Positions 1-64,000 of a stretch of DNA of 64,000 bases are shown here, in pieces; the first letter of the stretch is position 1, and every line of letters begins with the position of its first letter. Location: assembly GCF_947492555.1 (NCBI RefSeq), contig NZ_CANLNE010000002.1, positions 301,501 through 365,500 on the forward strand, written 5' to 3'. Origin of the DNA: an uncultured Roseobacter sp. (lineage in GTDB: Bacteria > Pseudomonadota > Alphaproteobacteria > Rhodobacterales > Rhodobacteraceae). The position numbers were made by a program, and so were the translations under genes. The notes under the pieces are model-generated. The model made no database searches. It saw nothing but the letters and a program-made list of their open reading frames with translations, and had not been told where the DNA came from.

Positions 1-207
1 AAATCTGATCAATCTCGAAACATGCGAAAGAATCCCACATAGGCAGCACTCAAGCCTTGCCTCACTTTGTTATCTTCAAAATATATGAAGTAATACCATA
101 CCTGTGGCAATACCTGTATCATTCCGCACTACGCTCATTCCTACCAACAAAATCGATATCGAGCGATTAAAACTGAACTCGATTTTAGCGTAAACACTTT
201 GCGCTAG

Positions 208-222
208 TTAGTTTCAAACTAA
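208..222. repeat. 15-bp dyad in the gap left of fliP
   Basis: TTAGTTT-C-AAACTAA is a perfect 7-bp inverted repeat around one base. It lies in the AT-rich, gene-free first 263 bases, about 40 bp beyond the fliP stop. It could be an operator for a gene beyond the left edge. It is a poor terminator because a one-base loop cannot form. I see no other feature in bases 1-263. Confidence 0.3.
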
Positions 223-263
223 TACAGTCAAAGAAGTATGCAAGGCATGGCAAATCGCTATGT

Positions 264-998
264 TTAGAAATAACTACGAACCAAGCTCCCAGCGATCAGG
301 CTCCATCCGTCCGCGATGACGAAGAATGCCAATTTGAAAGGAAGGGAAACGATAACTGGCGGCACCATCATCATACCCATGGACATCAGTACCGCCGCCA
401 CAACGAGATCAATTATCAAAAATGGAAGAAAAATCAGAAATCCAATTTGGAATGCACGTGAAATTTCCGACAGTAAAAAACTTGGAACCAATACCGATAA
501 TGGTGCTTCCGGAGTTGGCGTTGCATCTATTGTATCCGGTCTCAGCTCCGCCATTGCGTAAAACGTATCAGGGTCCAGACGACCAGCCATAAATATCCGA
601 AATGGTTCAAGCGTACGCACAAACGCTGTTTCGATATCAATCAGTTCTTCGGTCAGCGGAGCAATTCCATTTGTCCAGGCTTGAGTGAAAACAGGCTCCA
701 TTATGAAATAAGTCAAAAAGAGGGCCAAACTCACTATCAACATATTCGGTGGAGATTGCTGCAATCCGATGGCTTGTCGCAAGATGGACAGAACGGTCAC
801 TAGAAAAGGGAAGCAAGTAACCATTATTGCAATGCCTGGCGCCAAACTCAGAACTGTAATAAGGGCAAAAAGCTGAATGGTACGTGCGCTGATTGAGCCG
901 TCATCGCCCAACGAAATCGACAAGTCCTGTGCGCTCACCTGTTCTGGCAGCAGAGCGATAAAAATGAGTGATGGAAGCAGAAAAAGACATTGACGCAT
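264..998 (-). CDS. fliP: flagellar type III export gate protein FliP
   Basis: FliP forms the core of the inner-membrane export gate with FliQ and FliR. The 244-residue length is normal. It begins with a cleavable signal peptide (about residues 1-23, ending VSA) and has four hydrophobic segments. The C-terminal half carries the family signature: a PSFLLSEISRAFQIGF stretch, then FLPFLIIDLVVA and the SMGMMMVPP run. It is the last gene of the fliF-fliH-fliN-fliP block, starting 6 bp after the fliN stop. fliQ and fliR lie elsewhere in this window, so the gate genes are split over three transcription units. Confidence 0.96.
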   Translation of the reverse strand: MRQCLFLLPSLIFIALLPEQVSAQDLSISLGDDGSISARTIQLFALITVLSLAPGIAIMVTCFPFLVTVLSILRQAIGLQQSPPNMLIVSLALFLTYFIMEPVFTQAWTNGIAPLTEELIDIETAFVRTLEPFRIFMAGRLDPDTFYAMAELRPDTIDATPTPEAPLSVLVPSFLLSEISRAFQIGFLIFLPFLIIDLVVAAVLMSMGMMMVPPVIVSLPFKLAFFVIADGWSLIAGSLVRSYF

Positions 999-1004
999 AA
1001 AGAA

Positions 1005-1298
1005 CTAGTGACCTGACTGCAAGTCAACCACTTCGGTTAACCTTACAACAAGCTGCCCATTCTGATCGCCTTCCTTCTCTTCCAGCATGCCGCGCGCGAT
1101 TAGCCGATCACCGACGTACAGTTCAACGGGATCATCCACGGATTTGTCCAGCGGCAGCACCGCATTCTCTCCAAGTGCCACTAACTCCCGAATTAATGGA
1201 CGCGCTTTGCCGACACACACCGTCACTTCAATCGGAACTGACGTAAAGGGATTAGTTGCTTCACTAGTTGCGCCACGCGCTGCGGGGGCTTCATCCAT
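1005..1298 (-). CDS. fliN: flagellar motor switch protein FliN
   Basis: FliN is a C-ring component with a single SpoA domain, seen here as the segment VPIEVTVCVGKARPLIRELVALG followed by a hydrophobic beta-rich half ending in LTEVVDLQ. I chose the ATG at 1298 (97 residues, beginning MDEAPAARG) because an AGGAG lies 7 bases upstream and the start overlaps the fliH stop in ATGGATGA. An upstream in-frame start at 1322 would add eight basic residues and overlap fliH more. FliM and FliG, its usual C-ring partners, are not in this window. Confidence 0.9.
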   Translation of the reverse strand: MDEAPAARGATSEATNPFTSVPIEVTVCVGKARPLIRELVALGENAVLPLDKSVDDPVELYVGDRLIARGMLEEKEGDQNGQLVVRLTEVVDLQSGH

Positions 1299-1890
1299 TT
1301 TCTTTCTCCTGCTCAGCTTCATGGAAAAACGCAGCCATGGCGTCGCTCACGCCCGCGAGTACAGAGTCCAGATCAATACTGTGCTCAACGGATCCAATAC
1401 GCACATATGCTTGTCCGTCGCCGAGCGATTGCTCAGTCACAATCTCGAACGGATCGCTGAGCTTGCCGTCAGCAAGCTCTTGGATCCTTTCTACCTGGGA
1501 AGGCGCAACCACAATTTCGATAGGCTGATTTGGTTGCTCACTGATCATCTCGGTCAATTGTGTCACTACGTGTGCACCCAATGCCTCATGCATCACACCT
1601 GGCAGGAGCTTGTCCACGATTTCAGTCAATACTGGCTCCATCGACACAGTGAGCTTGGAAAGAGCTTCATGATACGTGAATGACATATCTTGCAGGTTTT
1701 GACCGAACTCAGCACTAATTTTTGCCACCGAATCCGCCTGCGCCTTAACAGCGTCATCCCATCCAGCCTGGTATCCTTTTTCAAAAGACTGCAATTGTTG
1801 ATCTTCAGTAAGCTCGGCGCGTGTACCTTCTTGCGGTTCATCGCTTACTTTTGGGCCGCCGAAGTTGCGGTACCTATGTGACAGAGACAT
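1291..1890 (-). CDS. fliH: FliH-like flagellar export ATPase regulator
   Basis: The 199-residue soluble protein sits directly between fliF and fliN. It has the FliH-like motif FEKGYQAGWDDAV near residues 36-48, a predicted helical middle (about 45-110) and an alpha/beta C-terminal domain with IEIVVAPSQ, as in FliH/YscL proteins. FliH holds and inhibits the ATPase FliI, whose gene lies at 18.4 kb. The start overlaps the fliF stop (ATGA), implying translational coupling. Sequence divergence in this family is high, so the assignment rests on motif plus position. Confidence 0.75.
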   Translation of the reverse strand: MSLSHRYRNFGGPKVSDEPQEGTRAELTEDQQLQSFEKGYQAGWDDAVKAQADSVAKISAEFGQNLQDMSFTYHEALSKLTVSMEPVLTEIVDKLLPGVMHEALGAHVVTQLTEMISEQPNQPIEIVVAPSQVERIQELADGKLSDPFEIVTEQSLGDGQAYVRIGSVEHSIDLDSVLAGVSDAMAAFFHEAEQEKENG

Positions 1891-3560
1891 CAGGCACTCT
1901 CCTCTTTATCTTCAAGCCAACTCCTCAGGATCTCGACTGTTTCTTCTTGTCTTTCACCAATCATGGCTCTGAGCCGGTCAACAGGATCTTCAGACATATT
2001 TCCGCCTAACTGGAGATCAGGAAGTTCGCCTGGCTGACCCCCGTCAAAGCCAGAGATGATCGGCAACTCAGGCAGCTCGAAATCGTCAGATGCGAGCTCT
2101 CCTGTCAAACCGGGCTCATCGATACTCTGATTCTCGCCTGGAGGTAGCGCCGGCACGTCCTGCTCCAATGGCAGCGCGGGTTTGCTAAGCAGTGGTCGTA
2201 CAACGAATAGTCCTAGAATGAGTGTGACCAATGCAAGAACGGCCATCTGGATTGCGGACATCAAATCAAGATTGACACCATCCATCAGAGACGTGCCTGC
2301 AGTGGTTCCTTGTGGTGCCACGCTTTGCAGTGCCATTGACTTGATCGTGATAATATCGCCGCGGGCCTCGTCAAAGCCGACTGCCGAGGCGACCAAATCT
2401 CTCAGAGCATCCAACTCTTCTGCTTCTCTTGGCGCAAAGGTCTGAGCCCCATCCTCAGCCACGATCGCTGCTTCATTGACGAGAACAGCGACAGTGAGGC
2501 GTTTAATCGCGCCCGGTGCTCGAACGATCTCTCGCTCGGTTTCAGATACCTCGTAGTTAACGCGCTCTCGGGATTCGCTGTTTTGTGAAGATGAGTTTTC
2601 GCCGTTTCCACCTTCTTCATCCGGCAGATTCGATGCAACGGTTACATTACCACCACCGGCTTCGTTCGATGTATTACTACGCTCTTCGGTGTCCGTACTG
2701 ATTGCAACGCGGCTTTCTGGATCGAAAATTCGTTCACGAATGGCTTCGCTTTCGGTGACGGTATCAACGCTCACTTCGACAACCGCGTTCCCGAATCCCA
2801 CACGTGCTTCCAGCAATCGCTGCACTCTATCGCGCAAAAGCTGGGCTTTGTCGTCCGCACCGGCGGGCGTAACCTCATCAGTTGTGCCAATCAAAGAGCC
2901 ATTCGCATCAATGACCGCAACGTCTTCCGAGGCAAGCCCAGCAACCGCCGACGACACAAGAAACCGAACCGCCTTGGCCTGTTGCGGCGTTATTGCTGCT
3001 CCGTTTGGCGTGACTGAAACAGATGCTTTTGGTGTGACACCCCGCTGAAACGGGTTTGACCCTGTGCTCGCAATATGAACCCGCGCTAACGCAATATGAG
3101 GGCTGGAAACAATCGTACGTGCGAGTTCGCCTTCTTTTGCACGCCAGTACGCCGCGTCGAACATCTGCGATGTGGTACCAAAGCCGGATAAAGTATCCAG
3201 AAGCTCATAACCACGGCTGGAATTTGCTGGCAATCCTTCGCTCGCTAGAGTCATGCGCAACTGATCCCGGTCTTTCGAGGAGACAAAAATTGATCCTCCG
3301 CGGACTTCGAAGGCCGCGCCGCGCTGCTCCAGCGCGCGCACGACGTCACCGGCGGCACCGTTTTCCAAGCCCGCATATAGCAACGTCATTGTTGGGGCTG
3401 ATGCCATTCTGGACATCGCGATAATCGCGAAAAACATGGCCCCAGTTGCGACAATCACGATGATCTGACGGCGTAAATCCAACCCCGTCCACGCATTTAG
3501 TAGTTGCTGCACAATCGCCTCCGTCAAGCCGAACGTTCTGTTCAGCGATGACAACAGCAA
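1890..3560 (-). CDS. fliF: flagellar MS-ring protein FliF
   Basis: FliF builds the inner-membrane MS ring on which the motor and export apparatus assemble. The 556-residue protein has a first membrane segment at about 33-50, ring-building motifs including LYAGLEN in the early periplasmic part, a low-complexity acidic/Ser/Asn region (about 280-340) and a second membrane segment at about 437-457. It ends in a cytoplasmic tail with DPVDRLRAMI and an acidic helix, where FliG binds. It is the first gene of the minus-strand fliF-fliH-fliN-fliP unit and diverges from fliL. The shared intergenic region holds a CtrA-like site. Confidence 0.96.
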   Translation of the reverse strand: MLLSSLNRTFGLTEAIVQQLLNAWTGLDLRRQIIVIVATGAMFFAIIAMSRMASAPTMTLLYAGLENGAAGDVVRALEQRGAAFEVRGGSIFVSSKDRDQLRMTLASEGLPANSSRGYELLDTLSGFGTTSQMFDAAYWRAKEGELARTIVSSPHIALARVHIASTGSNPFQRGVTPKASVSVTPNGAAITPQQAKAVRFLVSSAVAGLASEDVAVIDANGSLIGTTDEVTPAGADDKAQLLRDRVQRLLEARVGFGNAVVEVSVDTVTESEAIRERIFDPESRVAISTDTEERSNTSNEAGGGNVTVASNLPDEEGGNGENSSSQNSESRERVNYEVSETEREIVRAPGAIKRLTVAVLVNEAAIVAEDGAQTFAPREAEELDALRDLVASAVGFDEARGDIITIKSMALQSVAPQGTTAGTSLMDGVNLDLMSAIQMAVLALVTLILGLFVVRPLLSKPALPLEQDVPALPPGENQSIDEPGLTGELASDDFELPELPIISGFDGGQPGELPDLQLGGNMSEDPVDRLRAMIGERQEETVEILRSWLEDKEESA

Positions 3561-3573
3561 TGAACGATCTGGC

Positions 3574-3588
3574 TTAACAATCGGTTAG
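3574..3588. promoter_or_regulatory. CtrA-like site between fliF and fliL
   Basis: The sequence is TTAA-CAATCGG-TTAG, one base from the CtrA consensus TTAA-N7-TTAA. It lies in the 74-bp divergent intergenic region, 14 bp upstream of the fliF start and 47 bp upstream of the fliL start. CtrA controls flagellar genes in many Alphaproteobacteria. The same TTAA-N7-TTAG form occurs upstream of the flagellin gene in this window, which supports a functional reading. Confidence 0.55.
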
Positions 3589-3634
3589 TGCAATCGCGTC
3601 TATAACCATTTTCGTAACCGAATATGGGATTATC

Positions 3635-4120
3635 ATGGCTGACGAAGAACCTGTTGAAACTGAGATTGAGCCAAAATCATCGAAAATGCCTTTAATTCTA
3701 GGGCTTGTTTTCCTTTTGGCCGGCGGTGGTGGTGGCTTCTACGCGACTTGGAGCGGTTTGATTTTGAATGGCGAATCGGTCGAAGCAGAGGTTGAAAAGC
3801 CCAAGATGGACGAGGCGCCAGCCGTTGCATTTGTGCCCATTGAACCGATCACCGTATCGCTTCCACCAAACAGCGCGCAAAAGCACCTAAAATTTCGGGC
3901 GGAGCTGGAAGTGGCATATGACTACACATCGGAAGTCGAGGGCGTTCTGCCACGCGTTATCGATGTATTGAACAGCTATCTGCGCGCGATCGAGGTCAGC
4001 GATATCCAGGATCCATCCGCATTGACGCGTTTGCGCGCACAAATGCTGAGACGGGTTCAAGTAGTCGCGGGGCCGGGGCGCGTCAATGATCTTCTCATCA
4101 TGGAATTTGTACTGAATTAA
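3635..4120 (+). CDS. fliL: flagellar basal-body protein FliL (first copy)
   Basis: FliL is a single-pass protein that surrounds the stator and supports torque. The 161 residues comprise a short acidic cytoplasmic N-terminus, one membrane segment (about 19-40, with a GGGGG stretch), a linker and a periplasmic domain. The C-terminal end, VNDLLIMEFVLN, is typical of FliL. It begins a plus-strand unit with a small membrane protein, a MotE-like protein and motA, consistent with a stator role. A second, longer FliL gene lies at 13.6 kb. Confidence 0.9.
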   Translation: MADEEPVETEIEPKSSKMPLILGLVFLLAGGGGGFYATWSGLILNGESVEAEVEKPKMDEAPAVAFVPIEPITVSLPPNSAQKHLKFRAELEVAYDYTSEVEGVLPRVIDVLNSYLRAIEVSDIQDPSALTRLRAQMLRRVQVVAGPGRVNDLLIMEFVLN

Positions 4121-4130
4121 GGAGGGTGAC

Positions 4131-4532
4131 ATGGAAATGATTGCGGATATTTTACTTGCTGCTGGAGCGCTCGGTGCCGGACTATATTGCTTGGTGCTCG
4201 GGCGTCGCTTGAATAGATTCAACGATCTTGAGAAAGGCGTGGGCGGCGCCGTTGCAGTTTTATCTGCGCAAGTCGATGATCTCACAAAAACCTTGTCGGC
4301 CGCACAATCGACGGCTGCGACTTCTGCACAGACTCTCACGGATTTGACACAACGTGCGGAGAACATGTCGCGCAAACTGGAGCTTCAAATGGCGTCGCTG
4401 CATGATGTACCGGATGCTCCGCCCGCCCGCGCCCCCGCTCCCGCACCTGCGCCACAGCCAACGCCAGCTGCAACGCAATCGGTGAGCGAGCCAATGTTCG
4501 TACGCCATCGAACAGCGGAGACACATCAATGA
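4131..4532 (+). CDS. small membrane-anchored coiled-coil protein of the motor operon
   Basis: This 133-residue protein has one N-terminal membrane segment (about 4-24), a helical heptad-like region rich in Ala, Gln, Thr and Leu (about 35-90) and an Ala/Pro linker (about 97-120) before a basic end. It resembles the small DUF6468-type proteins found in alphaproteobacterial flagellar loci, but that match is from memory and unconfirmed. A strong GGAGG lies 6 bases before the start, 10 bp after fliL, and the next gene overlaps its stop. The position between fliL and the MotE-like gene suggests a stator accessory role. Confidence 0.7.
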   Translation: MEMIADILLAAGALGAGLYCLVLGRRLNRFNDLEKGVGGAVAVLSAQVDDLTKTLSAAQSTAATSAQTLTDLTQRAENMSRKLELQMASLHDVPDAPPARAPAPAPAPQPTPAATQSVSEPMFVRHRTAETHQ

Positions 4533-5134
4533 GATCGGTAAGTTTTTTTACAGGACGAAACGGGCGTGGCTCCGTCCTATTGATCGCAGGATTGTTGCTG
4601 GGATCAGCCATACTACGCGTCGGGACGGAGGCGGGACAAGCTGTTGCAACCGAAAATCCTCTGGCCACCATCAAGGAGCCGGAGGCAACAACTCAGAAAA
4701 AAGAAATGTCTTCCCAGGAAGATAAGGAGCAGATGTCGAAAATGCTTCGAGCGTTTCAAGAACGCGAAACGCGCCTGGCTGAGCGTGAAAACCAAATAGA
4801 TATGCGCATGAAAGCCTTGTCCGTGGCCGACGAGCAAATCGAACGTCGACTGAGCAATCTGCAACAGGCCGAAGACTCACTGAGGGAATTGTTAGCCTTG
4901 GCGAATACGGCAGCAGAAGATGATTTGGCGCGCCTCACGTCAGTCTACGAGAATATGAAGCCAAAGGATGCTGCTGCATTGTTCGAGGAAATGGAGCCAG
5001 CCTTTGCCGCAGGATTTCTCGGACGTATGCGTCCGAACTCAGCGGCAGGCATAATGGCAGGGCTCTCTCCCCAAGTGGCTTATTCAATCAGTGTCATTCT
5101 CGCCGGCCGGAACGCTGACGTGCCAAAAGGCTGA
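4529..5134 (+). CDS. MotE-like periplasmic chaperone with MgtE-N-like domain
   Basis: The 201-residue protein has an N-terminal signal anchor (about 14-34), a charged coiled coil (about 60-125, with repeated ERE/AERENQ patterns) and a C-terminal domain. That domain carries YENMKPKDAAALFEEM and ALFEEMEPAFAAGFLGRM, as in MgtE-N/MotE proteins. MotE stabilises the periplasmic motor protein MotC in rhizobia, so here it may stabilise a periplasmic partner of MotA. The start overlaps the preceding stop (ATGA) and motA follows after 64 bp. The family is clear and the exact partner is inferred. Confidence 0.75.
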   Translation: MRSVSFFTGRNGRGSVLLIAGLLLGSAILRVGTEAGQAVATENPLATIKEPEATTQKKEMSSQEDKEQMSKMLRAFQERETRLAERENQIDMRMKALSVADEQIERRLSNLQQAEDSLRELLALANTAAEDDLARLTSVYENMKPKDAAALFEEMEPAFAAGFLGRMRPNSAAGIMAGLSPQVAYSISVILAGRNADVPKG

Positions 5135-5198
5135 CCACGCAGAGGCTTTCTTAACTTCCTTTTGCGACACTGGCGCTCGATAAGTATTGGGGATCGAA

Positions 5199-6068
5199 AT
5201 GATCGGAATCATCGGCATTGTAGTTATTTTTGTCATGGTGTTCGGTGGCTATCTTGCCGCCGGCGGCAAGATGGGTATCATTTTCAAAGCGCTCCCTTTT
5301 GAGATGACAATGATCGGCGGAGCTGCGCTTGGCGCCTTTCTCATTAGTAATGACATGTCAGCCATCAAGCAAACGGCCCGGGACATGGGCCGTGTTTTCA
5401 AAGGCCCAAAATGGGCGCACGAAGATTACAAGGATCTTCTGTGCCTCCTATTCGAGCTTATTCGGCTAGCCCGACAGAATCCTGTCGCTATTGAAGAGCA
5501 TATCGAAGCGCCAGATGAATCCTCGATTTTTTCGAAGTATCCGAAAGTTCTGAAAGACCGGGAAGCTATTGCCTTGATCTGCGATACTATGAGATCGGCC
5601 TCAATGAACTACGATGACCCACACCAAGTCGAAGAAGTGCTCGAAAAACGCATGGAAGCGAACATGCATCATGCTCTTCATTCCAGTCATGCCTTGCAAA
5701 CGGTGGCTGATGGCCTACCGGCCTTGGGGATTGTTGCGGCTGTTCTGGGTATCATCAAAACCATGGGTTCCATCGACCAACCGCCAGAGGTGCTCGGCAA
5801 ACTCATCGGTGGCGCGTTGGTTGGAACATTTTTGGGTGTCTTTCTTGCGTACGGATTCGTTGGGCCCTTTGCCGCAAAAGTAAAGACTGTGACCGAAGAA
5901 GATAGTCACTTCTATCAGTTAATCAGAGAAGTTCTCGTCGCAAATCTCCACGCGCACGCAACCAATATCTGCATAGAAGTCGGTCGCCAAAACACGCCAT
6001 CGCACTGCCGCCCAAGTTTCTCGGAGCTTGAAGAAGCGCTCAAATCGGTCAAACAGGGTGCCGCATGA
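5199..6068 (+). CDS. motA: flagellar stator protein MotA
   Basis: MotA is the cytoplasm-facing half of the ion-driven stator. The 289-residue protein has two N-terminal and two C-terminal membrane segments. The C-terminal pair contains LPALGIVAAVLGIIKTMG and GGALVGTFLGVFLAYG, the conserved pore region. I chose the ATG at 5199 because GGGGA lies 5 bases upstream; a TTG at 5187 would add four residues. The next gene overlaps its stop codon. MotB, the partner with the peptidoglycan-binding domain, is not in this window. Confidence 0.95.
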   Translation: MIGIIGIVVIFVMVFGGYLAAGGKMGIIFKALPFEMTMIGGAALGAFLISNDMSAIKQTARDMGRVFKGPKWAHEDYKDLLCLLFELIRLARQNPVAIEEHIEAPDESSIFSKYPKVLKDREAIALICDTMRSASMNYDDPHQVEEVLEKRMEANMHHALHSSHALQTVADGLPALGIVAAVLGIIKTMGSIDQPPEVLGKLIGGALVGTFLGVFLAYGFVGPFAAKVKTVTEEDSHFYQLIREVLVANLHAHATNICIEVGRQNTPSHCRPSFSELEEALKSVKQGAA

Positions 6069-8305
6069 TCAGACTAGCTGGGTTGACGAGCTTGCTCTTG
6101 ATAGCTTTTGCAACCATGGCATCTGCCAATCCAATTGTTGTCCGTTCGGGCGATCACAATGGCTTCACCCGATTGGTAATGCGACTACCGGCGGGTGTCC
6201 AATGGCAAGTTACTGAATCACGCGGCTTAAAAACCATCACTGTCTCTGATCATCAAGAAGGCTTTGACACCAGTCGAGTATTCGATGTCATCCCACGTAA
6301 CCTTTTGACAGGTGTACGTGACTACCCGTCGCGGCTAGAGTTGGAGCTTTCATGCCAATGCGAGCTCAATACATTTGTAGAGCGAAACGAATTTCTAGTT
6401 GTGGATATTCTGGATGGGCCGGCTCTGCCACCTCTCGAAGCTCGACAGGCTTCGCAGTTTATTTCGGCCCAACCTGCATCTAGATTCAACTTCGGAGATC
6501 TACTCTGGTCTGAATTTGATGCGCCTGAAGACAACGATCAGAGAATAATTACACCGGATGCACCTGCTGATTATACGAGTAGTCCAGATTTACAAACAGC
6601 TTTGATTGACCAAACGAGGCAACAACTAATGCGTGGTATCGGAGATGCCACATCGCGCGGTATTCTCGAGCCGGTGACACCGGATTTACAGGTATTCGAG
6701 CAACAATCACTTAGCCCACAAGATCAAGAGATATTCGACTCTTCAGAACAAGAGGTGGCTACAGCGATCCCTAGCACTGGTAACATGCGGATCACAAGCG
6801 CCAGAGATGTTCCAGTATCCGAAGCAATAAGTGACCTAATGACGTCAGGCCAGGTTTGTCCCAACCCAAGTGGTGTGGATCTTTCTAGTTGGGGAAATGA
6901 CAAGCCCTTTGGAATTCAAGTGGCCGCACTAAGAGACACACTCTATACTGAAATTGATCGATTGGATCCGGATAAAGTAAAAAAACTAGCTCGCGTCTAC
7001 TTGTATTTTGGCTTTGGTGCAGAAGCAAAGCAAGTACTGCGACTTTCCGATGAAGTGGTAGCTACAAATCCAGAGCTGATGGATTTGGCGGATGTTATGG
7101 ACTATGGATTCGCACGAAATCCACGTTTTATTCATCAGTTTTCAGACTGTGATTCAGATCTTGCACTTTGGGGTATTTTGGCAGCCAAGGAGCTTCCAGA
7201 CGGAAAAGTTGTCAATGCAAATGCCGCACTCCGAGCACTTGCCAAGCTGCCGTATCACCTAAAAGAGTTCTTAGCGCCAGCGCTAAGCTCCAGATTTTCT
7301 GAACAGGGCGATTTGGAATCGGCATCAATCGCTTTGAGAAACATCGAGCTGAGTGGCGACGCCCCACAGCCTGATGCAGGTATCGCAAAGGCAAAGATTG
7401 CAAGAAAAACAGGGAACTCTGAGAAGGCGGATGAGTTACTCAAGGATGTAATCGAGGGAAACGCTATAGAAACTCCAGAAGCCTTGATCGCTTTTGTCGA
7501 GAATCGATTGGCAGAAGAGGAAGATATACCTGCAGACATCGCACTGTTAATTGAAACTTACGCTTTTGAACGGCGAAACGATCCAATTGCTCAGAGCCTT
7601 ATACGCGCCCATGTCATTGCTTCTTCATACTCAATGCAGTTTTCCAAAGCATTTGAGGCGCTGGCCGACCCAATCATCGCATCAGATGACGCTCTGATCG
7701 CGGAGCTACTATCTCATACGTTCATAGCTCTATCTGAACGCGCAGACGACATTACGTTTCTCGAAAGTTTCTACACAAAATTCCCTGCTTCCCCGGGGGC
7801 TATGATACCTCGCTCAATACAAAAAACCGCTAAAAGATTGCTTACATTAGGCTTTGCAGAGGAAGCGAACAGAATTTTGTCTGAGATTAGAGAGGACAAT
7901 CAATCAAGAGAAGTTAAATTAGTTCATGCGGAGGTGTTGCTTATGTTAGGGTCTCCCGAGTTGGCCGTGCCTATTCTTGAAGACGTTGAGGGTGAACAAG
8001 TAGACAAACTTCGTGCTAAAGCGCTGCTTGCATTGGGGGACAATCAATCTGCGTTAGAGTTGTTTCAAGCAACCAACACACCAGATGAAGCTTTACGATC
8101 GGCATGGCTCGCTAACAACTGGGCTGACTTGATGCCACAGGATACTCCACTATTGAGCGCTGTAAGTTCGTTGGCAAAGCAGCCGGTTGAATACATCGAA
8201 ACAGAAGACGGGATGATAGCATCATCCAGCGTTGCTGTCGAACAAAGCACGACAGCTCGAGAAACACTGGAAGCAATGCTGGAACAGTTCCCCGTCTCTC
8301 CGTAG
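6065..8305 (+). CDS. large periplasmic repeat protein coupled to motA
   Basis: I do not recognise a named family for the whole 746-residue protein. It has a signal peptide (about 1-20, ending ASA). An N-terminal beta domain (about 21-115) resembles an AMIN-type fold, with RLVMRLPAGVQW and ELSCQCELNTFV. A linker follows, then a long helical region (about 240-700) with TPR-like periodicity (for example ARVYLYFGFGAEAKQVL and AKALLALGDNQSALELF). The start overlaps the motA stop (ATGA), so the two are probably translated together. It may be a motor scaffold playing the role of MotC or another motor-associated protein, but no homology to those is visible. The gene is unusually AT-rich, about 40% GC in one 60-base line I counted. 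Confidence 0.8.
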   Translation: MIRLAGLTSLLLIAFATMASANPIVVRSGDHNGFTRLVMRLPAGVQWQVTESRGLKTITVSDHQEGFDTSRVFDVIPRNLLTGVRDYPSRLELELSCQCELNTFVERNEFLVVDILDGPALPPLEARQASQFISAQPASRFNFGDLLWSEFDAPEDNDQRIITPDAPADYTSSPDLQTALIDQTRQQLMRGIGDATSRGILEPVTPDLQVFEQQSLSPQDQEIFDSSEQEVATAIPSTGNMRITSARDVPVSEAISDLMTSGQVCPNPSGVDLSSWGNDKPFGIQVAALRDTLYTEIDRLDPDKVKKLARVYLYFGFGAEAKQVLRLSDEVVATNPELMDLADVMDYGFARNPRFIHQFSDCDSDLALWGILAAKELPDGKVVNANAALRALAKLPYHLKEFLAPALSSRFSEQGDLESASIALRNIELSGDAPQPDAGIAKAKIARKTGNSEKADELLKDVIEGNAIETPEALIAFVENRLAEEEDIPADIALLIETYAFERRNDPIAQSLIRAHVIASSYSMQFSKAFEALADPIIASDDALIAELLSHTFIALSERADDITFLESFYTKFPASPGAMIPRSIQKTAKRLLTLGFAEEANRILSEIREDNQSREVKLVHAEVLLMLGSPELAVPILEDVEGEQVDKLRAKALLALGDNQSALELFQATNTPDEALRSAWLANNWADLMPQDTPLLSAVSSLAKQPVEYIETEDGMIASSSVAVEQSTTARETLEAMLEQFPVSP

Positions 8306-8409
8306 CTGTTTTTTTGCTATTTGAGAAATATGCCAGCTTAGTTACTTAAAATAAACCTCGAAACGCTACGCTTTTGGTACCGCAGTATGCGGTCAAATAG
8401 GGGTGTAGA

Positions 8410-9114
8410 ATGCCGAACAACCGTACGTCAGCCAGGTTCAAGAAGACCATTCTCGCTGTGTTGACTATTTCTTCAAATTCAGGGGAAGCGGTTTATGCAA
8501 GAACCTCTGAAATCTGTGATCATGCTGCAGCGGTTGCTTCCCAAGAGTACGACGTCCCTCTTTCTATTTTGAAAGCTGTGACCAGAACAGAGACTGGGCG
8601 CTCAAGAAGCGGCGCCCTCGAACCCTGGCCGTGGGCACTGAACGTAGCGGGTCAGGGTTTCTGGTTTGAAACCAGGGGCTCTGCAACTACCCACGCGCAG
8701 AGCCGCATCAGGAACGGTCTGACAAATGTCGATATTGGTTGCTTTCAATTGAACTATCGCTGGCACGGGCATGCTTTTGCATCGGTAAGGGAGATGTTTG
8801 ATCCTCAAGAAAATGCAAGATATGCAGCAAAGTTTTTAAGCGAGTTACATGCAGAGAAAGGCGATTGGACACGCGCTGTTGGAGCATATCATTCCCGGAC
8901 TCGGAAACACGCAACACGATACAAGAGACGGTTCTCCAAAATACACGCCGATATGTCGAACAATGAAATCAACACATCGCCAAGAGCATCTTCAGAGGAA
9001 AATCGGTTTCCCCTGCTACAGCATTCAAATTCACAACCCAGTCTCGGATCATTGGTGCCGCTAAGCGATGCAACTTCGCGGGCCGCTCTGATAAGACGCT
9101 CCGGGGAGATATAA
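8410..9114 (+). CDS. sltF: flagellar lytic transglycosylase, SltF-like
   Basis: This is an SLT-family lytic transglycosylase of 234 residues. The catalytic glutamate is E61 in the motif RTETGRS. The fold's later motifs are GCFQLNYRWHG (compare GLMQL) and ARYAAKFLSELH, then AVGAYHSRT near the end of the domain. The last 60 residues are a low-complexity tail. In Rhodobacter sphaeroides SltF opens the peptidoglycan for the rod and works with a FlgJ that lacks its own muramidase; the FlgJ at 23.8 kb is of that type. It lies between the motA unit and flhA. The N-terminus is hydrophobic and probably exported. Confidence 0.85.
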   Translation: MPNNRTSARFKKTILAVLTISSNSGEAVYARTSEICDHAAAVASQEYDVPLSILKAVTRTETGRSRSGALEPWPWALNVAGQGFWFETRGSATTHAQSRIRNGLTNVDIGCFQLNYRWHGHAFASVREMFDPQENARYAAKFLSELHAEKGDWTRAVGAYHSRTRKHATRYKRRFSKIHADMSNNEINTSPRASSEENRFPLLQHSNSQPSLGSLVPLSDATSRAALIRRSGEI

Positions 9115-9116
9115 CC

Positions 9117-11201
9117 TTGCAAAACCTAACAACCAAAGCCCTATTCAATCCAACAATCATGCTTGCCGTTGCCCTAATGGCCGTGATTGTTATGATGATC
9201 CTGCCGATGCCTGCCTGGGTGCTAGACGTAGGTCTGGCCGCCTCTTTTGCATTGGCAATTCTAATTTTTACGGTGACCTTGTTTATCGAACGACCGTTGG
9301 ATTTCTCGGCGTTCCCAACAATCCTTCTCGCATCACTCATGCTGCGCCTTTCACTCAATGTTTCGTCGACCAAACTGATTATCGGTGAGGGGCATACAGG
9401 TACAGACGCCGCTGGTGACGTAATTGAAGGATTTGCGCAATTTGTAATGGGCGGTAGTGTATTTCTTGGCCTCGTCGTCTTTTGCGTTCTGCTGATCGTA
9501 AACTTCATGGTGATTACCAAAGGTGCAACCAGAATGGCTGAGGTCGGCGCACGCTTTGCACTGGACGGTATGCCCGGTAAACAACTTGCCATCGACAGCG
9601 ATATGTCGGCGGGTGCTATTACGCACGCGGAGGCAAGAGAGAGACGAGAGAGAGAACAACAGGAAACGACCTTTTTTGGATCCCTGGACGGCGCCTCCAA
9701 ATTTGTAAAAGGCGATGCCGTCGCCGGGCTTTTGATTACGCTACTAAACCTTGTTGCCGGCCTTATCATGGGCATAGCGGTTCACGGCATGCCACTTGGC
9801 CAAGCCTTTGAAACATACGCAATCCTTACGGTCGGTGATGGACTCGTGTCTCAAATCCCGGCCGTTGTCATTTCAATCGCTTCGGCCCTGTTGTTGGCAC
9901 GGGGTGGCGCACAAGGTGCCACAGATTTGGCGGTCTTCAGCCAATTGGGGAAACATCCTGCGGCGCTAGCAACCGTCTCTGGTCTTATGGTTCTGTTCGC
10001 GTTGTTCCCGGGATTACCTTTTGCACCCTTTATTTTTGGAGGGGCGATATTGGGAGCTGTTGCCTACTGGCTCAATCGCAAGAGAAAAGCCAAATCAGCT
10101 TCGACTGACTTGGCGGCAGTAGAAGCGGAACTGCCGAAGGAAAAACCACTTGGTGACATCCTCGAACTCGATGACGTCCACGTAGAGTTCGCGCCTGATT
10201 TAGTCAACATGGTGCTCGATCCAGGGACAGGTTTGGACGCACGAATTTCCAATATGCGAACTCATGTTGCATCTGTTTATGGTCTTATCCTTCCAGAAAT
10301 TCGATTGACGGATAACGCGACGCTGCCAGTGGGGACATATGTGATCAGAATTCAGGGCGTCGAGCAGGCTCGGGCAGAATTGAATCCAGATCAGATACTT
10401 GCACTAGTCCCGGAGGGAGCCTCTTCGTTGCCCGGGGGTAACGATACAACCGAACCTGTATACGGTGCTCCCGCAAGGTGGATTAGCACAAGAGATCAAG
10501 AGCAGGCTGCATTGGATGGTCTGACATTAGTGACACCAGCTGAGATTCTTGCAACTCATCTTCTTGAAACTGTGAAACAGAACTTCAGCCGGCTGTTGTC
10601 CCTGAAAGCATTGAGACGCCTCCTGCAAGAGATGACTAATGTGTCTGATCCGACCCGAGCCGACGCAAACCGTAAGCTTCTTGATGAAATGATTCCCGAC
10701 AAGGTTCCGATCGATGTGCTGCATGCAGTACTGCGCCTTCTGCTCGATGAACAGGTTTCGATCAGAAATCTTCCACTTATTCTCGAAGCAACAGCAGAAG
10801 CGCGCGCTCAAAATGCACAGCCTGAAGCGATCTGTGAACACGTGCGCCAACGTCTGGGTTTCCAGCTTGTAGCGGAAATGAAACGCGAAGATGGCACACT
10901 GCCACTCGTGCAACTCGCTCCGGAATGGGAAGATACGTTCAACACGTATCAAGTCGAAGCGGATCGAGGTCTCGATATTGCCCTTCCTCCAGACATTTTC
11001 AATCAACTTGCAGAAAACATGTCCGAAAAACTGCAGGCGGCAAGCCAAAATGGTATTAATGCGGCCGTCGTTACCAATACGCGACGGCGTCGTTTTTTGC
11101 GCACGGTGATGCGCGCAAAGGGGATCAGCAACCCGGTTCTGTCATTTGAAGAAATTGGCCTGGACGCACGTCCATCGCTTGTAGGTGTCGTGGCGGCATG
11201 A
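9117..11201 (+). CDS. flhA: flagellar type III export protein FlhA
   Basis: FlhA is the large export-gate protein that docks substrates and chaperones. The 694 residues contain an N-terminal membrane domain with about eight segments, the FHIPEP-type signature including FVKGDAVAGL near residue 200, and a C-terminal cytoplasmic domain from about 350. The start is TTG at 9117, supported by GGGGAG 8 bases upstream. The first in-frame ATG, at residue 15, lies inside the predicted N-terminal segment. It begins 2 bp after sltF and overlaps fliR by 4 bp. Confidence 0.96.
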   Translation: MQNLTTKALFNPTIMLAVALMAVIVMMILPMPAWVLDVGLAASFALAILIFTVTLFIERPLDFSAFPTILLASLMLRLSLNVSSTKLIIGEGHTGTDAAGDVIEGFAQFVMGGSVFLGLVVFCVLLIVNFMVITKGATRMAEVGARFALDGMPGKQLAIDSDMSAGAITHAEARERREREQQETTFFGSLDGASKFVKGDAVAGLLITLLNLVAGLIMGIAVHGMPLGQAFETYAILTVGDGLVSQIPAVVISIASALLLARGGAQGATDLAVFSQLGKHPAALATVSGLMVLFALFPGLPFAPFIFGGAILGAVAYWLNRKRKAKSASTDLAAVEAELPKEKPLGDILELDDVHVEFAPDLVNMVLDPGTGLDARISNMRTHVASVYGLILPEIRLTDNATLPVGTYVIRIQGVEQARAELNPDQILALVPEGASSLPGGNDTTEPVYGAPARWISTRDQEQAALDGLTLVTPAEILATHLLETVKQNFSRLLSLKALRRLLQEMTNVSDPTRADANRKLLDEMIPDKVPIDVLHAVLRLLLDEQVSIRNLPLILEATAEARAQNAQPEAICEHVRQRLGFQLVAEMKREDGTLPLVQLAPEWEDTFNTYQVEADRGLDIALPPDIFNQLAENMSEKLQAASQNGINAAVVTNTRRRRFLRTVMRAKGISNPVLSFEEIGLDARPSLVGVVAA

Positions 11202-11968
11202 TCGGGCTGGCACAGCTTTTGCCCCTATTGAGCGAGTCTCTTTGGCATGGTTTTGCCGTGTTTTTGCGCGTTGCCGCCATCACATCAATGCTACCAGCCT
11301 TCGGTGAACAAACAGTGCCCGCACGTATCAAACTGGTTTTAGCGCTCGCGTTTACGCTCATCGTGACACCAGCCGTTGCTGCAATTCCAATACCCGTGAA
11401 CTTCGGGGATACTACTCTCATTATCTTGACCGAAATCGCTGCCGGTTTGGCACTTGGTATTGGAATCCGGCTATTCATTCTGGCTCTTCAAACTGCCGGA
11501 ACTATTGCAGCAAACGCGACGTCGCTATCGCAAGTTTTTGGCGGAGCTGGTGTCGATCCGATGCCGGCAATGGGCTATGTTTTGATCATTGGAGGGCTGG
11601 CGCTTGCGGTAATGACCGGTCTCCACGTCAAGGCAGCGGAACTCATCATCCTGTCTTATGACTTCATGCCGATGGGACAGTTTACAGCGGGATCCGTTTT
11701 GTCTGAATGGGGTGTTGCACAGGTTGCCCGTGCATTCACTTTGGCCTTCACTTTGGCAGCTCCGTTCATCATCCTTTCCGTTCTCTACAACGCCGCTTTA
11801 GGGGCAATCAACAAGGCTATGCCACAACTGATGGTTGCTTTCGTCGGCGCACCGGTAATTACGGCTGGCGGGTTGTTCCTGCTGCTGGTGTCATCTCCCT
11901 TGATCCTTTCGGTTTGGGTGCAAGCCATGGACAGATTTCTGGCCAATCCGTTTGCTGCCGTACCATGA
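11198..11968 (+). CDS. fliR: flagellar type III export gate protein FliR
   Basis: FliR is a membrane component of the export gate. The 256-residue protein has six hydrophobic segments and typical FliR stretches: RVAAITSMLPAFGEQTVPARIKL near the N-terminus and PFIILSVLYNAALGAINKAMPQ in the C-terminal half. It starts inside the end of flhA and its stop overlaps the flhB start, so flhA-fliR-flhB are likely translationally coupled. Confidence 0.95.
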   Translation: MIGLAQLLPLLSESLWHGFAVFLRVAAITSMLPAFGEQTVPARIKLVLALAFTLIVTPAVAAIPIPVNFGDTTLIILTEIAAGLALGIGIRLFILALQTAGTIAANATSLSQVFGGAGVDPMPAMGYVLIIGGLALAVMTGLHVKAAELIILSYDFMPMGQFTAGSVLSEWGVAQVARAFTLAFTLAAPFIILSVLYNAALGAINKAMPQLMVAFVGAPVITAGGLFLLLVSSPLILSVWVQAMDRFLANPFAAVP

Positions 11969-13050
11969 GCGATCAAACGGATCAGGGCGATAAGACATAT
12001 GATGCGACTCCGCAGAAACTGTTGGACGCGCGCAAAAAAGGTGAAATCGCCAGATCCACCGAAATTTTGACCGCTTGCGCTTATGCGGGCCTTTTGTTGG
12101 CGTTCGTCTCTGCGGGTGCCAGTGGCCTAAATCATCTCGGCACCGCAATGATGGTATTGATTGATCAACCGGCACAGCTCGCAACGCTGTTCTTTTCTGG
12201 AGCATCAGCAGCGCCAACCGAAGGGATTCTGCGCAGTATCCTTTGGTCAATGTCTCCTATATTCGGCCTGCCAGCCTTGGCCGTTCTGCTCTGTCTTTTT
12301 GCAACAAAAGGGATTGTCTTTGCACCAGTGAAGATCGCGCCCAAGCTTTCGAATATATCCCTTATTTCCAATGCCAAAAACAAGTTCGGCAGACGGGGGC
12401 TTTTTCAGTTTACCGTCAGCTTTGCAAAGCTGTTGATCTACTCAGCCTGCCTAGCTCTTTTCATTAACGCCCGTTTAGACGAAATGGTTTCTGTACTGCA
12501 GACCAATCCACGTATCGTTGTAGCTTTGCTCGCCGAAATATGCCTGTCGTTTCTTTTTGTGGTCGTAGTCGTTTCAAGCATCATCGGTGTCATCGATGCC
12601 ATCTGGCAACACTTCGAACATCTGCGAAAAAACATGATGTCTCGGAAGGAGATCATGGACGAGACCAAGAACAATGAAGGCGACCCTCATATGAAACAAG
12701 AGCGCCGCCAGCGCGCACAGACGATTGCTGGTGCACAGATGATGGCCGAAGTACCCAAAGCCGATGTGATCATCGTAAACCCAACCCACTATGCTGTTGC
12801 GCTAAAATGGGAAAGAAAGCCTGGTCAAGCGCCAGTTTGTATCGCCAAAGGTATCGACGAAATGGCTCTTAACATCCGTGAAGTAGCCGCAGAAAACAGT
12901 ATTCCCATTCACAGTGACCCACCAACCGCACGCGCTCTGCATGCGACTACTGAAATTGGCGATCAAATCGCGCCTGAGCACTACCAAGCAGTTGCAGCCG
13001 CGATTCGATTTGCTGAATCTATGCGCCGTCGGGTAAAAGGACGAGTCTAA
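11965..13050 (+). CDS. flhB: flagellar export switch protein FlhB
   Basis: FlhB switches export specificity from rod/hook to filament proteins. The 361-residue protein starts MSDQTDQGD at an ATG overlapping the fliR stop; a longer upstream reading would run through fliR and is rejected. It has the family N-terminus KTYDATPQKLLDARKKGEIARS, four membrane segments and the self-cleavage site N272-P273-T274-H275 in IIVNPTHYAVAL. FliK, its switching partner, is encoded at 24.2 kb. Confidence 0.96.
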   Translation: MSDQTDQGDKTYDATPQKLLDARKKGEIARSTEILTACAYAGLLLAFVSAGASGLNHLGTAMMVLIDQPAQLATLFFSGASAAPTEGILRSILWSMSPIFGLPALAVLLCLFATKGIVFAPVKIAPKLSNISLISNAKNKFGRRGLFQFTVSFAKLLIYSACLALFINARLDEMVSVLQTNPRIVVALLAEICLSFLFVVVVVSSIIGVIDAIWQHFEHLRKNMMSRKEIMDETKNNEGDPHMKQERRQRAQTIAGAQMMAEVPKADVIIVNPTHYAVALKWERKPGQAPVCIAKGIDEMALNIREVAAENSIPIHSDPPTARALHATTEIGDQIAPEHYQAVAAAIRFAESMRRRVKGRV

Positions 13051-13472
13051 TGAAGCGGGAAGATCTTCACAGACTACACGCTTTGGCCGACGCTAAGTAC
13101 AAGGCGAGGCAACAACTGTTCCAAAGCCTGGTGCAGAGAGAAAACGCCATACGTGCAGATCTTCACCAGTTGGACGAGCAGGCTAGAGCTTCTAACACAC
13201 ACAGTGACCCAAGCATGCGATCTATTGGCGCGGATGTCATTTGGAAAGCTTGGCTGGGAAAGGCAAAAACATCGTTGAACATGAAGCTTGCTCTCGTTCT
13301 TGCGGAAAAGGATCAGCATGTCCGCCAAGTACGGCAAGCTTATGGTAAGGTTCTTGCTTCAGAAGGACTACTGCAAGAAGTCAGCGAAGATGAAAGACGC
13401 AAGCGCAGAAATAGAGAGTTAGAAAAGGCAATCGAAACGACGTTGCCGTCCGTCAACCGGAGCGATCTTTAG
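13050..13472 (+). CDS. FliJ-like helical protein after flhB
   Basis: This 140-residue soluble protein is almost entirely charged helix, with coiled-coil character at about 10-60 and 85-130 (for example EDERRKRRNRELEKAI). No signal peptide or membrane segment is visible. Its start overlaps the flhB stop (TAATG). No other FliJ candidate is present, and size, helical content and linkage to the export genes fit FliJ, the stalk of the FliI ATPase. FliJ proteins diverge strongly, so this is inference from shape and position only. Confidence 0.6.
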   Translation: MKREDLHRLHALADAKYKARQQLFQSLVQRENAIRADLHQLDEQARASNTHSDPSMRSIGADVIWKAWLGKAKTSLNMKLALVLAEKDQHVRQVRQAYGKVLASEGLLQEVSEDERRKRRNRELEKAIETTLPSVNRSDL

Positions 13473-13533
13473 AAGCGTCACAGTACACGACGAGCCGTAC
13501 ATTCGCTTGCAGAGGTTTGAGCTTTGAACGAAA

Positions 13534-13559
13534 CAACCCGCAGAGCAAGCTGCGGGTTG
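13534..13559. terminator. bidirectional terminator hairpin between converging flagellar units
   Basis: CAACCCGCAG and CTGCGGGTTG form a perfect 10-bp stem around the loop AGCAAG. It lies between the end of the FliJ-like gene (plus) and the end of the second fliL (minus). T-rich sequence on both sides is modest, so termination may be imperfect, but the position between convergent operons is typical. Confidence 0.75.
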
Positions 13560-13607
13560 ATTGGTTTACGATATCAGTCAAAGAGCTCAGGTGGCTCGCG
13601 ATAGCAA

Positions 13608-14138
13608 TTAATAATCCTGACGCGCAATTTCAAAAATTAGCACATCATTAGCGACGTCCTGGCCCATAACATTTTGAGCGACTGCCTTGAGCTTGCGTCT
13701 TACGACATCAAGGTTTTCATTATTAATGAAGGCACCGTCGAACCCCCCGATGCTTGCATGGTCGAAGAGGACTCTTAGAAATCCGTCGCGAAGTTTTGGC
13801 TCTTTCTCGAACACATCTTCTCCGTAACCCGTCGCAACTTCGACACTTAGCGCCATAACAACCATTGCGGAGATGCGTTCATTATCGACTAATGGGACGA
13901 CGAACTGATTTGGTAATCGCACATATTCCATACCATCTGAAGGTTCACCGTCTTTCCCATGCGGTTTGTCTTCGTGATCGCCTTGAGCTTTTTCAGCATC
14001 CTCTTCCTCCGATGCCTCGACGCCTCCTGCCTGCGCAGCCATTTCCTCTTCGGTAGGTGCTGGCCGCAGAAAGATCCCCGCGCCAACGCCAGCCCCGGAA
14101 CCCACCAACAACATGATAATCGGGAGCAGCTTTTTCAT
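13608..14138 (-). CDS. second FliL-family protein
   Basis: The 176-residue protein has an N-terminal membrane segment (about 3-24), a long acidic linker (about 28-68, rich in Glu, Asp, Ala and His) and a FliL-type periplasmic domain with YVRLPNQFVVPLV and the ending NDVLIFEIARQ. The ATG at 14138 has AAGGA 7 bases upstream; a TTG two codons earlier is less likely. It is the last gene of the flgB-to-fliL unit, 12 bp after flgH. Two FliL paralogs in one locus suggest different positions or timing around the stator ring. Confidence 0.85.
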   Translation of the reverse strand: MKKLLPIIMLLVGSGAGVGAGIFLRPAPTEEEMAAQAGGVEASEEEDAEKAQGDHEDKPHGKDGEPSDGMEYVRLPNQFVVPLVDNERISAMVVMALSVEVATGYGEDVFEKEPKLRDGFLRVLFDHASIGGFDGAFINNENLDVVRRKLKAVAQNVMGQDVANDVLIFEIARQDY

Positions 14139-14150
14139 ATCCAATTCCTT

Positions 14151-14882
14151 TTAGAAGGGCAGAATGCCATCGAGGACTTGCTGACCCAGCCGCGGCTGTT
14201 GAACGTCGGTGATTTGACCACGTCCACCGTAGGACACGCGCGCGGTGGCGATTTTATCATATGTAATCTCGTTCTGACGTGAAATATCTTCTGGGCGCAC
14301 ATATCCAGTGACCAGCAGTTCACGCATTTCAAAATTCACCCGGAGTTCTTGACTGCCGGAAATCGATAGAACGCCGTTTGGAAGGACGTCGACGACCGTT
14401 GCCGCCACACGCAAGGTCAACTTCTCATTGCGCTTTACAGATCCATCCCCGGAAGAAGAGGAACTGGAGTTGATTGAGACCGCTTCCGCTGTGGATGCCC
14501 CATCCGGTAAACGCTCATCAATGCGTTGAGGCAGGCCGAACAATCCCGGGATGCCCAGGCTTTCAGACCCTGATCTGGACCGATCTGTCGCATTTGAGAT
14601 TTCCGCTTCTTCATCGATTTCAACAACAACCGTTAAAATATCACCTTGTTGCACCGCCCGCCGGTCACCCAACAGAGATTGCCTGGCCCCGGACCATAGC
14701 GAAGCACGCTCCGTCGGGCCCTTGGCATCTGACCGCAAAGGCAACCCTGGTGACATCATCGCGTTATGCTCAGTCGTAGCCCGAGCAGAGGTGAATGACG
14801 GCGGTTTACCGAGGTGGTCCATCCGACCGCAAGCAGCAACAAGGGCTACAAAAGCAATGGCAGTGCATTTTTGAAGAGTCAT
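14151..14882 (-). CDS. flgH: flagellar L-ring lipoprotein FlgH
   Basis: FlgH forms the outer-membrane bushing of the rod. The 243-residue protein has a lipoprotein signal with the lipobox VAAC (Cys18). Family motifs include SLWSGARQSLLGDRRAVQQGDILTVVV, a Ser-rich loop, and GSQELRVNFEMRELLVTGYVRPEDI. GAGG lies 7 bases before the start. The P-ring gene flgI, usually its partner, is absent here; flgA, its assembly chaperone, lies just upstream. Confidence 0.96.
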   Translation of the reverse strand: MTLQKCTAIAFVALVAACGRMDHLGKPPSFTSARATTEHNAMMSPGLPLRSDAKGPTERASLWSGARQSLLGDRRAVQQGDILTVVVEIDEEAEISNATDRSRSGSESLGIPGLFGLPQRIDERLPDGASTAEAVSINSSSSSSGDGSVKRNEKLTLRVAATVVDVLPNGVLSISGSQELRVNFEMRELLVTGYVRPEDISRQNEITYDKIATARVSYGGRGQITDVQQPRLGQQVLDGILPF

Positions 14883-14891
14883 CAGGTACCT

Positions 14892-15314
14892 CTATTGTTT
14901 GACCTTTACGGATCCATCAGGCTGAACTTGCCCAAAAAGCGTGGCGCGAGATGTCAGATTCATGATCCGTACCCGATCCCCCACGCCTCCGCGCTCAAGA
15001 GACCGACCTTCGGTTGTTATGATCAAACCAGACGCTTCAAATCGAATAGAAACAATCTGATTGCGTGCAACCAACGCAGGCGGACCAATGTCGTCGATGA
15101 GAATGGGACGACCGGCATACAGCGTTGTTCTTGCCTCTTGCCCAATTACATCCGTCACGCGGTCGAATCCGTTGGCCACTTGACCTGCCCTAGTTCCGAC
15201 GTCGACATCCGTAATTATCGCGTTGGCTCGAATGGTTCGAGTTGGGACGACAGTGTCGGCCAAGGCATGGCTCGTCGTGCTTAAGGCCAGCAGAGAAATC
15301 AGCAAACGGATCAT
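14892..15314 (-). CDS. flgA: P-ring assembly chaperone FlgA
   Basis: FlgA is a periplasmic chaperone for the P-ring protein FlgI. This is the short, one-domain form (140 residues) with a signal peptide (about 1-19, ending ALA) and an SAF-like domain with RTIRANAIITDVD, TLYAGRPI and GVGDRVRIMNLTS. Its start overlaps the flgG stop (ATGA). Confidence 0.93.
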   Translation of the reverse strand: MIRLLISLLALSTTSHALADTVVPTRTIRANAIITDVDVGTRAGQVANGFDRVTDVIGQEARTTLYAGRPILIDDIGPPALVARNQIVSIRFEASGLIITTEGRSLERGGVGDRVRIMNLTSRATLFGQVQPDGSVKVKQ

Positions 15315-16096
15315 CGGATTTGCGTCGTTGCGCCCATCATCTGGTCTGCGGCTGAGATAACCTTCGCGTTCATCTCGTAACCGCGTTGTGCTTCGATCAG
15401 CTCCGTAATTTCTCGGACAGCATCCACGGAACTATCTTCCAGATATCCCTGCCGCACAGTTCCCAAGCCATCTTCTCCTGGGGTGGAAACGAGTGGCGGA
15501 CCAGATGCTTCGGTTTCGGCGAACAGATTGCCGCCAAGCGCTTCAAGGCCCTTTGCATTCGTGAAGCCCGTCATGTTGAACTGCCCCAGGAGCTGAGCGT
15601 CCGGCGAATCTGCAAAGTAGGCATAGACCTCGCCCGAAGCGTTGATCGAGATACTGCGCGCATCATCCGGGATGACGATCTGTGGCTCGACTGGGAATCC
15701 GTCGGAATTCACGATGAGACCTTCACCAGTCCTCTTTAGCCCACCATCTCGCGTGTATGCTGTCAGACCTGATGGCAGTGTCACCTCAAGATAGCCTTTG
15801 CCCTCAATTGCCAAATCAAGATCACCTCCCGTCTGGCTCAGCGAGCCTTGCTGCAATTGCACGGAGACCGCCGCCGGGCGAACACCAAGGCCGAGCTGCA
15901 CGCCCGTGGGCATGACCGTCCCGTCTGTGGCGCTGATTGTTCCTGGCCGTGTCTGTTGCTGATAATGTAGATCGGCGAACTCGGCACGGCGGGCGTTATA
16001 CCCGGTTGTGCTCATGTTGGAGAGGTTATTCGAAATCGTCTCGACCCGCATTTGCTGGGCGCTCATTCCGGTAGCTGCAATCTTAAGGGCACGCAT
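15311..16096 (-). CDS. flgG: distal rod protein FlgG
   Basis: FlgG forms the distal rod. The 261-residue protein begins MRALKIAATGM at the ATG at 16096, which has AGGAG about 8 bases upstream. It contains the rod signature METISNNLSNMSTTGYNARRAEF-like segment near residues 19-40, the ALEALGGNLF loop, and the C-terminal helix EITELIEAQRGYEMNAKVI. It sits in the usual flgF-flgG-flgA-flgH order. Confidence 0.96.
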   Translation of the reverse strand: MRALKIAATGMSAQQMRVETISNNLSNMSTTGYNARRAEFADLHYQQQTRPGTISATDGTVMPTGVQLGLGVRPAAVSVQLQQGSLSQTGGDLDLAIEGKGYLEVTLPSGLTAYTRDGGLKRTGEGLIVNSDGFPVEPQIVIPDDARSISINASGEVYAYFADSPDAQLLGQFNMTGFTNAKGLEALGGNLFAETEASGPPLVSTPGEDGLGTVRQGYLEDSSVDAVREITELIEAQRGYEMNAKVISAADQMMGATTQIR

Positions 16097-16121
16097 AATG
16101 CATCTCCTGCTTTGATATGGT

Positions 16122-16835
16122 TTACTGAGACATCGCCCGAAGGGCTTGACGAACACGTTCGTCTTCGGCCTCAAGGAAGCTTGCGCCGAGTTCATAGGCG
16201 CGCTGAACTTCGATCATTCGAGTAATTTGCAGAACTGGGTCGACGTTCGAGCTTTCGACAAATCGCTGCAGAACCCTCGCTCCTTCTGCAGGTTCATATC
16301 CTTCGTCGGCGCGGAACATCACCCCGTCTTCGCGGACCATTTCCCGAGAATTCAGCGGTTGAACCATGCCAATCTGCCCAATCGGATCTCCTTCGCTGGA
16401 AATCGTGCCGTCAGCGGAAACGGCAATATCGGCCGCACCCGGTGGAACAAAGACAGGCGCACCACCGGCATCCAGCACCCGGTAGCCATCCATTGTAACA
16501 AGGTCGCCTTGTTCATTCGGCGAGAAAGCTCCGGACCGGGTCAGGCGTTCCCCTGCCGGCGTTTCAACAAGGAAAAAACCGTCACCTTCAATTGCAAAGT
16601 CAAACGTTCCCCCGGTCTGCGTCAAAGTTCCTTGCTGAAAAGATGTCTGGCGCACATTGCCTTGCCCCATTGAGAGACTGGAGGCGCCATCTATCGATTG
16701 AACGTATTCTGAAAAGACAAGACCTTCCTGGCGGTAGCCCGTCGTTGCTGCATTTGCGATATTGTTCGCAACAATTCGCATCTCGCGCATAAGACCGGAT
16801 TGGCGGGTCAGAGTGGTGTAGCCAGAGTTGTCCAT
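16122..16835 (-). CDS. flgF: proximal rod protein FlgF
   Basis: FlgF is a rod protein homologous to FlgG. It is 237 residues with the N-terminal motif NNIANAATTGYRQEGLVFSEYV and the C-terminal helix ITRMIEVQRAYELGASFL. A clear GGAGG lies 5 bases before the ATG. It follows fliQ by one base. Confidence 0.95.
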   Translation of the reverse strand: MDNSGYTTLTRQSGLMREMRIVANNIANAATTGYRQEGLVFSEYVQSIDGASSLSMGQGNVRQTSFQQGTLTQTGGTFDFAIEGDGFFLVETPAGERLTRSGAFSPNEQGDLVTMDGYRVLDAGGAPVFVPPGAADIAVSADGTISSEGDPIGQIGMVQPLNSREMVREDGVMFRADEGYEPAEGARVLQRFVESSNVDPVLQITRMIEVQRAYELGASFLEAEDERVRQALRAMSQ

Positions 16836-16836
16836 G

Positions 16837-17106
16837 TCAACCTCCGATGATCAACGGGATGATGCGATTGTGGAAAAACGAAACGAGCGTTTGCGTCATG
16901 AATCCCATTGAAATCCAGAAGACGATCACGATCGCGGCGAGTTTCGGCACGAAGGTCAACGTCATTTCCTGAATGGATGTCAGCGCCTGTACCAACCCAA
17001 TCGAGACGCCGGTGACAAGGGCGGCTGTCAGGATCGGGATGGATATGATCACCGCGATCCACAACCCCTGCCGCAAGGTGTCAAAGAAGAGGATTTCATC
17101 CAGCAT
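16837..17106 (-). CDS. fliQ: flagellar type III export gate protein FliQ
   Basis: FliQ is a small export-gate subunit. It has 89 residues with two membrane segments (about 16-38 and 49-72) and the family pattern IPILTAALVTGVSIGLVQA with QEMTLTFVPKL. It is embedded between fliE and flgF, with one-base gaps on both sides. Confidence 0.95.
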   Translation of the reverse strand: MLDEILFFDTLRQGLWIAVIISIPILTAALVTGVSIGLVQALTSIQEMTLTFVPKLAAIVIVFWISMGFMTQTLVSFFHNRIIPLIIGG

Positions 17107-17107
17107 C

Positions 17108-17434
17108 TTAGACGGGCATCCGCAGAATTTCCTGGTAGGCTTCTACCACTTTGTTGCGGACGGTCACTGCAGCCTCGACCGCAAGCTCAGTCTGGGCCAA
17201 CGCCTGAACAAGCGCATGCGGATCGGCATCTCCGATCATTGAGGTTTTGGCGACCTCTTCGCTTTCAGCGAGTGTTTGTGCGAAATCTACTGCCACCTTG
17301 GTCGCAGCTTCCGCGACGGTCGTTTCGTCGGGCGAGGGCTCCGTGGCAGGACGGGCCTGCGTGTAGCTTTCAATCGCAGATACAGATCGCGCGTCTGTAA
17401 ACCTTTGAATTGCCGATACAGCTTTCATATCCAT
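17108..17434 (-). CDS. fliE: MS-ring to rod junction protein FliE
   Basis: FliE links the MS ring to the proximal rod. The 108-residue protein starts MDMKAVSAIQ at 17434, with AAGGAG 7 bases upstream; an upstream GTG would add seven residues. Its C-terminal half carries the FliE pattern ALAQTELAVEAAVTVRNKVVEAYQEILRMPV, the most conserved part of the family. It stands in the typical flgB-flgC-fliE order. Confidence 0.93.
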   Translation of the reverse strand: MDMKAVSAIQRFTDARSVSAIESYTQARPATEPSPDETTVAEAATKVAVDFAQTLAESEEVAKTSMIGDADPHALVQALAQTELAVEAAVTVRNKVVEAYQEILRMPV

Positions 17435-17483
17435 TCTGGATCTCCTTGAAGTCACACAGCCATTCGGGCTGTCTTAGTCATAG

Positions 17484-17876
17484 TTACTTTCTCAGCAGGT
17501 CCATCAAACCGCTGGACATTTTCCGTGTCTGTTCAAACACTTTCAGGTTTGCTTCGTAGCTTCGCTGCGCTTCGCGCGCGTCACCAAGTTCAATCATCAA
17601 GTCGACATTCGAACTATCAAAGTAACCATCATCCCCCGCCATTGGATGCGCCGGGTCATACACCCGCTCGAGCGTTGACCGGTCCAGTTGCACACGTCCT
17701 GTTTCAACCATGGAGACACCACTTCCTGCGTTGAAAGAAGTCTCAAACGGGACCAGTTTTCGACGATATCCAGGGGTATCCGCATTGGAAATATTTTCCG
17801 CCAAGTGGCGCAAACGTGTTGCTTGGGCTTTCAAACCGCTGGATGTGACACTGAGTGCCTTTGCAAAATCGTTCAT
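17484..17876 (-). CDS. flgC: proximal rod protein FlgC
   Basis: FlgC is a 130-residue rod protein with the N-terminal motif ENISNADTPGYRRKLVPFE and the C-terminal SNVDLMIELGDAREAQRSYEANLKVFEQTR. It is preceded by GGGAG and begins 12 bp after flgB. Confidence 0.96.
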   Translation of the reverse strand: MNDFAKALSVTSSGLKAQATRLRHLAENISNADTPGYRRKLVPFETSFNAGSGVSMVETGRVQLDRSTLERVYDPAHPMAGDDGYFDSSNVDLMIELGDAREAQRSYEANLKVFEQTRKMSSGLMDLLRK

Positions 17877-17888
17877 GATACGTTCTCC

Positions 17889-18287
17889 CTACTGACGACT
17901 CAATGTGGCGCGCAGAATGCCAAGAGAAGACTTGTAGATCGCAAGAGCCCGGTCATGTTGTCGCTTGGCGTCGAGCGATTTCAACATCTCACCTTCAAGC
18001 GAAACGGTATTACCGTTTGGTGAGGCAATCGCACTTTCATCAATTGTTGGGTCGACGCTCTGCCCGCTCACTGCACCATTCAGGTGAAGAGCACGCGTCG
18101 CTCGTTGGCCAGCAGCATCGCCCAAAGAGGCATTACTTTTGTATGTCTCTGCAAAGGGTGCGACGTCACGTGCCTTGTATTCAGGCGTGTCAGAGTTGGC
18201 CACATTCTGTGCGGCAACTGCCTGCTTCTGGCCCGCGTGTACGGCCATTGCATGTGAAATCTTGAAGACTTCCAAATTTTTGAACAT
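17889..18287 (-). CDS. flgB: proximal rod protein FlgB
   Basis: FlgB is the rod protein that begins the minus-strand flgB-flgC-fliE-fliQ-flgFGAH-fliL unit. I chose MFKNLEVFKIS at 18287 (132 residues), preceded by GGGAGAAG; an ATG at 18314 would add nine unlikely residues. The motif QNVANSDTPEYKARDVAPF near residue 28 is diagnostic. It diverges from fliI. Confidence 0.94.
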   Translation of the reverse strand: MFKNLEVFKISHAMAVHAGQKQAVAAQNVANSDTPEYKARDVAPFAETYKSNASLGDAAGQRATRALHLNGAVSGQSVDPTIDESAIASPNGNTVSLEGEMLKSLDAKRQHDRALAIYKSSLGILRATLSRQ

Positions 18288-18368
18288 CGGGGCTTCTCCC
18301 TCGAACGGTTTCATCAAGGCTTAACTCTGATTCCTTTAGAAAGAGTGTGCGAATACCAAAGGATTGCC

Positions 18369-19742
18369 ATGAACCAGCCAATTCCCTTCGACGGGCTGAC
18401 TGCCCAGATCACTGAATTGAACCCGGTACGCGCCATTGGCCGTGTCGTCCGTGTCGAGGGCGGGGTGATCCACGTCGCCGGTCTTGCTGGAAAAGCACGC
18501 ATTGGCGATCTCGTTATCGTCTACCGCCAAGGCGAGCCGTTATCTGGAGAAGTGCTGCAGCTTGACGGAGACCTTCTGGTACTGTTGCCTGATCAGGCGC
18601 CCGAAGGCGTTGCACTGCAAGATAGGGCAGCATTGCTTGAGGCGCGGGGAATCGCTCCTTCAAACGCTTGGGTAGGTCGCACAATCGACCCATTTGGCAA
18701 CCCACTGGACGGCAAACCATTGTTGAGAGGGGTTACGGCACGTGCGCTGCGGCGCGCGCCACCCGATCCGGGCGCACGCCGTGCCATGGGAGAGAGATTG
18801 AATACTGGGATGGCAGGATTGAACACTATGCTTCCCATTGTTCGCGGTCAGCGAATCGGCCTCTTTGCTGGTTCCGGTGTTGGGAAATCGAGCCTTTTGG
18901 GCCATCTGGCACAAAATATGACAGCTGACATTGTCGTTATTGCCATGATTGGCGAACGCGGGCGCGAACTGCGTCATTTCATCGACGAAGTTCTCGGCAA
19001 GGAAGGCTTAAAGCGGGCCATTGTCGTCTGCGCTACCTCGGATCAATCGCCGTTGATAAGACGCCGATGCGCTTGGGCCGCAATGTCGGTGGCCGAGCAT
19101 TTTCGCGATCAGGGAAAATCGGTTTTACTGCTGGCGGATTCCATCACGCGGTTTGCCGAAGCACACCGCGAAGTTGCGGTGGCGGCTGGAGAAGCGCCGG
19201 TTTTACGTGGTTTCCCGCCATCCACCGCACATTTAATTATGTCCCTTTGCGAGCGCGCAGGACCAGGGCAGAATAGTCAGGGTGATATTACCGGCGTTTT
19301 CAGTGTTCTTGTGGCGGGTTCAGACATGGATGAACCGATCGCCGACATCTTGCGCGGCGTTTTGGATGGCCATGTCATCCTTGATCGGATCATTGCTGAA
19401 CGTGGTCGCTATCCAGCAATCGACGTCCTGAGGTCCGTATCAAGAAGCTTGCCAGCTGCAGCAACTGATCAGCAAAACAGTTCCATCGCCAAGGCTCGAC
19501 ATCTGCTGTCTGTGTACGACAACAATGCAATGATGATCCGTGCCGGCCTTTACTCCGTGGGAAGTGATCCTGAGATTGATGCTGCGATGCAAGTTTGGTC
19601 AGACTTGGACGGATTCTTGGCCAAAGTTGAAAGACAAAGCATAGAGAATAGCTTTACCCAATTGGAACTCATTCTCAGGCGCGTGCGAGTTCCCGCTGGA
19701 CCTGCAGGCGCGGGGCAAAGCGTTAGGCCAACATCCGCAGCT
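18369..19742 (+). CDS. fliI: flagellar export ATPase FliI
   Basis: FliI powers unloading of export substrates. The 457-458-residue protein has the Walker A motif GSGVGKSS at residues 168-175, a Walker B region with SVLLLADSITRFAEAHREVA, and the arginine-containing F1-like C-terminal part. I chose the ATG at 18369 (MNQPIPFDG), preceded by AGGA, over an upstream GTG. The stop lies at about 19742-19745. It stands alone on the plus strand between flgB and a converging DUF1217 gene, while FliH and the FliJ candidate are encoded elsewhere. Confidence 0.95.
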
Positions 19743-19754
19743 TGAAGTTGCTGA

Positions 19755-21053
19755 TTACGATTGAAGAAGTGTCAAAGCTAATGAGGCTGAAGTTGCACCA
19801 CTGTTGAAAGAAGACAACTGAGATCGGACAACATATTGTGTAATCAGCTCATCCAGCGCCTCAGGTTCCGAGAACTGGTTTACTTGATCGCTCCCAAAAA
19901 TGGACTGGGCGCGCTCTTTGAAAACCGTTAACTGCTGGTTGATGTCAATTTGACCAATTTCACTTGGCAAGTTAAACGCTGTTTCGAAAAGGTTGCGAAG
20001 GGGCGGCTCGCCCATGATCGTAAACCACTTAGCATCGTTCGACATATCGTCTGATCTGAATGGTTCCAGTTCAAACGCACCATTCACAACTTTTACCGGC
20101 TGGTCATATGCTATGCCGTTGGGCCATTCGAAGTTCTGCTCAATGTACTGATCGCTGATCCGTGTCGAGAACCCACTTCGGCGCGCCTGAAAGTCCTCTG
20201 CAATGCCAAAGCCAAAGGCACGGGAGAGTTCGGCATAGGCCGGGTTGTCCAATTCATTGGCAAATGCAACAACGGAGATGCTGCCTTCTTCCAAGACATT
20301 TTTAATCTTTTCCCGCTCCGGACTCACTGGTGTTTCGGCGCTGGGCTCAAATGAAACGATTGCCTCATAGTCGTCCTGCAGACCAAATGCGCCAAGTGTC
20401 ATTTTGAGAAGTCTCGGATCATCCAGAAGGTCATCAGGTTTTTCAATCAAGCCTATGTTGTCCTGATAGTACTCCACATCATCTGCAACCGAAGAGGCAA
20501 AGTCTGACACCGCTGCGGACACGACTTCTGCGGCAATACGCTCATCTGATTTCTGTGGTGGGCTCGCCAGTTCGCCCAGAACTCGTTGTGCATAAAGCGC
20601 AACCCGCATCGAATCATTTTGCTGCCCAGCAGAAACTTCGAAACTGCTTTCGCGAAACCGAGCGACAATGCTTTCGGCAAAACCACTCTTGCTAATTTGC
20701 CGGTCTTCACCAGGCCCCAGACCAAAAGCTTCGGAAAACTCCTTGTAACGATTATCAGAAAATCTGTTTGCCAATGAATCGTTCGCCGTCGTTCCTTCCT
20801 CCAAGATTTTTTGGATAAAGAAGCGGTTTTCAATGTCATCCTGAATCCCGAATGCGCCAAGTGCGACTTCAAGAAGTCTTCGATCAGAGGTAAGGTCCTC
20901 AGCGGTCTTCACATCACCGATGTTTTCCAGAAAGTAATCTGTGTTCCGTGTAATCTGAGCGGAATTGGAGAAGTTCTCCAATTGGGAATCGTAGGTTCTC
21001 TGGAGAAAGCGCCAGCCTGCTAGGCCTGCTGAAGGAATGACGGGAGCAAACAT
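19755..21053 (-). CDS. DUF1217 family flagellar-locus protein
   Basis: The 432-residue protein has no signal peptide and consists of repeated modules. The pair VALGAFGIQDD (about 67-77) and MTLGAFGLQDDYEA (about 219-232), each followed by an Ala/Phe-rich helical stretch with EAFGLGPGED or RAFGFGIAED, shows an internal duplication. A third module may sit at the C-terminus. DUF1217 proteins are found with flagellar genes in Alphaproteobacteria and their role is unknown; export as a hook or cap-related protein is one possibility. It ends the flaF-flbT unit, its start overlapping the flbT stop. Confidence 0.8.
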   Translation of the reverse strand: MFAPVIPSAGLAGWRFLQRTYDSQLENFSNSAQITRNTDYFLENIGDVKTAEDLTSDRRLLEVALGAFGIQDDIENRFFIQKILEEGTTANDSLANRFSDNRYKEFSEAFGLGPGEDRQISKSGFAESIVARFRESSFEVSAGQQNDSMRVALYAQRVLGELASPPQKSDERIAAEVVSAAVSDFASSVADDVEYYQDNIGLIEKPDDLLDDPRLLKMTLGAFGLQDDYEAIVSFEPSAETPVSPEREKIKNVLEEGSISVVAFANELDNPAYAELSRAFGFGIAEDFQARRSGFSTRISDQYIEQNFEWPNGIAYDQPVKVVNGAFELEPFRSDDMSNDAKWFTIMGEPPLRNLFETAFNLPSEIGQIDINQQLTVFKERAQSIFGSDQVNQFSEPEALDELITQYVVRSQLSSFNSGATSASLALTLLQS

Positions 21054-21457
21054 CAGTTCATCCTTGCCGCCAAAAGTCGCTCCTCACGTGGGAGCAACGC
21101 ACGCAGTGATTTTAGCGCCCGGTAGTGCTGCTTCTCAACAAGACCGCGTGTCGCTTCGGCCAACACATTGCGGCTATCGGAGTCTGTGAAGACTTGGCTC
21201 AACTCTTCAATTTGACGTAGCAATGGAAGATGTGCCTCCTCCGGGCTCTTGTCGCCGGACAGAACCAATTGTACCGCAAAGCATACGCGTTTTACCGGCG
21301 TTTTGGCATCTTCCGGGTGGATTGCATCGCGCAATCTCAAAATGTTTGCACCAGGGGTCATAATTGCAAGCCGGCTACGACGATCGCCATTCTCGATAAC
21401 GACACCGTTTATCAAAACACGCTCTTTTGGGCTCAGCTTCAAGACGAGGCCACTCAT
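21053..21457 (-). CDS. flbT: flagellin translation regulator FlbT
   Basis: FlbT, known from Caulobacter, acts after transcription on flagellin mRNA by binding its 5' leader. The 134-residue protein has the family N-terminus LVLKLSPKERVLINGVVIENGDRRSRL and the LRLRDAIHPEDAKTPVKRVCF-like core (about 40-65). It overlaps flaF by 4 bp. The flagellin leader nearby holds small hairpins that could be its target. Confidence 0.93.
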   Translation of the reverse strand: MSGLVLKLSPKERVLINGVVIENGDRRSRLAIMTPGANILRLRDAIHPEDAKTPVKRVCFAVQLVLSGDKSPEEAHLPLLRQIEELSQVFTDSDSRNVLAEATRGLVEKQHYRALKSLRALLPREERLLAARMN

Positions 21458-21825
21458 TTCGCGTCTCCTTCCTGCTTAAGACCGCCCAGGATCATCGCAT
21501 TTATCTCCAACAACGGGATAGCAGTCTCTTGTTTGCGGAGCACTTTTTGGGTGTGCAGCCGTGTGAACTCCGCCAAGTATACAATCTTGGCACGCAACTC
21601 ATCTGGAAGAAGATTGTTTTCGTCCATTACGTCGACGGCAAGCGCTGTCCAAAGTTTGTTGTTTTCGTACAATGCCTCTGCCAGAGACGAAAAATCGTCC
21701 GATCTAATCGCCTTTTTCAAGCGATGGGAAATGCGAGCGATGACTTCATATTCTGCACTGCGGGCCGTTCTGGTCGGAGCCGCTGCGGGCGCGTATGCGC
21801 TCTGGGCTTGTGCGTAAGCGTTCAC
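21454..21825 (-). CDS. flaF: flagellin assembly/secretion factor FlaF
   Basis: FlaF works with FlbT in flagellin synthesis and secretion in Alphaproteobacteria. It is a 123-residue helical protein beginning MNAYAQAQSAYAP, with the motif RSAEYEVIARISHRLKKAI. The start is GTG at 21825 with AAGG 7 bases upstream. It follows the flagellin gene after a strong terminator hairpin, so its level may depend on read-through or its own promoter. Confidence 0.92.
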   Translation of the reverse strand: MNAYAQAQSAYAPAAAPTRTARSAEYEVIARISHRLKKAIRSDDFSSLAEALYENNKLWTALAVDVMDENNLLPDELRAKIVYLAEFTRLHTQKVLRKQETAIPLLEINAMILGGLKQEGDAK

Positions 21826-21859
21826 GATACAACCTTCATTGGAAACTGGAAATTTGGTT

Positions 21860-21885
21860 CAGGGGCGCGAAACTCCGCGCCCCTG
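21860..21885 (-). terminator. terminator hairpin directly after the flagellin gene
   Basis: CAGGGGCGCG and CGCGCCCCTG form a perfect 10-bp GC-rich stem with a six-base loop, starting 9 bases after the flagellin stop. The run after the stem is only moderately T-rich. It probably ends most flagellin transcripts and stabilises their 3' end, while letting some flaF-flbT transcription through. Confidence 0.8.
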
Positions 21886-21894
21886 AGGTATCGC

Positions 21895-23205
21895 TTAACG
21901 GAAGAGCGACAGGAGAGTCTGCGGTGCCTGGTTGGCAATAGACAGGGCCTGAACACCCAGCTGCTGCTGTGTCTGCAGCGCCTGAAGCTTGGCCGAGGCC
22001 GCTTCCATGTCTGCGTCCACCAGTGCGCCGATGCCCGAAGTCAGACGGTCGGTCAGCTTGCTAACAAAGTCAGCTTGCGTTTCGATCCGGCTGCCTGTGG
22101 AACCCAGCTCGGCGGCCGTATCGATCGACGTCTGGATCAGACCCTCGATCGCAGTCAGCGCGCTTTCGGCGCCGTCATCCGTTGTCACGTCAATCCCGCT
22201 CAGCGCCGCCAGAGCACCTGCGCGTGTGTTACCATCACCGGTGCCATCCGAGTCAACGACGTTTACGTTGATGCTGTAGTTGTTGGCAGCGGTTGTGTTA
22301 GTCGCCGTCCAAACAAGATCGTCACCATTCGCGACAACGTTGAGAGCCTCTGTGTCCAAACCGTTTGCAGACGCGTAGACCGCATACGCCGCTGCGAGAC
22401 CAGCAGCTACATCAGCAGCGGTATCACCTTCTTGAGCGGTATAAACGATTTCCGCCGCAGCAATGCTGCCACCGGTGTCAAAGTCACTGCCCGCATAGGT
22501 ACCAGCACCAGCGATTTGTACTTCGAATGCAGCACCAGCGAGATCGGTGATACCAGTGCCAGCAACCAACATGGTTTGATTGACGACCGAGGTCCCGACG
22601 GTAGTAAGGTTTGCGGTAGCCGCACCGCCGACAGCTGCTCCGCCAGCAGCGAAGGTAGCCGTCGCATCGAGAGATGCATTATTGGTCCCAAGGTTGGAAC
22701 GGCTGACGCTGATTTCACCAGATGTCACCGTACCATCGCTGGCGCGGTCAAGCGAAGACAGGATGTTGGATGTCTGGTCTTCCAGAGCAATGCCATCGTC
22801 ATTCAGCAGGTTCAGACCGTTGAACTGAGCGGCACCAACAATCGAACCGATCTGGTTGGTCAGCGCTTCGATATCCGTCTGGATCTTGGCGCGGTCGACG
22901 TTCTCTTCCTGAGAGTTGACGATCTTGCCTTTGATTTCGGTCAGCAGGTCAGTAATGCTTTCCGATGCGTTCAGCGCAACACCGACAGTCGCCTGACCCA
23001 AGGCCAGCGAGTCGGAAATGGCTTCAAAGCCAGCGACGTCCGAAGACATGACTTTAGAGATCGCCCAAACGGCAGCATTGTCCTTGGCGCTTTCCACTGT
23101 CTTACCTGTGGAAATTTCGCTTTGGACTTTGCCCAGGTTCATATTGATGGATTTCAGGGTCTGCAGCGCGACCATAGCGCTGTTGTTGGTAAGAATGCTC
23201 GACAT
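21895..23205 (-). CDS. fliC: flagellin
   Basis: Flagellin is the filament subunit. The 436-residue protein has conserved N-terminal (about 1-140, with SSILTNNSAMVALQTLKSIN) and C-terminal (about 370-436, ending QAPQTLLSLFR) D0/D1 domains. A variable Ala/Thr/Gly-rich centre (about 150-360) would be exposed on the filament. I chose the ATG at 23205, with AAGGA 8 bases upstream; the ATG two codons earlier sits too close to that site. It is the only flagellin gene in the window. Confidence 0.95.
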   Translation of the reverse strand: MSSILTNNSAMVALQTLKSINMNLGKVQSEISTGKTVESAKDNAAVWAISKVMSSDVAGFEAISDSLALGQATVGVALNASESITDLLTEIKGKIVNSQEENVDRAKIQTDIEALTNQIGSIVGAAQFNGLNLLNDDGIALEDQTSNILSSLDRASDGTVTSGEISVSRSNLGTNNASLDATATFAAGGAAVGGAATANLTTVGTSVVNQTMLVAGTGITDLAGAAFEVQIAGAGTYAGSDFDTGGSIAAAEIVYTAQEGDTAADVAAGLAAAYAVYASANGLDTEALNVVANGDDLVWTATNTTAANNYSINVNVVDSDGTGDGNTRAGALAALSGIDVTTDDGAESALTAIEGLIQTSIDTAAELGSTGSRIETQADFVSKLTDRLTSGIGALVDADMEAASAKLQALQTQQQLGVQALSIANQAPQTLLSLFR

Positions 23206-23226
23206 AAGCATGTTCCTTTGATCATT

Positions 23227-23239
23227 CACGCTTTGCGTG
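23227..23239 (-). promoter_or_regulatory. small hairpin in the flagellin mRNA leader
   Basis: CACGC-AAA-GCGTG, read on the minus strand, forms a 5-bp stem with a three-base loop in the 5' leader. It lies about 8 bases upstream of the AAGGA ribosome site of the flagellin gene. Because FlbT is encoded next door and binds flagellin leaders in Caulobacter, it is a candidate control element. Confidence 0.35.
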
Positions 23240-23358
23240 GATTGTGCCCCCGGCGTCTTCACGCGGGGACGAAACTGTCTTTCTGACCAATGCAATCGCC
23301 TATATCTGACGACGCGCCACCCGACCTCGGATGCATCGCCAACATGCCCGGACAAAGG

Positions 23359-23373
23359 CTAATGACTGCTTAA
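23359..23373. promoter_or_regulatory. CtrA-like site upstream of flagellin
   Basis: Read on the minus strand, the sequence is TTAA-GCAGTCA-TTAG, identical in form to the site between fliF and fliL and one base from TTAA-N7-TTAA. It lies about 155-170 bp upstream of the flagellin start, between flagellin and flgN, which point the same way. Confidence 0.5.
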
Positions 23374-23415
23374 GTCGATCAGCCCCTGTCATTCGGTTTT
23401 TATTCAAATCCCACC

Positions 23416-23775
23416 TCAGGCACGCTTTTCAACGGCGCCATCAGGTGTCACGTCGATTGTGCGGCGTTCACCCTTTTCATCATAAGTTTCGAGCGAGCTC
23501 CGAACACGCCTCAGCGCGGCGAGCCTGCGCGCGACCGTCCGAATACCCTCCAGCGCGCTATCCAGGAGCGCCTGATTGCGCATGACCTTCGCGTTCAGGG
23601 CTTCCAAAGGCGCGCGATCTGCCTCTTCCAAAGCGGCAAGCTGGTCGATCAGCGATTCTTTGCGCTCCAACAAGCGGCCAATTTCATCTAGGTCGCCTAT
23701 CAGCAACGCAGCACGCTCGGCCTCCAGAACGTCATCCAACGCGTCGATCACGTCCTCGAAATGTTCATCCGTCAT
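23416..23775 (-). CDS. flgN: FlgN-like flagellar chaperone
   Basis: FlgN chaperones hook-filament junction proteins. The 119-residue protein is acidic and helical with an FlgN-like pattern: EDVIDALDDVLEAERAALLIGDLDEIGRLLERKESLID, then helices with LDSALEGIRTVARRL. AAGGAG precedes its ATG and it overlaps the end of flgJ by 11 bp. Its usual clients FlgK and FlgL are not encoded in this window. Confidence 0.75.
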   Translation of the reverse strand: MTDEHFEDVIDALDDVLEAERAALLIGDLDEIGRLLERKESLIDQLAALEEADRAPLEALNAKVMRNQALLDSALEGIRTVARRLAALRRVRSSLETYDEKGERRTIDVTPDGAVEKRA

Positions 23776-24046
23776 TTTGTCTCTCCTTCAATGCGTGAAA
23801 CAGTGATTCGCTTAAGCCGATGCCGCCAGCCTTGACCATCTGCATTGCTTGTTCCTGCAGCAGAAACGATCCGAATTGATCCTCACCTGCACCCCCGCCA
23901 AAATGATCGCTCGTTTTGCCTAAACCTGCTGATTTCAGCATTTCCGCAAGAAATCCGGCCTCCAGTTTCTGCGCGACTTCGCGCAGCGCCTGATCCTGAC
24001 GGGACGTGGTCGTCGGCTGTGATCCAACCGGGGGTATTGCAGGCAT
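23765..24046 (-). CDS. flgJ: rod-binding protein FlgJ without muramidase domain
   Basis: This 93-residue protein is only the rod-binding part of FlgJ, with KLEAGFLAEMLKSAGLG, a Gly-rich loop and FLLQEQAMQMVKAGGIGLSESLF. The muramidase domain of enterobacterial FlgJ is absent. A separate transglycosylase gene (8.4 kb) supplies that activity, as in Rhodobacter sphaeroides. I chose the ATG at 24046, with GGAG 9 bases upstream; a TTG at 24067 would add seven residues. Confidence 0.88.
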   Translation of the reverse strand: MPAIPPVGSQPTTTSRQDQALREVAQKLEAGFLAEMLKSAGLGKTSDHFGGGAGEDQFGSFLLQEQAMQMVKAGGIGLSESLFHALKERQNDG

Positions 24047-24093
24047 GACAGGTGTCTCCAATTGCAACTATTTTTCTGAACCATGCGCCAAAT

Positions 24094-24110
24094 CGGTAAA
24101 GATGCGGTAA
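24094..24110. promoter_or_regulatory. direct repeat in the flgJ/fliK divergent region
   Basis: CGGTAA occurs twice, 11 bases apart start to start, which places GTAA-N7-GTAA one base per half-site away from a CtrA pair. It lies in the intergenic region shared by flgJ and fliK. It is weaker than the other two flagellar sites and could be another regulator's repeat. Confidence 0.3.
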
Positions 24111-24162
24111 CTATCCAACGTCATAAAGCTCGCGGAACGTGGAAGAAGTCCCGGAGGCGCTT

Positions 24163-25515
24163 GTGCTTGAAATCCTATCTATACAGCCATCTGCGAAGGC
24201 TAATCGTACTGAAAAGTCAGGTGTCGCAGATGATCCGAAAGTGAAAGATGATCGGGATCGATCGGAACCCGATTTCGAATCGGCATATGCGTCCGATGCC
24301 GAGAAGGAAGCAAAATCAGCAGGCGAAGACGATACAGCGAGAAGCCCCGCGCCAGAAGAGAACGCCGCCGCGCGTGAGAAATCGCGAGAGGCTGAGGCCG
24401 AAGAAGCGGACCCTGTTGTGACTTTCGAAGCGGAAACTTTGCCGGAGGAGGAACTGCCTGTTCCGTCGCCGAAAACCGGAACAGAAGACAAGGTCGCAGC
24501 AGAAAAAGGAGCGCAGAAGGGCGGTGCAGCAACAAGCGAGCTTGTCTTTGCGCAGCGCGTTTTCACGGAACAGAGGTCAACGGCGACCAATGATCCAACA
24601 ACTGTTTCCGCACCGCCTGTGGCTAGAGAAGCGAGCACGCAGCCTGTGATCCTGCAAGCAACGAAAGCAAACGTGACGCCGGGCCCAGAGACGGGTAGTA
24701 ACAGCGTGCCGAAAGTCACTGCAATTCAAACTGATGCTGATGGCTCTGCACCGACAACAGCCTCTGCCAAAACCGCGCAGGCGCTTGAAACAACAGCACC
24801 CGCCACATCCATTCCTCAAAGAAAAGTGGACATAGAGGCAATCGGTCCACGGGCAGAGGCACGCTCAAAAGTTGATGCAGAAAAAGACCGCGCACCGAAA
24901 GACGTTGCAGTACAGCAGAACGCCAATGCCAAGCCGTCTGTAACGATAGCGACAACACAGGTTCCGACAGCACCTCACCCAATCATGCCACTGACGGCCC
25001 AGTCCGACACGTCCTCTCTTGATGTCGCAATGCCTCCAATAGGAGATGTGGATACACCAACGTCTTGGGATCCGCGGAGCGTGGCGCCAAACACCCTTGC
25101 GCAGACACTGTCCCGGCCAGAGACACCCGGCATGATTGGTCGTCAAATTACCGAAATCCTGCAGCGTTTACCGGATCGGCCGGTGGAACTCTCCCTTAAT
25201 CCAGAGGAACTTGGCCGGGTTCGGCTGAGCATTTCTACGGCAGAGGGGGGCATAACTGTTCATGTTCTTGCGGAACGCCCCGAAACGCTCGATTTGATGC
25301 GACGGCATATTGATCTGCTTGGCCGCGAGTTCCAGGCACTTGGATACGAGAGTATCAACTTCGCCTTCAATGAGGGTCAATCCGAGCAAGATGCTGGAAC
25401 AAACAGCGATGAGAGCGCTTCAAATCCCGCAAATTCGGTTGTGGGTGAGCAGCAAGAGGACCCCGCCACTCCAATAACTATGGCCCCGTCGACCGGGGTG
25501 GATCTGCGGCTTTAA
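24163..25515 (+). CDS. fliK: flagellar hook-length control protein FliK
   Basis: FliK measures hook length and triggers the FlhB switch. The protein is about 450 residues, with a long, poorly conserved, charged and Thr/Ala/Pro-rich N-terminal ruler. Its C-terminal hook domain (about 325-415) contains RPVELSLNPEELGRVRLSI, a block of the Flg_hook family, and LGREFQALGYESINFAF. I chose the GTG at 24163 because GGAGG lies 5 bases upstream; a GTG at 24139 would add eight residues and has a weaker site. flgD follows after 11 bp. Confidence 0.88.
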   Translation: MLEILSIQPSAKANRTEKSGVADDPKVKDDRDRSEPDFESAYASDAEKEAKSAGEDDTARSPAPEENAAAREKSREAEAEEADPVVTFEAETLPEEELPVPSPKTGTEDKVAAEKGAQKGGAATSELVFAQRVFTEQRSTATNDPTTVSAPPVAREASTQPVILQATKANVTPGPETGSNSVPKVTAIQTDADGSAPTTASAKTAQALETTAPATSIPQRKVDIEAIGPRAEARSKVDAEKDRAPKDVAVQQNANAKPSVTIATTQVPTAPHPIMPLTAQSDTSSLDVAMPPIGDVDTPTSWDPRSVAPNTLAQTLSRPETPGMIGRQITEILQRLPDRPVELSLNPEELGRVRLSISTAEGGITVHVLAERPETLDLMRRHIDLLGREFQALGYESINFAFNEGQSEQDAGTNSDESASNPANSVVGEQQEDPATPITMAPSTGVDLRL

Positions 25516-25526
25516 GGAGAACCGAT

Positions 25527-26216
25527 ATGGAAGTCACAAGCACTCAGGCAACGCAAAACGCAGCCCGGACAGCGGCAGCAAGTGAACAGTCCAACGCTGT
25601 CTTGTCCTCGGATTTCGAGACATTCCTGCAAATGCTCACGGCACAAGCCCGATATCAAGATCCGCTGGAACCGATTGATTCATCTGAATATGCGGCGCAA
25701 CTGGCCCAGTTCTCAATGGTGGAGCAGCAGGTTCTATCCAACGATCTGCTGCAGGCGCTGAGTGCACAGATGTCGGCGGGCAGCATTTCACAGATTGCGG
25801 GTTGGATTGGCATGGAGGCTCGTACAACTGCTCCTGTTTCCTTCGATGGATCACCGGTTACCGTGATTCCGAAGTCTGAAGCAGGCGCAGATGAAGCTGT
25901 CCTTGTCGCTTATGATGCCGACGGAGAAGAGGTGCATCGTAAGCAAATTGACATCGGTTCGGACCCCGTGGAATGGATGGGCATTGCTGATGATGGAACG
26001 GAATTCCCGCCGGGGCTTTACAGCTTCAAAGTGGAAAGCCGCGTGGCGGGCCAAACAATCGGCGTCAACTCTGCTGAGACATACTCAAAGATCACCGAGG
26101 CACGACGCCAGGGAGCAGCGACGGTCTTCATTCTTGAAGGCGGGTCAACAGTCACTGCGGAGGACGTTACGGCCCTACGTGAGCCGGCGGAAGCTACATC
26201 CGATCAGACAGCATGA
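25527..26216 (+). CDS. flgD: hook-capping protein FlgD
   Basis: FlgD caps the growing hook. The 229-residue protein has the N-terminal motif FETFLQMLTAQARYQDPLEPIDSSEYAAQLAQFSMVEQQ (about 30-70) and a C-terminal beta domain with GSPVTVIPKS and FPPGLYSFKVE. AAGGAG precedes the ATG. The hook gene flgE, usually next, is absent: the locus ends here and the next gene converges on it with a 23-bp overlap. Confidence 0.95.
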   Translation: MEVTSTQATQNAARTAAASEQSNAVLSSDFETFLQMLTAQARYQDPLEPIDSSEYAAQLAQFSMVEQQVLSNDLLQALSAQMSAGSISQIAGWIGMEARTTAPVSFDGSPVTVIPKSEAGADEAVLVAYDADGEEVHRKQIDIGSDPVEWMGIADDGTEFPPGLYSFKVESRVAGQTIGVNSAETYSKITEARRQGAATVFILEGGSTVTAEDVTALREPAEATSDQTA

Positions 26217-27522
26217 GGCCCGCGTAAGCGGGAGGCATGATCACCCGCCTTGCGCGACCAAATGGAAATCTTGCCAACGGGGTTCGCATCGCCACTGGAT
26301 AAACTTCCGGTTCCTCGCCAAGGATACGCTCTGCAAGGATTGAGCCACTCAATGTCCCCATTGCAATGCCATTCCCATGGTAACACATACCTGCCCACAG
26401 CCCCGATTCAGGCCGGAGCTCGCCAACAAACGGTAGACGATTACGTGCGAGGCAGACCATGCCAGACCACATATGGGTTGCTTCGACCTGCGCCCAAGCC
26501 GGGAACAATCTCGTAAAGTCCCGCCTGATCCGATGCCTCGCACGGTTTTCGGCCGCCGGTCCAGTCATCAAACCACCGCGCATACCAAACAGAAACCGCC
26601 GGTTCGGCATCAGTCTAAAATAGTGCAGCAGGTGGCGCGTGTCGTAGCTCATCTGATCGCTATGCCAGCCTTGTTCTGCGATCTCTGCATCGCTGAGTGG
26701 CCGTGTCACCAGGACATTGGATTGCCCCGGCATATAGCGCCCGGCAATTTCCTTTGGCAGATGTTCTGACGCGTACCCGTTGGTTGCGACGATCACATGC
26801 CGGGCGGTCACGCACCCTGAATCGGTTTCAAGTTGGTAGTGCCGCGCAGATGACTGCAGCTGGCGAACAGGGCTATGGTGGTAAATCCGCACCCCTGATG
26901 CAACTGCAGCATCGGCAAGACCTGTCAGGTACTTTAACGGATTCAAACCAAAACCAATTGGAATGGTCAGCGCTCCGAAAAACGGACCACCCATGCCCGC
27001 CGCTGCAAGATCTGCTTTCTCGATCAACTGCGATGAGACGCCGTAGTTTTCTTCTGTCCTGGCAGCTTTTTGGCGCAGGTCTTCCATGTCTTTGGGGCGA
27101 TGCGCCAGTTCGGTTTCACCCGTGGAGTGCCGGTCCACTCCCAGATCCAATGCGTCGATCAGATCTGCCACAAGCTCGACGGAAGCCTTTTCAGCCGCGC
27201 GAAACTCAAGGCGTCCGGATGTGCCAAACCTCGCATCAAGGGCCGCATCATCCAGCATGCTTCCGCCCAAGCAGCAAAAGCCCCCGTTCCGACCGGAGGC
27301 GCCCCAACCGGGAAATTCTGCCTCGAGCACAACGACGTCAACACCAGCCTTGGCCAGATGAAGCGCCGCAGAGAGGCCGGTGAACCCCGCGCCGATGATC
27401 GCGACCTCAGCCGTCAGGGGTCCTTGCACTGCGGGGCGATCTGGTATCTCGCAGGTTTCATCCCACCAGCATCCCATGCGCGGGCCGGGCCCATAGGCAT
27501 AGTCTGAAAAGATGCGGGTCAT
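26194..27522 (-). CDS. FAD-dependent amine/amino acid oxidoreductase, PuuB/DadA type
   Basis: The 442-residue protein has the DAO fold. The N-terminal dinucleotide motif is AEVAIIGAGFTGLSAALHLAKAG (about 39-61), followed by VVLEAEFPGWGASGRNGG, typical of gamma-glutamylputrescine oxidase and related enzymes. Its start overlaps the potI stop (ATGA), making it the last gene of the potF-potG-potH-potI unit, so the substrate is probably an imported polyamine or its glutamyl derivative. Other DAO enzymes are possible. Its 3' end overlaps flgD by 23 bp on the opposite strand. Confidence 0.85.
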   Translation of the reverse strand: MTRIFSDYAYGPGPRMGCWWDETCEIPDRPAVQGPLTAEVAIIGAGFTGLSAALHLAKAGVDVVVLEAEFPGWGASGRNGGFCCLGGSMLDDAALDARFGTSGRLEFRAAEKASVELVADLIDALDLGVDRHSTGETELAHRPKDMEDLRQKAARTEENYGVSSQLIEKADLAAAGMGGPFFGALTIPIGFGLNPLKYLTGLADAAVASGVRIYHHSPVRQLQSSARHYQLETDSGCVTARHVIVATNGYASEHLPKEIAGRYMPGQSNVLVTRPLSDAEIAEQGWHSDQMSYDTRHLLHYFRLMPNRRFLFGMRGGLMTGPAAENRARHRIRRDFTRLFPAWAQVEATHMWSGMVCLARNRLPFVGELRPESGLWAGMCYHGNGIAMGTLSGSILAERILGEEPEVYPVAMRTPLARFPFGRARRVIMPPAYAGLMLSDRM

Positions 27523-28337
27523 GCGGTGCGCGCCGCAGCCTGCTCATCTCTCTGCTGGCGCAGGCTGTTGCGTTTGGAAATCAGCGATGCGCTGATCACG
27601 CCCACGGTGACAATCCCAATCATGATGGTCGACAGCGCATTTATTTCCGGCGAAACACCCAGCCTGACCGCCGAGAAAATCTTGATCGGCAGCGTGGTGG
27701 CCGATGGGCCGGCGGTGAAGGAGGCGATCACCAGATCGTCTAGGCTGAGCGTGAAGGCCAGCAACCAGCCGGAAATGACCGCAGGCGCGATGATCGGCAG
27801 GGTCACCAGACGGAACGCATCGAAACTGGAACACCCCAAGTCAAGCGCCGCCTCTTCCAGAGATCGGTCAAAAGTCATCAGGCGCGAGGATACCACAACC
27901 GAAACATAGCACATCGAGAACGTGGTATGGGCGAGAACGATGGTCAGCACACCGCGATCCAACCCGATGCCGATAAAGAGCAGCAAGAGCGACAGCCCGG
28001 TGATCACCTCGGGCATCACCAACGGCGCATAGATCATCCCGGAAAAGAGAGTGCGCCCCAGAAACCGCCCTCCGCGCACAAGTACATAGGCCGCCATCGT
28101 TCCCAGTACGGTGGCAAAGGTGGAGGACAAGACAGCAACCTTGATCGTGACCCAGGCGGCATCCAGAAACGCTTCATTCTGGAGCAATTCGCCGTACCAC
28201 TTGGTCGAGAACCCCGCCCAGACGGTCACCAGTTTGCTTTCGTTAAACGAATAGATCACCAGAATGACCATCGGCAGGTAGAGAAAGGCAAACCCCAACG
28301 TCAGCGACGTGACATTGAACCAGCTGAGCCTGTTCAT
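27519..28337 (-). CDS. potI: polyamine ABC transporter permease PotI-like
   Basis: This is a six-segment inner-membrane permease of 272 residues in the PotC/PotI family. The EAA-type loop reads LEEAALDLGCSSFDAFRLVTLP (about 170-190), where the ATPase docks. I chose MNRLSWFNV at 28337, preceded by GGAGG and overlapping the potH stop. It would carry putrescine or a similar amine with PotF, PotG and PotH. Confidence 0.9.
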   Translation of the reverse strand: MNRLSWFNVTSLTLGFAFLYLPMVILVIYSFNESKLVTVWAGFSTKWYGELLQNEAFLDAAWVTIKVAVLSSTFATVLGTMAAYVLVRGGRFLGRTLFSGMIYAPLVMPEVITGLSLLLLFIGIGLDRGVLTIVLAHTTFSMCYVSVVVSSRLMTFDRSLEEAALDLGCSSFDAFRLVTLPIIAPAVISGWLLAFTLSLDDLVIASFTAGPSATTLPIKIFSAVRLGVSPEINALSTIMIGIVTVGVISASLISKRNSLRQQRDEQAAARTA

Positions 28338-29209
28338 GCCTCCTCCTCCGCCTGCCGTTGCTGGTTGCGCTGGAACAGAACGATGGGGATGATCAGGATC
28401 AGCAACAGAATAACGGCGACCGCGCTGGCCACGGGCCAATCACGATTGTTGAAGAATTCCTCCCAGAGCACTTTGCCGATCATCAAAGTACCCGATCCCC
28501 CCAGCAAAGACGGGATGACGAATTCCCCCAGGGCGGGGATGAAGACAAGGAAGCTGCCTGCGATGATCCCGTTTTTCGACAGGGGAATGGTGACCAGCCA
28601 GAAGGCCTGCAGCCGTGAACATCCGAGGTCTTCAGCCGCTTCGATCAGGGACCCGTCCAGCCGGTCGAGAGCGGCAAAGATCGGCAGGATCATGAACGGC
28701 ACATAGGTATAGACGATGCCGATGTAGACGGCAGTCGTGGTGTTCAGGATGGTCAGCGGTGCGTCGATCAGCCCGGTCCACAGCAGGAACTGGTTCAGGA
28801 AACCTTCCTGACTGAGGATGCCCATCCACGCATAAACCCGGATCAGGAACGACGTCCAGAACGGCAGGATCACCAGCATCATCAGCGTCGGGCGCCATTC
28901 TTCCGGCGCGCGCGCCATCGCATAGGCGATGGGATACCCCACCAGCAGCGTCAGAATGGTGGAAATCGCCGCGATACGGAGCGAACTGACGTAGGCTTTC
29001 CAATAGAGATCATCAGACGCCAGAAAGGCGAAGTTCTCGAAATCCAGAGCCGAAAAGAAAGGGCCGACACCGTCGCTGAGCGTCGGTGTGTACGGTGGGA
29101 TTGCCAGCGCGATATCGGACAGTGAAATCTTGAAGACGATCACGAAGGGGATCAGGAAAAGAGCCAGCAACCAGGCATAGGGAATAGCGATCAGCGCAAA
29201 TCTCTGCAT
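28334..29209 (-). CDS. potH: polyamine ABC transporter permease PotH-like
   Basis: The 291-residue permease starts MQRFALIAIPYAW at 29209, with GGAGGG upstream. It has six membrane segments, a periplasmic loop with PPYTPTLSDG, and the EAA-type loop LIEAAEDLGCSRLQAFWLVTIPLSK. It is the PotB/PotH partner of the following permease, and both are read from one transcript with potG. Confidence 0.9.
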   Translation of the reverse strand: MQRFALIAIPYAWLLALFLIPFVIVFKISLSDIALAIPPYTPTLSDGVGPFFSALDFENFAFLASDDLYWKAYVSSLRIAAISTILTLLVGYPIAYAMARAPEEWRPTLMMLVILPFWTSFLIRVYAWMGILSQEGFLNQFLLWTGLIDAPLTILNTTTAVYIGIVYTYVPFMILPIFAALDRLDGSLIEAAEDLGCSRLQAFWLVTIPLSKNGIIAGSFLVFIPALGEFVIPSLLGGSGTLMIGKVLWEEFFNNRDWPVASAVAVILLLILIIPIVLFQRNQQRQAEEEA

Positions 29210-29240
29210 TGTCCCTCCCTTGCGCTGTCCATCTGCCTGC

Positions 29241-30368
29241 TCATTGCGCCAACAACACGCCCGCAGTCGCCGTCCAGGACACCCAAACCGTATCTTCCCA
29301 AGTAAAGCTCCGACGCGATATGCGGCGGGTATTGGCGGTTTGCGATTTGATGATCTGCCCGCCGGGTAGCTCGACGTAGTAGGTGCTGAGATTGCCCAGA
29401 TAGGCGATATCCAACACCGTGCCCTGAACGGCGTTATCCACATCCGCAGGCCGCTCGGCACTGATTGCGATTTTTTCAGGCCGTACTGCCAAGTGGCACG
29501 ACTGTCCGTCGCTGAATGGACGGTCGGATGCAGCAACCAGGGGCTGTTGCCCCTCGGCCCAAGAGATGTGATAGCGGCCCTCGCCCATTGGCGTTGACTG
29601 GCCAGCCACGATATTCACATCGCCAATGAAATCAGCGACATAGACGCTTTCCGGCGCTTCATAAATCCGCTCGGGTGTCGCCACCTGCATCACCCGGCCT
29701 TCGTCCATGACCGCCACGCGGCTGGCGACGGTCATTGCCTCCTCCTGATCATGGGTCACGATCACGAAGGTGGTGCCGGTCTTTTCCTGAATGTCCATCA
29801 GTTCGAACTGCGTGGCCTGCCGCAGTTTTGCGTCCAGCGCGCCCAACGGTTCGTCCAGCAACAAAAGCTTGGGCGCCTTGGCAAGGCTGCGGGCCAAGGC
29901 GACACGCTGCCGCTGCCCCCCGGAAATCTGGTGCGGTTTGCGACGGGCAAATTTCTCGAGCCGGGTCAGCTTGAGCATCTCGGTCACCCGCGCGTCGAGA
30001 TCATGTTTCGGCATGTTGCCGCGCCGCAGACCAAAGGCGATGTTTTCATAGACGCTGAGATGCGGAAACAGCGCGTAGGACTGGAACATCATGTTCACCG
30101 CGCGCTTGTTCGGCGGCACGGCGGCGATGTCCTGCCCGGCCAGTTCGATGCTGCCCTCGCTCACTGTCTCGAACCCGGCGAGCATGCGCATCATCGTGGT
30201 CTTGCCACAACCAGACGGGCCCAGCAGCGCAAAGAACTCCTTTTCGAAGATGTCGAGTGTCAGATCGTCGATGGCGACAAATTCGCCAAAGCGTTTTGTG
30301 ACATTCTGAAACCGGATCAGCGGTTTCTCGTTGGGATCATCCCAAGGGGCAAAAACTGTTTCAGCCAA
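29241..30368 (-). CDS. potG: polyamine ABC transporter ATPase PotG-like
   Basis: The 375-residue ATPase has Walker A GPSGCGKTT (about 52-60), the Q-loop MMFQSYALFPH, the signature ISGGQRQRVALARSL, Walker B LLLLDEPLGALD and a C-terminal TOBE domain (about 285-375). The probable start is a TTG at 30368. It follows potF after 54 bp containing a terminator hairpin, so expression should be lower than that of potF. Confidence 0.92.
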   Translation of the reverse strand: MAETVFAPWDDPNEKPLIRFQNVTKRFGEFVAIDDLTLDIFEKEFFALLGPSGCGKTTMMRMLAGFETVSEGSIELAGQDIAAVPPNKRAVNMMFQSYALFPHLSVYENIAFGLRRGNMPKHDLDARVTEMLKLTRLEKFARRKPHQISGGQRQRVALARSLAKAPKLLLLDEPLGALDAKLRQATQFELMDIQEKTGTTFVIVTHDQEEAMTVASRVAVMDEGRVMQVATPERIYEAPESVYVADFIGDVNIVAGQSTPMGEGRYHISWAEGQQPLVAASDRPFSDGQSCHLAVRPEKIAISAERPADVDNAVQGTVLDIAYLGNLSTYYVELPGGQIIKSQTANTRRISRRSFTWEDTVWVSWTATAGVLLAQ

Positions 30369-30388
30369 AGGCGCATTCCCGAAAAAGG

Positions 30389-30413
30389 CCGGGCGCAGGA
30401 TTGCCGCGCCCGG
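30389..30413 (-). terminator. attenuating terminator between potF and potG
   Basis: On the minus strand CCGGGCGC and GCGCCCGG form an 8-bp stem with a nine-base loop, followed by CCTTTTTC. This is a good intrinsic terminator placed inside the operon. Such elements commonly let the substrate-binding protein be made in excess over the membrane subunits. Confidence 0.8.
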
Positions 30414-30422
30414 TTGTCTGGC

Positions 30423-31505
30423 TCATGTGCCCGATTTGATCCGGGTCCATGTCCGGGTCAGGGTGCGCTGTTCGCGCGGGCCCCATGTGGTCACCGTATA
30501 GAGGTTCTGCAGCGCCGCCTCATCGGGATAGATCGCTGTGTCGCCGATCACGTCTTCGACCAGAAATTCCTTGGAGGCCGCGTTGCCGTTGGCGTAGTAG
30601 ACGTAGTTCGACGCATCCGCCATGTTCTGCGCGTCCATGATAAAGTTCAGGAACGTGTGCGCAGCTTCCGGGTTCGGCGCATCGGCAGGGATGGCCATCT
30701 GGTCAAACCACATGAGCGCGCCTTCGTTCGGAGCGCTATAGGCGATCTCAACCCCGTTCTCGGCCTCGGCGGCACGGTCGCGTGCCTGAAGGATATCGCC
30801 CGACCAGCCGAACGCCACGCAGATATCCCCATTTGCCAGCGCGTTGATGTATTCGGAACTGTGGAATTTCTGAATATACGGGCGGACGGCTGTCAGTGCC
30901 GCCTCGGCCTTCTCCAGCGCTTCGGCATCCTTGGCGTCCGGGTCTTCACCCACATAGGTCAGCGCAGCGGGGATCATCTCGGTCGGGGCGTCCAGAAAAT
31001 GCACGCCACAGGCGGCCAGCTTTTCCATGTTGCCCGGATCAAAGATCAGGCCAAGCGACGCAATGGGGGCGTCCGCGCCCAGTATTTCCTGCACCTTGCC
31101 GACATTCACGCCAAGGCCCGTGGTGCCCCACATGTAGTTGATCGAATATCCGTTGTCGGGATCGTACTGCTTTGTCCGATCTTCGATCACGTCCCACATA
31201 TTGCCAATGTTGGGCAGTTTTGACTTGTCGAGCGGCTGGAACACGCCGGCCTGAATCTGACGGGCAAGAAAGGTGCCTGTCGGCACCACCACGTCGTAGC
31301 CCGAACCACCCGCCAGCAGCTTGGTTTCCAATACCTCGTTGCTGTCGAAAACGTCGTAGATGAGCTCGATGCCGGTCTCGGCTTCGAACTTCTCAAGCAG
31401 TGCTTCGTCAATGTAGTCCGACCAGTTATAGACCCGCACTTCATCCGCAAAGGTCGCCGTCGTGCAGAGCGCAAGGGCTGCGCTGCTCAGCATGAGCTTT
31501 TTCAT
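30423..31505 (-). CDS. potF: polyamine-binding periplasmic protein PotF-like
   Basis: The 360-residue protein has a signal peptide (about 1-20, ending TFA) and the family start DEVRVYNWSDYIDEALLEKFE, as in PotF/PotD putrescine- and spermidine-binding proteins. Other matches are YDVVVPTGTFLARQI and YSINYMWGTTGLGVN. It is the first gene of the minus-strand transport operon and diverges from the GntR regulator gene. Exact polyamine preference cannot be read from sequence alone. Confidence 0.92.
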   Translation of the reverse strand: MKKLMLSSAALALCTTATFADEVRVYNWSDYIDEALLEKFEAETGIELIYDVFDSNEVLETKLLAGGSGYDVVVPTGTFLARQIQAGVFQPLDKSKLPNIGNMWDVIEDRTKQYDPDNGYSINYMWGTTGLGVNVGKVQEILGADAPIASLGLIFDPGNMEKLAACGVHFLDAPTEMIPAALTYVGEDPDAKDAEALEKAEAALTAVRPYIQKFHSSEYINALANGDICVAFGWSGDILQARDRAAEAENGVEIAYSAPNEGALMWFDQMAIPADAPNPEAAHTFLNFIMDAQNMADASNYVYYANGNAASKEFLVEDVIGDTAIYPDEAALQNLYTVTTWGPREQRTLTRTWTRIKSGT

Positions 31506-31550
31506 TTCATACTCCCGTTGATACCGTCCGGGTTTGCCCCGGTTTCGGTG

Positions 31551-31568
31551 AATTTGATCAAGTTTTGC
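31551..31568. promoter_or_regulatory. candidate GntR operator, copy 1
   Basis: AATTTGATCAAGTTTTGC, centred on the palindrome TTGATCAA, lies between potF and the GntR gene, which diverge. A second copy (32372-32389), identical at 15 of 18 bases, lies just after the regulator gene. Together they bracket the regulator and precede the units it would plausibly control. Confidence 0.55.
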
Positions 31569-31664
31569 CCCATTCGGCAAGATGCTTTATGCTTTCACGC
31601 GATCACAGGCTGTGCAAGACATCAGACCTTATCGGCGAACCAGGAGGAGGGACGGATCATAAAA

Positions 31665-32363
31665 GTGCTTAGAAATCCGGCATCCGACGCGCCACCAACC
31701 GCGGCAAAACTGCCCGCCCATCAGCATGTCTATGAGCAGTTGCGCGCGCGTATTCTCTTTGGCGATCTGGCACCGGGGCAGGCCGTGACCATTCAGGGTC
31801 TGGTCGACGATCTTGACGCCGGGATGACACCGGTGCGCGAAGCCATTCGCAGACTGATCTCCGGCGGGGCGTTGAGCATGCTGGGAAATCGACGTGTGAT
31901 TGTCCCGGAACTGACGGAGAGCTGCATCGAACAGCTTGATTTCATGCGGCAATCTCTGGAACCACAGCTGGCGCGACTGGCCACCGCGCGCGTCACGGAC
32001 GAGGATCTGAGCAGCCTCAAGGCGCAGGACGATGCGCTGAACACTGCCATTTCACAGGGTGATATTCCAGGATACCTGACCCACAACTACCAGTTTCACG
32101 CGACACTCTATGAGCTCGCGCAAGCCCCAATCCTGAGCGCCACTGTAGATCGGTTGTGGCTGCGTTTTGCACCGTCGCTGCGCGTTGTCTGCGGCCGTTA
32201 CGGAACGCTGAACCTGCCAGACAAACACGCGGACCTGCTGGTGGCTTTGCGCGCCCGCGATGCGGAGGCGGCGGCGACAGCCATGGCAGAGGACGTGCAT
32301 CAGGGAATGCTGCAGATCCGGGCGTCCCTCGATACGGCCTCACCGGCCAAGCGATTCGATTGA
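31665..32363 (+). CDS. GntR-family (FCD) transcriptional regulator of the polyamine locus
   Basis: The protein of about 232 residues has a winged-helix domain (HVYEQLRARILFGDLAPGQAVTIQGLVDDLDAG then TPVREAIRRLISGGAL) and a helical FCD ligand domain (about 95-225). In the FCD domain HNYQFHATLYELAQ and HADLLVALRARDAEAA supply the usual metal/ligand-binding histidines. The start is uncertain: I chose the GTG at 31665, but a strong GGAGGAGG at 31643-31650 is 14 bases away and no better codon is in frame. It lies between the pot operon and an aminotransferase, both likely targets. Confidence 0.85.
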   Translation: MLRNPASDAPPTAAKLPAHQHVYEQLRARILFGDLAPGQAVTIQGLVDDLDAGMTPVREAIRRLISGGALSMLGNRRVIVPELTESCIEQLDFMRQSLEPQLARLATARVTDEDLSSLKAQDDALNTAISQGDIPGYLTHNYQFHATLYELAQAPILSATVDRLWLRFAPSLRVVCGRYGTLNLPDKHADLLVALRARDAEAAATAMAEDVHQGMLQIRASLDTASPAKRFD

Positions 32364-32371
32364 CTCTGCAT

Positions 32372-32389
32372 AATTTGATCATATTCTGC
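32372..32389. promoter_or_regulatory. candidate GntR operator, copy 2
   Basis: AATTTGATCATATTCTGC lies 9 bases after the regulator stop and 44 bases before the aminotransferase start. It matches copy 1 at 31551 in 15 of 18 positions, including all of AATTTGATCA. Confidence 0.5.
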
Positions 32390-32432
32390 GCGCACAGGCC
32401 TCGTGCCTCACTTTCCAACTGACAGGTGCCCC

Positions 32433-33830
32433 ATGTCCGCAATCACCAACCACATGCCCACGGCGGAGCTTCAGGCGCTGGATGCAGCACACCACATGCA
32501 TCCTTTCACCACGAATGACGAGCTGGCGGACAAAGGGGCGCGGGTCATCACGCGGGCAAAGGGCGTTTATCTGACGGATAGCGAAGGCAATCAGATCCTC
32601 GATGGTATGGCCGGTCTGTGGTGTGTAAACATCGGCTACGGGCGCAAGGAAATGGCCGAGGTGGCGGCCCGCCAGATGATGGAACTGCCCTACTACAACA
32701 CGTTCTTCATGACGACCCATGTTCCAGCCATCGCCCTGGCGCAGGAAATCGCCAAGCTGGCACCAGAGGGGTTGAACCATGTGTTCTTTGCCGGGTCGGG
32801 ATCAGAGGCAAACGACACAAACATTCGCATGGTCCGCACCTATTGGGCGGAGAAAGGCAAACCCGGCAAGAGCCATATCATCAGCCGCAAGAATGCCTAC
32901 CACGGATCGTCTGTCGGGTCCGGGTCGCTCGGTGGCATGAGCTATATGCACGCGCAGGGCGGCATGCCAATCCCCGGTATCCACCACATCAACCAACCCG
33001 ACTGGTGGGCTGAAGGCGGTGATATGACGCCCGAAGCGTTCGGCCTGGCCCGCGCGCAGGAACTGGAAGCCAAAATTCTGGAACTCGGCGAGGACAAGGT
33101 TGCCGCCTTCATCGCCGAACCGATCCAGGGTGCAGGGGGGGTCATCGTCCCGCCCGAGAGCTACTGGCCGGAAATCCAGCGTATCTGTGACGCCTACGAC
33201 ATCCTTCTGATCGCCGACGAAGTGATCTGTGGGTTCGGTCGCACCGGCAAATGGTTCGGCAGCCAGACCATGGGCATCCGCCCGCACATCATGACCATCG
33301 CCAAGGGGTTGAGTTCCGGCTACCAACCCATCGGCGGATCGATCGTCTGTGACGAGGTCGCCGAGGTGATCGGTGCCACCGAATTCAATCACGGCTATAC
33401 CTATTCCGGCCACCCGGTCGCCGCCGCCGTGGCGATGGAGAACCTGCGCATTCTGCAAGAAGAAGACATCATCGAACGTGTTCGAACCGTTGGCGCGCCT
33501 GCGCTCAGGGCAGGTCTGGAAAAGCTGGCCGAGCACCCGTTGGTCGGTGGGCTGTCGATCAAGGGAATGATGGCATCGCTGCCCCTGACCCCACATAAGG
33601 AAAGCCGCGCGAAATTCGCGGGAGACGCGGGGACCGTAGGGTACATGTGCCGCGAGCGGTGTTTTGCGAACAACCTGGTCATGCGCCATGTCGGCGACCG
33701 GATGATTATCTCGCCTCCGTTGATCATCGAGCCCGAGGATATCGATTTTTTCATGACGCGCGCGCGCGTTGCGCTGGACGAAACCTATGCGCAATTGAAA
33801 GAACAGGACATGCTCAAATCGGCGTCCTGA
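32433..33830 (+). CDS. putrescine-pyruvate type aminotransferase, SpuC-like
   Basis: The 465-residue protein is a class III PLP-dependent aminotransferase. Visible motifs are FFAGSGSEANDTNIR (cofactor phosphate site), YHGSSVGSGSLGG, the Asp-containing LLIADEVICGFGRTG and the Schiff-base lysine K291 in IAKGLSSGYQP. I started at MSAITNHM. SpuC-type enzymes convert putrescine to 4-aminobutanal with pyruvate. The setting among polyamine importers supports this, but beta-alanine or other omega-amino acid substrates remain possible. Confidence 0.87.
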   Translation: MSAITNHMPTAELQALDAAHHMHPFTTNDELADKGARVITRAKGVYLTDSEGNQILDGMAGLWCVNIGYGRKEMAEVAARQMMELPYYNTFFMTTHVPAIALAQEIAKLAPEGLNHVFFAGSGSEANDTNIRMVRTYWAEKGKPGKSHIISRKNAYHGSSVGSGSLGGMSYMHAQGGMPIPGIHHINQPDWWAEGGDMTPEAFGLARAQELEAKILELGEDKVAAFIAEPIQGAGGVIVPPESYWPEIQRICDAYDILLIADEVICGFGRTGKWFGSQTMGIRPHIMTIAKGLSSGYQPIGGSIVCDEVAEVIGATEFNHGYTYSGHPVAAAVAMENLRILQEEDIIERVRTVGAPALRAGLEKLAEHPLVGGLSIKGMMASLPLTPHKESRAKFAGDAGTVGYMCRERCFANNLVMRHVGDRMIISPPLIIEPEDIDFFMTRARVALDETYAQLKEQDMLKSAS

Positions 33831-33871
33831 AACCATTGACTTGATTCGCTGCACTGCGGCTTGGCCGGAAA

Positions 33872-33890
33872 TTCTGTCACTATGGCAGAA
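33872..33890. promoter_or_regulatory. imperfect dyad upstream of the second ABC importer
   Basis: TTCTGTCA-CTA-TGGCAGAA is an 8-bp inverted repeat with one mismatch, lying in the 226-bp gap between the aminotransferase stop and the next start. It could be an operator for the importer operon or part of a terminator. No T run follows it. Confidence 0.35.
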
Positions 33891-34056
33891 ATTTGCAGTA
33901 CGTCGGCGCAATACCAGCGCAACATTCAGTCAAATCGCCTTGAATCAGGAATGATACCGCTAGCTGTCAGTTAAGCGCTTGCACCTGATCGGTTGCTTCG
34001 TGTTAGATTTGCGTCAATCAGTGCGGAAAACCGCCGGACACAATGGGGAGCCACTC

Positions 34057-35157
34057 TTGGCCGACACTAGCAATGCAGACGCGTTCGTCGAATTCGAGCG
34101 CGTGCAAAAAAGTTATGATGGCGAAAATCTCGTTGTCAAAGACCTCAACCTCTCGATGCCCAAAGGTGAATTCCTGACGATGCTTGGCCCCTCGGGGTCC
34201 GGAAAGACGACCTGTCTGATGATGCTGGCAGGATTTGAGACCGCCACCCACGGCGATATTCGTCTGGATGGGGTGTCGATCAACAACATACCACCGCACA
34301 AGCGGGGCATCGGTATGGTGTTTCAGAACTACGCGCTGTTTCCGCATATGACCGTGGCCGAAAACCTCTCCTTCCCGCTTGAAGTGCGCAAGATGAGCAA
34401 GTCGGACCGCGAGGCAAAGGTAACCCGCGCGCTCGGTATGGTGCAGATGGGCGATTTTGCCGGACGCCGCCCCTCGCAACTTTCGGGTGGCCAGCAGCAG
34501 CGGATCGCTCTGGCGCGCGCGCTGGTTTTTGAACCTGAACTGGTGCTGATGGACGAACCGCTGGGCGCTCTGGACAAGCAACTGCGGGAAACCCTGCAGT
34601 TCGAGATTACCAAGCTGGCGCATGATCTGGGGATCACCGTCGTCTATGTGACACACGACCAGACCGAAGCGCTGACCATGTCCGACCGCGTTGCCGTCTT
34701 TGACGATGGCCGCATTCAGCAGCTGGCCCCGCCCGACAAGCTCTATGAAGAGCCCGAAAACAGCTTCGTGGCGCAGTTCATCGGCGAGAACAACACGCTT
34801 GAGGGCAGGGTCAAGGAAATCAAGGGCGGGACGGCGCTCATCGAGTTGGACAGCGGTGAATTGATTGACGCACAGCCCGTGAATGTCGCGGCGGCGGGGG
34901 AGCGCACACGCGTGTCGATCCGCCCTGAGCGGGTGGAGTACAACAAGGACCGCCTGAGCGAGGACGCGCATACGCTGAAAGCCGAAGTGCTGGAATTCAT
35001 CTACATGGGCGACATCTTTCGCACGCGGCTGCGCGTCGCGGGCACCGACGAGTTCATCATCAAGACCCGCAACGCGCCCGACGTCGAGCGGCTCACCCCC
35101 GGTCAGCAGATCGAAATCGGCTGGCTGCCACAGGATTGCCGCGCATTGGACGCCTGA
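34057..35157 (+). CDS. ABC transporter ATPase, spermidine/putrescine type (second system)
   Basis: The ATPase is 366 residues from a TTG start at 34057, chosen because GGGGAG lies 6 bases upstream and the family's first conserved segment (VEFERVQKSYDGENLVVKDL) follows at once. It has Walker A GPSGSGKTT, the signature LSGGQQQRIALARAL, Walker B LVLMDEPLGALD and a C-terminal TOBE domain. It begins a plus-strand operon with a binding protein, a DUF1330 protein and two unusual permeases. Confidence 0.9.
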   Translation: MADTSNADAFVEFERVQKSYDGENLVVKDLNLSMPKGEFLTMLGPSGSGKTTCLMMLAGFETATHGDIRLDGVSINNIPPHKRGIGMVFQNYALFPHMTVAENLSFPLEVRKMSKSDREAKVTRALGMVQMGDFAGRRPSQLSGGQQQRIALARALVFEPELVLMDEPLGALDKQLRETLQFEITKLAHDLGITVVYVTHDQTEALTMSDRVAVFDDGRIQQLAPPDKLYEEPENSFVAQFIGENNTLEGRVKEIKGGTALIELDSGELIDAQPVNVAAAGERTRVSIRPERVEYNKDRLSEDAHTLKAEVLEFIYMGDIFRTRLRVAGTDEFIIKTRNAPDVERLTPGQQIEIGWLPQDCRALDA

Positions 35158-35274
35158 CGGCGGACGTGTGCGACCTGTCGTGTCCGGGCAACGGGCACGA
35201 TCTGACAGAGGCGGAGGCCAAGCCCGTTGCCACCTGCCTCAAGACCCAAACGGGCATATAATTGGGAGACTATA

Positions 35275-36381
35275 ATGAAACTGACCAAGACGCTTTTGGC
35301 ATCTACCGCGCTGACAGTTGCAGCCGGCATGGCCACAGCTGACGGCCACATGGCCAATGAAATGACGATTGTCAGCTGGGGTGGTGCCTACTCCAACTCG
35401 CAGCAACAGGCCTATCACAATCCATATATGGAAAAGACGGGCATCAACATCATCAACGATGAATCCTCTGCCGAAGCCGTGGCCAAGCTGCGCGCGATGA
35501 ACGAGGCGGGCAACGTCACATGGGACGTGGTTGACGTGGTTGCCGCCGACGCCATCCGCCTGTGCGACGAGGGTCTGGCAATGGAGATCGACCCGGACGA
35601 GCATCTCGCGGCCGCGCCTGACGGCACCTCTGCTGAGGATGACTTCGGTGACCTGCTGGTATCCGACTGCTTTATCCCGCAGATCGTCTATTCCACAACC
35701 TTCGGCTACCGCACGGATATGGTTGGCGACACGCCGCCCACCTCTGTCTGCGCCATCTTCGACACAGATGCCTATCCCGGCAAGCGCTCGCTTGAAAAGC
35801 GTCCGATCAACAACATGGAATGGGCTCTGCTCTGCGATGGTGTTGCCAAGGACGACGTTTATGACGTGCTGGAAACGGACGAGGGCCAGCAACAGGCGCT
35901 CGACAAACTGGCCACCATCAAGGATGACGTGATCTGGTGGTCTGCCGGTGCCGACACGCCACAGCTGCTGGCAGACGGCGAAGTCGTGATGGGCTCGACC
36001 TACAACGGTCGTCTGTTCTCGGTGATCGAAGAGCAAAATCAGCCCGTCGCCATGCTCTGGGACGCGCAGGTGTTCGATCTGGACGGCTGGATCATCCCAA
36101 CCGGTCTGAGCGAGGAACGTCTGGCCCGTGCGCTGGACTACATCTATTTCGCCACAGACACGCAGCGTCTGGCGGATCAGGCCAAGTATATCAGCTATGG
36201 CCCGGCGCGTGCGTCTTCGGCACCGCTGGTTTCCACCCACGCGGATCTGGGTATCGACATGGCACCCCATATGCCAACCGATCCCAACAACGCGCAGAAC
36301 ACGTTCCTCTACAACTACGAGTTCTGGGCTGACTATCGCGACGACATCGACGCGAAGTTCCAAGCGTGGCTGGCACAATAA
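35275..36381 (+). CDS. periplasmic solute-binding protein of the second ABC system
   Basis: The 368-residue protein has a signal peptide (about 1-23, ending ATA) and a periplasmic binding fold of the spermidine/putrescine (SBP_bac_8-like) type, with MTIVSWGGAYSNSQQQAYHNPYMEKTGI and DVVDVVAADAIRLCDEGLAMEID. GGGAG precedes the ATG. The segment starting with SWGGAY is shared with the polyamine, opine and iron branches of this superfamily, so the ligand is not fixed by sequence. Confidence 0.9.
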   Translation: MKLTKTLLASTALTVAAGMATADGHMANEMTIVSWGGAYSNSQQQAYHNPYMEKTGINIINDESSAEAVAKLRAMNEAGNVTWDVVDVVAADAIRLCDEGLAMEIDPDEHLAAAPDGTSAEDDFGDLLVSDCFIPQIVYSTTFGYRTDMVGDTPPTSVCAIFDTDAYPGKRSLEKRPINNMEWALLCDGVAKDDVYDVLETDEGQQQALDKLATIKDDVIWWSAGADTPQLLADGEVVMGSTYNGRLFSVIEEQNQPVAMLWDAQVFDLDGWIIPTGLSEERLARALDYIYFATDTQRLADQAKYISYGPARASSAPLVSTHADLGIDMAPHMPTDPNNAQNTFLYNYEFWADYRDDIDAKFQAWLAQ

Positions 36382-36406
36382 CCCTTCTTAGGGACTGATA
36401 TCCAAG

Positions 36407-36431
36407 GCAGGGGCCGCGTAGTGGCCCCTGC
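36407..36431 (+). terminator. hairpin after the binding-protein gene
   Basis: GCAGGGGCC and GGCCCCTGC form a perfect 9-bp stem with a seven-base loop, 26 bases after the binding-protein stop. No T run follows, so it is more likely a 3'-end stabiliser or weak attenuator than a full terminator. The downstream genes continue in the same direction. Confidence 0.7.
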
Positions 36432-36451
36432 TACATCAAAAGGACAGACCA

Positions 36452-36739
36452 ATGCCCAAAGGCTACATCATCGGCCATATCACCGTCACCGACCCAGAGG
36501 CCTACAAGGAATACGTGATCAAGGACACGCCCATTCTGGAAGGGCTCGGAGGACGTTTCATCGTCCGCGGCGGACCATCGGAAGTGATGGAAGGTGAAAG
36601 CCACGAGCGGCATGTGGTCATCGAATTCCCGTCGTATGAGGCGGCCAAGGCGGCCTACAACGACCCCGCCTATCAGGAAGTGATGAAAATCCGGCATCGC
36701 ACGGCAGAAAGCACGATCATCGTGGTTGAAGGTGCCTGA
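36452..36739 (+). CDS. DUF1330 family protein
   Basis: The 95-residue soluble protein has the ferredoxin-like dimeric alpha-beta pattern of DUF1330: KGYIIGHITVTDPEAYKEYV, RFIVRGGPSEVMEGESHERHVVIEFPSYEAAKAAYNDPAYQE and a final AESTIIVVEG. Its function is unknown. Its placement inside an ABC importer operon, with the first permease starting one base after its stop, suggests a role in processing or sensing the imported compound. Confidence 0.9.
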   Translation: MPKGYIIGHITVTDPEAYKEYVIKDTPILEGLGGRFIVRGGPSEVMEGESHERHVVIEFPSYEAAKAAYNDPAYQEVMKIRHRTAESTIIVVEGA

Positions 36740-38380
36740 ATGACAGATGCGACGCAAAATTCCGGCCCAATGATGGCCGCCGATGGCACAACGCTGAAAT
36801 CCAGCCTCAACCGGGCGCTGCGGCGTCAGAAGCTGCGGGCGCTGATGCTGATCGCGCCGCTGCTGATCTTTGTGCTGGTGACCTTTATCGCGCCGATCGC
36901 AGATATGCTGTTCCGCTCGGTGGAGAACCAGATTGTCTCCGACACCCTGCCGCGCACGACCACACTGCTGGCGGATTGGGACGGTGATGCCGGTGAACTG
37001 CCTTCATCCGAGGTCTTCGAAGCGCTGTACACAGATATTTTCATCGCACAGGAACGCAAGCTGCATACCCGTCTCGGCTCGCGTCTGAATTACGAATTGA
37101 CCGGCGTATCATCGCTGTTTCGCAAATCGGGCCGTAAGGTCGAGGATATGGGCGAGGTCTATCAGGACCAGTTCGAAGACCTCGATGGCTTCTGGAAGGA
37201 CAGCGAAAACTGGAATGCGCTGATGGGCAGCGACAGCTGGCTTGCTGACCAGACCGCGTGGGATGACAAATCAGACGCCCGCCAGCCGGCCTTCGAGCCG
37301 CGCGAAGAGATCGAAAGCCTGCTGCCGCAAACTGCGGCAACCTTCGAAATCTTTGCCGATTTCGTCCAGAATGAAGATGAAGACAACCTCGCCAAGGAAG
37401 ACCCCTGGGCGCTGGTCTATTCCGCGCTCTACACCGACCTGATGCAAGAACCGGACGTCTCGGGATATGGCGGTCCTGGCTCTGCCGAACTGCTGCAGGC
37501 GATGGGCGCTGTCGGCACATTCGAAAACGTGGACTACCCGGCGGCGTTTGAGGAGATCGACAAGGATTGGCACAGCATTGACGTCTGGCAGACGATCCAG
37601 ACCTACAGCCCGGATTTCACCTCGGGCTATTTCCTCAACGCTGTGGACATGAAAAAATCACCCGACGGGCCTGAGATGCGCCCTGACAACGAACAACTCT
37701 ACATCAAGCTCTTTATCCGCACGCTGTTCATGTCGCTGGTCATCACCGGGAGTTGCATATTGCTCGGCTACCCGGTGGCCTGGATCCTCGCCAACCTGCC
37801 TGCGCGTACCGCGAACCTGCTGATGATCCTCGTGTTGCTGCCGTTCTGGACATCGCTGCTGGTGCGCACCTCCGCCTGGAAAGTCATGCTGCAACAGCAA
37901 GGCGTGATCAACGATACGCTCGTCTGGCTGGGCGTGGTGGCCGATGACAGTCGCCTTGCGCTGATCAACAATCAGACCGGCACGATCATCGCGATGACCC
38001 ATATCCTGCTGCCCTTCATGATCCTGCCCCTCTACTCGGTGATGAAGACCATCCCGCCCAGCTACCTGCGTGCGGCGAAATCCTTAGGCGCCACCAACTG
38101 GACTGCTTTCTGGCGCGTCTATTTTCCACAGTCCGTGCCGGGGATTGGCGCGGGTTCGATCCTCGTCTTCATCCTCTCCATCGGTTACTACATCACGCCG
38201 GAACTCGTGGGCGGGACAACCGGTACCTTTATCTCCAACCGCATCGCCTATCATATCTCCAGCTCGCTGAACTGGGGATTGGCAGCAGCACTGGGGGCAA
38301 TCCTGCTGGCGGTCGTGCTGGGCCTCTACTGGGCCTACGACAGGATCGTCGGCATCGATAACGTGAAGCTCGGAGGCTGA
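36740..38380 (+). CDS. ABC permease with a large extracytoplasmic insertion
   Basis: The 546-residue protein is a PotB-type permease nearly twice the usual size (about 280-300). One membrane segment (about 36-56) is followed by some 265 acidic, soluble residues (about 57-325). Then come the remaining five segments and the EAA-type loop YLRAAKSLGATNWTAFWRVYFPQ (about 445-467). By topology the insertion should lie in the periplasm. I recognise no domain in it. It starts directly after the DUF1330 stop. Confidence 0.88.
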   Translation: MTDATQNSGPMMAADGTTLKSSLNRALRRQKLRALMLIAPLLIFVLVTFIAPIADMLFRSVENQIVSDTLPRTTTLLADWDGDAGELPSSEVFEALYTDIFIAQERKLHTRLGSRLNYELTGVSSLFRKSGRKVEDMGEVYQDQFEDLDGFWKDSENWNALMGSDSWLADQTAWDDKSDARQPAFEPREEIESLLPQTAATFEIFADFVQNEDEDNLAKEDPWALVYSALYTDLMQEPDVSGYGGPGSAELLQAMGAVGTFENVDYPAAFEEIDKDWHSIDVWQTIQTYSPDFTSGYFLNAVDMKKSPDGPEMRPDNEQLYIKLFIRTLFMSLVITGSCILLGYPVAWILANLPARTANLLMILVLLPFWTSLLVRTSAWKVMLQQQGVINDTLVWLGVVADDSRLALINNQTGTIIAMTHILLPFMILPLYSVMKTIPPSYLRAAKSLGATNWTAFWRVYFPQSVPGIGAGSILVFILSIGYYITPELVGGTTGTFISNRIAYHISSSLNWGLAAALGAILLAVVLGLYWAYDRIVGIDNVKLGG

Positions 38381-38382
38381 CC

Positions 38383-39561
38383 ATGGCTGCATTAACCCCC
38401 ATCTCCCGCACGCCCGTGTCATTCTATGTGCCCGTTGTCGCCGCAGCGGGCGCGGTGGCCGGTCTCCTTGTCGGCACCGCACAGGGCAGTTCCCTGATCG
38501 GCATCATCGGCGGCGCCATCCTCCTGGGTGCCATTGCCTTTCTGCTGACCCAGATCATCAAGGCCGAGGCACCGGGGCGGTGGGCACTGACCGCCTTATT
38601 CGCCGTGGCCGGGTTTTTGATGGGCGGGTTGGCCGCAGGTATCATCGGGCTGCTCTTCGGGTGGTTCTTTGGCTGGTTCACCTTCTGGCTCTTTGAGGGC
38701 CGATACCGCGCCTATGTCGCCCCCTATCTCACGCCCGGTCAGGTGCTCTGGCACTACACATTCCGGGTGATCTGCGGCGCGATCCTGGTCTTTTTGATCA
38801 CCCCCATCCTCGTGGTGATGCCACTCAGCTTCAATGCCGAGGATTTCTTCACCTTCACCCCTGAGATGCTGCGTTTTGACCCCGCAGGCTATTCGCTGAA
38901 ACACTACGAAGACTTCTTCACCAACTCCGATTGGCAGGGCGCGCTTGCCAACTCGGTCCGGATCGCCCCCATGGCAACCCTGCTCTCCGTCAGCTTCGGT
39001 ACCCTCGCGGCCATCGGGCTCAGTCAGCCCCACGTGCCTTTCCGCCGCGCCATCATGGCGATCCTGATCTCCCCGATGATCGTGCCCCTGATCATCTCGG
39101 CCGCCGGCATGTACTTCTTCTACAGCCGCATCGGCCTGCAAGGCACCTACATGGGGGTGGTGCTGGCCCACGCCGCCCTGGGCATTCCCTTTGTGATCAT
39201 CACAGTGACCGCAACGCTTGTTGGCTTTGACAACTCGCTGACGCGAGCAGCCGCCAACATGGGCGCCGGGCCGGTCACAACCTTTTTCCGCGTGCAAATG
39301 CCGCTGATCCTGCCGGGCGTGATCTCCGGTGGACTCTTTGCCTTCATCACCAGCTTCGATGAAGTTGTGGTCGTCCTCTTCGTCGGCTCAGCCGGTCAGA
39401 AAACGCTGCCCTGGCAGATGTTCACCGGCCTGCGCGAACAGATCAGCCCGACCATCCTCGCCGTGGCCACGATCCTCGTGATCATCTCCATCGCCCTGCT
39501 GACCGTGGTTGAAATGCTCCGCCGCCGCTCCGAACGCCTGCGCGGCATGTCTCCCGCCTGA
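38383..39561 (+). CDS. ABC permease with extra N-terminal membrane segments
   Basis: The 392-residue PotC-type permease carries about four additional hydrophobic segments (about 15-105) before the normal six. The EAA-type loop is LTRAAANMGAGPVTTFFRVQMP (about 286-307). GGAGG precedes the ATG and the gap to the preceding permease is two bases. Both permeases of this operon deviate from the standard, suggesting a distinct importer subfamily. Confidence 0.88.
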   Translation: MAALTPISRTPVSFYVPVVAAAGAVAGLLVGTAQGSSLIGIIGGAILLGAIAFLLTQIIKAEAPGRWALTALFAVAGFLMGGLAAGIIGLLFGWFFGWFTFWLFEGRYRAYVAPYLTPGQVLWHYTFRVICGAILVFLITPILVVMPLSFNAEDFFTFTPEMLRFDPAGYSLKHYEDFFTNSDWQGALANSVRIAPMATLLSVSFGTLAAIGLSQPHVPFRRAIMAILISPMIVPLIISAAGMYFFYSRIGLQGTYMGVVLAHAALGIPFVIITVTATLVGFDNSLTRAAANMGAGPVTTFFRVQMPLILPGVISGGLFAFITSFDEVVVVLFVGSAGQKTLPWQMFTGLREQISPTILAVATILVIISIALLTVVEMLRRRSERLRGMSPA

Positions 39562-39607
39562 CCGAAAAACACGCAGCCTTCATTGTTCCAAAAATATGCC
39601 CGCCGGA

Positions 39608-39630
39608 GGCGCAGGGTTCTGCCCCGCGCC
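39608..39630. terminator. terminator-like hairpin between converging genes
   Basis: GGCGC-A-GGG ... CCC-C-GCGCC forms an 8-bp stem with one mismatch and the loop TTCTG. It lies between the second permease and the convergent MltB-like gene. The preceding CCAAAAATATGCCCGCCGGAGG resembles a sequence common in Rhodobacterales intergenic regions, from memory. Confidence 0.5.
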
Positions 39631-39641
39631 ACGATCATGCT

Positions 39642-40982
39642 CTACCGCAGCCGTTTCAGCAGGCTCAGCGAGGCGTACCCGTCCTGCACCAGCCCCTGGC
39701 TGCGCTGATAGGCCCGCACCGCCTCGATGGTTTTTGGCCCGATCCGCCCGTCGATCCCCTGCGTGCTGAACCCCGCCCGTGTCAGGCGCTGCTGCATTTC
39801 CTTGCGCTCCGCAAAGGTCAGCGCCCGATCCCCACGGGGCCAATTCGCCTTGATCGACGGCCCGCCCTTGATCCGGTCACTGAGATGCCCAACGCCAATC
39901 ACATAGGCATCCGCGGTATTGTACCGCTCGATGACACTGAAATTCTTGAAGATCATAAAGGCCGCCCCCTGCCCGCCCGCAGGCAGCAGGATCGACGCCT
40001 TGCCATAATTCGGCACCGTGCGACCACTCATATCGACCACACCCAGCCGCGCCCACTGCCCAGGCGTCTTGGTGATCTTGCGGCTGGCCTGGGCATAGTT
40101 GAACCCGCGCGGCAGTTGCACTTCCACACCCCAGGGCTGACCTTTGATCCAGCCGAACCGCTTGAGATAGGCCGCCGTTGACGCCAGCGCATCCGAGGGG
40201 TCGTCCGACCAGATATCGCGCCGCCCGTCTCCGGTGAAATCCACCGCGTAAGCGAGGTAAGAGGTGGGGATGAATTGCGTATGCCCCATCGCGCCGGCCC
40301 AACTGCCGGTCATGTTGCGCGGGCTGGTGTCGCCGTTCTGCAGGATCTTCAGCGCGGCAATCAGCTGTTCTTCGAAAAACGCGCCGCGCCGCCCATCATA
40401 GGCCAGCGTGGCCAGCGACTGGATGATATCGTTCTTGCCACGATATTCGCCATAGGCGCTCTCCAACCCCCAAACGGCAACCACAACCTCTTTTTCGACG
40501 CCAAAGCGCGCCTCGATGGCGTCCAGTTTACGCCGGTGTTTCCGCAAAGCCGCCTTGCCATTCCGGATCCGGGTGTCTGACGCAGCACTGTCGAGATACT
40601 CCCAGATCGTCTTGGTGAATTCCGATTGATTGCGGTCGCGGCGGATCACATCGGGATCGTATTGCACGCCCCGAAACGCCGCCTGCAGGGTCGAGGCACG
40701 GATGCCCTGCGCCCGTGCGCGGCCTTCGAAGCTTCTGATCCAACGCTCAAATCCGGGATTGGACGCCACCTGCGTCGCCGGGGTCGGGGTCGGTGCTACA
40801 GCCTCAGGGCGCAGCTTGGGACGAAGCGCAGAGGCGATAACCGTCACCTGATCTGCCGCGCGCGTCGGCTGCTCTGCGGGACGCAACACCGGCCGCAAGG
40901 ATTGCGTGGTGCCCAGTGCACCAACGCTTGTGCTCATCAATCCAGTTGCCAAAGCAACTGCGCAAAACGATCTTAACCGCAT
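39642..40982 (-). CDS. lytic murein transglycosylase, MltB family with PG-binding domain
   Basis: The 446-residue protein has a signal sequence (about 1-22), a Pro-rich linker, an MltB/SLT_2 catalytic domain (about 74-370) with probable catalytic Glu174 in VWGLESAYGEYRGKND, and a C-terminal peptidoglycan-binding domain (about 385-446) with GFSTQGIDGRIGPKTIEAVRAYQ. No lipobox cysteine is evident, so it is probably soluble in the periplasm. It cleaves peptidoglycan to 1,6-anhydro products. It stands alone. Confidence 0.92.
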   Translation of the reverse strand: MRLRSFCAVALATGLMSTSVGALGTTQSLRPVLRPAEQPTRAADQVTVIASALRPKLRPEAVAPTPTPATQVASNPGFERWIRSFEGRARAQGIRASTLQAAFRGVQYDPDVIRRDRNQSEFTKTIWEYLDSAASDTRIRNGKAALRKHRRKLDAIEARFGVEKEVVVAVWGLESAYGEYRGKNDIIQSLATLAYDGRRGAFFEEQLIAALKILQNGDTSPRNMTGSWAGAMGHTQFIPTSYLAYAVDFTGDGRRDIWSDDPSDALASTAAYLKRFGWIKGQPWGVEVQLPRGFNYAQASRKITKTPGQWARLGVVDMSGRTVPNYGKASILLPAGGQGAAFMIFKNFSVIERYNTADAYVIGVGHLSDRIKGGPSIKANWPRGDRALTFAERKEMQQRLTRAGFSTQGIDGRIGPKTIEAVRAYQRSQGLVQDGYASLSLLKRLR

Positions 40983-41050
40983 GATATGCCCTACTGCTGC
41001 TCATTATTGTTTTCAAAAGTGTAGCGCGAGTCGGGCAATTTCGAAAGGAT

Positions 41051-41770
41051 TCAATCGCTGGTTATGCGGTCCTTCGCCATTTCTTCGACCTGACAGCGGA
41101 TAATTTCCAAATGCTCTCGTAGCATCGGCACGCGGCGTGGTCGAAAACTGTGATCCGTCCGCTTGAGCTTACGCATCCGGTCCAACCGGAACGTCCGGAA
41201 ATCTTTGCGCAGATGGCACCATGCCAATAAGACATTTGTCTTGTCCAGATAGACCAGACCGAGCGGATCAACCTGTCGCACGGTATCTGCTCCTTTACGG
41301 TCGCGGTAGTCAAAGGACACGCTGACCTCGTCCCAGGTGGCGGTGCGCAAGGCGGCCACGTCGATCTCGATCTTGGGCAGGCTGACGAAACGGTGCGCAT
41401 CCAGCACGGCATGCTGCAACCGATGCGCCTGTCGAGGTGGCACCCGCGCCTTGATCTTGGCAAGGGCAGACCGCGCTGCCTTGGCCAGCGCCGGATCACC
41501 AATGACCGCCACATCGCGCAGCCCCAGGACCAGCGCCTCCAACTCATCATCCTCGAACCCTAAAGGGGGCAGCGCCGCATCCTCGATCAGCGTATAACCA
41601 AAGCCCGCTTCGCCATCGATCACAGCGCCCATGCTGCGCAGCGCATCGATGTCGCGGTAGATCGTGCGCGGGGACATCTCCATCTCATCGGCAAGCTGGG
41701 TTGCTGTGACGGGCGGTGGCAGACGGCGCAGGGTTTGCATCATCTGGAACAGGCGGTGTGTGCGGCTCAT
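41051..41770 (-). CDS. HTH-WYL transcriptional regulator, YafY type
   Basis: The 239-residue protein has an N-terminal winged helix (TATQLADEMEMSPRTIYRDIDALRSMGAVIDGE, about 19-52) and a WYL-type effector domain (about 137-225) with DTVRQVDPLGLVYLDKTNVLLAWCHLRKDFRTFRLDRM. It diverges from a glutathione transferase gene across 79 bp, so regulation of that gene and itself is likely. Confidence 0.9.
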   Translation of the reverse strand: MSRTHRLFQMMQTLRRLPPPVTATQLADEMEMSPRTIYRDIDALRSMGAVIDGEAGFGYTLIEDAALPPLGFEDDELEALVLGLRDVAVIGDPALAKAARSALAKIKARVPPRQAHRLQHAVLDAHRFVSLPKIEIDVAALRTATWDEVSVSFDYRDRKGADTVRQVDPLGLVYLDKTNVLLAWCHLRKDFRTFRLDRMRKLKRTDHSFRPRRVPMLREHLEIIRCQVEEMAKDRITSD

Positions 41771-41849
41771 GAGATTACTCTAGCACAAGTAGTGACAGAA
41801 ATTGGCAGTAGGTCCGTATAACCTTTGTCCAACATGAAAGGAGCGTACC

Positions 41850-42542
41850 ATGATCACATTGCTGACCTACCCGCCCGCCTTTGGCCAATTCTCCGGCAGC
41901 CCGTTCTGCATCAAGGCGGCACATCTGCTGAACCTGTCCGGACAGCGCTGGAAACGCGAAAACACGCTGGACCCGCGCATGATGCCGCATCAGAAACTGC
42001 CGGTCATCCGGGCCGAAGACCAACTTATCGCGGACAGTGACATGATCCGCGCTTATCTGGAATCGCAAGGCGCGCGGTTCGATGCCGGTCTGTCGGACAT
42101 CGACCGCGCGACGTCCCGCGCCTTCATCCGCATGGCGGAAGAGCATATTTACTTTCACATCGTGCTGGACCGCTGGGCAAATGAAGACGCCTGGCCGGAG
42201 GTGCGGGAGACCTATTTTTCCTCCGTCCCCAGGTTGATCCGCGGCATGGTGGCGAACAAGATTCGCAAAAACCTGCTGTCGGCCATGCGGGTGCAGGGGT
42301 TGGGACGCTTCACGCCGGAGCAGCGTTTGGCCCGGTTAGAGCCTGATCTTGATGCGATAGTTGCACGGCTGTGGCAAAACCGCTTTCTCTTTGGCGATAC
42401 ACCAACCGCTGCGGATGCCTCGGTGGGTCCCATGCTCAGCGCGGCCCTCTCCAGTCCGGGCGAGACGCCAATGTCCAGCCGCATAAGGGAAAACGCGGTG
42501 CTGATGGGCTATGTCGAACGTGTCGAGGAAATGCTGCACTAA
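41850..42542 (+). CDS. glutathione S-transferase family protein
   Basis: The 230-residue protein has a thioredoxin-like N-terminal domain (ITLLTYPPAFGQFSGSPFCIKAAHLLNLSG, with cis-Pro in KLPVIRAEDQLIADSDMI) and an all-helical C-terminal domain (about 90-225). The ESQG and IAD/SDMI residues fit the glutathione site. The substrate is unknown. Its stop overlaps the convergent rnr stop by 4 bp. Confidence 0.88.
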   Translation: MITLLTYPPAFGQFSGSPFCIKAAHLLNLSGQRWKRENTLDPRMMPHQKLPVIRAEDQLIADSDMIRAYLESQGARFDAGLSDIDRATSRAFIRMAEEHIYFHIVLDRWANEDAWPEVRETYFSSVPRLIRGMVANKIRKNLLSAMRVQGLGRFTPEQRLARLEPDLDAIVARLWQNRFLFGDTPTAADASVGPMLSAALSSPGETPMSSRIRENAVLMGYVERVEEMLH

Positions 42543-44794
42543 CGGCGGCTGCGTTTGACCTTGCGCTTGGTTTTGTCCGTCTTGCGTTTTGCCTTGACGC
42601 TGCGGCGTCGTGGCGAACGCCCGGCGGGGGAGCGGCGACCCTGCGGGATGGCGTCGCCCTCCAGAGACAGCAGTTCCAGCGCAATGCCACCAGTGACAGG
42701 CGCCGCCTCGGCCAGACGCACGGTCACCCGCTGCCCCAGACTGATCATCATGCCGGTGTCCGATCCCATCAGGGTGCCCGCTTCGGCGTCGTAGTGAAAA
42801 TATTCCCGCCCGATAGAGCGCATCGGGATCAGGCCGTCAGCACCGGTTTCATCCAGCTTCACAAAGACGCCGAACCGCGCGATCCCGCTGATCCGCCCAG
42901 TGAACTCATTACCCACACGCTCGCTGAGATAAGACGCCATGTAACGGTCGGTGGTATCGCGTTCCGCGACCATCGACCGCCGCTCCGTGTCCGAGATATG
43001 CTCGCCGGTCGCGTCCAGATTTTCGTAGTCTTCGGGCCGCAAACCATCCTTGCCCCAGCCATGAGCAGTGATCAGAGCCCGGTGCACGATCAGATCCGCA
43101 TAGCGCCGAATGGGCGAGGTGAAATGTGCGTATCGCCCCAGCGCGAGGCCGAAATGGCCCAGGTTTTGCGGCCCGTAGTAAGCCTGCGTCATGGAGCGCA
43201 GGGTGGACATGTTGATCAGTTCCGCCTCGTCCGAGCCCGCCGCGTCATTCAGCAACCGGTTGAGGTGCGCCGTCTTCAACACCTGCCCCTTGGCCAGCGT
43301 ATAGCCACTGGCCTGCGCCGTCTCGCGCAGCGCGTCCAGCTTTTCCGGGCTGGGTTCTTCATGCACGCGAAAAAGCAGGGGCACTTTCTTGGCGATCAGC
43401 GTCTCCGCTGCCGCCACATTGGCCAGCACCATGAATTCCTCGATCAAGCGGTGCCCATCCAGCCGGTCCTTGAAATTCACCGACGTCACCTGTCCGTCAT
43501 CGTCCAGCTCAATCCGGCGTTCCGGCAGATCCAGATCAAGCGGTTGGCGCCGCTTTCGCGCGTCGACCAGAGCAGCATATGCGGCGTAAAGCGGCTGTAA
43601 AACAGGCTCTAATAAGGGGCCACAGCGGTCATTGGGTTGCCCGTCGATAGCCTGTTGAACCTCCTCGTAATGCAAAGACGCCGGGGACCGCATCAATCCG
43701 CGGTGGAAGCTATGAGACAGTTTGTTGCCCTTCGCGTCCAGCTGCATGCGCACGGCGATGCAGGCGCGCGGCACCCCTTCGTGCAGGGAGCAGAGATCAC
43801 CAGACAGACGATCCGGCAGCATGGGCACCACGCGATCCGGGAAATACGTGGAATTACCGCGCTTGCGCGCTTCGATATCCAGCGCGGACCCGGGCGTAAC
43901 ATAGGCCGCGACATCCGCAATGGCGACCCAGATGATGTGGCCCCCGTCGTTTGCCGGGTCCTCATCTGGATGGGCATAGCAGGCGTCATCGTGATCCCGC
44001 GCATCCGACGGGTCGATGGTGATCAGCGGCAAGTCCCGCAAATCCTCACGCCCATTCAGACCAACTGGCTTGGCACGATCCGCTTCGGCAATCACCTCGT
44101 CCGGAAAGGCGTCTGGTATCCCATGCTGGTGGATTGCAATCAGCGAAACGGCCTTGGCCGCCGATGGATCACCCAGACGCGATACAATACGCGCGCGCGG
44201 CAACCCCATGCGCCCCTTGGGTCCGGCCAGCTCGCCCTCGACCAACTCCCCGTCCTTGGCCCCGTGGGTGGCCTCCGCCGCCACCAGCCATTCCTTATCT
44301 GACCCTTTGTCGACCGGCAGGATGCGCCCGCCCTCTGCCGTCTTGCTAAAGACACCCAGAACGCGGCGCGGATTGGTACCGATCCGGCGGATGAGCCGCG
44401 CCTCATAGTGATGCGTGTCGCCTTTGACGGCTGTCAGGCGCGCGAGAATGCGGTCCCCTGCCCCCAGTGCAGGATCAGAGGCGCGGGGCACCACAAGCAC
44501 CACAGGCTCCACACCCTCGCCCAGCCACTCCATTGGTTTTGCGAACAAATCCCCATCTGTATCCGGGCCGGTCACCTGCAGGACGCTCACCGGCGGCAGG
44601 CGGTCCGGGTCCTGATAGCTACGCTTGCGCTTTTCCAGATGACCCTCCGCTTCAAGCTCCTTGAGCACGCGCTTGAGATCAATCCGCGCCGCCCCCTTGA
44701 TGCCAAAAGCCTTGGCAATATCGCGCTTTGCGGTCAGCGTCGGATTTTCGCTGATCCAATCGAGAATTTCGGTTTTCGTGGGGATGCGGGTCAT
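42539..44794 (-). CDS. rnr: ribonuclease R
   Basis: RNase R is a processive 3'-5' exoribonuclease. The 751-residue protein has an N-terminal helical/winged region (about 1-70), cold-shock-like domains (about 75-230), and an RNB catalytic domain with the metal-binding IDPSDARDHDDACYAHPDE and RKRGNSTYFPDRVVPMLP. A C-terminal S1 domain (about 635-715) follows, then a very basic tail ending KRKVKRSRR. It is the last gene of the dapE-GNAT-glycosyltransferase-rnr unit, with overlapping start and stop codons. Confidence 0.95.
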   Translation of the reverse strand: MTRIPTKTEILDWISENPTLTAKRDIAKAFGIKGAARIDLKRVLKELEAEGHLEKRKRSYQDPDRLPPVSVLQVTGPDTDGDLFAKPMEWLGEGVEPVVLVVPRASDPALGAGDRILARLTAVKGDTHHYEARLIRRIGTNPRRVLGVFSKTAEGGRILPVDKGSDKEWLVAAEATHGAKDGELVEGELAGPKGRMGLPRARIVSRLGDPSAAKAVSLIAIHQHGIPDAFPDEVIAEADRAKPVGLNGREDLRDLPLITIDPSDARDHDDACYAHPDEDPANDGGHIIWVAIADVAAYVTPGSALDIEARKRGNSTYFPDRVVPMLPDRLSGDLCSLHEGVPRACIAVRMQLDAKGNKLSHSFHRGLMRSPASLHYEEVQQAIDGQPNDRCGPLLEPVLQPLYAAYAALVDARKRRQPLDLDLPERRIELDDDGQVTSVNFKDRLDGHRLIEEFMVLANVAAAETLIAKKVPLLFRVHEEPSPEKLDALRETAQASGYTLAKGQVLKTAHLNRLLNDAAGSDEAELINMSTLRSMTQAYYGPQNLGHFGLALGRYAHFTSPIRRYADLIVHRALITAHGWGKDGLRPEDYENLDATGEHISDTERRSMVAERDTTDRYMASYLSERVGNEFTGRISGIARFGVFVKLDETGADGLIPMRSIGREYFHYDAEAGTLMGSDTGMMISLGQRVTVRLAEAAPVTGGIALELLSLEGDAIPQGRRSPAGRSPRRRSVKAKRKTDKTKRKVKRSRR

Positions 44795-45399
44795 ACCCTT
44801 GAGGTAGCATGCGCGCCCGGTGCCGTCATGCGCAAATCGCGCGCCTCATCCACATCACGCAACGTATCGACATAGGCGATGCGCGCATCGGGCCAGCTGG
44901 CCACCGTATCGGCCAGCGCGTGCTCAGTGGACCACCGCACATCTGCAAACAAGCGCGGCGGCAAGGCCCGCGTGCGTTTCGCGCCGATGAGCCAAAAACC
45001 CCCGTCGGGCGCCGGACCAAATACTGCATCCGCAGATCCCAGCGCAGCAAAAGCACGGGTGATGTGACCCCGAGTGATGGCGGGGATATCCGCACCGATG
45101 ATGCACACCGGGCCCATGCCCTGCAGGCGCAACATGCGTTTCATACGGTCACCCAGATCGCCGTGCCCCTGTGGAATTCGGTCCAGATGCTGCGGCCAAA
45201 CACGGCTCCTTAGCCCGGCAACGTCGGGACTGACGGCCAGAACCAGATCCCACCGCGGGTCCTGCAGGCGGTTCAATAACGCACGCGTCTGGTGTCGGAA
45301 CCACCAAGCAGCGGGGATCATGCCGACCTCGCGGCCCAGACGGGTTTTGACCCGACCGGGATGCGGTTCCTTCAGCATCACGACAAGGGTGCGTTTCAC
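44791..45399 (-). CDS. TIGR04282-type glycosyltransferase-like protein
   Basis: The 202-residue protein has a GT-A nucleotidyl/glycosyl transferase-like start (MLKEPHPGRVKTRLGREVG), GHGDLGDRMKRML, and the metal-binding-like region VCIIGADIPAITRGHI with DAVFGPAPDGGFWLIG. These match the DUF2064/TIGR04282 family, whose substrates are unknown. The start is GTG overlapping the GNAT stop (GTGA), so translation is coupled. Confidence 0.85.
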   Translation of the reverse strand: MKRTLVVMLKEPHPGRVKTRLGREVGMIPAAWWFRHQTRALLNRLQDPRWDLVLAVSPDVAGLRSRVWPQHLDRIPQGHGDLGDRMKRMLRLQGMGPVCIIGADIPAITRGHITRAFAALGSADAVFGPAPDGGFWLIGAKRTRALPPRLFADVRWSTEHALADTVASWPDARIAYVDTLRDVDEARDLRMTAPGAHATSRV

Positions 45400-45818
45400 A
45401 AAATCCGTTCCATGTCGCGATGATCAATGCCCGCGTCGTCATAGACAGGTCCGAAGGCGGCAAAGCCCAGTTTCTCGTAGAAGCCCAAAGCCTGTATCTG
45501 CGCGCCAAGAACGGCCCGCGCTATGCCCGGCTGCGCGCGGGCCACGTCAAGCACGGACTGGATCAGCTTTGCCCCCAGCCCGGTACCGCGTGCGGAATGC
45601 AGCACACAGACCCGACCGATTTTCGCGGTTTCGCCCTTTAGCAGAAGGCGCGCGGTACCCACCGGCTTTGTGCCGTCAACAGCCAACAAATGCAGCGCAC
45701 TGCCGTCCAGCCCATCGACTTCCTCGGCCTCCGACACACTTTGCTCTTCGATGAAAACCTGCCTGCGCAGTGCCAGACAGGTGTCGAGGTCATCCGTCTG
45801 CGCAATTCGCACCGTCAC
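45396..45818 (-). CDS. GNAT family N-acetyltransferase
   Basis: The 140-residue protein has the acetyl-CoA binding motif [26 protein letters not shown] (about 69-94) and [26 protein letters not shown] at the C-terminus, a common YjcF/ElaA-like ending. Its GTG start overlaps the dapE stop. The substrate is unknown; nothing ties it to lysine synthesis except the operon. Confidence 0.88.
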
Positions 45819-46960
45819 ACGAAATACTCCGTGAGAATGCGCGTGTAGATGTCCTTGAGCTGCCTGATGTGCGCAATCTCAACATGTTCATCCACTTGAT
45901 GCATGGATTGTCCCACCAAGCCGAATTCCACGACCGGGCAGTGATCCTTGACAAAGCGGGCATCCGACGTGCCGCCTGTTGTCGACAGAACCGGCGTCAC
46001 ACCAGTTTCGGCCTCCACCGCGCGTGCAACCAAATCGGAAAGTGCACCGGGCGGCGTCAGGAAGCTTTCGCCCGAAATCTTGATTGTGACTTCTGTTTCA
46101 ACGCCGAATTCAGTCTCTATGCGGGCGATTTCCTCTTCGATCCATTGCGTCAGGGACGCACCGCTATGGCGATCGTTGAAACGGATGTTGACCGCGGCGG
46201 TACATTCTGCCGGGATCACATTCGTAGCAGGGTTGCCGGTGTCCACGGTCACAACGGCCAGCGTTGAGGGGTCAAAATGATCGGTGCCCTTGTCCAACTC
46301 GTGGCTTGCCAGACGGTCCATCAGGCGCACCATGGCTGGTAGTGGATTGTTGGCACGATGCGGATAGGCAGAATGGCCCTGCGTGCCGATCACTCTGATC
46401 CAGGCGGTCATCGATCCACGGCGGCCGATCTTGATCATGTCGCCCATTTTATCGGGGCAGGTCGGCTCTCCGACCAGGCAGACATCCATGCGTTCATTCG
46501 CGGCCTCCATATGCGCCAAGAGCGCAGTGGTGCCATCGACGGCATCGCCTTCTTCGTCTCCGGTAATTGCCAGAATGATCGCGCCATCCGGTGGCGTGGT
46601 CTGAACGAAATCAATCGCGGCGGTGGCGAAGGCGGCGACACCCGACTTCATATCCGTCGTACCCCGACCGTAAAGAACGCCGTCTTTGATCTCCGCCCCA
46701 AAGGGAGGCATCGTCCAGGCGGCGGCGTCCCCCACAGGCACAACATCCGTATGGCCGTTGAACCCGAACGTCTTGTTGTGGCCCTTGGGTCCCCAACGCG
46801 CAAAGAGGTTGCGGATGCCCCCCCGATCCGCCCAGGTGCACGCGAATCCGGCACCGCTCAATAGATCATGCAGCACATCCAGGGCACCGGCATCCTCTGG
46901 CGTCACAGACGCGCAGCGCACCAGATCCGCAGTGAGTGCAACGGGGTCCTGACCTGCCAT
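45815..46960 (-). CDS. dapE: succinyl-diaminopimelate desuccinylase
   Basis: DapE removes succinate from N-succinyl-L,L-diaminopimelate in lysine and peptidoglycan synthesis. The 381-residue protein (MAGQDPVAL start at 46960, AAGGA 7 bases upstream) has the metal-ligand motifs [13 protein letters not shown] and [29 protein letters not shown] with the catalytic Glu, and the dimerisation domain with [21 protein letters not shown]. DapD, the preceding pathway branch enzyme, is encoded 5 kb away. Confidence 0.95.
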
Positions 46961-47070
46961 GCGCTTTTCCTTATCCCTGACATGATGTGTAACCCAAGGT
47001 TTGTGGCCAAAAGGCAGCAATGCCAAGGGGGTCGGAACAAGAAATACTTAACAAATGCCCGCCATACGTG

Positions 47071-47085
47071 TTAACGAAAGGTTAA
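47071..47085. promoter_or_regulatory. perfect CtrA consensus site upstream of the Hint genes
   Basis: TTAA-CGAAAGG-TTAA matches the CtrA consensus TTAA-N7-TTAA exactly, followed by C as in the extended Caulobacter form. It lies 142 bp before the Hint gene start and about 110 bp before the dapE start on the other strand. A further TTAA half-site lies at 47048. Confidence 0.6.
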
Positions 47086-47226
47086 CAATAATCCCGAGGC
47101 AGGGCATCAGCAGTGTGGTCACCATAATAGTGGGACCCGACGCACCAAACGATCGGTAAAGAGCGACCCGTATGCACGGCGCTCGGACGATGCATTGTCT
47201 CGACCAAAGGGTACGAGGCATATACA

Positions 47227-48810
47227 ATGGTTGCAGCATCCGAACTGCCCATTCGCACGGTCCGCGAAGGCACCGACGCTACCGACATGGCGGAAGCAAT
47301 CTTTGGGTCTGGCGTGCGCGTCGAACGGGCCTCCTACACGGGCGACGTCGACAGCGCGGGCATCTACACAAACGGCAATTCCGTATCCCCCGGTGTCGTA
47401 CCCGGTGACAGTGGCGTGATCCTGTCGACTGGCAATGCGGAAAGCTTCACCAATTCCAACGGGTCGTCGAACCAGAGCAACAGCACCTCGACCAATACCT
47501 CAGGGCCAAATAACAATCCCCAGTTCAATGCCGCAGCAGGCGCGCGCACCTTTGATGCGGCTTATCTGGACGTGGATTTTGTGCCTGATCACGATCAGAT
47601 GACAATCCAGTTCATTTTTTCGTCCGAAGAGTATCCCGAATTCCAGAACTCGATCTATCAGGATTTCGTGGGCGTCTGGGTCAATGGCACACAGATCGAC
47701 ATGGACGTCGGGAATGGCGACGTAGATCCAGGAAACGTCAATACAACCAATAATATCAACATGTTCGTTGATAACTCCGATGATGATTACAATACGGAAA
47801 TGGACGGGTTCACCATCACGCTGACCCTGACCATGAATGTTGTGCCTGACGAGGTGAATTCGATCCGCATTGGCATCGCGGACGTGTCTGATAACCGCTA
47901 CGATTCCAATCTGCTGATCGCCGGGGATTCCGTTCAGACAGATCTTGTTGCCATTTCGGATACCGTTGAGGTTCTCACGGACGGTATCAAAACCATCGAC
48001 GTGCTGAGCAACGACATCAATGAAGGCCCGGGCACGCTCACCATCACACATATCAACGGGCAACCCGTTGTTGCCGGCGACACGATCACCCTGCCAACCG
48101 GGCAGCAGGTCGTGTTACAATCCGATGGCAAGCTGAGCGTGGTAGGGGATGGGGACCCGGAAAACTTCAATTTCACCTACACGGTCACCAACAGCAGTAT
48201 TTCAGACGTTGGCTATGTCAACGCGACATCAGTGCCCTGCTTTGTCGCTGGTACGATGATCCAGACCACAAGTGGCAATGTGATGGTCGAACGGTTGCGT
48301 CCTGGCGATATGGTCATGACGCAGGATGACGGGCCGCAACCCCTGCGCTGGATCGGGACACGGCAGGTCGACGCCGTTGGGAAATTCGCCCCCATTCACA
48401 TTCGCCCAAACACATTTGGTGAGCACGGACATCTTTTGGTCTCGCCACTGCACCGCGTCCTGATCCGGGACACTGTCGCGGAGTTACTCTTCGGCGAACC
48501 CGAAGTATTGGTCTGTGCCCGAGATCTGGTCAACGACCGGTCGGTGCGGACCCGCGAAGGCGGTCGGGTAACATATGTGCATTTGATGTTTGACCGTCAC
48601 CAGGTGATCTTTTCCGAAGGCCTCCCGACCGAGAGCTTTCTGCCCGGACCGCAGACCACGGATATTTTCGAAGAAGAAATCGTTGCCGAAATATGTGCGA
48701 TTTTCCCTGAAATAGACCCTGATACGGGGATCGGATACAGCCCGGCCGCGCGGCGAACGCTTAAAAGATACGAGGCCGCCTTGCTGCGCGCCTCCAGCGA
48801 GGCCGCATAA
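47227..48810 (+). CDS. choice-of-anchor-L and Hint domain protein
   Basis: The 527-residue protein appears to have an N-terminal choice-of-anchor-L-like domain (about 10-240), including IQFIFSSEEYPEFQNSIYQDFVGVWVNG. A cadherin/VCBS-like beta module follows (about 245-335, VEVLTDGIKTIDVLSNDINEGPGTL). A Hint domain of the Hint_2 type (about 337-500) starts with PCFVAGTMIQTTSG. The nucleophilic Cys is C338 and a conserved His is H409 in SPLHRVL. GAGG lies 8 bases before the ATG. No classical signal peptide is seen, so export, if any, would be unconventional or type I. Its role is unknown. Confidence 0.82.
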   Translation: MVAASELPIRTVREGTDATDMAEAIFGSGVRVERASYTGDVDSAGIYTNGNSVSPGVVPGDSGVILSTGNAESFTNSNGSSNQSNSTSTNTSGPNNNPQFNAAAGARTFDAAYLDVDFVPDHDQMTIQFIFSSEEYPEFQNSIYQDFVGVWVNGTQIDMDVGNGDVDPGNVNTTNNINMFVDNSDDDYNTEMDGFTITLTLTMNVVPDEVNSIRIGIADVSDNRYDSNLLIAGDSVQTDLVAISDTVEVLTDGIKTIDVLSNDINEGPGTLTITHINGQPVVAGDTITLPTGQQVVLQSDGKLSVVGDGDPENFNFTYTVTNSSISDVGYVNATSVPCFVAGTMIQTTSGNVMVERLRPGDMVMTQDDGPQPLRWIGTRQVDAVGKFAPIHIRPNTFGEHGHLLVSPLHRVLIRDTVAELLFGEPEVLVCARDLVNDRSVRTREGGRVTYVHLMFDRHQVIFSEGLPTESFLPGPQTTDIFEEEIVAEICAIFPEIDPDTGIGYSPAARRTLKRYEAALLRASSEAA

Positions 48811-49904
48811 TGGCGTGGCTGGCGGTTTGCGATCACAAGGAACGGCGGTTTTCCCTGCGGGGCCTTGGGGACGACCGCCATCCGGAACGACTGCATTCGG
48901 ATGATGCCAACACCCTTTTAACCCGAGGCAGCATCGTCTTTGAGACGCGGACGTCGGCAGATGGGCGTCCACAAGAGCTGTTAGGATTTTCCAGGGGATG
49001 GCCAAACCAGGGCAGCCTGTCGTTCCGCGCCATTCCGGGCGGCGGCATTTCCCTGGTACAGGTCCAAGGCGAAAGCATTGCGCATGCCGCTCTCCAAAAC
49101 AGCATGGTCGCGCGAACGGAAGTGTTGCGTATCACCTTTGCCTGGGACGCATCGCGGGAATGGGCTCAGCTCAGCGTTGAGCAACCCGACACCAATCAGA
49201 TCGTCTTTGTTCCAGTGCCCAACGCCAGTCCGATGCTGTTACAGGATTTGCGCAACATGCTGATGGGGCGCGGCAATCCCTGTTTTGCAAAGGAAATCGT
49301 GTTTGCCGCCCTTTCGGACGAAATTGAGCGGATTGGCCCGATGCCGAGCCTCTGCCCGAGCGCCATGGTGGCGACCCCGCAGGGCTACCGCGCTGCGGGC
49401 ACTTTGCGGCGCGGCGATACCGTCATAACCCAGTGCGGTGACGTGGTGCCGGTCTTGCACCGGGTTGACCGCACGGTACCGGCGCGTGGCAGTTTTGCGC
49501 CGGTACGTTTGCGGGCGCCTTACTTTGGACTGCTGGAAGATGTCGTCGTTGGTCCCCGGCAACAGCTGATCATCGACGGTACCGAAGTCGAATATCTCTT
49601 TGCACAGGAGGCGGTCCTTATCCCGGCGCGCCATCTGGTAAACGGCTTTGCCGCGCTGTCTGCTATCGCAGGGGCCACCCAGCGCTACACGCAATTGATT
49701 CTGCCGGATCACGACGCGCTTGTCGTAGCGGGTGCCGCTTTGGAAAGTCTCTACATAGGCCGGATTCGCCGTAACCCGGCGGAACTGGCAGCAACACTGC
49801 TGGCCGACATTCCAAGACATTCTCTGCCACAACACAGGCGACCCGCGTTCAAAGTGCTCAAGTGGTTCGAGGCCATTCACCTGGCACGCCAACGCGCGGC
49901 TTAA
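48810..49904 (+). CDS. degenerate Hint-domain protein
   Basis: The 364-residue protein has an unrecognised N-terminal half (about 1-170) and a C-terminal Hint-like half (about 178-345). The latter aligns with the preceding protein: TPQGYRAAGTLRRGDTV to TTSGNVMVERLRPGDMV, and YTQLILPDHDALVVAGAALESLYIG to the matching segment ending SEGLPTESFLPG. The catalytic Cys is replaced by Ser180, and two conserved His positions by Gln (Q251 and the YTQ position). It should not self-process normally. Its start overlaps the preceding stop (TAATG). It could be a partner, inhibitor or degenerate copy. Confidence 0.75.
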   Translation: MAWLAVCDHKERRFSLRGLGDDRHPERLHSDDANTLLTRGSIVFETRTSADGRPQELLGFSRGWPNQGSLSFRAIPGGGISLVQVQGESIAHAALQNSMVARTEVLRITFAWDASREWAQLSVEQPDTNQIVFVPVPNASPMLLQDLRNMLMGRGNPCFAKEIVFAALSDEIERIGPMPSLCPSAMVATPQGYRAAGTLRRGDTVITQCGDVVPVLHRVDRTVPARGSFAPVRLRAPYFGLLEDVVVGPRQQLIIDGTEVEYLFAQEAVLIPARHLVNGFAALSAIAGATQRYTQLILPDHDALVVAGAALESLYIGRIRRNPAELAATLLADIPRHSLPQHRRPAFKVLKWFEAIHLARQRAA

Positions 49905-50254
49905 TCAGCGTCCACTTCCGGATGCGTGCCGTAAAAGGGCTCCATCTGTGCGATGATCACTGCATTCTCATCAAGCGCGCGCTGCATCAGCGCCCGCTCA
50001 TCGTCACCGATCTCATGTCCCTCAGCCTCGCGTTCCGTCAGCGTGCCGTAGCCGGTGACGTCGAGCGGTGCAGTGTCAGCCTGTTTCAGAACCGCCACAG
50101 TCTCGCGGACAGCCTCGGCCTCGTCGATCCCGCTGGCAAAAACGACCAGACCTGCGCCTGTGGCCTTCGCTGGCAAGCCATCGCCTTCCTTGCGTCCAAT
50201 CTGAACAACCAGGGTAAAGACTTGCTGCCGTGACGGTTTCTTTTTCTCTGCCAT
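49901..50254 (-). CDS. conserved hypothetical protein
   Basis: The 117-residue soluble protein is acidic at its C-terminus and has no signal or membrane segment. It starts with a Lys-rich patch (MAEKKKPSRQQVFTLVVQIGRKEGDGLP) followed by alternating alpha/beta structure with AGLVVFASGIDEAEAVRETVAVL. I do not recognise the family. It follows the 310-residue gene by 9 bp, suggesting one transcript, and its stop overlaps the converging Hint gene by 4 bp. Confidence 0.7.
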   Translation of the reverse strand: MAEKKKPSRQQVFTLVVQIGRKEGDGLPAKATGAGLVVFASGIDEAEAVRETVAVLKQADTAPLDVTGYGTLTEREAEGHEIGDDERALMQRALDENAVIIAQMEPFYGTHPEVDAD

Positions 50255-50263
50255 GCACGTGTG

Positions 50264-51196
50264 TTAGGCCTTGGCGAAAGGTACCACAACGGCTTTTTCC
50301 ACCAATTGGTCCGGCGCCCAACCGGTATAGGGCGACCAGTCGATCGCCATCTCGTGCAGATGGCGCACCCCCGCGAGGATGGCCGTACGCATCTCGGACC
50401 GCATCCGAAGATATCGATCCGCCTGTTCCTCCCAGCGGAATGCCATGCGGCCTTTGGCGTCCCGGCTCACCAGCGCATCAAGCAAAACCAGTGCCGTGCA
50501 ATGCGCATAGGCAGCGTGTTCCGGATCGAGCGAGATCAATTCCACCACTTCACCCGGAAACCAGCCGCCGTATTCCGAGAGAACGCAGCTACCCTTGAGA
50601 CAGTTTTCCAGGGCGGTTCGGTGGACGGTACGGGTATCCACCGGTGCTGCATCGCAGACGAGATCGCGCAGGCCGGCTGGCATTGAGCGCGCAATGACCT
50701 TCAATACCCGTATCAGGTCGGCGCCATCATAGGTTTGCAGATCGCGGCCCTCAGGCGCCCGATCAAGATTGACGCGGCGCGTCGTATGAGCCCAGCGATA
50801 TCCATTCATCACCGCGGCCCGCACCGGTGATGAGCCTTTGCGGTAGTGATCCTGAAACGCGTCCCAATTCCAAAAGAGATCGTCGGCCCCGGAACCCCCC
50901 TGCAACCGGTCAGCCAGTAGCAGCGCGGTGGCGGTCAGAAAGGCATCGAGGCCTTTGTCAGGCAAGGCGGCCACAAGCAGCAGATCAGCATGAATTGACT
51001 CAACGTCCCGCGAAGACAGCACGCATTTCTGATCAAAGATGACACGGCGCAGCAATTGCTTTTGCGCCGGTTTCAGGCGGTCTGCCAGACCACTAAACCC
51101 GGTGGCGGCAGCAGATTGCAGGTCCGCGACAACCTGCAGGGTTTGGAACGATATGGGGACAGACGCATGACGCATGGATATGCGATAGCTCCACAT
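50264..51196 (-). CDS. unrecognised 310-residue protein
   Basis: The protein is soluble and mostly helical, with Leu-rich repeats of helix such as LLLVAALPDKGLDAFLTATALLLADRL and AYAHCTALVLLDALVSRDAKGRM. It carries a few Trp-rich stretches (DDLFWNWDAFQDHY, FRWEEQADRYLRMRSE). I recognise no domain. An ATG at 51175 is an alternative start, and neither has a strong ribosome site. It lies upstream of the 117-residue gene in a probable two-gene unit between dapD and the Hint pair. Confidence 0.7.
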   Translation of the reverse strand: MWSYRISMRHASVPISFQTLQVVADLQSAAATGFSGLADRLKPAQKQLLRRVIFDQKCVLSSRDVESIHADLLLVAALPDKGLDAFLTATALLLADRLQGGSGADDLFWNWDAFQDHYRKGSSPVRAAVMNGYRWAHTTRRVNLDRAPEGRDLQTYDGADLIRVLKVIARSMPAGLRDLVCDAAPVDTRTVHRTALENCLKGSCVLSEYGGWFPGEVVELISLDPEHAAYAHCTALVLLDALVSRDAKGRMAFRWEEQADRYLRMRSEMRTAILAGVRHLHEMAIDWSPYTGWAPDQLVEKAVVVPFAKA

Positions 51197-51274
51197 CCGG
51201 GCCGGATTGCATCCCGCACCTGACCTTTGCCGGGTATTCCTGAGGCAGAATTGCCTTAGATATTAATGCAAAGT

Positions 51275-52102
51275 TTAATCACGCAGCAGTTCGTTGATCG
51301 AAGTTTTGGACCGCGTCTGCGCATCCACCTTCTTCACAATGACGGCGCAATAAAGGTTCACACCGTTCTTGGACGGCATCGAGCCTGCAACAACGACAGA
51401 GCCCGCAGGCACTTCACCGTAGGTGAATTCGCCGGTTTCACGGTCGACGATCTTGGTCGATTTGCCAATGAAGACGCCCATGCCCAGCACAGAGCCTTCG
51501 CGCACGATGCAGCCCTCGACCACCTCAGAGCGTGCGCCGATAAAGCAGTTGTCCTCGATGATCGTCGGACCCGCCTGCATTGGTTCCAGCACGCCGCCGA
51601 TGCCGACGCCGCCCGACAGGTGCACGTTCTTGCCGATCTGTGCACAGGAGCCGACCGTGGCCCAGGTATCAACCATCGTGCCCTCGTCCACGTAGGCTCC
51701 CAGATTCACAAAAGAGGGCATCAGCACCACACCGGGCGCGATGAAGGCAGACTTGCGCACCACGCAGTTCGGCACCGCACGAAAGCCCGCCGCCCGCCAT
51801 TGATTATCGCCCCAGCCCGCAAATTTGCTGTCGACCTTGTCCCACCAGCCGCCCTCTTGCGGGCCGCCTGCCTGCATTTCCATGTCCTTGATGCGGAAGC
51901 CCAGCAAAACCGCTTTCTTGGCCCATTGGTTCACGTGCCAATCGCCATTCGCCTGCTTTTCCGCCACCCGCAGCTTGCCCCCGTCGAGGGCTGCCAGCGT
52001 GTCTTCGATGGCCTCACGGGTTTCCCCGGTGGTTGCGGGCGTGATGGTGTCGCGCGCCTCCCATGCGGCTTCGATGGCGGTTTCAAGCTGTGCGTTGGAC
52101 AT
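51275..52102 (-). CDS. dapD: tetrahydrodipicolinate N-succinyltransferase
   Basis: DapD adds succinyl to tetrahydrodipicolinate in lysine and diaminopimelate synthesis. The 275-residue protein has an N-terminal helical part (about 1-90) and a left-handed beta-helix of hexapeptide repeats (about 105-245), with [57 protein letters not shown] precedes the ATG. DapE, which later removes the succinyl group, lies about 5 kb to the left. Confidence 0.96.
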
Positions 52103-52233
52103 GAGGTTCCCCCAGGGAAAGAATTAACATGCAGCGCCTATACAAGTCCGGTGTCCCACGCGCAATCCATCCGGCGCAAAGCCATTGCATCTTGGCGCAC
52201 AACATGGCCCCCTGCCTGTGATGAGTTATTGGA

Positions 52234-53085
52234 GTGACCCGGATGAACAAACCCCGCCACCCGCTGCGCGATGCGCATATGGACCGCAATGCGGTTCAGG
52301 ACGTACCCGACACGCCGCAGACGCGTGCACCTGCCTACCGGCTTGCCTTTGCCGATGAGGATTTTCTGTGTCGGGAAGAACTGCGCCCGGTGCGACTGCA
52401 ACTGGAGTTGCTCAAACCGGAGATGATGCTGGATGCGCATAACATCACCAGCACCATCGTGCTTTTTGGAGGAGCGCGCATCCCCAGCCCGGCAAACAAG
52501 GACAAGGCACGCACGAAAACGCTGTCCGAGCTGTCCCATTTCTATGACGAGGCGCGGGAGTTCTCCCGGTTGATGACCCTGAAAAGCCTCGAAAGCAGCG
52601 GGCGGGAGAATGTGGTGGTCACCGGCGGCGGCCCCGGCGTGATGGAGGCGGGCAACCGTGGCGCGGAAGATGCGGGCGGGCATTCCATCGGGCTCAACAT
52701 CGTGTTGCCGCATGAGCAGGCGCCCAATGAATACGTCACGCCGGAACTGTGTTTCAACTTCCACTATTTCGCCATTCGGAAGATGCATTTCCTGATGCGC
52801 GCCAAAGCGATCTGCGTTTTTCCCGGCGGGTTCGGTACGATGGACGAGCTCTTTGAGACACTCACCCTGATCCAGACCGGACGGATGCAACCGGTGCCTG
52901 TCCTGCTCTTTGGGCGTGCCTTCTGGGAGCGTATTCTGAACTGGGAGGCGCTCGCGGACGCGGGCACCATTTCGGATGAGGATTTGTCGCTCTTCCGGTT
53001 CGTCGACAGTGCCGCCGACGCGATGCACCTGATCGAGAACTGGCAGGACCTGCCCGCCCGCGACAAACTGCCCGGGCGCAGTTGA
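52234..53085 (+). CDS. LOG family protein
   Basis: The 283-residue protein has a Rossmann-like fold with the family motif FPGGFGTMDELFETLTLIQTGR and the earlier GGGPGVMEAGNRGAEDAGG. LOG proteins are often phosphoribohydrolases releasing cytokinin-type bases, or YgdH-like nucleotidases. This subgroup has an N-terminal extension of about 90 residues, as in PpnN-like proteins. GGAG precedes the ATG. It diverges from dapD. Confidence 0.88.
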   Translation: MTRMNKPRHPLRDAHMDRNAVQDVPDTPQTRAPAYRLAFADEDFLCREELRPVRLQLELLKPEMMLDAHNITSTIVLFGGARIPSPANKDKARTKTLSELSHFYDEAREFSRLMTLKSLESSGRENVVVTGGGPGVMEAGNRGAEDAGGHSIGLNIVLPHEQAPNEYVTPELCFNFHYFAIRKMHFLMRAKAICVFPGGFGTMDELFETLTLIQTGRMQPVPVLLFGRAFWERILNWEALADAGTISDEDLSLFRFVDSAADAMHLIENWQDLPARDKLPGRS

Positions 53086-53086
53086 G

Positions 53087-53112
53087 GGAACCATTTCGTG
53101 GCCCGCCACGTT
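53087..53112 (+). promoter_or_regulatory. ECF-type promoter before the YqjD-like gene
   Basis: GGAACC and CGTTAG are spaced so that GGAAC and CGTT lie 17 bases apart. This equals the EcfG general-stress consensus GGAAC-N16-17-CGTT. It lies about 60 bp before the start of the YqjD/DUF883-like gene. An overlapping 5-bp stem (CGTGG-CCCG-CCACG) may act as a weak terminator for the upstream gene. Whether the organism has EcfG cannot be seen here. Confidence 0.5.
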
Positions 53113-53173
53113 AGTCTTCTGAATCGCAATCATGGGGTCACATCGTGGCCCCGTTCACTTTCAGGAGGGCCAC

Positions 53174-53530
53174 ATGGCACAGGCACGTTCAAACGGCAAA
53201 ACCGACGTGAATGACGTTACCGCACAGATCGATACCATCAAGAATGACATTGCTGCGCTGACAGCGCTGATGTCCGACTTGGCGCAGGACAAGAAAGAGG
53301 AAGCCAAGGAGCGTGCAGCGAACACCGCAGCATCGCTGAAATCCTCCGCAGCGCAGAAAGTGGATGCGGCACACGCCAAAGCGGTCGAAACCGGAGAGCG
53401 TGTGCGCACGGATGCCGAGGCCGCGTATTACAAAGCCGAGGAAACGGTCCGTCAGCAACCCGCCATGGCGGTGGGCATTGCAGCCGGGATCGGTTTTCTG
53501 GTTGGCATGATGGCGACGCGTCGGTCGTAA
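53174..53530 (+). CDS. YqjD/ElaB-like (DUF883) protein
   Basis: The 118-residue protein has a charged Ala/Lys/Glu-rich coiled coil (about 12-85) and a C-terminal membrane anchor with a Gly-rich stretch (AVGIAAGIGFLVGMMATRR), as in YqjD/ElaB proteins that tether stationary-phase ribosomes to the membrane. The ATG at 53174 has AGGAGG upstream. Next is a small membrane protein gene two bases away, a pairing usual for this family. Confidence 0.88.
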   Translation: MAQARSNGKTDVNDVTAQIDTIKNDIAALTALMSDLAQDKKEEAKERAANTAASLKSSAAQKVDAAHAKAVETGERVRTDAEAAYYKAEETVRQQPAMAVGIAAGIGFLVGMMATRRS

Positions 53531-53531
53531 G

Positions 53532-53864
53532 ATGTTTTCGCACCTTCGCCAAAATATTCGAGACACTGCTCAACGGTTTGCGCTGGGCAGTGTCGGTGCG
53601 CTCATGACGCTGGTGGGGCTTGGGTTTCTGAGCGCGTCCGCGCTGATGCTCCTGCTCACTTTTACCGACCCGATGACGGCCAGTGCGATCATGGGGGGTG
53701 CTTTTCTGGGCATCGGATTGCTGATGATGGTTGCAGCGCGCTCATCAAAATCTGACCACAACCGGCATCACCGCCGGGAGGTCCAACCGAAGACGGATGA
53801 AATGCCGCCGCTGGCCGCTGCTTTCATGCAGGGCATGGCGCAAGGGATGGCACACCGACGCTAG
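53532..53864 (+). CDS. small membrane protein, phage-holin-III-like
   Basis: The 110-residue protein has two membrane segments (about 17-39 and 48-68) and a basic, Met-rich tail (PLAAAFMQGMAQGMAHRR). It resembles the YqjE/holin superfamily III proteins that accompany YqjD-type genes. It probably forms a stress-related membrane unit with the preceding protein; no lytic enzyme is nearby to suggest a phage role. Confidence 0.75.
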   Translation: MFSHLRQNIRDTAQRFALGSVGALMTLVGLGFLSASALMLLLTFTDPMTASAIMGGAFLGIGLLMMVAARSSKSDHNRHHRREVQPKTDEMPPLAAAFMQGMAQGMAHRR

Positions 53865-53899
53865 GTTTTTCGGCCACCTTTGCGTCGCCGTTACGCGTG

Positions 53900-54637
53900 T
53901 CAGGCACAGCCCGTGAATGGTGTCTCGCGCTCCAACTCGATCAGCTTTGCGAGATCTGCTGCCGGCAAAGCACCAACTACGACCGTGCGACTAACCACCA
54001 TGCCCGGCGTGCCGGGGATGCCGAGCGCACGGCCTAGCGCCAATGCCTCTTCGATCTTGACCGTCATCTCAGGGGACATCGCATCGTCCATCATCTGTTG
54101 CGCATCAAGACCATGACGCTCCGCGACGTCGCGCACGCCCACAATTCCGGGGCGCAGCACGCGTTGCATCATGTCGAGATGGATCGCGGTATGATCGCCT
54201 TGCATGCCCCCAGCAAGCGCCACCCGAGACGCCCAGACAGATCGCTCTCCCAGCAACGGAAGCTCGTGAAAGACCAGATCGATGGGCGATCCGCTGGCTG
54301 CGAGATCGGCCAGCCGTTTGTCCAGAACTGCGCAATACGGGCAATAATAGTCACTGAAAACGGCAATGGGCAAACGTTTGGGCACAATGGGTTGCGGGAA
54401 TATCGCGGTGCAGAGGTCGCCGGGCAACCGACCCGTCGCCGCTTCTTCTTCAGGCGTCAGAAGACCCGCAAAAAGATCACCATTGCCCGACAGATTTCCG
54501 CGCACCAATCGGCGAAAGCCGGGCGGATTGGGAATCTTGGAAAATTCGAATGCACTGGTCTGCCGTCGCAGGATGGGAGGAATGGCCAGCGCGACAGCAA
54601 CGGCACCGCCAACAATCAAGGCCTCACGACGACGCAT
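53900..54637 (-). CDS. DsbA-family thiol oxidoreductase
   Basis: The 245-residue protein has an N-terminal basic, twin-arginine-like start ([11 protein letters not shown]) with a hydrophobic segment, suggesting Tat export or a membrane anchor. A thioredoxin fold follows with the active site C99-P100-Y101-C102 in DYYCPYCAVL and the cis-Pro region ALGIPGTPGMVVS. The start at 54637 overlaps the rlmN stop (TAATG). It is likely a DsbA/DsbG-like oxidase or isomerase acting on envelope proteins. Confidence 0.87.
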   Translation of the reverse strand: MRRREALIVGGAVAVALAIPPILRRQTSAFEFSKIPNPPGFRRLVRGNLSGNGDLFAGLLTPEEEAATGRLPGDLCTAIFPQPIVPKRLPIAVFSDYYCPYCAVLDKRLADLAASGSPIDLVFHELPLLGERSVWASRVALAGGMQGDHTAIHLDMMQRVLRPGIVGVRDVAERHGLDAQQMMDDAMSPEMTVKIEEALALGRALGIPGTPGMVVSRTVVVGALPAADLAKLIELERETPFTGCA

Positions 54638-55821
54638 TAATGTCCTGAAAGCCCCGTTTCCGCCTCGATCTGGCGGCGCGATTTCCGCGCCCGTTCGGTG
54701 GCCGACTTGAGCTGCCCGCAGGCGGCCATGATGTCTTCCCCCCGCGGCGTCCGGATCGGTGAAGCGTAGCCCGCCTTGTAGATGATATCGGCAAAGGCCC
54801 GGATACGGTTGTTCGACGACCGTTTGTAGGGCGCGCCCGGCCATTCATTGAAGGGGATGAGATTGATCTTGGCCGGAATGCCATCAATCAGCTTGATCAA
54901 GCGGCGCGCGTCCTCGTCACTGTCATTCACACCGTCCAGCATGACATATTCAAAGGTGATCCGCTCGGAATTCGATACTTTGGGATAGCTGCGCAGCGCG
55001 TCGAGCAGCACGTCCAGATTCCAGCGTTTGTTGATCGGCACCAGCTTGTCGCGCACCTCATCCGTGGTGGCGTGGAAGCTGATCGCCAGCTGACACCCGA
55101 TTTCCTCTGCCGTGCGCGCAATCTCGGGCACAACACCAGAAGTCGACAACGTGATACGGCGGCGGCTGAGCTGAATGCCTTCGGCGTCCATGGCGATTTT
55201 CATCGCGTCTCGCACGTTCTCAAAGTTATAAAGCGGCTCGCCCATGCCCATGAGGACGATGTTGCTGAGCAACCGGGTTTCATCCTTGGGCGCGCCGATT
55301 TCCGGCCATTCGTCGAGATCGTCGCGGGCCATCATTACCTGACCAATGATCTCTGCGGCGGTCAGGTTGCGTACCAGTTTTTGCGTGCCCGTATGACAGA
55401 ACGAACAGGTCAAAGTGCATCCGACCTGTGACGATACACAGAGCGTGCCGCGTCCCTCTTCGGGGATGTAAACGACCTCAACCTCATGGCCACCGGCGAT
55501 GCGGACCAGATACTTACGGGTGCCGTCTTCGCTGACCTGCTTTGAGACAACCTCGGGAACTTCAATGACAAAACGCTCTTTCAACTCCGCACGCAGGGTC
55601 TTGGCCAGGTTCGTCATCGCGTCGAAATCGCGGACACCCCACTGGTAAATCCACTGCCAGATCTGACCGACGCGCATCTTGGCCTGCTTTTCCGGCACCC
55701 CTGCCTCGATCAGCGCGGCGCGCATCGCATCCCGGGTCAGGCCGACAAGGTTGACCGGCCCCTCCGGCAGTTTGCGCGGCATGGTGTGTACATCTTGCGT
55801 GATCGGCGCTGAGGCAGACAT
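54637..55821 (-). CDS. rlmN: 23S rRNA (and tRNA) adenine-C2 methyltransferase RlmN
   Basis: RlmN methylates A2503 of 23S rRNA and A37 of some tRNAs by a radical SAM mechanism. The 394-residue protein has the cluster motif CTLTCSFC and the family patterns [38 protein letters not shown] near the start and [18 protein letters not shown] chose the ATG at 55821 (AGGA 7 bases upstream) over one five codons earlier. Confidence 0.95.
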
Positions 55822-55905
55822 GGGTTTTCCTGACATGACGAAGATGCGCCTCTATATAGAGGTTTGCGCCAAGATCAAAAGGAAAAGCCCGTCAGGTCTG
55901 CGTGA

Positions 55906-56436
55906 TCAGCTGGCGCAGCGTTTTTGGGCCTCGTCCAGGGCTGCGGTGAACCCGCGCAGCGAAAAGGTATCCTTGGTTGTCGTGCCCCGGCTGGAAAGTC
56001 CCGTCACCGTTGCGTCTGCACCGCGTTTCATCGCTGCCACGATCTTTGCGTCCTCGGACGTGTCTTCGGGCCATGCCCATTCACCATCGGTAAAGAGCGA
56101 ATAGTTAGTGCCACCAATGTCGATATTCACTTTGGACCCGCTGGCAAAAGGATATCCGCCGGTGAAAGTGACCTGCGCATTGGCCCCCGATCCAGGGCGG
56201 AAAAAGACCATCAGCAAGATCTGCCCACGGGTCGCGGCAACAACACGGCCATCCCGGGTATTGACTGTTTCTTTCGGAACGGAAACGCCCCAGCATTCAC
56301 GCGGATTGTCATCCTCGTAGACGCCCCAATCGGTTTTCTCGGCAACCAGATTGCTGCTTTGATCCTGTGCCTGCGCGGCCATGCCCGTCAGCGCCAGCGC
56401 CGAGACCAAACCAATGAAACCTTTCAAAATTCGCAT
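55906..56436 (-). CDS. invasion-associated locus B (IalB) family protein
   Basis: The 176-residue protein has a signal peptide (about 1-23, ending AQA) and the IalB core: TDWGVYEDDNPRECWGVSVPKE, ILLMVFFRPGSGANAQVTFTGGYPFASGSKV and a C-terminal SLRGFTAALDEAQKRC. IalB proteins are periplasmic and widespread in free-living Alphaproteobacteria; the name does not imply virulence. Two cysteines may form a disulfide. It diverges from the asparaginase gene. Confidence 0.87.
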   Translation of the reverse strand: MRILKGFIGLVSALALTGMAAQAQDQSSNLVAEKTDWGVYEDDNPRECWGVSVPKETVNTRDGRVVAATRGQILLMVFFRPGSGANAQVTFTGGYPFASGSKVNIDIGGTNYSLFTDGEWAWPEDTSEDAKIVAAMKRGADATVTGLSSRGTTTKDTFSLRGFTAALDEAQKRCAS

Positions 56437-56613
56437 GTCTTACAGCCTCCAGCCGTCTTTAACCTCAATGTCCCCGAACCTGCCCGGCGTGCCTTTTTCG
56501 ACCCGCTCTCTTGCAAGACCCGTCAATCTTCTCGACAAGTGTCACAGTAGCGCAAAACCCGCGACCCCCGAAAGTCCGATTAGCAGGTTTTTGCCAAATT
56601 CTTGAGGGTTAAA

Positions 56614-57594
56614 ATGACGCAAGCGGTTCCGATGGTCGAAATCTGGCGCGGGGACTTTCTGGAAAGCGCGCATAGTGGTCATGCGGTGGTCTGTGATGAC
56701 AGCGGCCAGATTGTCGAGGCCTGGGGTGATCCGGAGGCCATTGTCCTGCCGCGCAGTTCCGCCAAGATGATACAGGCCCTGCCACTGATCACCTCCGGTG
56801 CGGCCAAGGCGACAAGCCTGACGTCAGAGCATCTGGCCCTCGCCTGCGCGTCGCATAATGGGGCGGCAATTCACACCACACGGGTCGAACGCTGGCTGGA
56901 AACGCAGGGCCTGTCCGATGCGGCTTTGCGGTGCGGACCACAGATGCCCGACGATCGACCCGCGCGCGAGGCGATAATCTGCGCCCACGAAAGCCCCTGC
57001 CAGATCCACAACAACTGCTCGGGTAAACACGCGGGCTTTCTGACGCTGGCCCAGCACCTTGGTGCCGGTCCTGAATATGTGGACGCGGATCATCCCGTGC
57101 AAAAGGCCTGCCTCGACGCGTTTGAACGCACGACGGGGGAAACCTCTCCGGGGTTTGGCATTGATGGGTGTTCTGCCCCGAATTTCGCGACCAGCCTGAC
57201 CGGCATGGCGCGGGCCATGGCGCATTTCGCCGCCGCCCCCCCAGACAGCGCCGAGGCGCAGCTGCATCAGGCAATGCGGAAGCATCCGGACTTGGTGGCA
57301 GGCGAGAAACGTGCCTGCACGGAACTGATGCGGGCCATGGATGGGAAAGTCGCGATCAAAACGGGTGCGGAGGCGTTTTTCATCGCGATCCTGCCCGAGC
57401 AGAAACTCGGCGTCGCCCTCAAGATCGTCGATGGCACGACGCGGGCCTCTGAATGCGCCATCGCGGCAATTCTGGTGAAACTGGGCGTGTTAGACCCTGA
57501 TCATCCGGCAACCCGCAAACGGATGAACGCGCCCATCACCAACAGGCGCGACATTCAAACCGGTTGGATCAGGCCGTCCGCGGCGCTTGCCTGA
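56614..57594 (+). CDS. L-asparaginase II family protein
   Basis: The 326-residue protein matches the alphaproteobacterial asparaginase family PF06089, first seen in Rhizobium etli. It has SGHAVVCDDSGQIVEAWGDPEAIVLPRSSAKMIQALPLI, HLALACASHNG, CSGKHAGFL and YGVDGC-like GFGIDGCSAPNF. It hydrolyses asparagine to aspartate and ammonia. GAGG lies 7 bases before the chosen ATG; a TTG four codons earlier is possible. Its stop abuts the convergent YCII gene stop. Confidence 0.92.
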   Translation: MTQAVPMVEIWRGDFLESAHSGHAVVCDDSGQIVEAWGDPEAIVLPRSSAKMIQALPLITSGAAKATSLTSEHLALACASHNGAAIHTTRVERWLETQGLSDAALRCGPQMPDDRPAREAIICAHESPCQIHNNCSGKHAGFLTLAQHLGAGPEYVDADHPVQKACLDAFERTTGETSPGFGIDGCSAPNFATSLTGMARAMAHFAAAPPDSAEAQLHQAMRKHPDLVAGEKRACTELMRAMDGKVAIKTGAEAFFIAILPEQKLGVALKIVDGTTRASECAIAAILVKLGVLDPDHPATRKRMNAPITNRRDIQTGWIRPSAALA

Positions 57595-57909
57595 TCACAT
57601 CTGGTGCACTTCGGCAACTTCGATGGACCCGGAGCCATCGGCCACCATCGGGCAGCCCTTGGCCATATCGATAGCCTCGTCAATGTCAGCTGCGGCAACG
57701 ACGCTGAACCCGGACAGGGGATTGGCCCCACCATGGTCCTCGACCCCTTCTGCAGTCACCGTTTTCGATGTCCCTACGGGGTTGCCCGGATTGACGACCG
57801 CCTTTCCCATGGTCTCGAACCACGCTTGCCACGCGGCCATGACCTTGGCGCCCTCTTCTTCCGATTCCGGTGTTTTGCCGCCGTGGTAGGCGAATACATA
57901 CTCTGGCAT
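57595..57909 (-). CDS. YCII-related protein
   Basis: The 104-residue protein has the ferredoxin-like dimeric fold pattern of YCII proteins: MPEYVFAYHGGKTPESEEEGAKVMAAWQAWFE, AVVNPGNPVGTSKTV and GFSVVAAADIDEAIDMAKGCPMV ending EVAEVHQM. I chose the internal MPEYV start. Function is unknown, and it stands alone between two convergent or adjacent units. Confidence 0.88.
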   Translation of the reverse strand: MPEYVFAYHGGKTPESEEEGAKVMAAWQAWFETMGKAVVNPGNPVGTSKTVTAEGVEDHGGANPLSGFSVVAAADIDEAIDMAKGCPMVADGSGSIEVAEVHQM

Positions 57910-57971
57910 TGTGTCTCCTCCCCTGTGACCCGGTTGCGATGGTATCACATGAAGGCATGAGTCGTCTTTGA

Positions 57972-58850
57972 TCAGCCAGTGACAAACTCCGAGGCCGTAT
58001 ACCCCTGCAGGAATAGAAGCGCCGTCAGGTCACCATAGTTGATCCGCACATCACATTGCGCCGCCACGGCGGGTTTGGCATGCAGGGCAACCCCTGTCCC
58101 CGCACGGCCCAACATGCCCAGATCATTCGCCCCGTCGCCGACGGCGATCACATCCGCTTCGCCAATCCCAAGACGCCGTGTGATGTCCTCCAGCGCATCC
58201 ACCTTGGCCTGTTGGCCAAGGATGGGCATCCCGACCTCACCCGTCAGGCTGACGCCGTCGTTGAGCAGGGTATTCGCGCGGTTCTCATCGAAGCCCAACT
58301 GCCCGGCCACGGCGCTGGTGAAATCGGTGAAACCGCCGGAGACCAAAGCGGCATGCGCCCCCTGCGCCTTCATCGTGGCCAGCAGCACCTCGCCACCCGG
58401 CATCAGGGTAATGCGGTCCGCAAGCACCTTTGCAATGGTGGCGACAGGCAGACCTTTGAGCAGTCCGACACGCGCACGCAGGGCTTCTTCAAAGTCCATC
58501 TCGCCATTCATGGCACGGGCGGTAATCTCCTTGACCCGGTCGCCGATCCCCGCCTCATCAGCCAGTTCGTCAATGCACTCCTGCTGGATCATGGTACTGT
58601 CCATATCGGCCAGCAACATCTTCTTGCGCCGTCCTTCCTTAGGCTGAACGGCAAGATCAACGCCTTGTTTTTGCAGATCTTCCCAGACCCCCCAGCGATT
58701 GTCCGGCAGTCGCGGCAACGTAAATTCTGCCGCCTCATCCGGGGCGAGCCAGACCACATCGCCCCCACCCCAGGCATTGCGCAGGGCGTCTGGCAGGGCG
58801 GGCTGCAGGCTGTGTGCGCCCGCCGCAGACAGGAGAGTGGCGATATACAT
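57972..58850 (-). CDS. serB: phosphoserine phosphatase
   Basis: SerB makes serine from phosphoserine, the last step of the pathway. The 292-residue protein has an N-terminal extension of about 75 residues and the HAD nucleophile motif DMDST at D82-D84-S85-T86, then [28 protein letters not shown] and the metal-binding [14 protein letters not shown]. The start at 58850 lies well inside a longer possible reading. It diverges from serC-serA, so the whole serine pathway is clustered here. Confidence 0.95.
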
Positions 58851-58929
58851 GGGCAAAGTTTCCGATCCGCGCAGAGTGTGTCGCAAAAAAGCGAATTTGC
58901 GGCGTTCTAGCCTCGTTTTTTCCGTTGCA

Positions 58930-58995
58930 CCAGACCATGCGCCGCCATAGACCCGTCCGTGGGACACCCTTCCCCAACGAAGGGCGCATATCTGG
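58930..58995 (+). ncRNA. structured serC leader RNA candidate
   Basis: The serC 5' leader can fold as a branched structure. CCAGA-CC-ATGCGCC (58930-58943) pairs with GGCGCAT-A-TCTGG (58983-58995), enclosing a CCCG/TGGG hairpin (58952-58963) and a CCCTTC/GAAGGG hairpin (58967-58984) that partly competes with the closing stem. The 3' arm runs up to the AAGGA ribosome site at 58996-59000. A serC RNA motif is known in Alphaproteobacteria upstream of serC, and this leader has the right position; I could not check it against that model. Confidence 0.6.
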
Positions 58996-59008
58996 AAGGA
59001 TAGCATCA

Positions 59009-60148
59009 ATGGCTACTCAGAAACCGGCGGCGCGGCCGGTAAATCCGCGTTTTTCCTCTGGCCCCTGTGCCAAACCCCCCACGTTTGATTTGACGAATCT
59101 GTCCGACGCGCCGCTGGGCCGGTCACACCGGGCAGCGCCGGGCAAGGCAAAGCTGCTGGAAGCGATCGAGACCACCCGCGAGATCCTCGGGGTTCCGGCC
59201 GATTACCGCATCGGCATCGTGCCCGCCTCGGACACCGGCGCGTTTGAGATGGCGATGTGGTCGCTTCTGGGGGAACGCCCCGCAGAGATGGTCGCCTGGG
59301 AAAGCTTTGGCGCCGGTTGGGTCACAGATGTCGCCAAACAACTCAAGATCGAGCACACCGTGCATACCGCCGACTACGGTGAGATCTTCGATATGGCGGC
59401 GCTCAACTACGACAATGACGTCTGCTTTACGTGGAACGGTACGACCTCCGGCGTCCGGCTGCCCAGTGGCGATGTGATCCCCGCGGATCGCAAGGGTCTG
59501 ACGCTTTGCGATGCGACCTCCGCCGCCTTTGCGATGGATTTACCGTGGGACAAGCTCGATGTGACGACGTTCAGCTGGCAGAAGGTGCTGGGGGGCGAGG
59601 CCGCACACGGCATGCTGATCCTCAGCCCGCGCGCTGTTGAGCGGCTGGAAAGCTATACGCCGCCCTGGCCGCTGCCGAAAATCTTCCGCCTGACCAAAGG
59701 CGGCAAGCTGATCGAAGGCATCTTCAAAGGCGAGACGATCAACACACCGTCCATGCTCTGTGTCGAGGATTACCTGCAATCTCTGGCCTGGGCAAAATCC
59801 GTTGGTGGGCTGCAGGGGCTGATTACCCGCGCCGATGCGAACGCAGCGGCGATCACCGCATTCGTGCAGCGACACAACTGGATCAGCTTTCTCGCAAGCG
59901 ATCCGGCAACCCGGTCCAACACCTCTGTCTGCCTCAAATTCGCGGACGACCGGGTCAAGGACGGCGCAAGCTTTGCCAAAGCCATCGCGAAACGGCTGGC
60001 AGATGAGGGCGTGGCACTTGATGTCGGTGCGTATCGCGATGCCCCTGCCGGTCTGCGCATCTGGTGTGGCGGCACGGTGGAAACCACCGATATCGAGGCG
60101 ATGCTGCCCTGGCTGGCATGGGCCTTTGAAGCCGAAATCTCATCCTGA
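59009..60148 (+). CDS. serC: phosphoserine aminotransferase
   Basis: SerC converts 3-phosphohydroxypyruvate to phosphoserine. The 379-residue protein has the PLP-enzyme features [10 protein letters not shown] near the N-terminus, [34 protein letters not shown], and the probable Schiff-base lysine in [15 protein letters not shown]. The ATG at 59009 has AAGGA 8 bases upstream. It heads a serC-serA operon. Confidence 0.95.
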
Positions 60149-60154
60149 AACAAA

Positions 60155-60212
60155 GGTGGCCTGAAGCCCACCCTACCTGTCCATCTGCAGGTAAGGTGGG
60201 CCTTGGGCCACC
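60155..60212 (+). repeat. long hairpin between serC and serA
   Basis: The arms GGTGGCC-TGAA-GCCCACC-C-TACCTG and CAGGTA-A-GGTGGGC-CTTG-GGCCACC pair in three blocks of 7, 7 and 6 bp, separated by symmetric 4x4 and 1x1 internal loops, around an 8-base loop. It begins 7 bases after the serC stop and ends 30 bases before serA. Candidates are a REP-like palindrome, an mRNA stabiliser or an attenuator. No T run follows, so full termination is unlikely. Confidence 0.8.
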
Positions 60213-60241
60213 GCTTCCAAAGACATCAAAGGACCAACAGA

Positions 60242-61837
60242 ATGGCCCCTAAAGTACTTATCTCTGACAAACTCTCCGAAGCCGCCGTGCAGATTTTCCG
60301 CGATCGTGGCATCGATGTCGATTTCCAGCCCGATGTGGGGAAGGACAAGGAAAAGCTCGCCCAGATCATCGGCGACTATGACGGCCTTGCGATCCGCTCC
60401 GCCACCAAGGTGACCGAGAAGATCATTACCGCGGCCACCAACCTCAAGGTCATCGGGCGCGCCGGGATTGGCACCGATAATATTGACAAGGAAGCAGCTT
60501 CTAAAAAGGGCATCATCGTGATGAACACGCCCTTTGGCAACATGATCACCACGGCGGAGCACGCCATCGCGATGATGTTTGCCGTGGCGCGTCAGATCCC
60601 CGAAGCCTCCGCCTCCACGCATGACGGCAAGTGGGAAAAATCCAAGTTCATGGGGGTCGAGCTGACCGGCAAGACCCTGGGCGTGATCGGCGCGGGCAAC
60701 ATCGGCGGTATCGTCTGCGACCGCGCCCGCGCGCTGAAAATGAAGGTACTGGCCTATGATCCTTTCCTTGGCGAAGAAAAGGCCAAGAAGATGGGTGTGG
60801 AGAAAGTCGAATTGGACGACCTGCTAGGCCGCGCGGATTTCATCACGCTGCACGTGCCCTTCACCGATCAGACGGCGAATATCCTCAGCCGCGAAAACAT
60901 CGCCAAGACCAAGAAAGGCGCGCGCATCATCAACTGTGCCCGTGGCGGTCTGGTGGATGAAGAGGCTCTGGCCGAAGCGCTGAAATCCGGCCATGTGGCA
61001 GGTGCGGCCTTTGACGTCTTTGCCAAGGAACCGGCAAATGAAAACCCGCTGTTCCACCTGCCCAACGTCGTCTGCACCCCACACCTTGGGGCTGCCACGA
61101 CCGAAGCACAGGAAAACGTAGCCCTCCAGGTCGCGGAACAGATGTCGGACTACCTGCTGACAGGCGCCGTGGCCAATGCGCTCAACATGCCATCCGTCAC
61201 GGCGGAGGAAGCCCGCGTTATGGGACCTTGGGTCAAGCTTGCCGGGCATCTGGGCAGTTTCACCGGGCAGATGACCGATGAACCCATCCGCGCGATCAAC
61301 ATCCTCTATGACGGGGTGGTTGCCGATATGAACCTCGAAGCGCTCAACTGCGGCGTCATCGCCGGCATCATGAAAAAGGCAAACCCGGATGTGAACATGG
61401 TCTCCGCCCCGGTGATTGCCAAGGAGCGTGGTATCCAGATTTCGACCACCAATCAGGACAAATCCGGCGCGTTTGACGGCTACATCAAGGTCACGGTCGT
61501 CACGGCAAAACGCGAACGGTCGATTGCCGGGACCGTCTTCTCAGACGGCAAGCCACGGTTTATCCAGATCAAGGGCATCAACATCGATGCTGAGATCGGG
61601 GCGCATATGCTCTACACCACCAATGAGGACGTGCCGGGCATCATCGGGGCATTGGGTCAGACGATGGGCGACAATGGCGTGAACATCGCGAACTTTACGC
61701 TGGGTCGGGCCACCGCAGGCGGAGAGGCCATCGCTCTGCTCTACGTCGACGAACCGGTCCCGGCAGAAGCCCGCGCCAAACTGGCCGAAACAGGTATGTT
61801 CACCCAGATCAAACCGCTGGCCTTCGACGTGGCATGA
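60242..61837 (+). CDS. serA: D-3-phosphoglycerate dehydrogenase
   Basis: SerA oxidises 3-phosphoglycerate, the first step of serine synthesis. The 531-residue protein has the NAD-binding motif GVIGAGNIGGIVCDRARAL, catalytic-region INCARGGLVDEEAL and HLGAATTEAQENVA (with the catalytic His), an intervening domain (about 300-450) and a C-terminal ACT domain (about 455-531, with DVPGIIGALGQTMGDNGVNIANF) for regulation. AGGA precedes the ATG. It is co-transcribed with serC. Confidence 0.96.
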   Translation: MAPKVLISDKLSEAAVQIFRDRGIDVDFQPDVGKDKEKLAQIIGDYDGLAIRSATKVTEKIITAATNLKVIGRAGIGTDNIDKEAASKKGIIVMNTPFGNMITTAEHAIAMMFAVARQIPEASASTHDGKWEKSKFMGVELTGKTLGVIGAGNIGGIVCDRARALKMKVLAYDPFLGEEKAKKMGVEKVELDDLLGRADFITLHVPFTDQTANILSRENIAKTKKGARIINCARGGLVDEEALAEALKSGHVAGAAFDVFAKEPANENPLFHLPNVVCTPHLGAATTEAQENVALQVAEQMSDYLLTGAVANALNMPSVTAEEARVMGPWVKLAGHLGSFTGQMTDEPIRAINILYDGVVADMNLEALNCGVIAGIMKKANPDVNMVSAPVIAKERGIQISTTNQDKSGAFDGYIKVTVVTAKRERSIAGTVFSDGKPRFIQIKGINIDAEIGAHMLYTTNEDVPGIIGALGQTMGDNGVNIANFTLGRATAGGEAIALLYVDEPVPAEARAKLAETGMFTQIKPLAFDVA

Positions 61838-61935
61838 CCCATCGGGAGGCCGTCGCCACATGGCCTGGCCCCCCATTCCGCTTTCATCCGGCGGGACATT
61901 GCGGCATGAAGTGACCGTAGCGCTGGGGAACACTC

Positions 61936-62664
61936 ATGACCAACCCGATCTATGCCATTGGCGACGTGCACGGACAGCTGGAGGAACTTCAACGGGTTCT
62001 GGCCCTGATCGAAGCGGATGGCGGACCCGACGCACAGGTGGTGTTGGTCGGCGATTATGTTGACCGCGGGCCCGACAGCCGCGGCGTTCTGCAGTTCCTG
62101 ATCGACGCGACGGCCGCAGGTCGGAACTGGATCACGCTAAAGGGAAACCATGACCGCTATCTCGGCCGGTTTCTCGACGATACGATCGTGTATGATCCCG
62201 CCACCCGGCCCGACCTGTCGTGGTTCAACCCGCGTCTGGGCGGAGACAAGACCATGGCCGCTTACGGCGTTGAGGCAAATGAAACCATCCCTCCATCCGT
62301 AATCCGCAACGCCGCTCTCGCCGCAGTGCCGCAGGCGCATCGCGATTTTCTCTCCAGGCTGCCGCTGATGCACGAAACAGAGGACCTGCTGTTCGTGCAC
62401 GCGGGCATCCGGCCTGGTATCGCACTGGACAAGCAGGTCGAAGAGGACCTGATCTGGATCCGGGCACCCTTTCTGGACCATCAAGCGTCTCACGGGCCAC
62501 TGGTCGTGCACGGTCACACCGCGCTTGAGCATCCGGAACATGCTGGAAACCGCGTCAATCTGGACGGGGGGGCGGGGTATTTCCGCCCGCTGCATGCTGC
62601 CGTTTTCGAAGGACGCGCATGCTGGCTACTCTCCGAGACGGGACGCATCCCGCTGCGGCCATAG
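61936..62664 (+). CDS. serine/threonine-type metallophosphoesterase
   Basis: The 242-residue protein has the binuclear-metal phosphatase motifs GDVHGQLEEL, VLVGDYVDRGPDSRGVL, LKGNHD and VVHGHTALEHPE, as in PrpE/ApaH-like PPP-family enzymes. Substrates could be phosphoproteins or diadenosine tetraphosphate. It follows serA after 98 bp. Its last 39 bases overlap a convergent small membrane protein gene. Confidence 0.9.
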   Translation: MTNPIYAIGDVHGQLEELQRVLALIEADGGPDAQVVLVGDYVDRGPDSRGVLQFLIDATAAGRNWITLKGNHDRYLGRFLDDTIVYDPATRPDLSWFNPRLGGDKTMAAYGVEANETIPPSVIRNAALAAVPQAHRDFLSRLPLMHETEDLLFVHAGIRPGIALDKQVEEDLIWIRAPFLDHQASHGPLVVHGHTALEHPEHAGNRVNLDGGAGYFRPLHAAVFEGRACWLLSETGRIPLRP

Positions 62665-63036
62665 TGCCGCCCCCAGACACAGCCATCCCAGAAGGCCCTG
62701 CCCGTGGTGGCTGAGGTCGCTTTTGGCGGAAAAGCCAAGCAGTTTCACCAGAAACAAGGGCGATGGCGGGTCTTGAACCACCCATTGCGGGGTCAACCCG
62801 TCAAAGATCAGCAGATAGTAGCCGTAGTAGGCCTGCGGCGAAATCCAGACGAATGCGCCAAAAAGCACCACCCCCACAAAGGCCCGCAGGATGAGACTGC
62901 GCGCGCGCGACAACCGCCACGCGAGAAACACGGTGCCAGCCGCCAACATAACAGACACCAGCACCAACCCGACCTGGCCGGCGAGTGAAAGTGTGAAAAA
63001 ACTGTCCCGCGGGTAAATGCCGTCTATCCCGTCCAA
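62626..63036 (-). CDS. small membrane protein overlapping tdh and the phosphatase gene
   Basis: The 136-residue protein has three to four hydrophobic segments (about 17-40, 49-75 and 100-125) and conserved-looking aromatic stretches ([16 protein letters not shown]). I recognise no family. The start overlaps the tdh 3' end by 13 bp, in the same direction, suggesting coupling. The C-terminal 39 bases overlap the convergent phosphatase gene, which lowers confidence a little. Confidence 0.65.
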
Positions 63037-64000
63037 TCCAACACAACCTTGCCCGAACTGCCGGATTTCATGGCAGCAAACCCGGCCTCAAAGTCATCGA
63101 CCGGAAAGCGGTGCGTGATCACCCGGCTGATGTCCAACCCGTTCTGCAGCATCGCGATCATCTTGTACCAGGTCTCGAAAATCTCGCGGCCATAGACGCC
63201 CTTGATCGTGATCGCCTTGAAGACGATGCGACTCCAATCCACGGGGCTCTTTCCCGGCGGAATACCCAGCATCGCAATACGCCCGCCCATGGTCATCGCC
63301 TCGACCATCTGATCCAGCGCGCGCTGATTACCCGACATCTCGAGGCCCACGTCAAAGCCCTGTTTCATCTTGAGGTCCGAAACTGTTTCAGCCAGATCAG
63401 CCTCCGCAACATTGACCGGCACCACATCGGCCACCTCTGCTGCCAGCGCCAGACGGTCCGGGTTCACATCCGTAATCACCACATGCCGCGCGCCCACATG
63501 CCGCGAAACCGCCGCCGCCATGATGCCGATGGGACCAGCACCCGTGATCAACACATCCTCCCCCACAAGGTCAAAACTAAGCGCGGTATGCACCGCATTC
63601 CCCAAAGGATCGAGGATTGCACCGATGTCGTCGGATATTTCATCGGGCAGCGGGACGACATTGAAGGCTGGCAGCCTGAGGTACTGGGCAAAGGCGCCCT
63701 GTTCGTTCACCCCAATACCGCGCGTACCGGGATCAAGATGGAACTTGCCCGCCCGGCTTTGCCGCGACGTCGTGCCAATCAGATGCCCCTCCCCAGAACA
63801 GCGCTGACCGATTGTCAAATCCGTCACGTTAGAGCCTAGTTCCACGATCACACCGGCAAACTCATGGCCGGTGATCATTGGAACCGGCACGGTATGCGCC
63901 GCCCAGTCGTCCCAGTTCCAGATGTGAATATCGGTGCCGCAGATGCCGGTCTTGCTGATCTTGATCAGCACGTCATCCGGGCCAATCTCCGGCACCGGCG
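63024..64000 (-). CDS. tdh: L-threonine 3-dehydrogenase (partial, 5' end beyond window)
   Basis: Tdh oxidises threonine to 2-amino-3-oxobutyrate. The visible 323 residues have the zinc-binding [17 protein letters not shown] with HEFAGVI, the NAD-fold [31 protein letters not shown], and [25 protein letters not shown] near the end, all typical of Tdh. The open frame runs off the right edge upstream of the visible GTG at 63995; the family normally has about 15-20 more N-terminal residues, so the gene is cut. A glycine C-acetyltransferase, its usual partner, is not in view. Confidence 0.92.

Follow-up and report, generated by a model that had tools for sequence, protein, structure and literature searches.

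Within the window, i.e. the whole 64,000-nucleotide stretch of Rhodobacteraceae DNA analysed here, two forward-strand open reading frames, P1 (47227 to 48810, 527 aa) and P2 (48810 to 49904, 364 aa), overlap by a single base between the TAA of the former and the ATG of the latter. P1 combines a choice-of-anchor L domain (aa 20-235; NF038133, E 2.6e-45, 154.6 bits for a cut-off of 27), a weak Big_9-like stretch scoring 15.4 bits, below the Big_9 cut-off, a Hint_2 domain (48235 to 48648, forward strand, aa 337-474; PF13403, E 3.8e-50) and a C-terminal tail (aa 475-527). P2 is composed of a putative lectin/LamG-like jelly roll at its N-terminus (about aa 1-172), recognised through Foldseek matches to its predicted model, and of a pseudo-Hint domain (49347 to 49760, forward strand, aa 180-317; PF13403, E 4.2e-27) followed by its own tail. 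The two tails can be aligned and end alike (EA..L), and neither N-terminus displays an apparent signal peptide when read by eye. With PF13403 scores of 170.5 bits (P1) and 95.8 bits (P2), above the curated cut-off of 28.4, both proteins belong to the Hint_2 proteins of Rhodobacteraceae, of which 11 domains occur in the window's own genome, and a Hint_2 match at E <= 1 was found in all 79 P2 proteins of our alignment A2. P2 nevertheless differs from these proteins by the absence of the catalytic set and by a lectin-like N-terminus devoid of a convincing Pfam match.

The pair is bordered on its left by an M20 peptidase gene (45815 to 47026, reverse strand; Pfam M20), which we take to be dapE and which represents the usual left flank of the locus. 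A named collection gave 356 loci, of which the best 80 were analysed (Roseobacter, Sulfitobacter, Tateyamaria, Roseovarius and others, suggesting that the window belongs to the Roseobacter group). A dapE-type gene was present in 78 of these 80, including all 15 without P1, as well as in 52 of 53 further loci retrieved as P2-only, two of which actually hold P1 with a broken P2 (L230) or a partial P1 (L238). The gap between dapE and P2 was about 1.8 kb in paired loci and 47-616 bp in 65 of 70 P2-alone loci (some species being present in both collections), a shortening that agrees with the absence of P1. Before an intact P2, weak remnants of P1 were detected in L104 and L201 (one species), L235 and L298. 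To the right, a conserved 117-aa gene (49901 to 50254, reverse strand), frequent neighbour of P2, and the following gene (50264-51196, reverse strand), both without Pfam match, precede a gene (51275 to 52102, reverse strand) that is presumably dapD and frequently flanks the locus. Near the locus, L183, L213, L219, L223 and L228 possess a further P1-type gene that retains the six active-site residues described below; in L213, L223 and L228 this gene is located downstream of P2.

Structure prediction returned a confident Hint fold for P2 (mean pLDDT 91.7) and a poorer model for P1 (mean pLDDT 74.9), whose Hint region matched inteins, 2lwy and 1at0. The P2 model retrieved laminin LG domains, legume lectins and CBM40 (E 2.6e-05 to 1e-3) with a low whole-query TM, as expected for a two-domain protein, together with unrelated large proteins containing jelly-roll parts. 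No Pfam LamG match at E <= 1 was found in any of the 79 P2 members.

Active sites of the two Hint domains are contrasted. P1 carries Cys338 (codon 48238-48240, forward strand), Ser406 and His409 (SPLH), His452 (YVH), and Asp456 and His458 (DRH), which the alignment pairs with Ser180, Gly248, Gln251, Gln295, Pro299 and His301 of P2, respectively. This alignment of 145 P1 and 180 P2 domains, in which some species appear twice because they come from two collections, confirmed the earlier note on this DNA, which had reported Cys338 and His409 as retained in the first protein, and a Ser at the Cys position with Gln at two His positions in the second. Beyond this, it shows that one His persists in P2 and that an Asp and the SPxH Ser have been lost as well. 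Cys1 combined with an S/T-x-x-H motif is thus found in the P1 of the window and not in its P2, and from these residues P1 is inferred to be processing-competent. The residue just before Cys338, Pro337 (48235-48237), is a Pro in 139 of the 145 P1 domains. A Pro preceding the Cys disfavours the N-S acyl shift and is unusual for a Hint domain meant to cleave, and this conserved residue may slow or block the cleavage of P1. P1 also bears a second Cys in its tail (aa 490), common to 91 of 145 P1.

These differences recur among the relatives. Of the 145 P1 domains, 139 conserved Cys1 and 141 the block-B His, and the His residues of the YVH and DRH motifs were found in 142 and 143, respectively. Position 1 of the 180 P2 domains was occupied by Thr (63), Gly (48), Ser (46), Ala (13), Cys (5) or, for the rest, other letters, and the Ser180 of the window is itself not conserved. 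The block-B place of P2 was mostly Gln (150 of 180, with His in 17), as was the YVH place (Gln in 138, His in 31), and the DRH place remained His in 148. In alignment A2, Gln251 was one of 34 columns invariant over the 79 P2 proteins, along with Pro340 and His342 of the tail; this invariance, and the prevalence of Gln in the larger set, argue that the change of the P2 site results neither from chance nor from local decay. Among 106 distinct adjacent pairs, all six residues (CSHHDH) were present in 105 P1, the exception being an SSHHDH protein of L137 (4392-5954), with Ser for Cys and an ordinary P2 adjoining. None of the 106 paired P2 displayed the Cys, Ser/Thr and His set, although position 1 was Cys in five, of which two (L285 and L279) also had the block-B His, but not the Ser/Thr. 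The conserved association of an intact with a degenerate Hint domain that the earlier note had envisaged therefore exists. In the P2 of L231, L238, L242 and L251, every His is kept and Gly replaces Cys, suggesting that the nucleophile may have been lost first. Separately, the P2 of L285, L279 and L268, whose position 1 is Cys and of which two in three have the block-B His, form a sub-clade inside the pseudo-Hint group, reflecting either a regain of this residue or an alignment effect.

P2 is widely distributed, yet irregularly so, within the family. Searches of 394 Rhodobacteraceae genomes, in which the best 5 candidates per genome were scored for P2 and the best 3 for P1, revealed a P2 match at E <= 1e-20 in 176 genomes and a P1 match at E <= 1e-60 in 158. 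Within the window's genus, full-length P2 was encoded by 8 of 19 genomes, its own included, and the nearest named P2 among the best 80 of 356 loci was 98% identical and belonged to an uncultured Roseobacter sp. On a wider scale, 385 genomes drawn from the class yielded full-length P2 in only 4 cases, all members of the window's own family, and one genome of another family gave a match to P2 restricted to its Hint domain. P1 stood directly upstream of 89 of the 150 P2 places listed, and 87 of the 111 listed P1 places with E < 1e-170 were directly followed by P2. In the named collection, P1 lay beside P2 in 65 of 80 loci and was full-length in 62 of these. For the 51 of these 80 loci that were found by a strict spacing rule, P2 started -31 to +10 bases from the P1 stop in 50.

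With P1 counted as present at E < 1e-165 and P2 as present when a place was listed (149 genomes, another 27 with P2 matches of about 5e-29 to 1e-20 being counted as negative), 91 of the 394 genomes had both genes, 24 P1 only, 58 P2 only and 221 neither, i.e. an odds ratio of 14.4 (Fisher P 1.8e-27, kinship ignored). Among the 58 P2-only genomes, 11 had a weaker P1-type match (7e-91 to 4e-156) and 47 had none at E <= 1e-60. Conversely, the 22 loci fetched from the 24 P1-only genomes contained a diverged P2-like frame in 9 cases and none in 13; in these 13, P1 kept all six residues 12 times and had Glu for Asp once. On a tree of 110 P2 from which four unclear rows were left out, P1 adjacency underwent at least 22 changes (24 with these rows), and on a tree of 81 P1 that contains all 13 loci without P2, P2 adjacency underwent at least 10. 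Active-site states, in comparison, changed no more than 3 to 5 times along the P2 tree. Each gene is thus often kept without the other, and the two appear to be frequent neighbours and not parts of an obligate two-part system. The two-component system proposed in the earlier note consequently holds for its conserved intact and degenerate partners and not for their pairing: with homologous pairs collected, the pattern was conserved, and neither the Ser itself nor a constant adjacency was, so that, at these thresholds, an obligate system is rejected and P2 is a facultative neighbour of P1.

Comparisons with known Hint systems provided clues to the chemistry accessible to P1. According to PMC9163320, Hedgehog autoprocessing relies on C258, T326 and H329, and loss of the block-B His inactivates it. 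Equivalents of C258 and of the TxxH motif are retained in P1, whose model matches the Hedgehog Hog domain 1at0 in fold (TMt 0.55). By this rule P1 possesses the residues of the first step, from which we infer cleavage. It differs from Hog by a Pro instead of a Gly before the Cys, by another tail and by the lack of any known sterol; in P2, the site itself is missing. The P1 model also matches the fold of a bacterial intein-like (BIL) domain of C. thermocellum (2lwy, TMt 0.69), a type of domain described in PMC5874633 as bacterial and located in variable protein regions. However, unlike in type A BIL domains and splicing inteins, a C-terminal Asn is lacking in P1: near the Hint C-terminus (alignment columns 228 to 251), Asn occurred in at most 20 of 145 P1 at any column, so splicing or C-cleavage is not expected.

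Our preferred, tentative reading is that P1 and P2 are Hint proteins of separate lineages, of which P1 would be self-cleaving and P2 a non-cleaving scaffold or targeting module. P1 would most likely cut itself before Cys338 through a thioester, after which release or transfer would separate its choice-of-anchor-L part from the Hint domain and tail. The pseudo-Hint of P2 would persist as a folded module unable to start this chemistry, leaving the lectin part attached to Hint and tail, and would probably serve secretion or docking through the tail that aligns with that of P1. P2 could act outside the cell or at its surface, where P1 and the other Hint_2 proteins would also operate, and could frequently be expressed with P1 without depending on it. 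Export of both proteins and the non-cleaving role of the P2 Hint are suggested by the case of a secreted RTX-type protein of Ruegeria pomeroyi without predicted signal peptide, for which PMC2953401 reports no peptides from the predicted intein region, a pattern that fits removal of the Hint on export, and by one Hint_2 protein of the window's genome (L032) with RTX-type repeats when read by eye.

Two alternatives concern the nature of P2. That it is a decaying pseudogene of P1 would agree with its direct adjacency to P1 and with a few broken P2 frames (L181 and L139), but is highly improbable. Indeed, dN/dS of P2 between the window and L101 (the nearest relative), L102, L103 and L105, the only four comparisons with finite values, reached 0.070, 0.077, 0.114 and 0.175. 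The corresponding dS was ~0.14 for L101 and 1.8 to 2.6, near saturation, for the three others, and it was saturated for L112. Relative to L102, both halves of P2 gave similar ratios (0.080 and 0.072). P2 is therefore under purifying selection and not decaying, and these low ratios, with the 34 invariant columns, refute both the pseudogene reading and the random decay of the second gene that the earlier note had named as its refutation. Occurrence of full-length P2 in the genus likewise opposes a pseudogene, as does descent. In the Hint tree, the 74 P2 rows are set apart by a branch whose support does not exceed 78, and one clade (support 96) gathers 21 of the 23 P1-labelled rows; the two remaining rows correspond to a divergent Hint fragment (L200) and to a second P1-type gene (L219). 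BLAST found no similarity between the N-terminal parts of P1 and P2, which together with these separate groups makes a recent tandem duplication of P1 unlikely. P2 is a selected and presumably non-cleaving Hint protein. It could alternatively remain catalytic through class 2 or class 3 intein-like chemistry or a Ser/Thr nucleophile, since PMC7664689 describes splicing of both intein classes without Cys1, since the class 3 MchDnaB intein is the best-ranked intein match of the P2 model (6riy_B, TMt 0.67, 3.4 A), and since Ser or Thr occupies position 1 in 109 of 180 P2. We regard this route as improbable. Although P2 lacks Cys1 as class 3 inteins (WCT motif) do, no conserved Cys able to serve as block-F nucleophile exists, with at most 28 of 180 Hint domains and 24 of 79 whole proteins sharing a Cys column, and on these counts the class 3 mechanism is rejected; moreover, 61 of 180 P2 have Gly or Ala at position 1, and the block-B His needed for Hedgehog processing (PMC9163320) is gone in 163 of 180.

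Other alternatives concern the link between the two proteins. P2 might bind the Hint domain of P1 as the inactive half of an active/pseudoenzyme pair and activate, delay or accept its self-processing in trans, which we consider possible while rather unlikely. Pairs of an enzyme and a pseudoenzyme are a known general kind, and P1 and P2 resemble them in that a conserved, catalytically dead relative adjoins an intact one, co-oriented and in frequent direct succession. Moreover, P1 and P2 distances were correlated over 61 pairs with dapE (r 0.79), and still after removal of the dapE distance (0.53), a value reached in 0 of 1000 label permutations, P1 and P2 themselves retaining partial correlations with dapE of 0.42 and 0.34. 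With the odds ratio, this suggests a tie closer than independence, which counts against our preferred reading; linkage and shared descent could nonetheless yield such a correlation, and the two-by-two table ignores phylogeny. Unlike in such pairs, each protein is often kept alone: P1 is missing from 58 of the 149 genomes with a listed P2, intact P2 many times occurs without P1 alongside, and P1 without a P2-like neighbour conserves its residues. A partner other than P1 is possible, as all 43 of the 58 P2-only genomes searched for Hint_2 possess 5-21 domains (that of P2 included), versus 15 of 20 genomes with neither gene under a stricter E-value. A broader and more doubtful version makes P2 a family-wide Hint pseudoenzyme acting in trans, whose dead Hint might associate with those of P1 and other Hint_2 proteins and set when, where or onto what these release their cargo, its lectin-like domain perhaps giving the place. 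At the opposite end, P1 and P2 might share nothing except a Hint-collecting locus beside dapE and have unrelated functions, a similarly doubtful option, consistent with the fact that either gene was repeatedly lost or gained alone and with the second P1-type genes near the locus, but opposed by the tight spacing, the co-occurrence and the co-divergence.

Hint domains have been studied as self-processing machines. In the P2 lineage the nucleophile, and mostly also the block-B His, was lost, and the fold was nevertheless kept under strong selection across a bacterial family. P2 proteins thus offer natural material to explore functions of Hint domains other than cutting, and a potential action of dead Hints on live ones; if the in-trans reading were true, Hint self-processing would be regulated by a dead Hint. 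No such intact and dead Hint pair appeared in the titles and abstract openings of the papers listed from the open-licence literature searched. PMC12487129 reports Hint domains as enriched in Rhodobacteraceae responding strongly in marine bloom experiments. In the window's own genome, besides P2, 4 of the 11 Hint_2 domains seem by eye to lack Cys1 (Ser in L037; Ala/Gly in L039, L041 and L042), suggesting that dead or altered Hints are common there. A separate Hint clade (L037, L024, L014, L030, L031, L028 and L029; SH-aLRT 100) carries Ser at Cys1 (SF.RG/SFTRST) and a block-B His in 6 of its 7 rows, and perhaps represents a Ser-nucleophile Hint.
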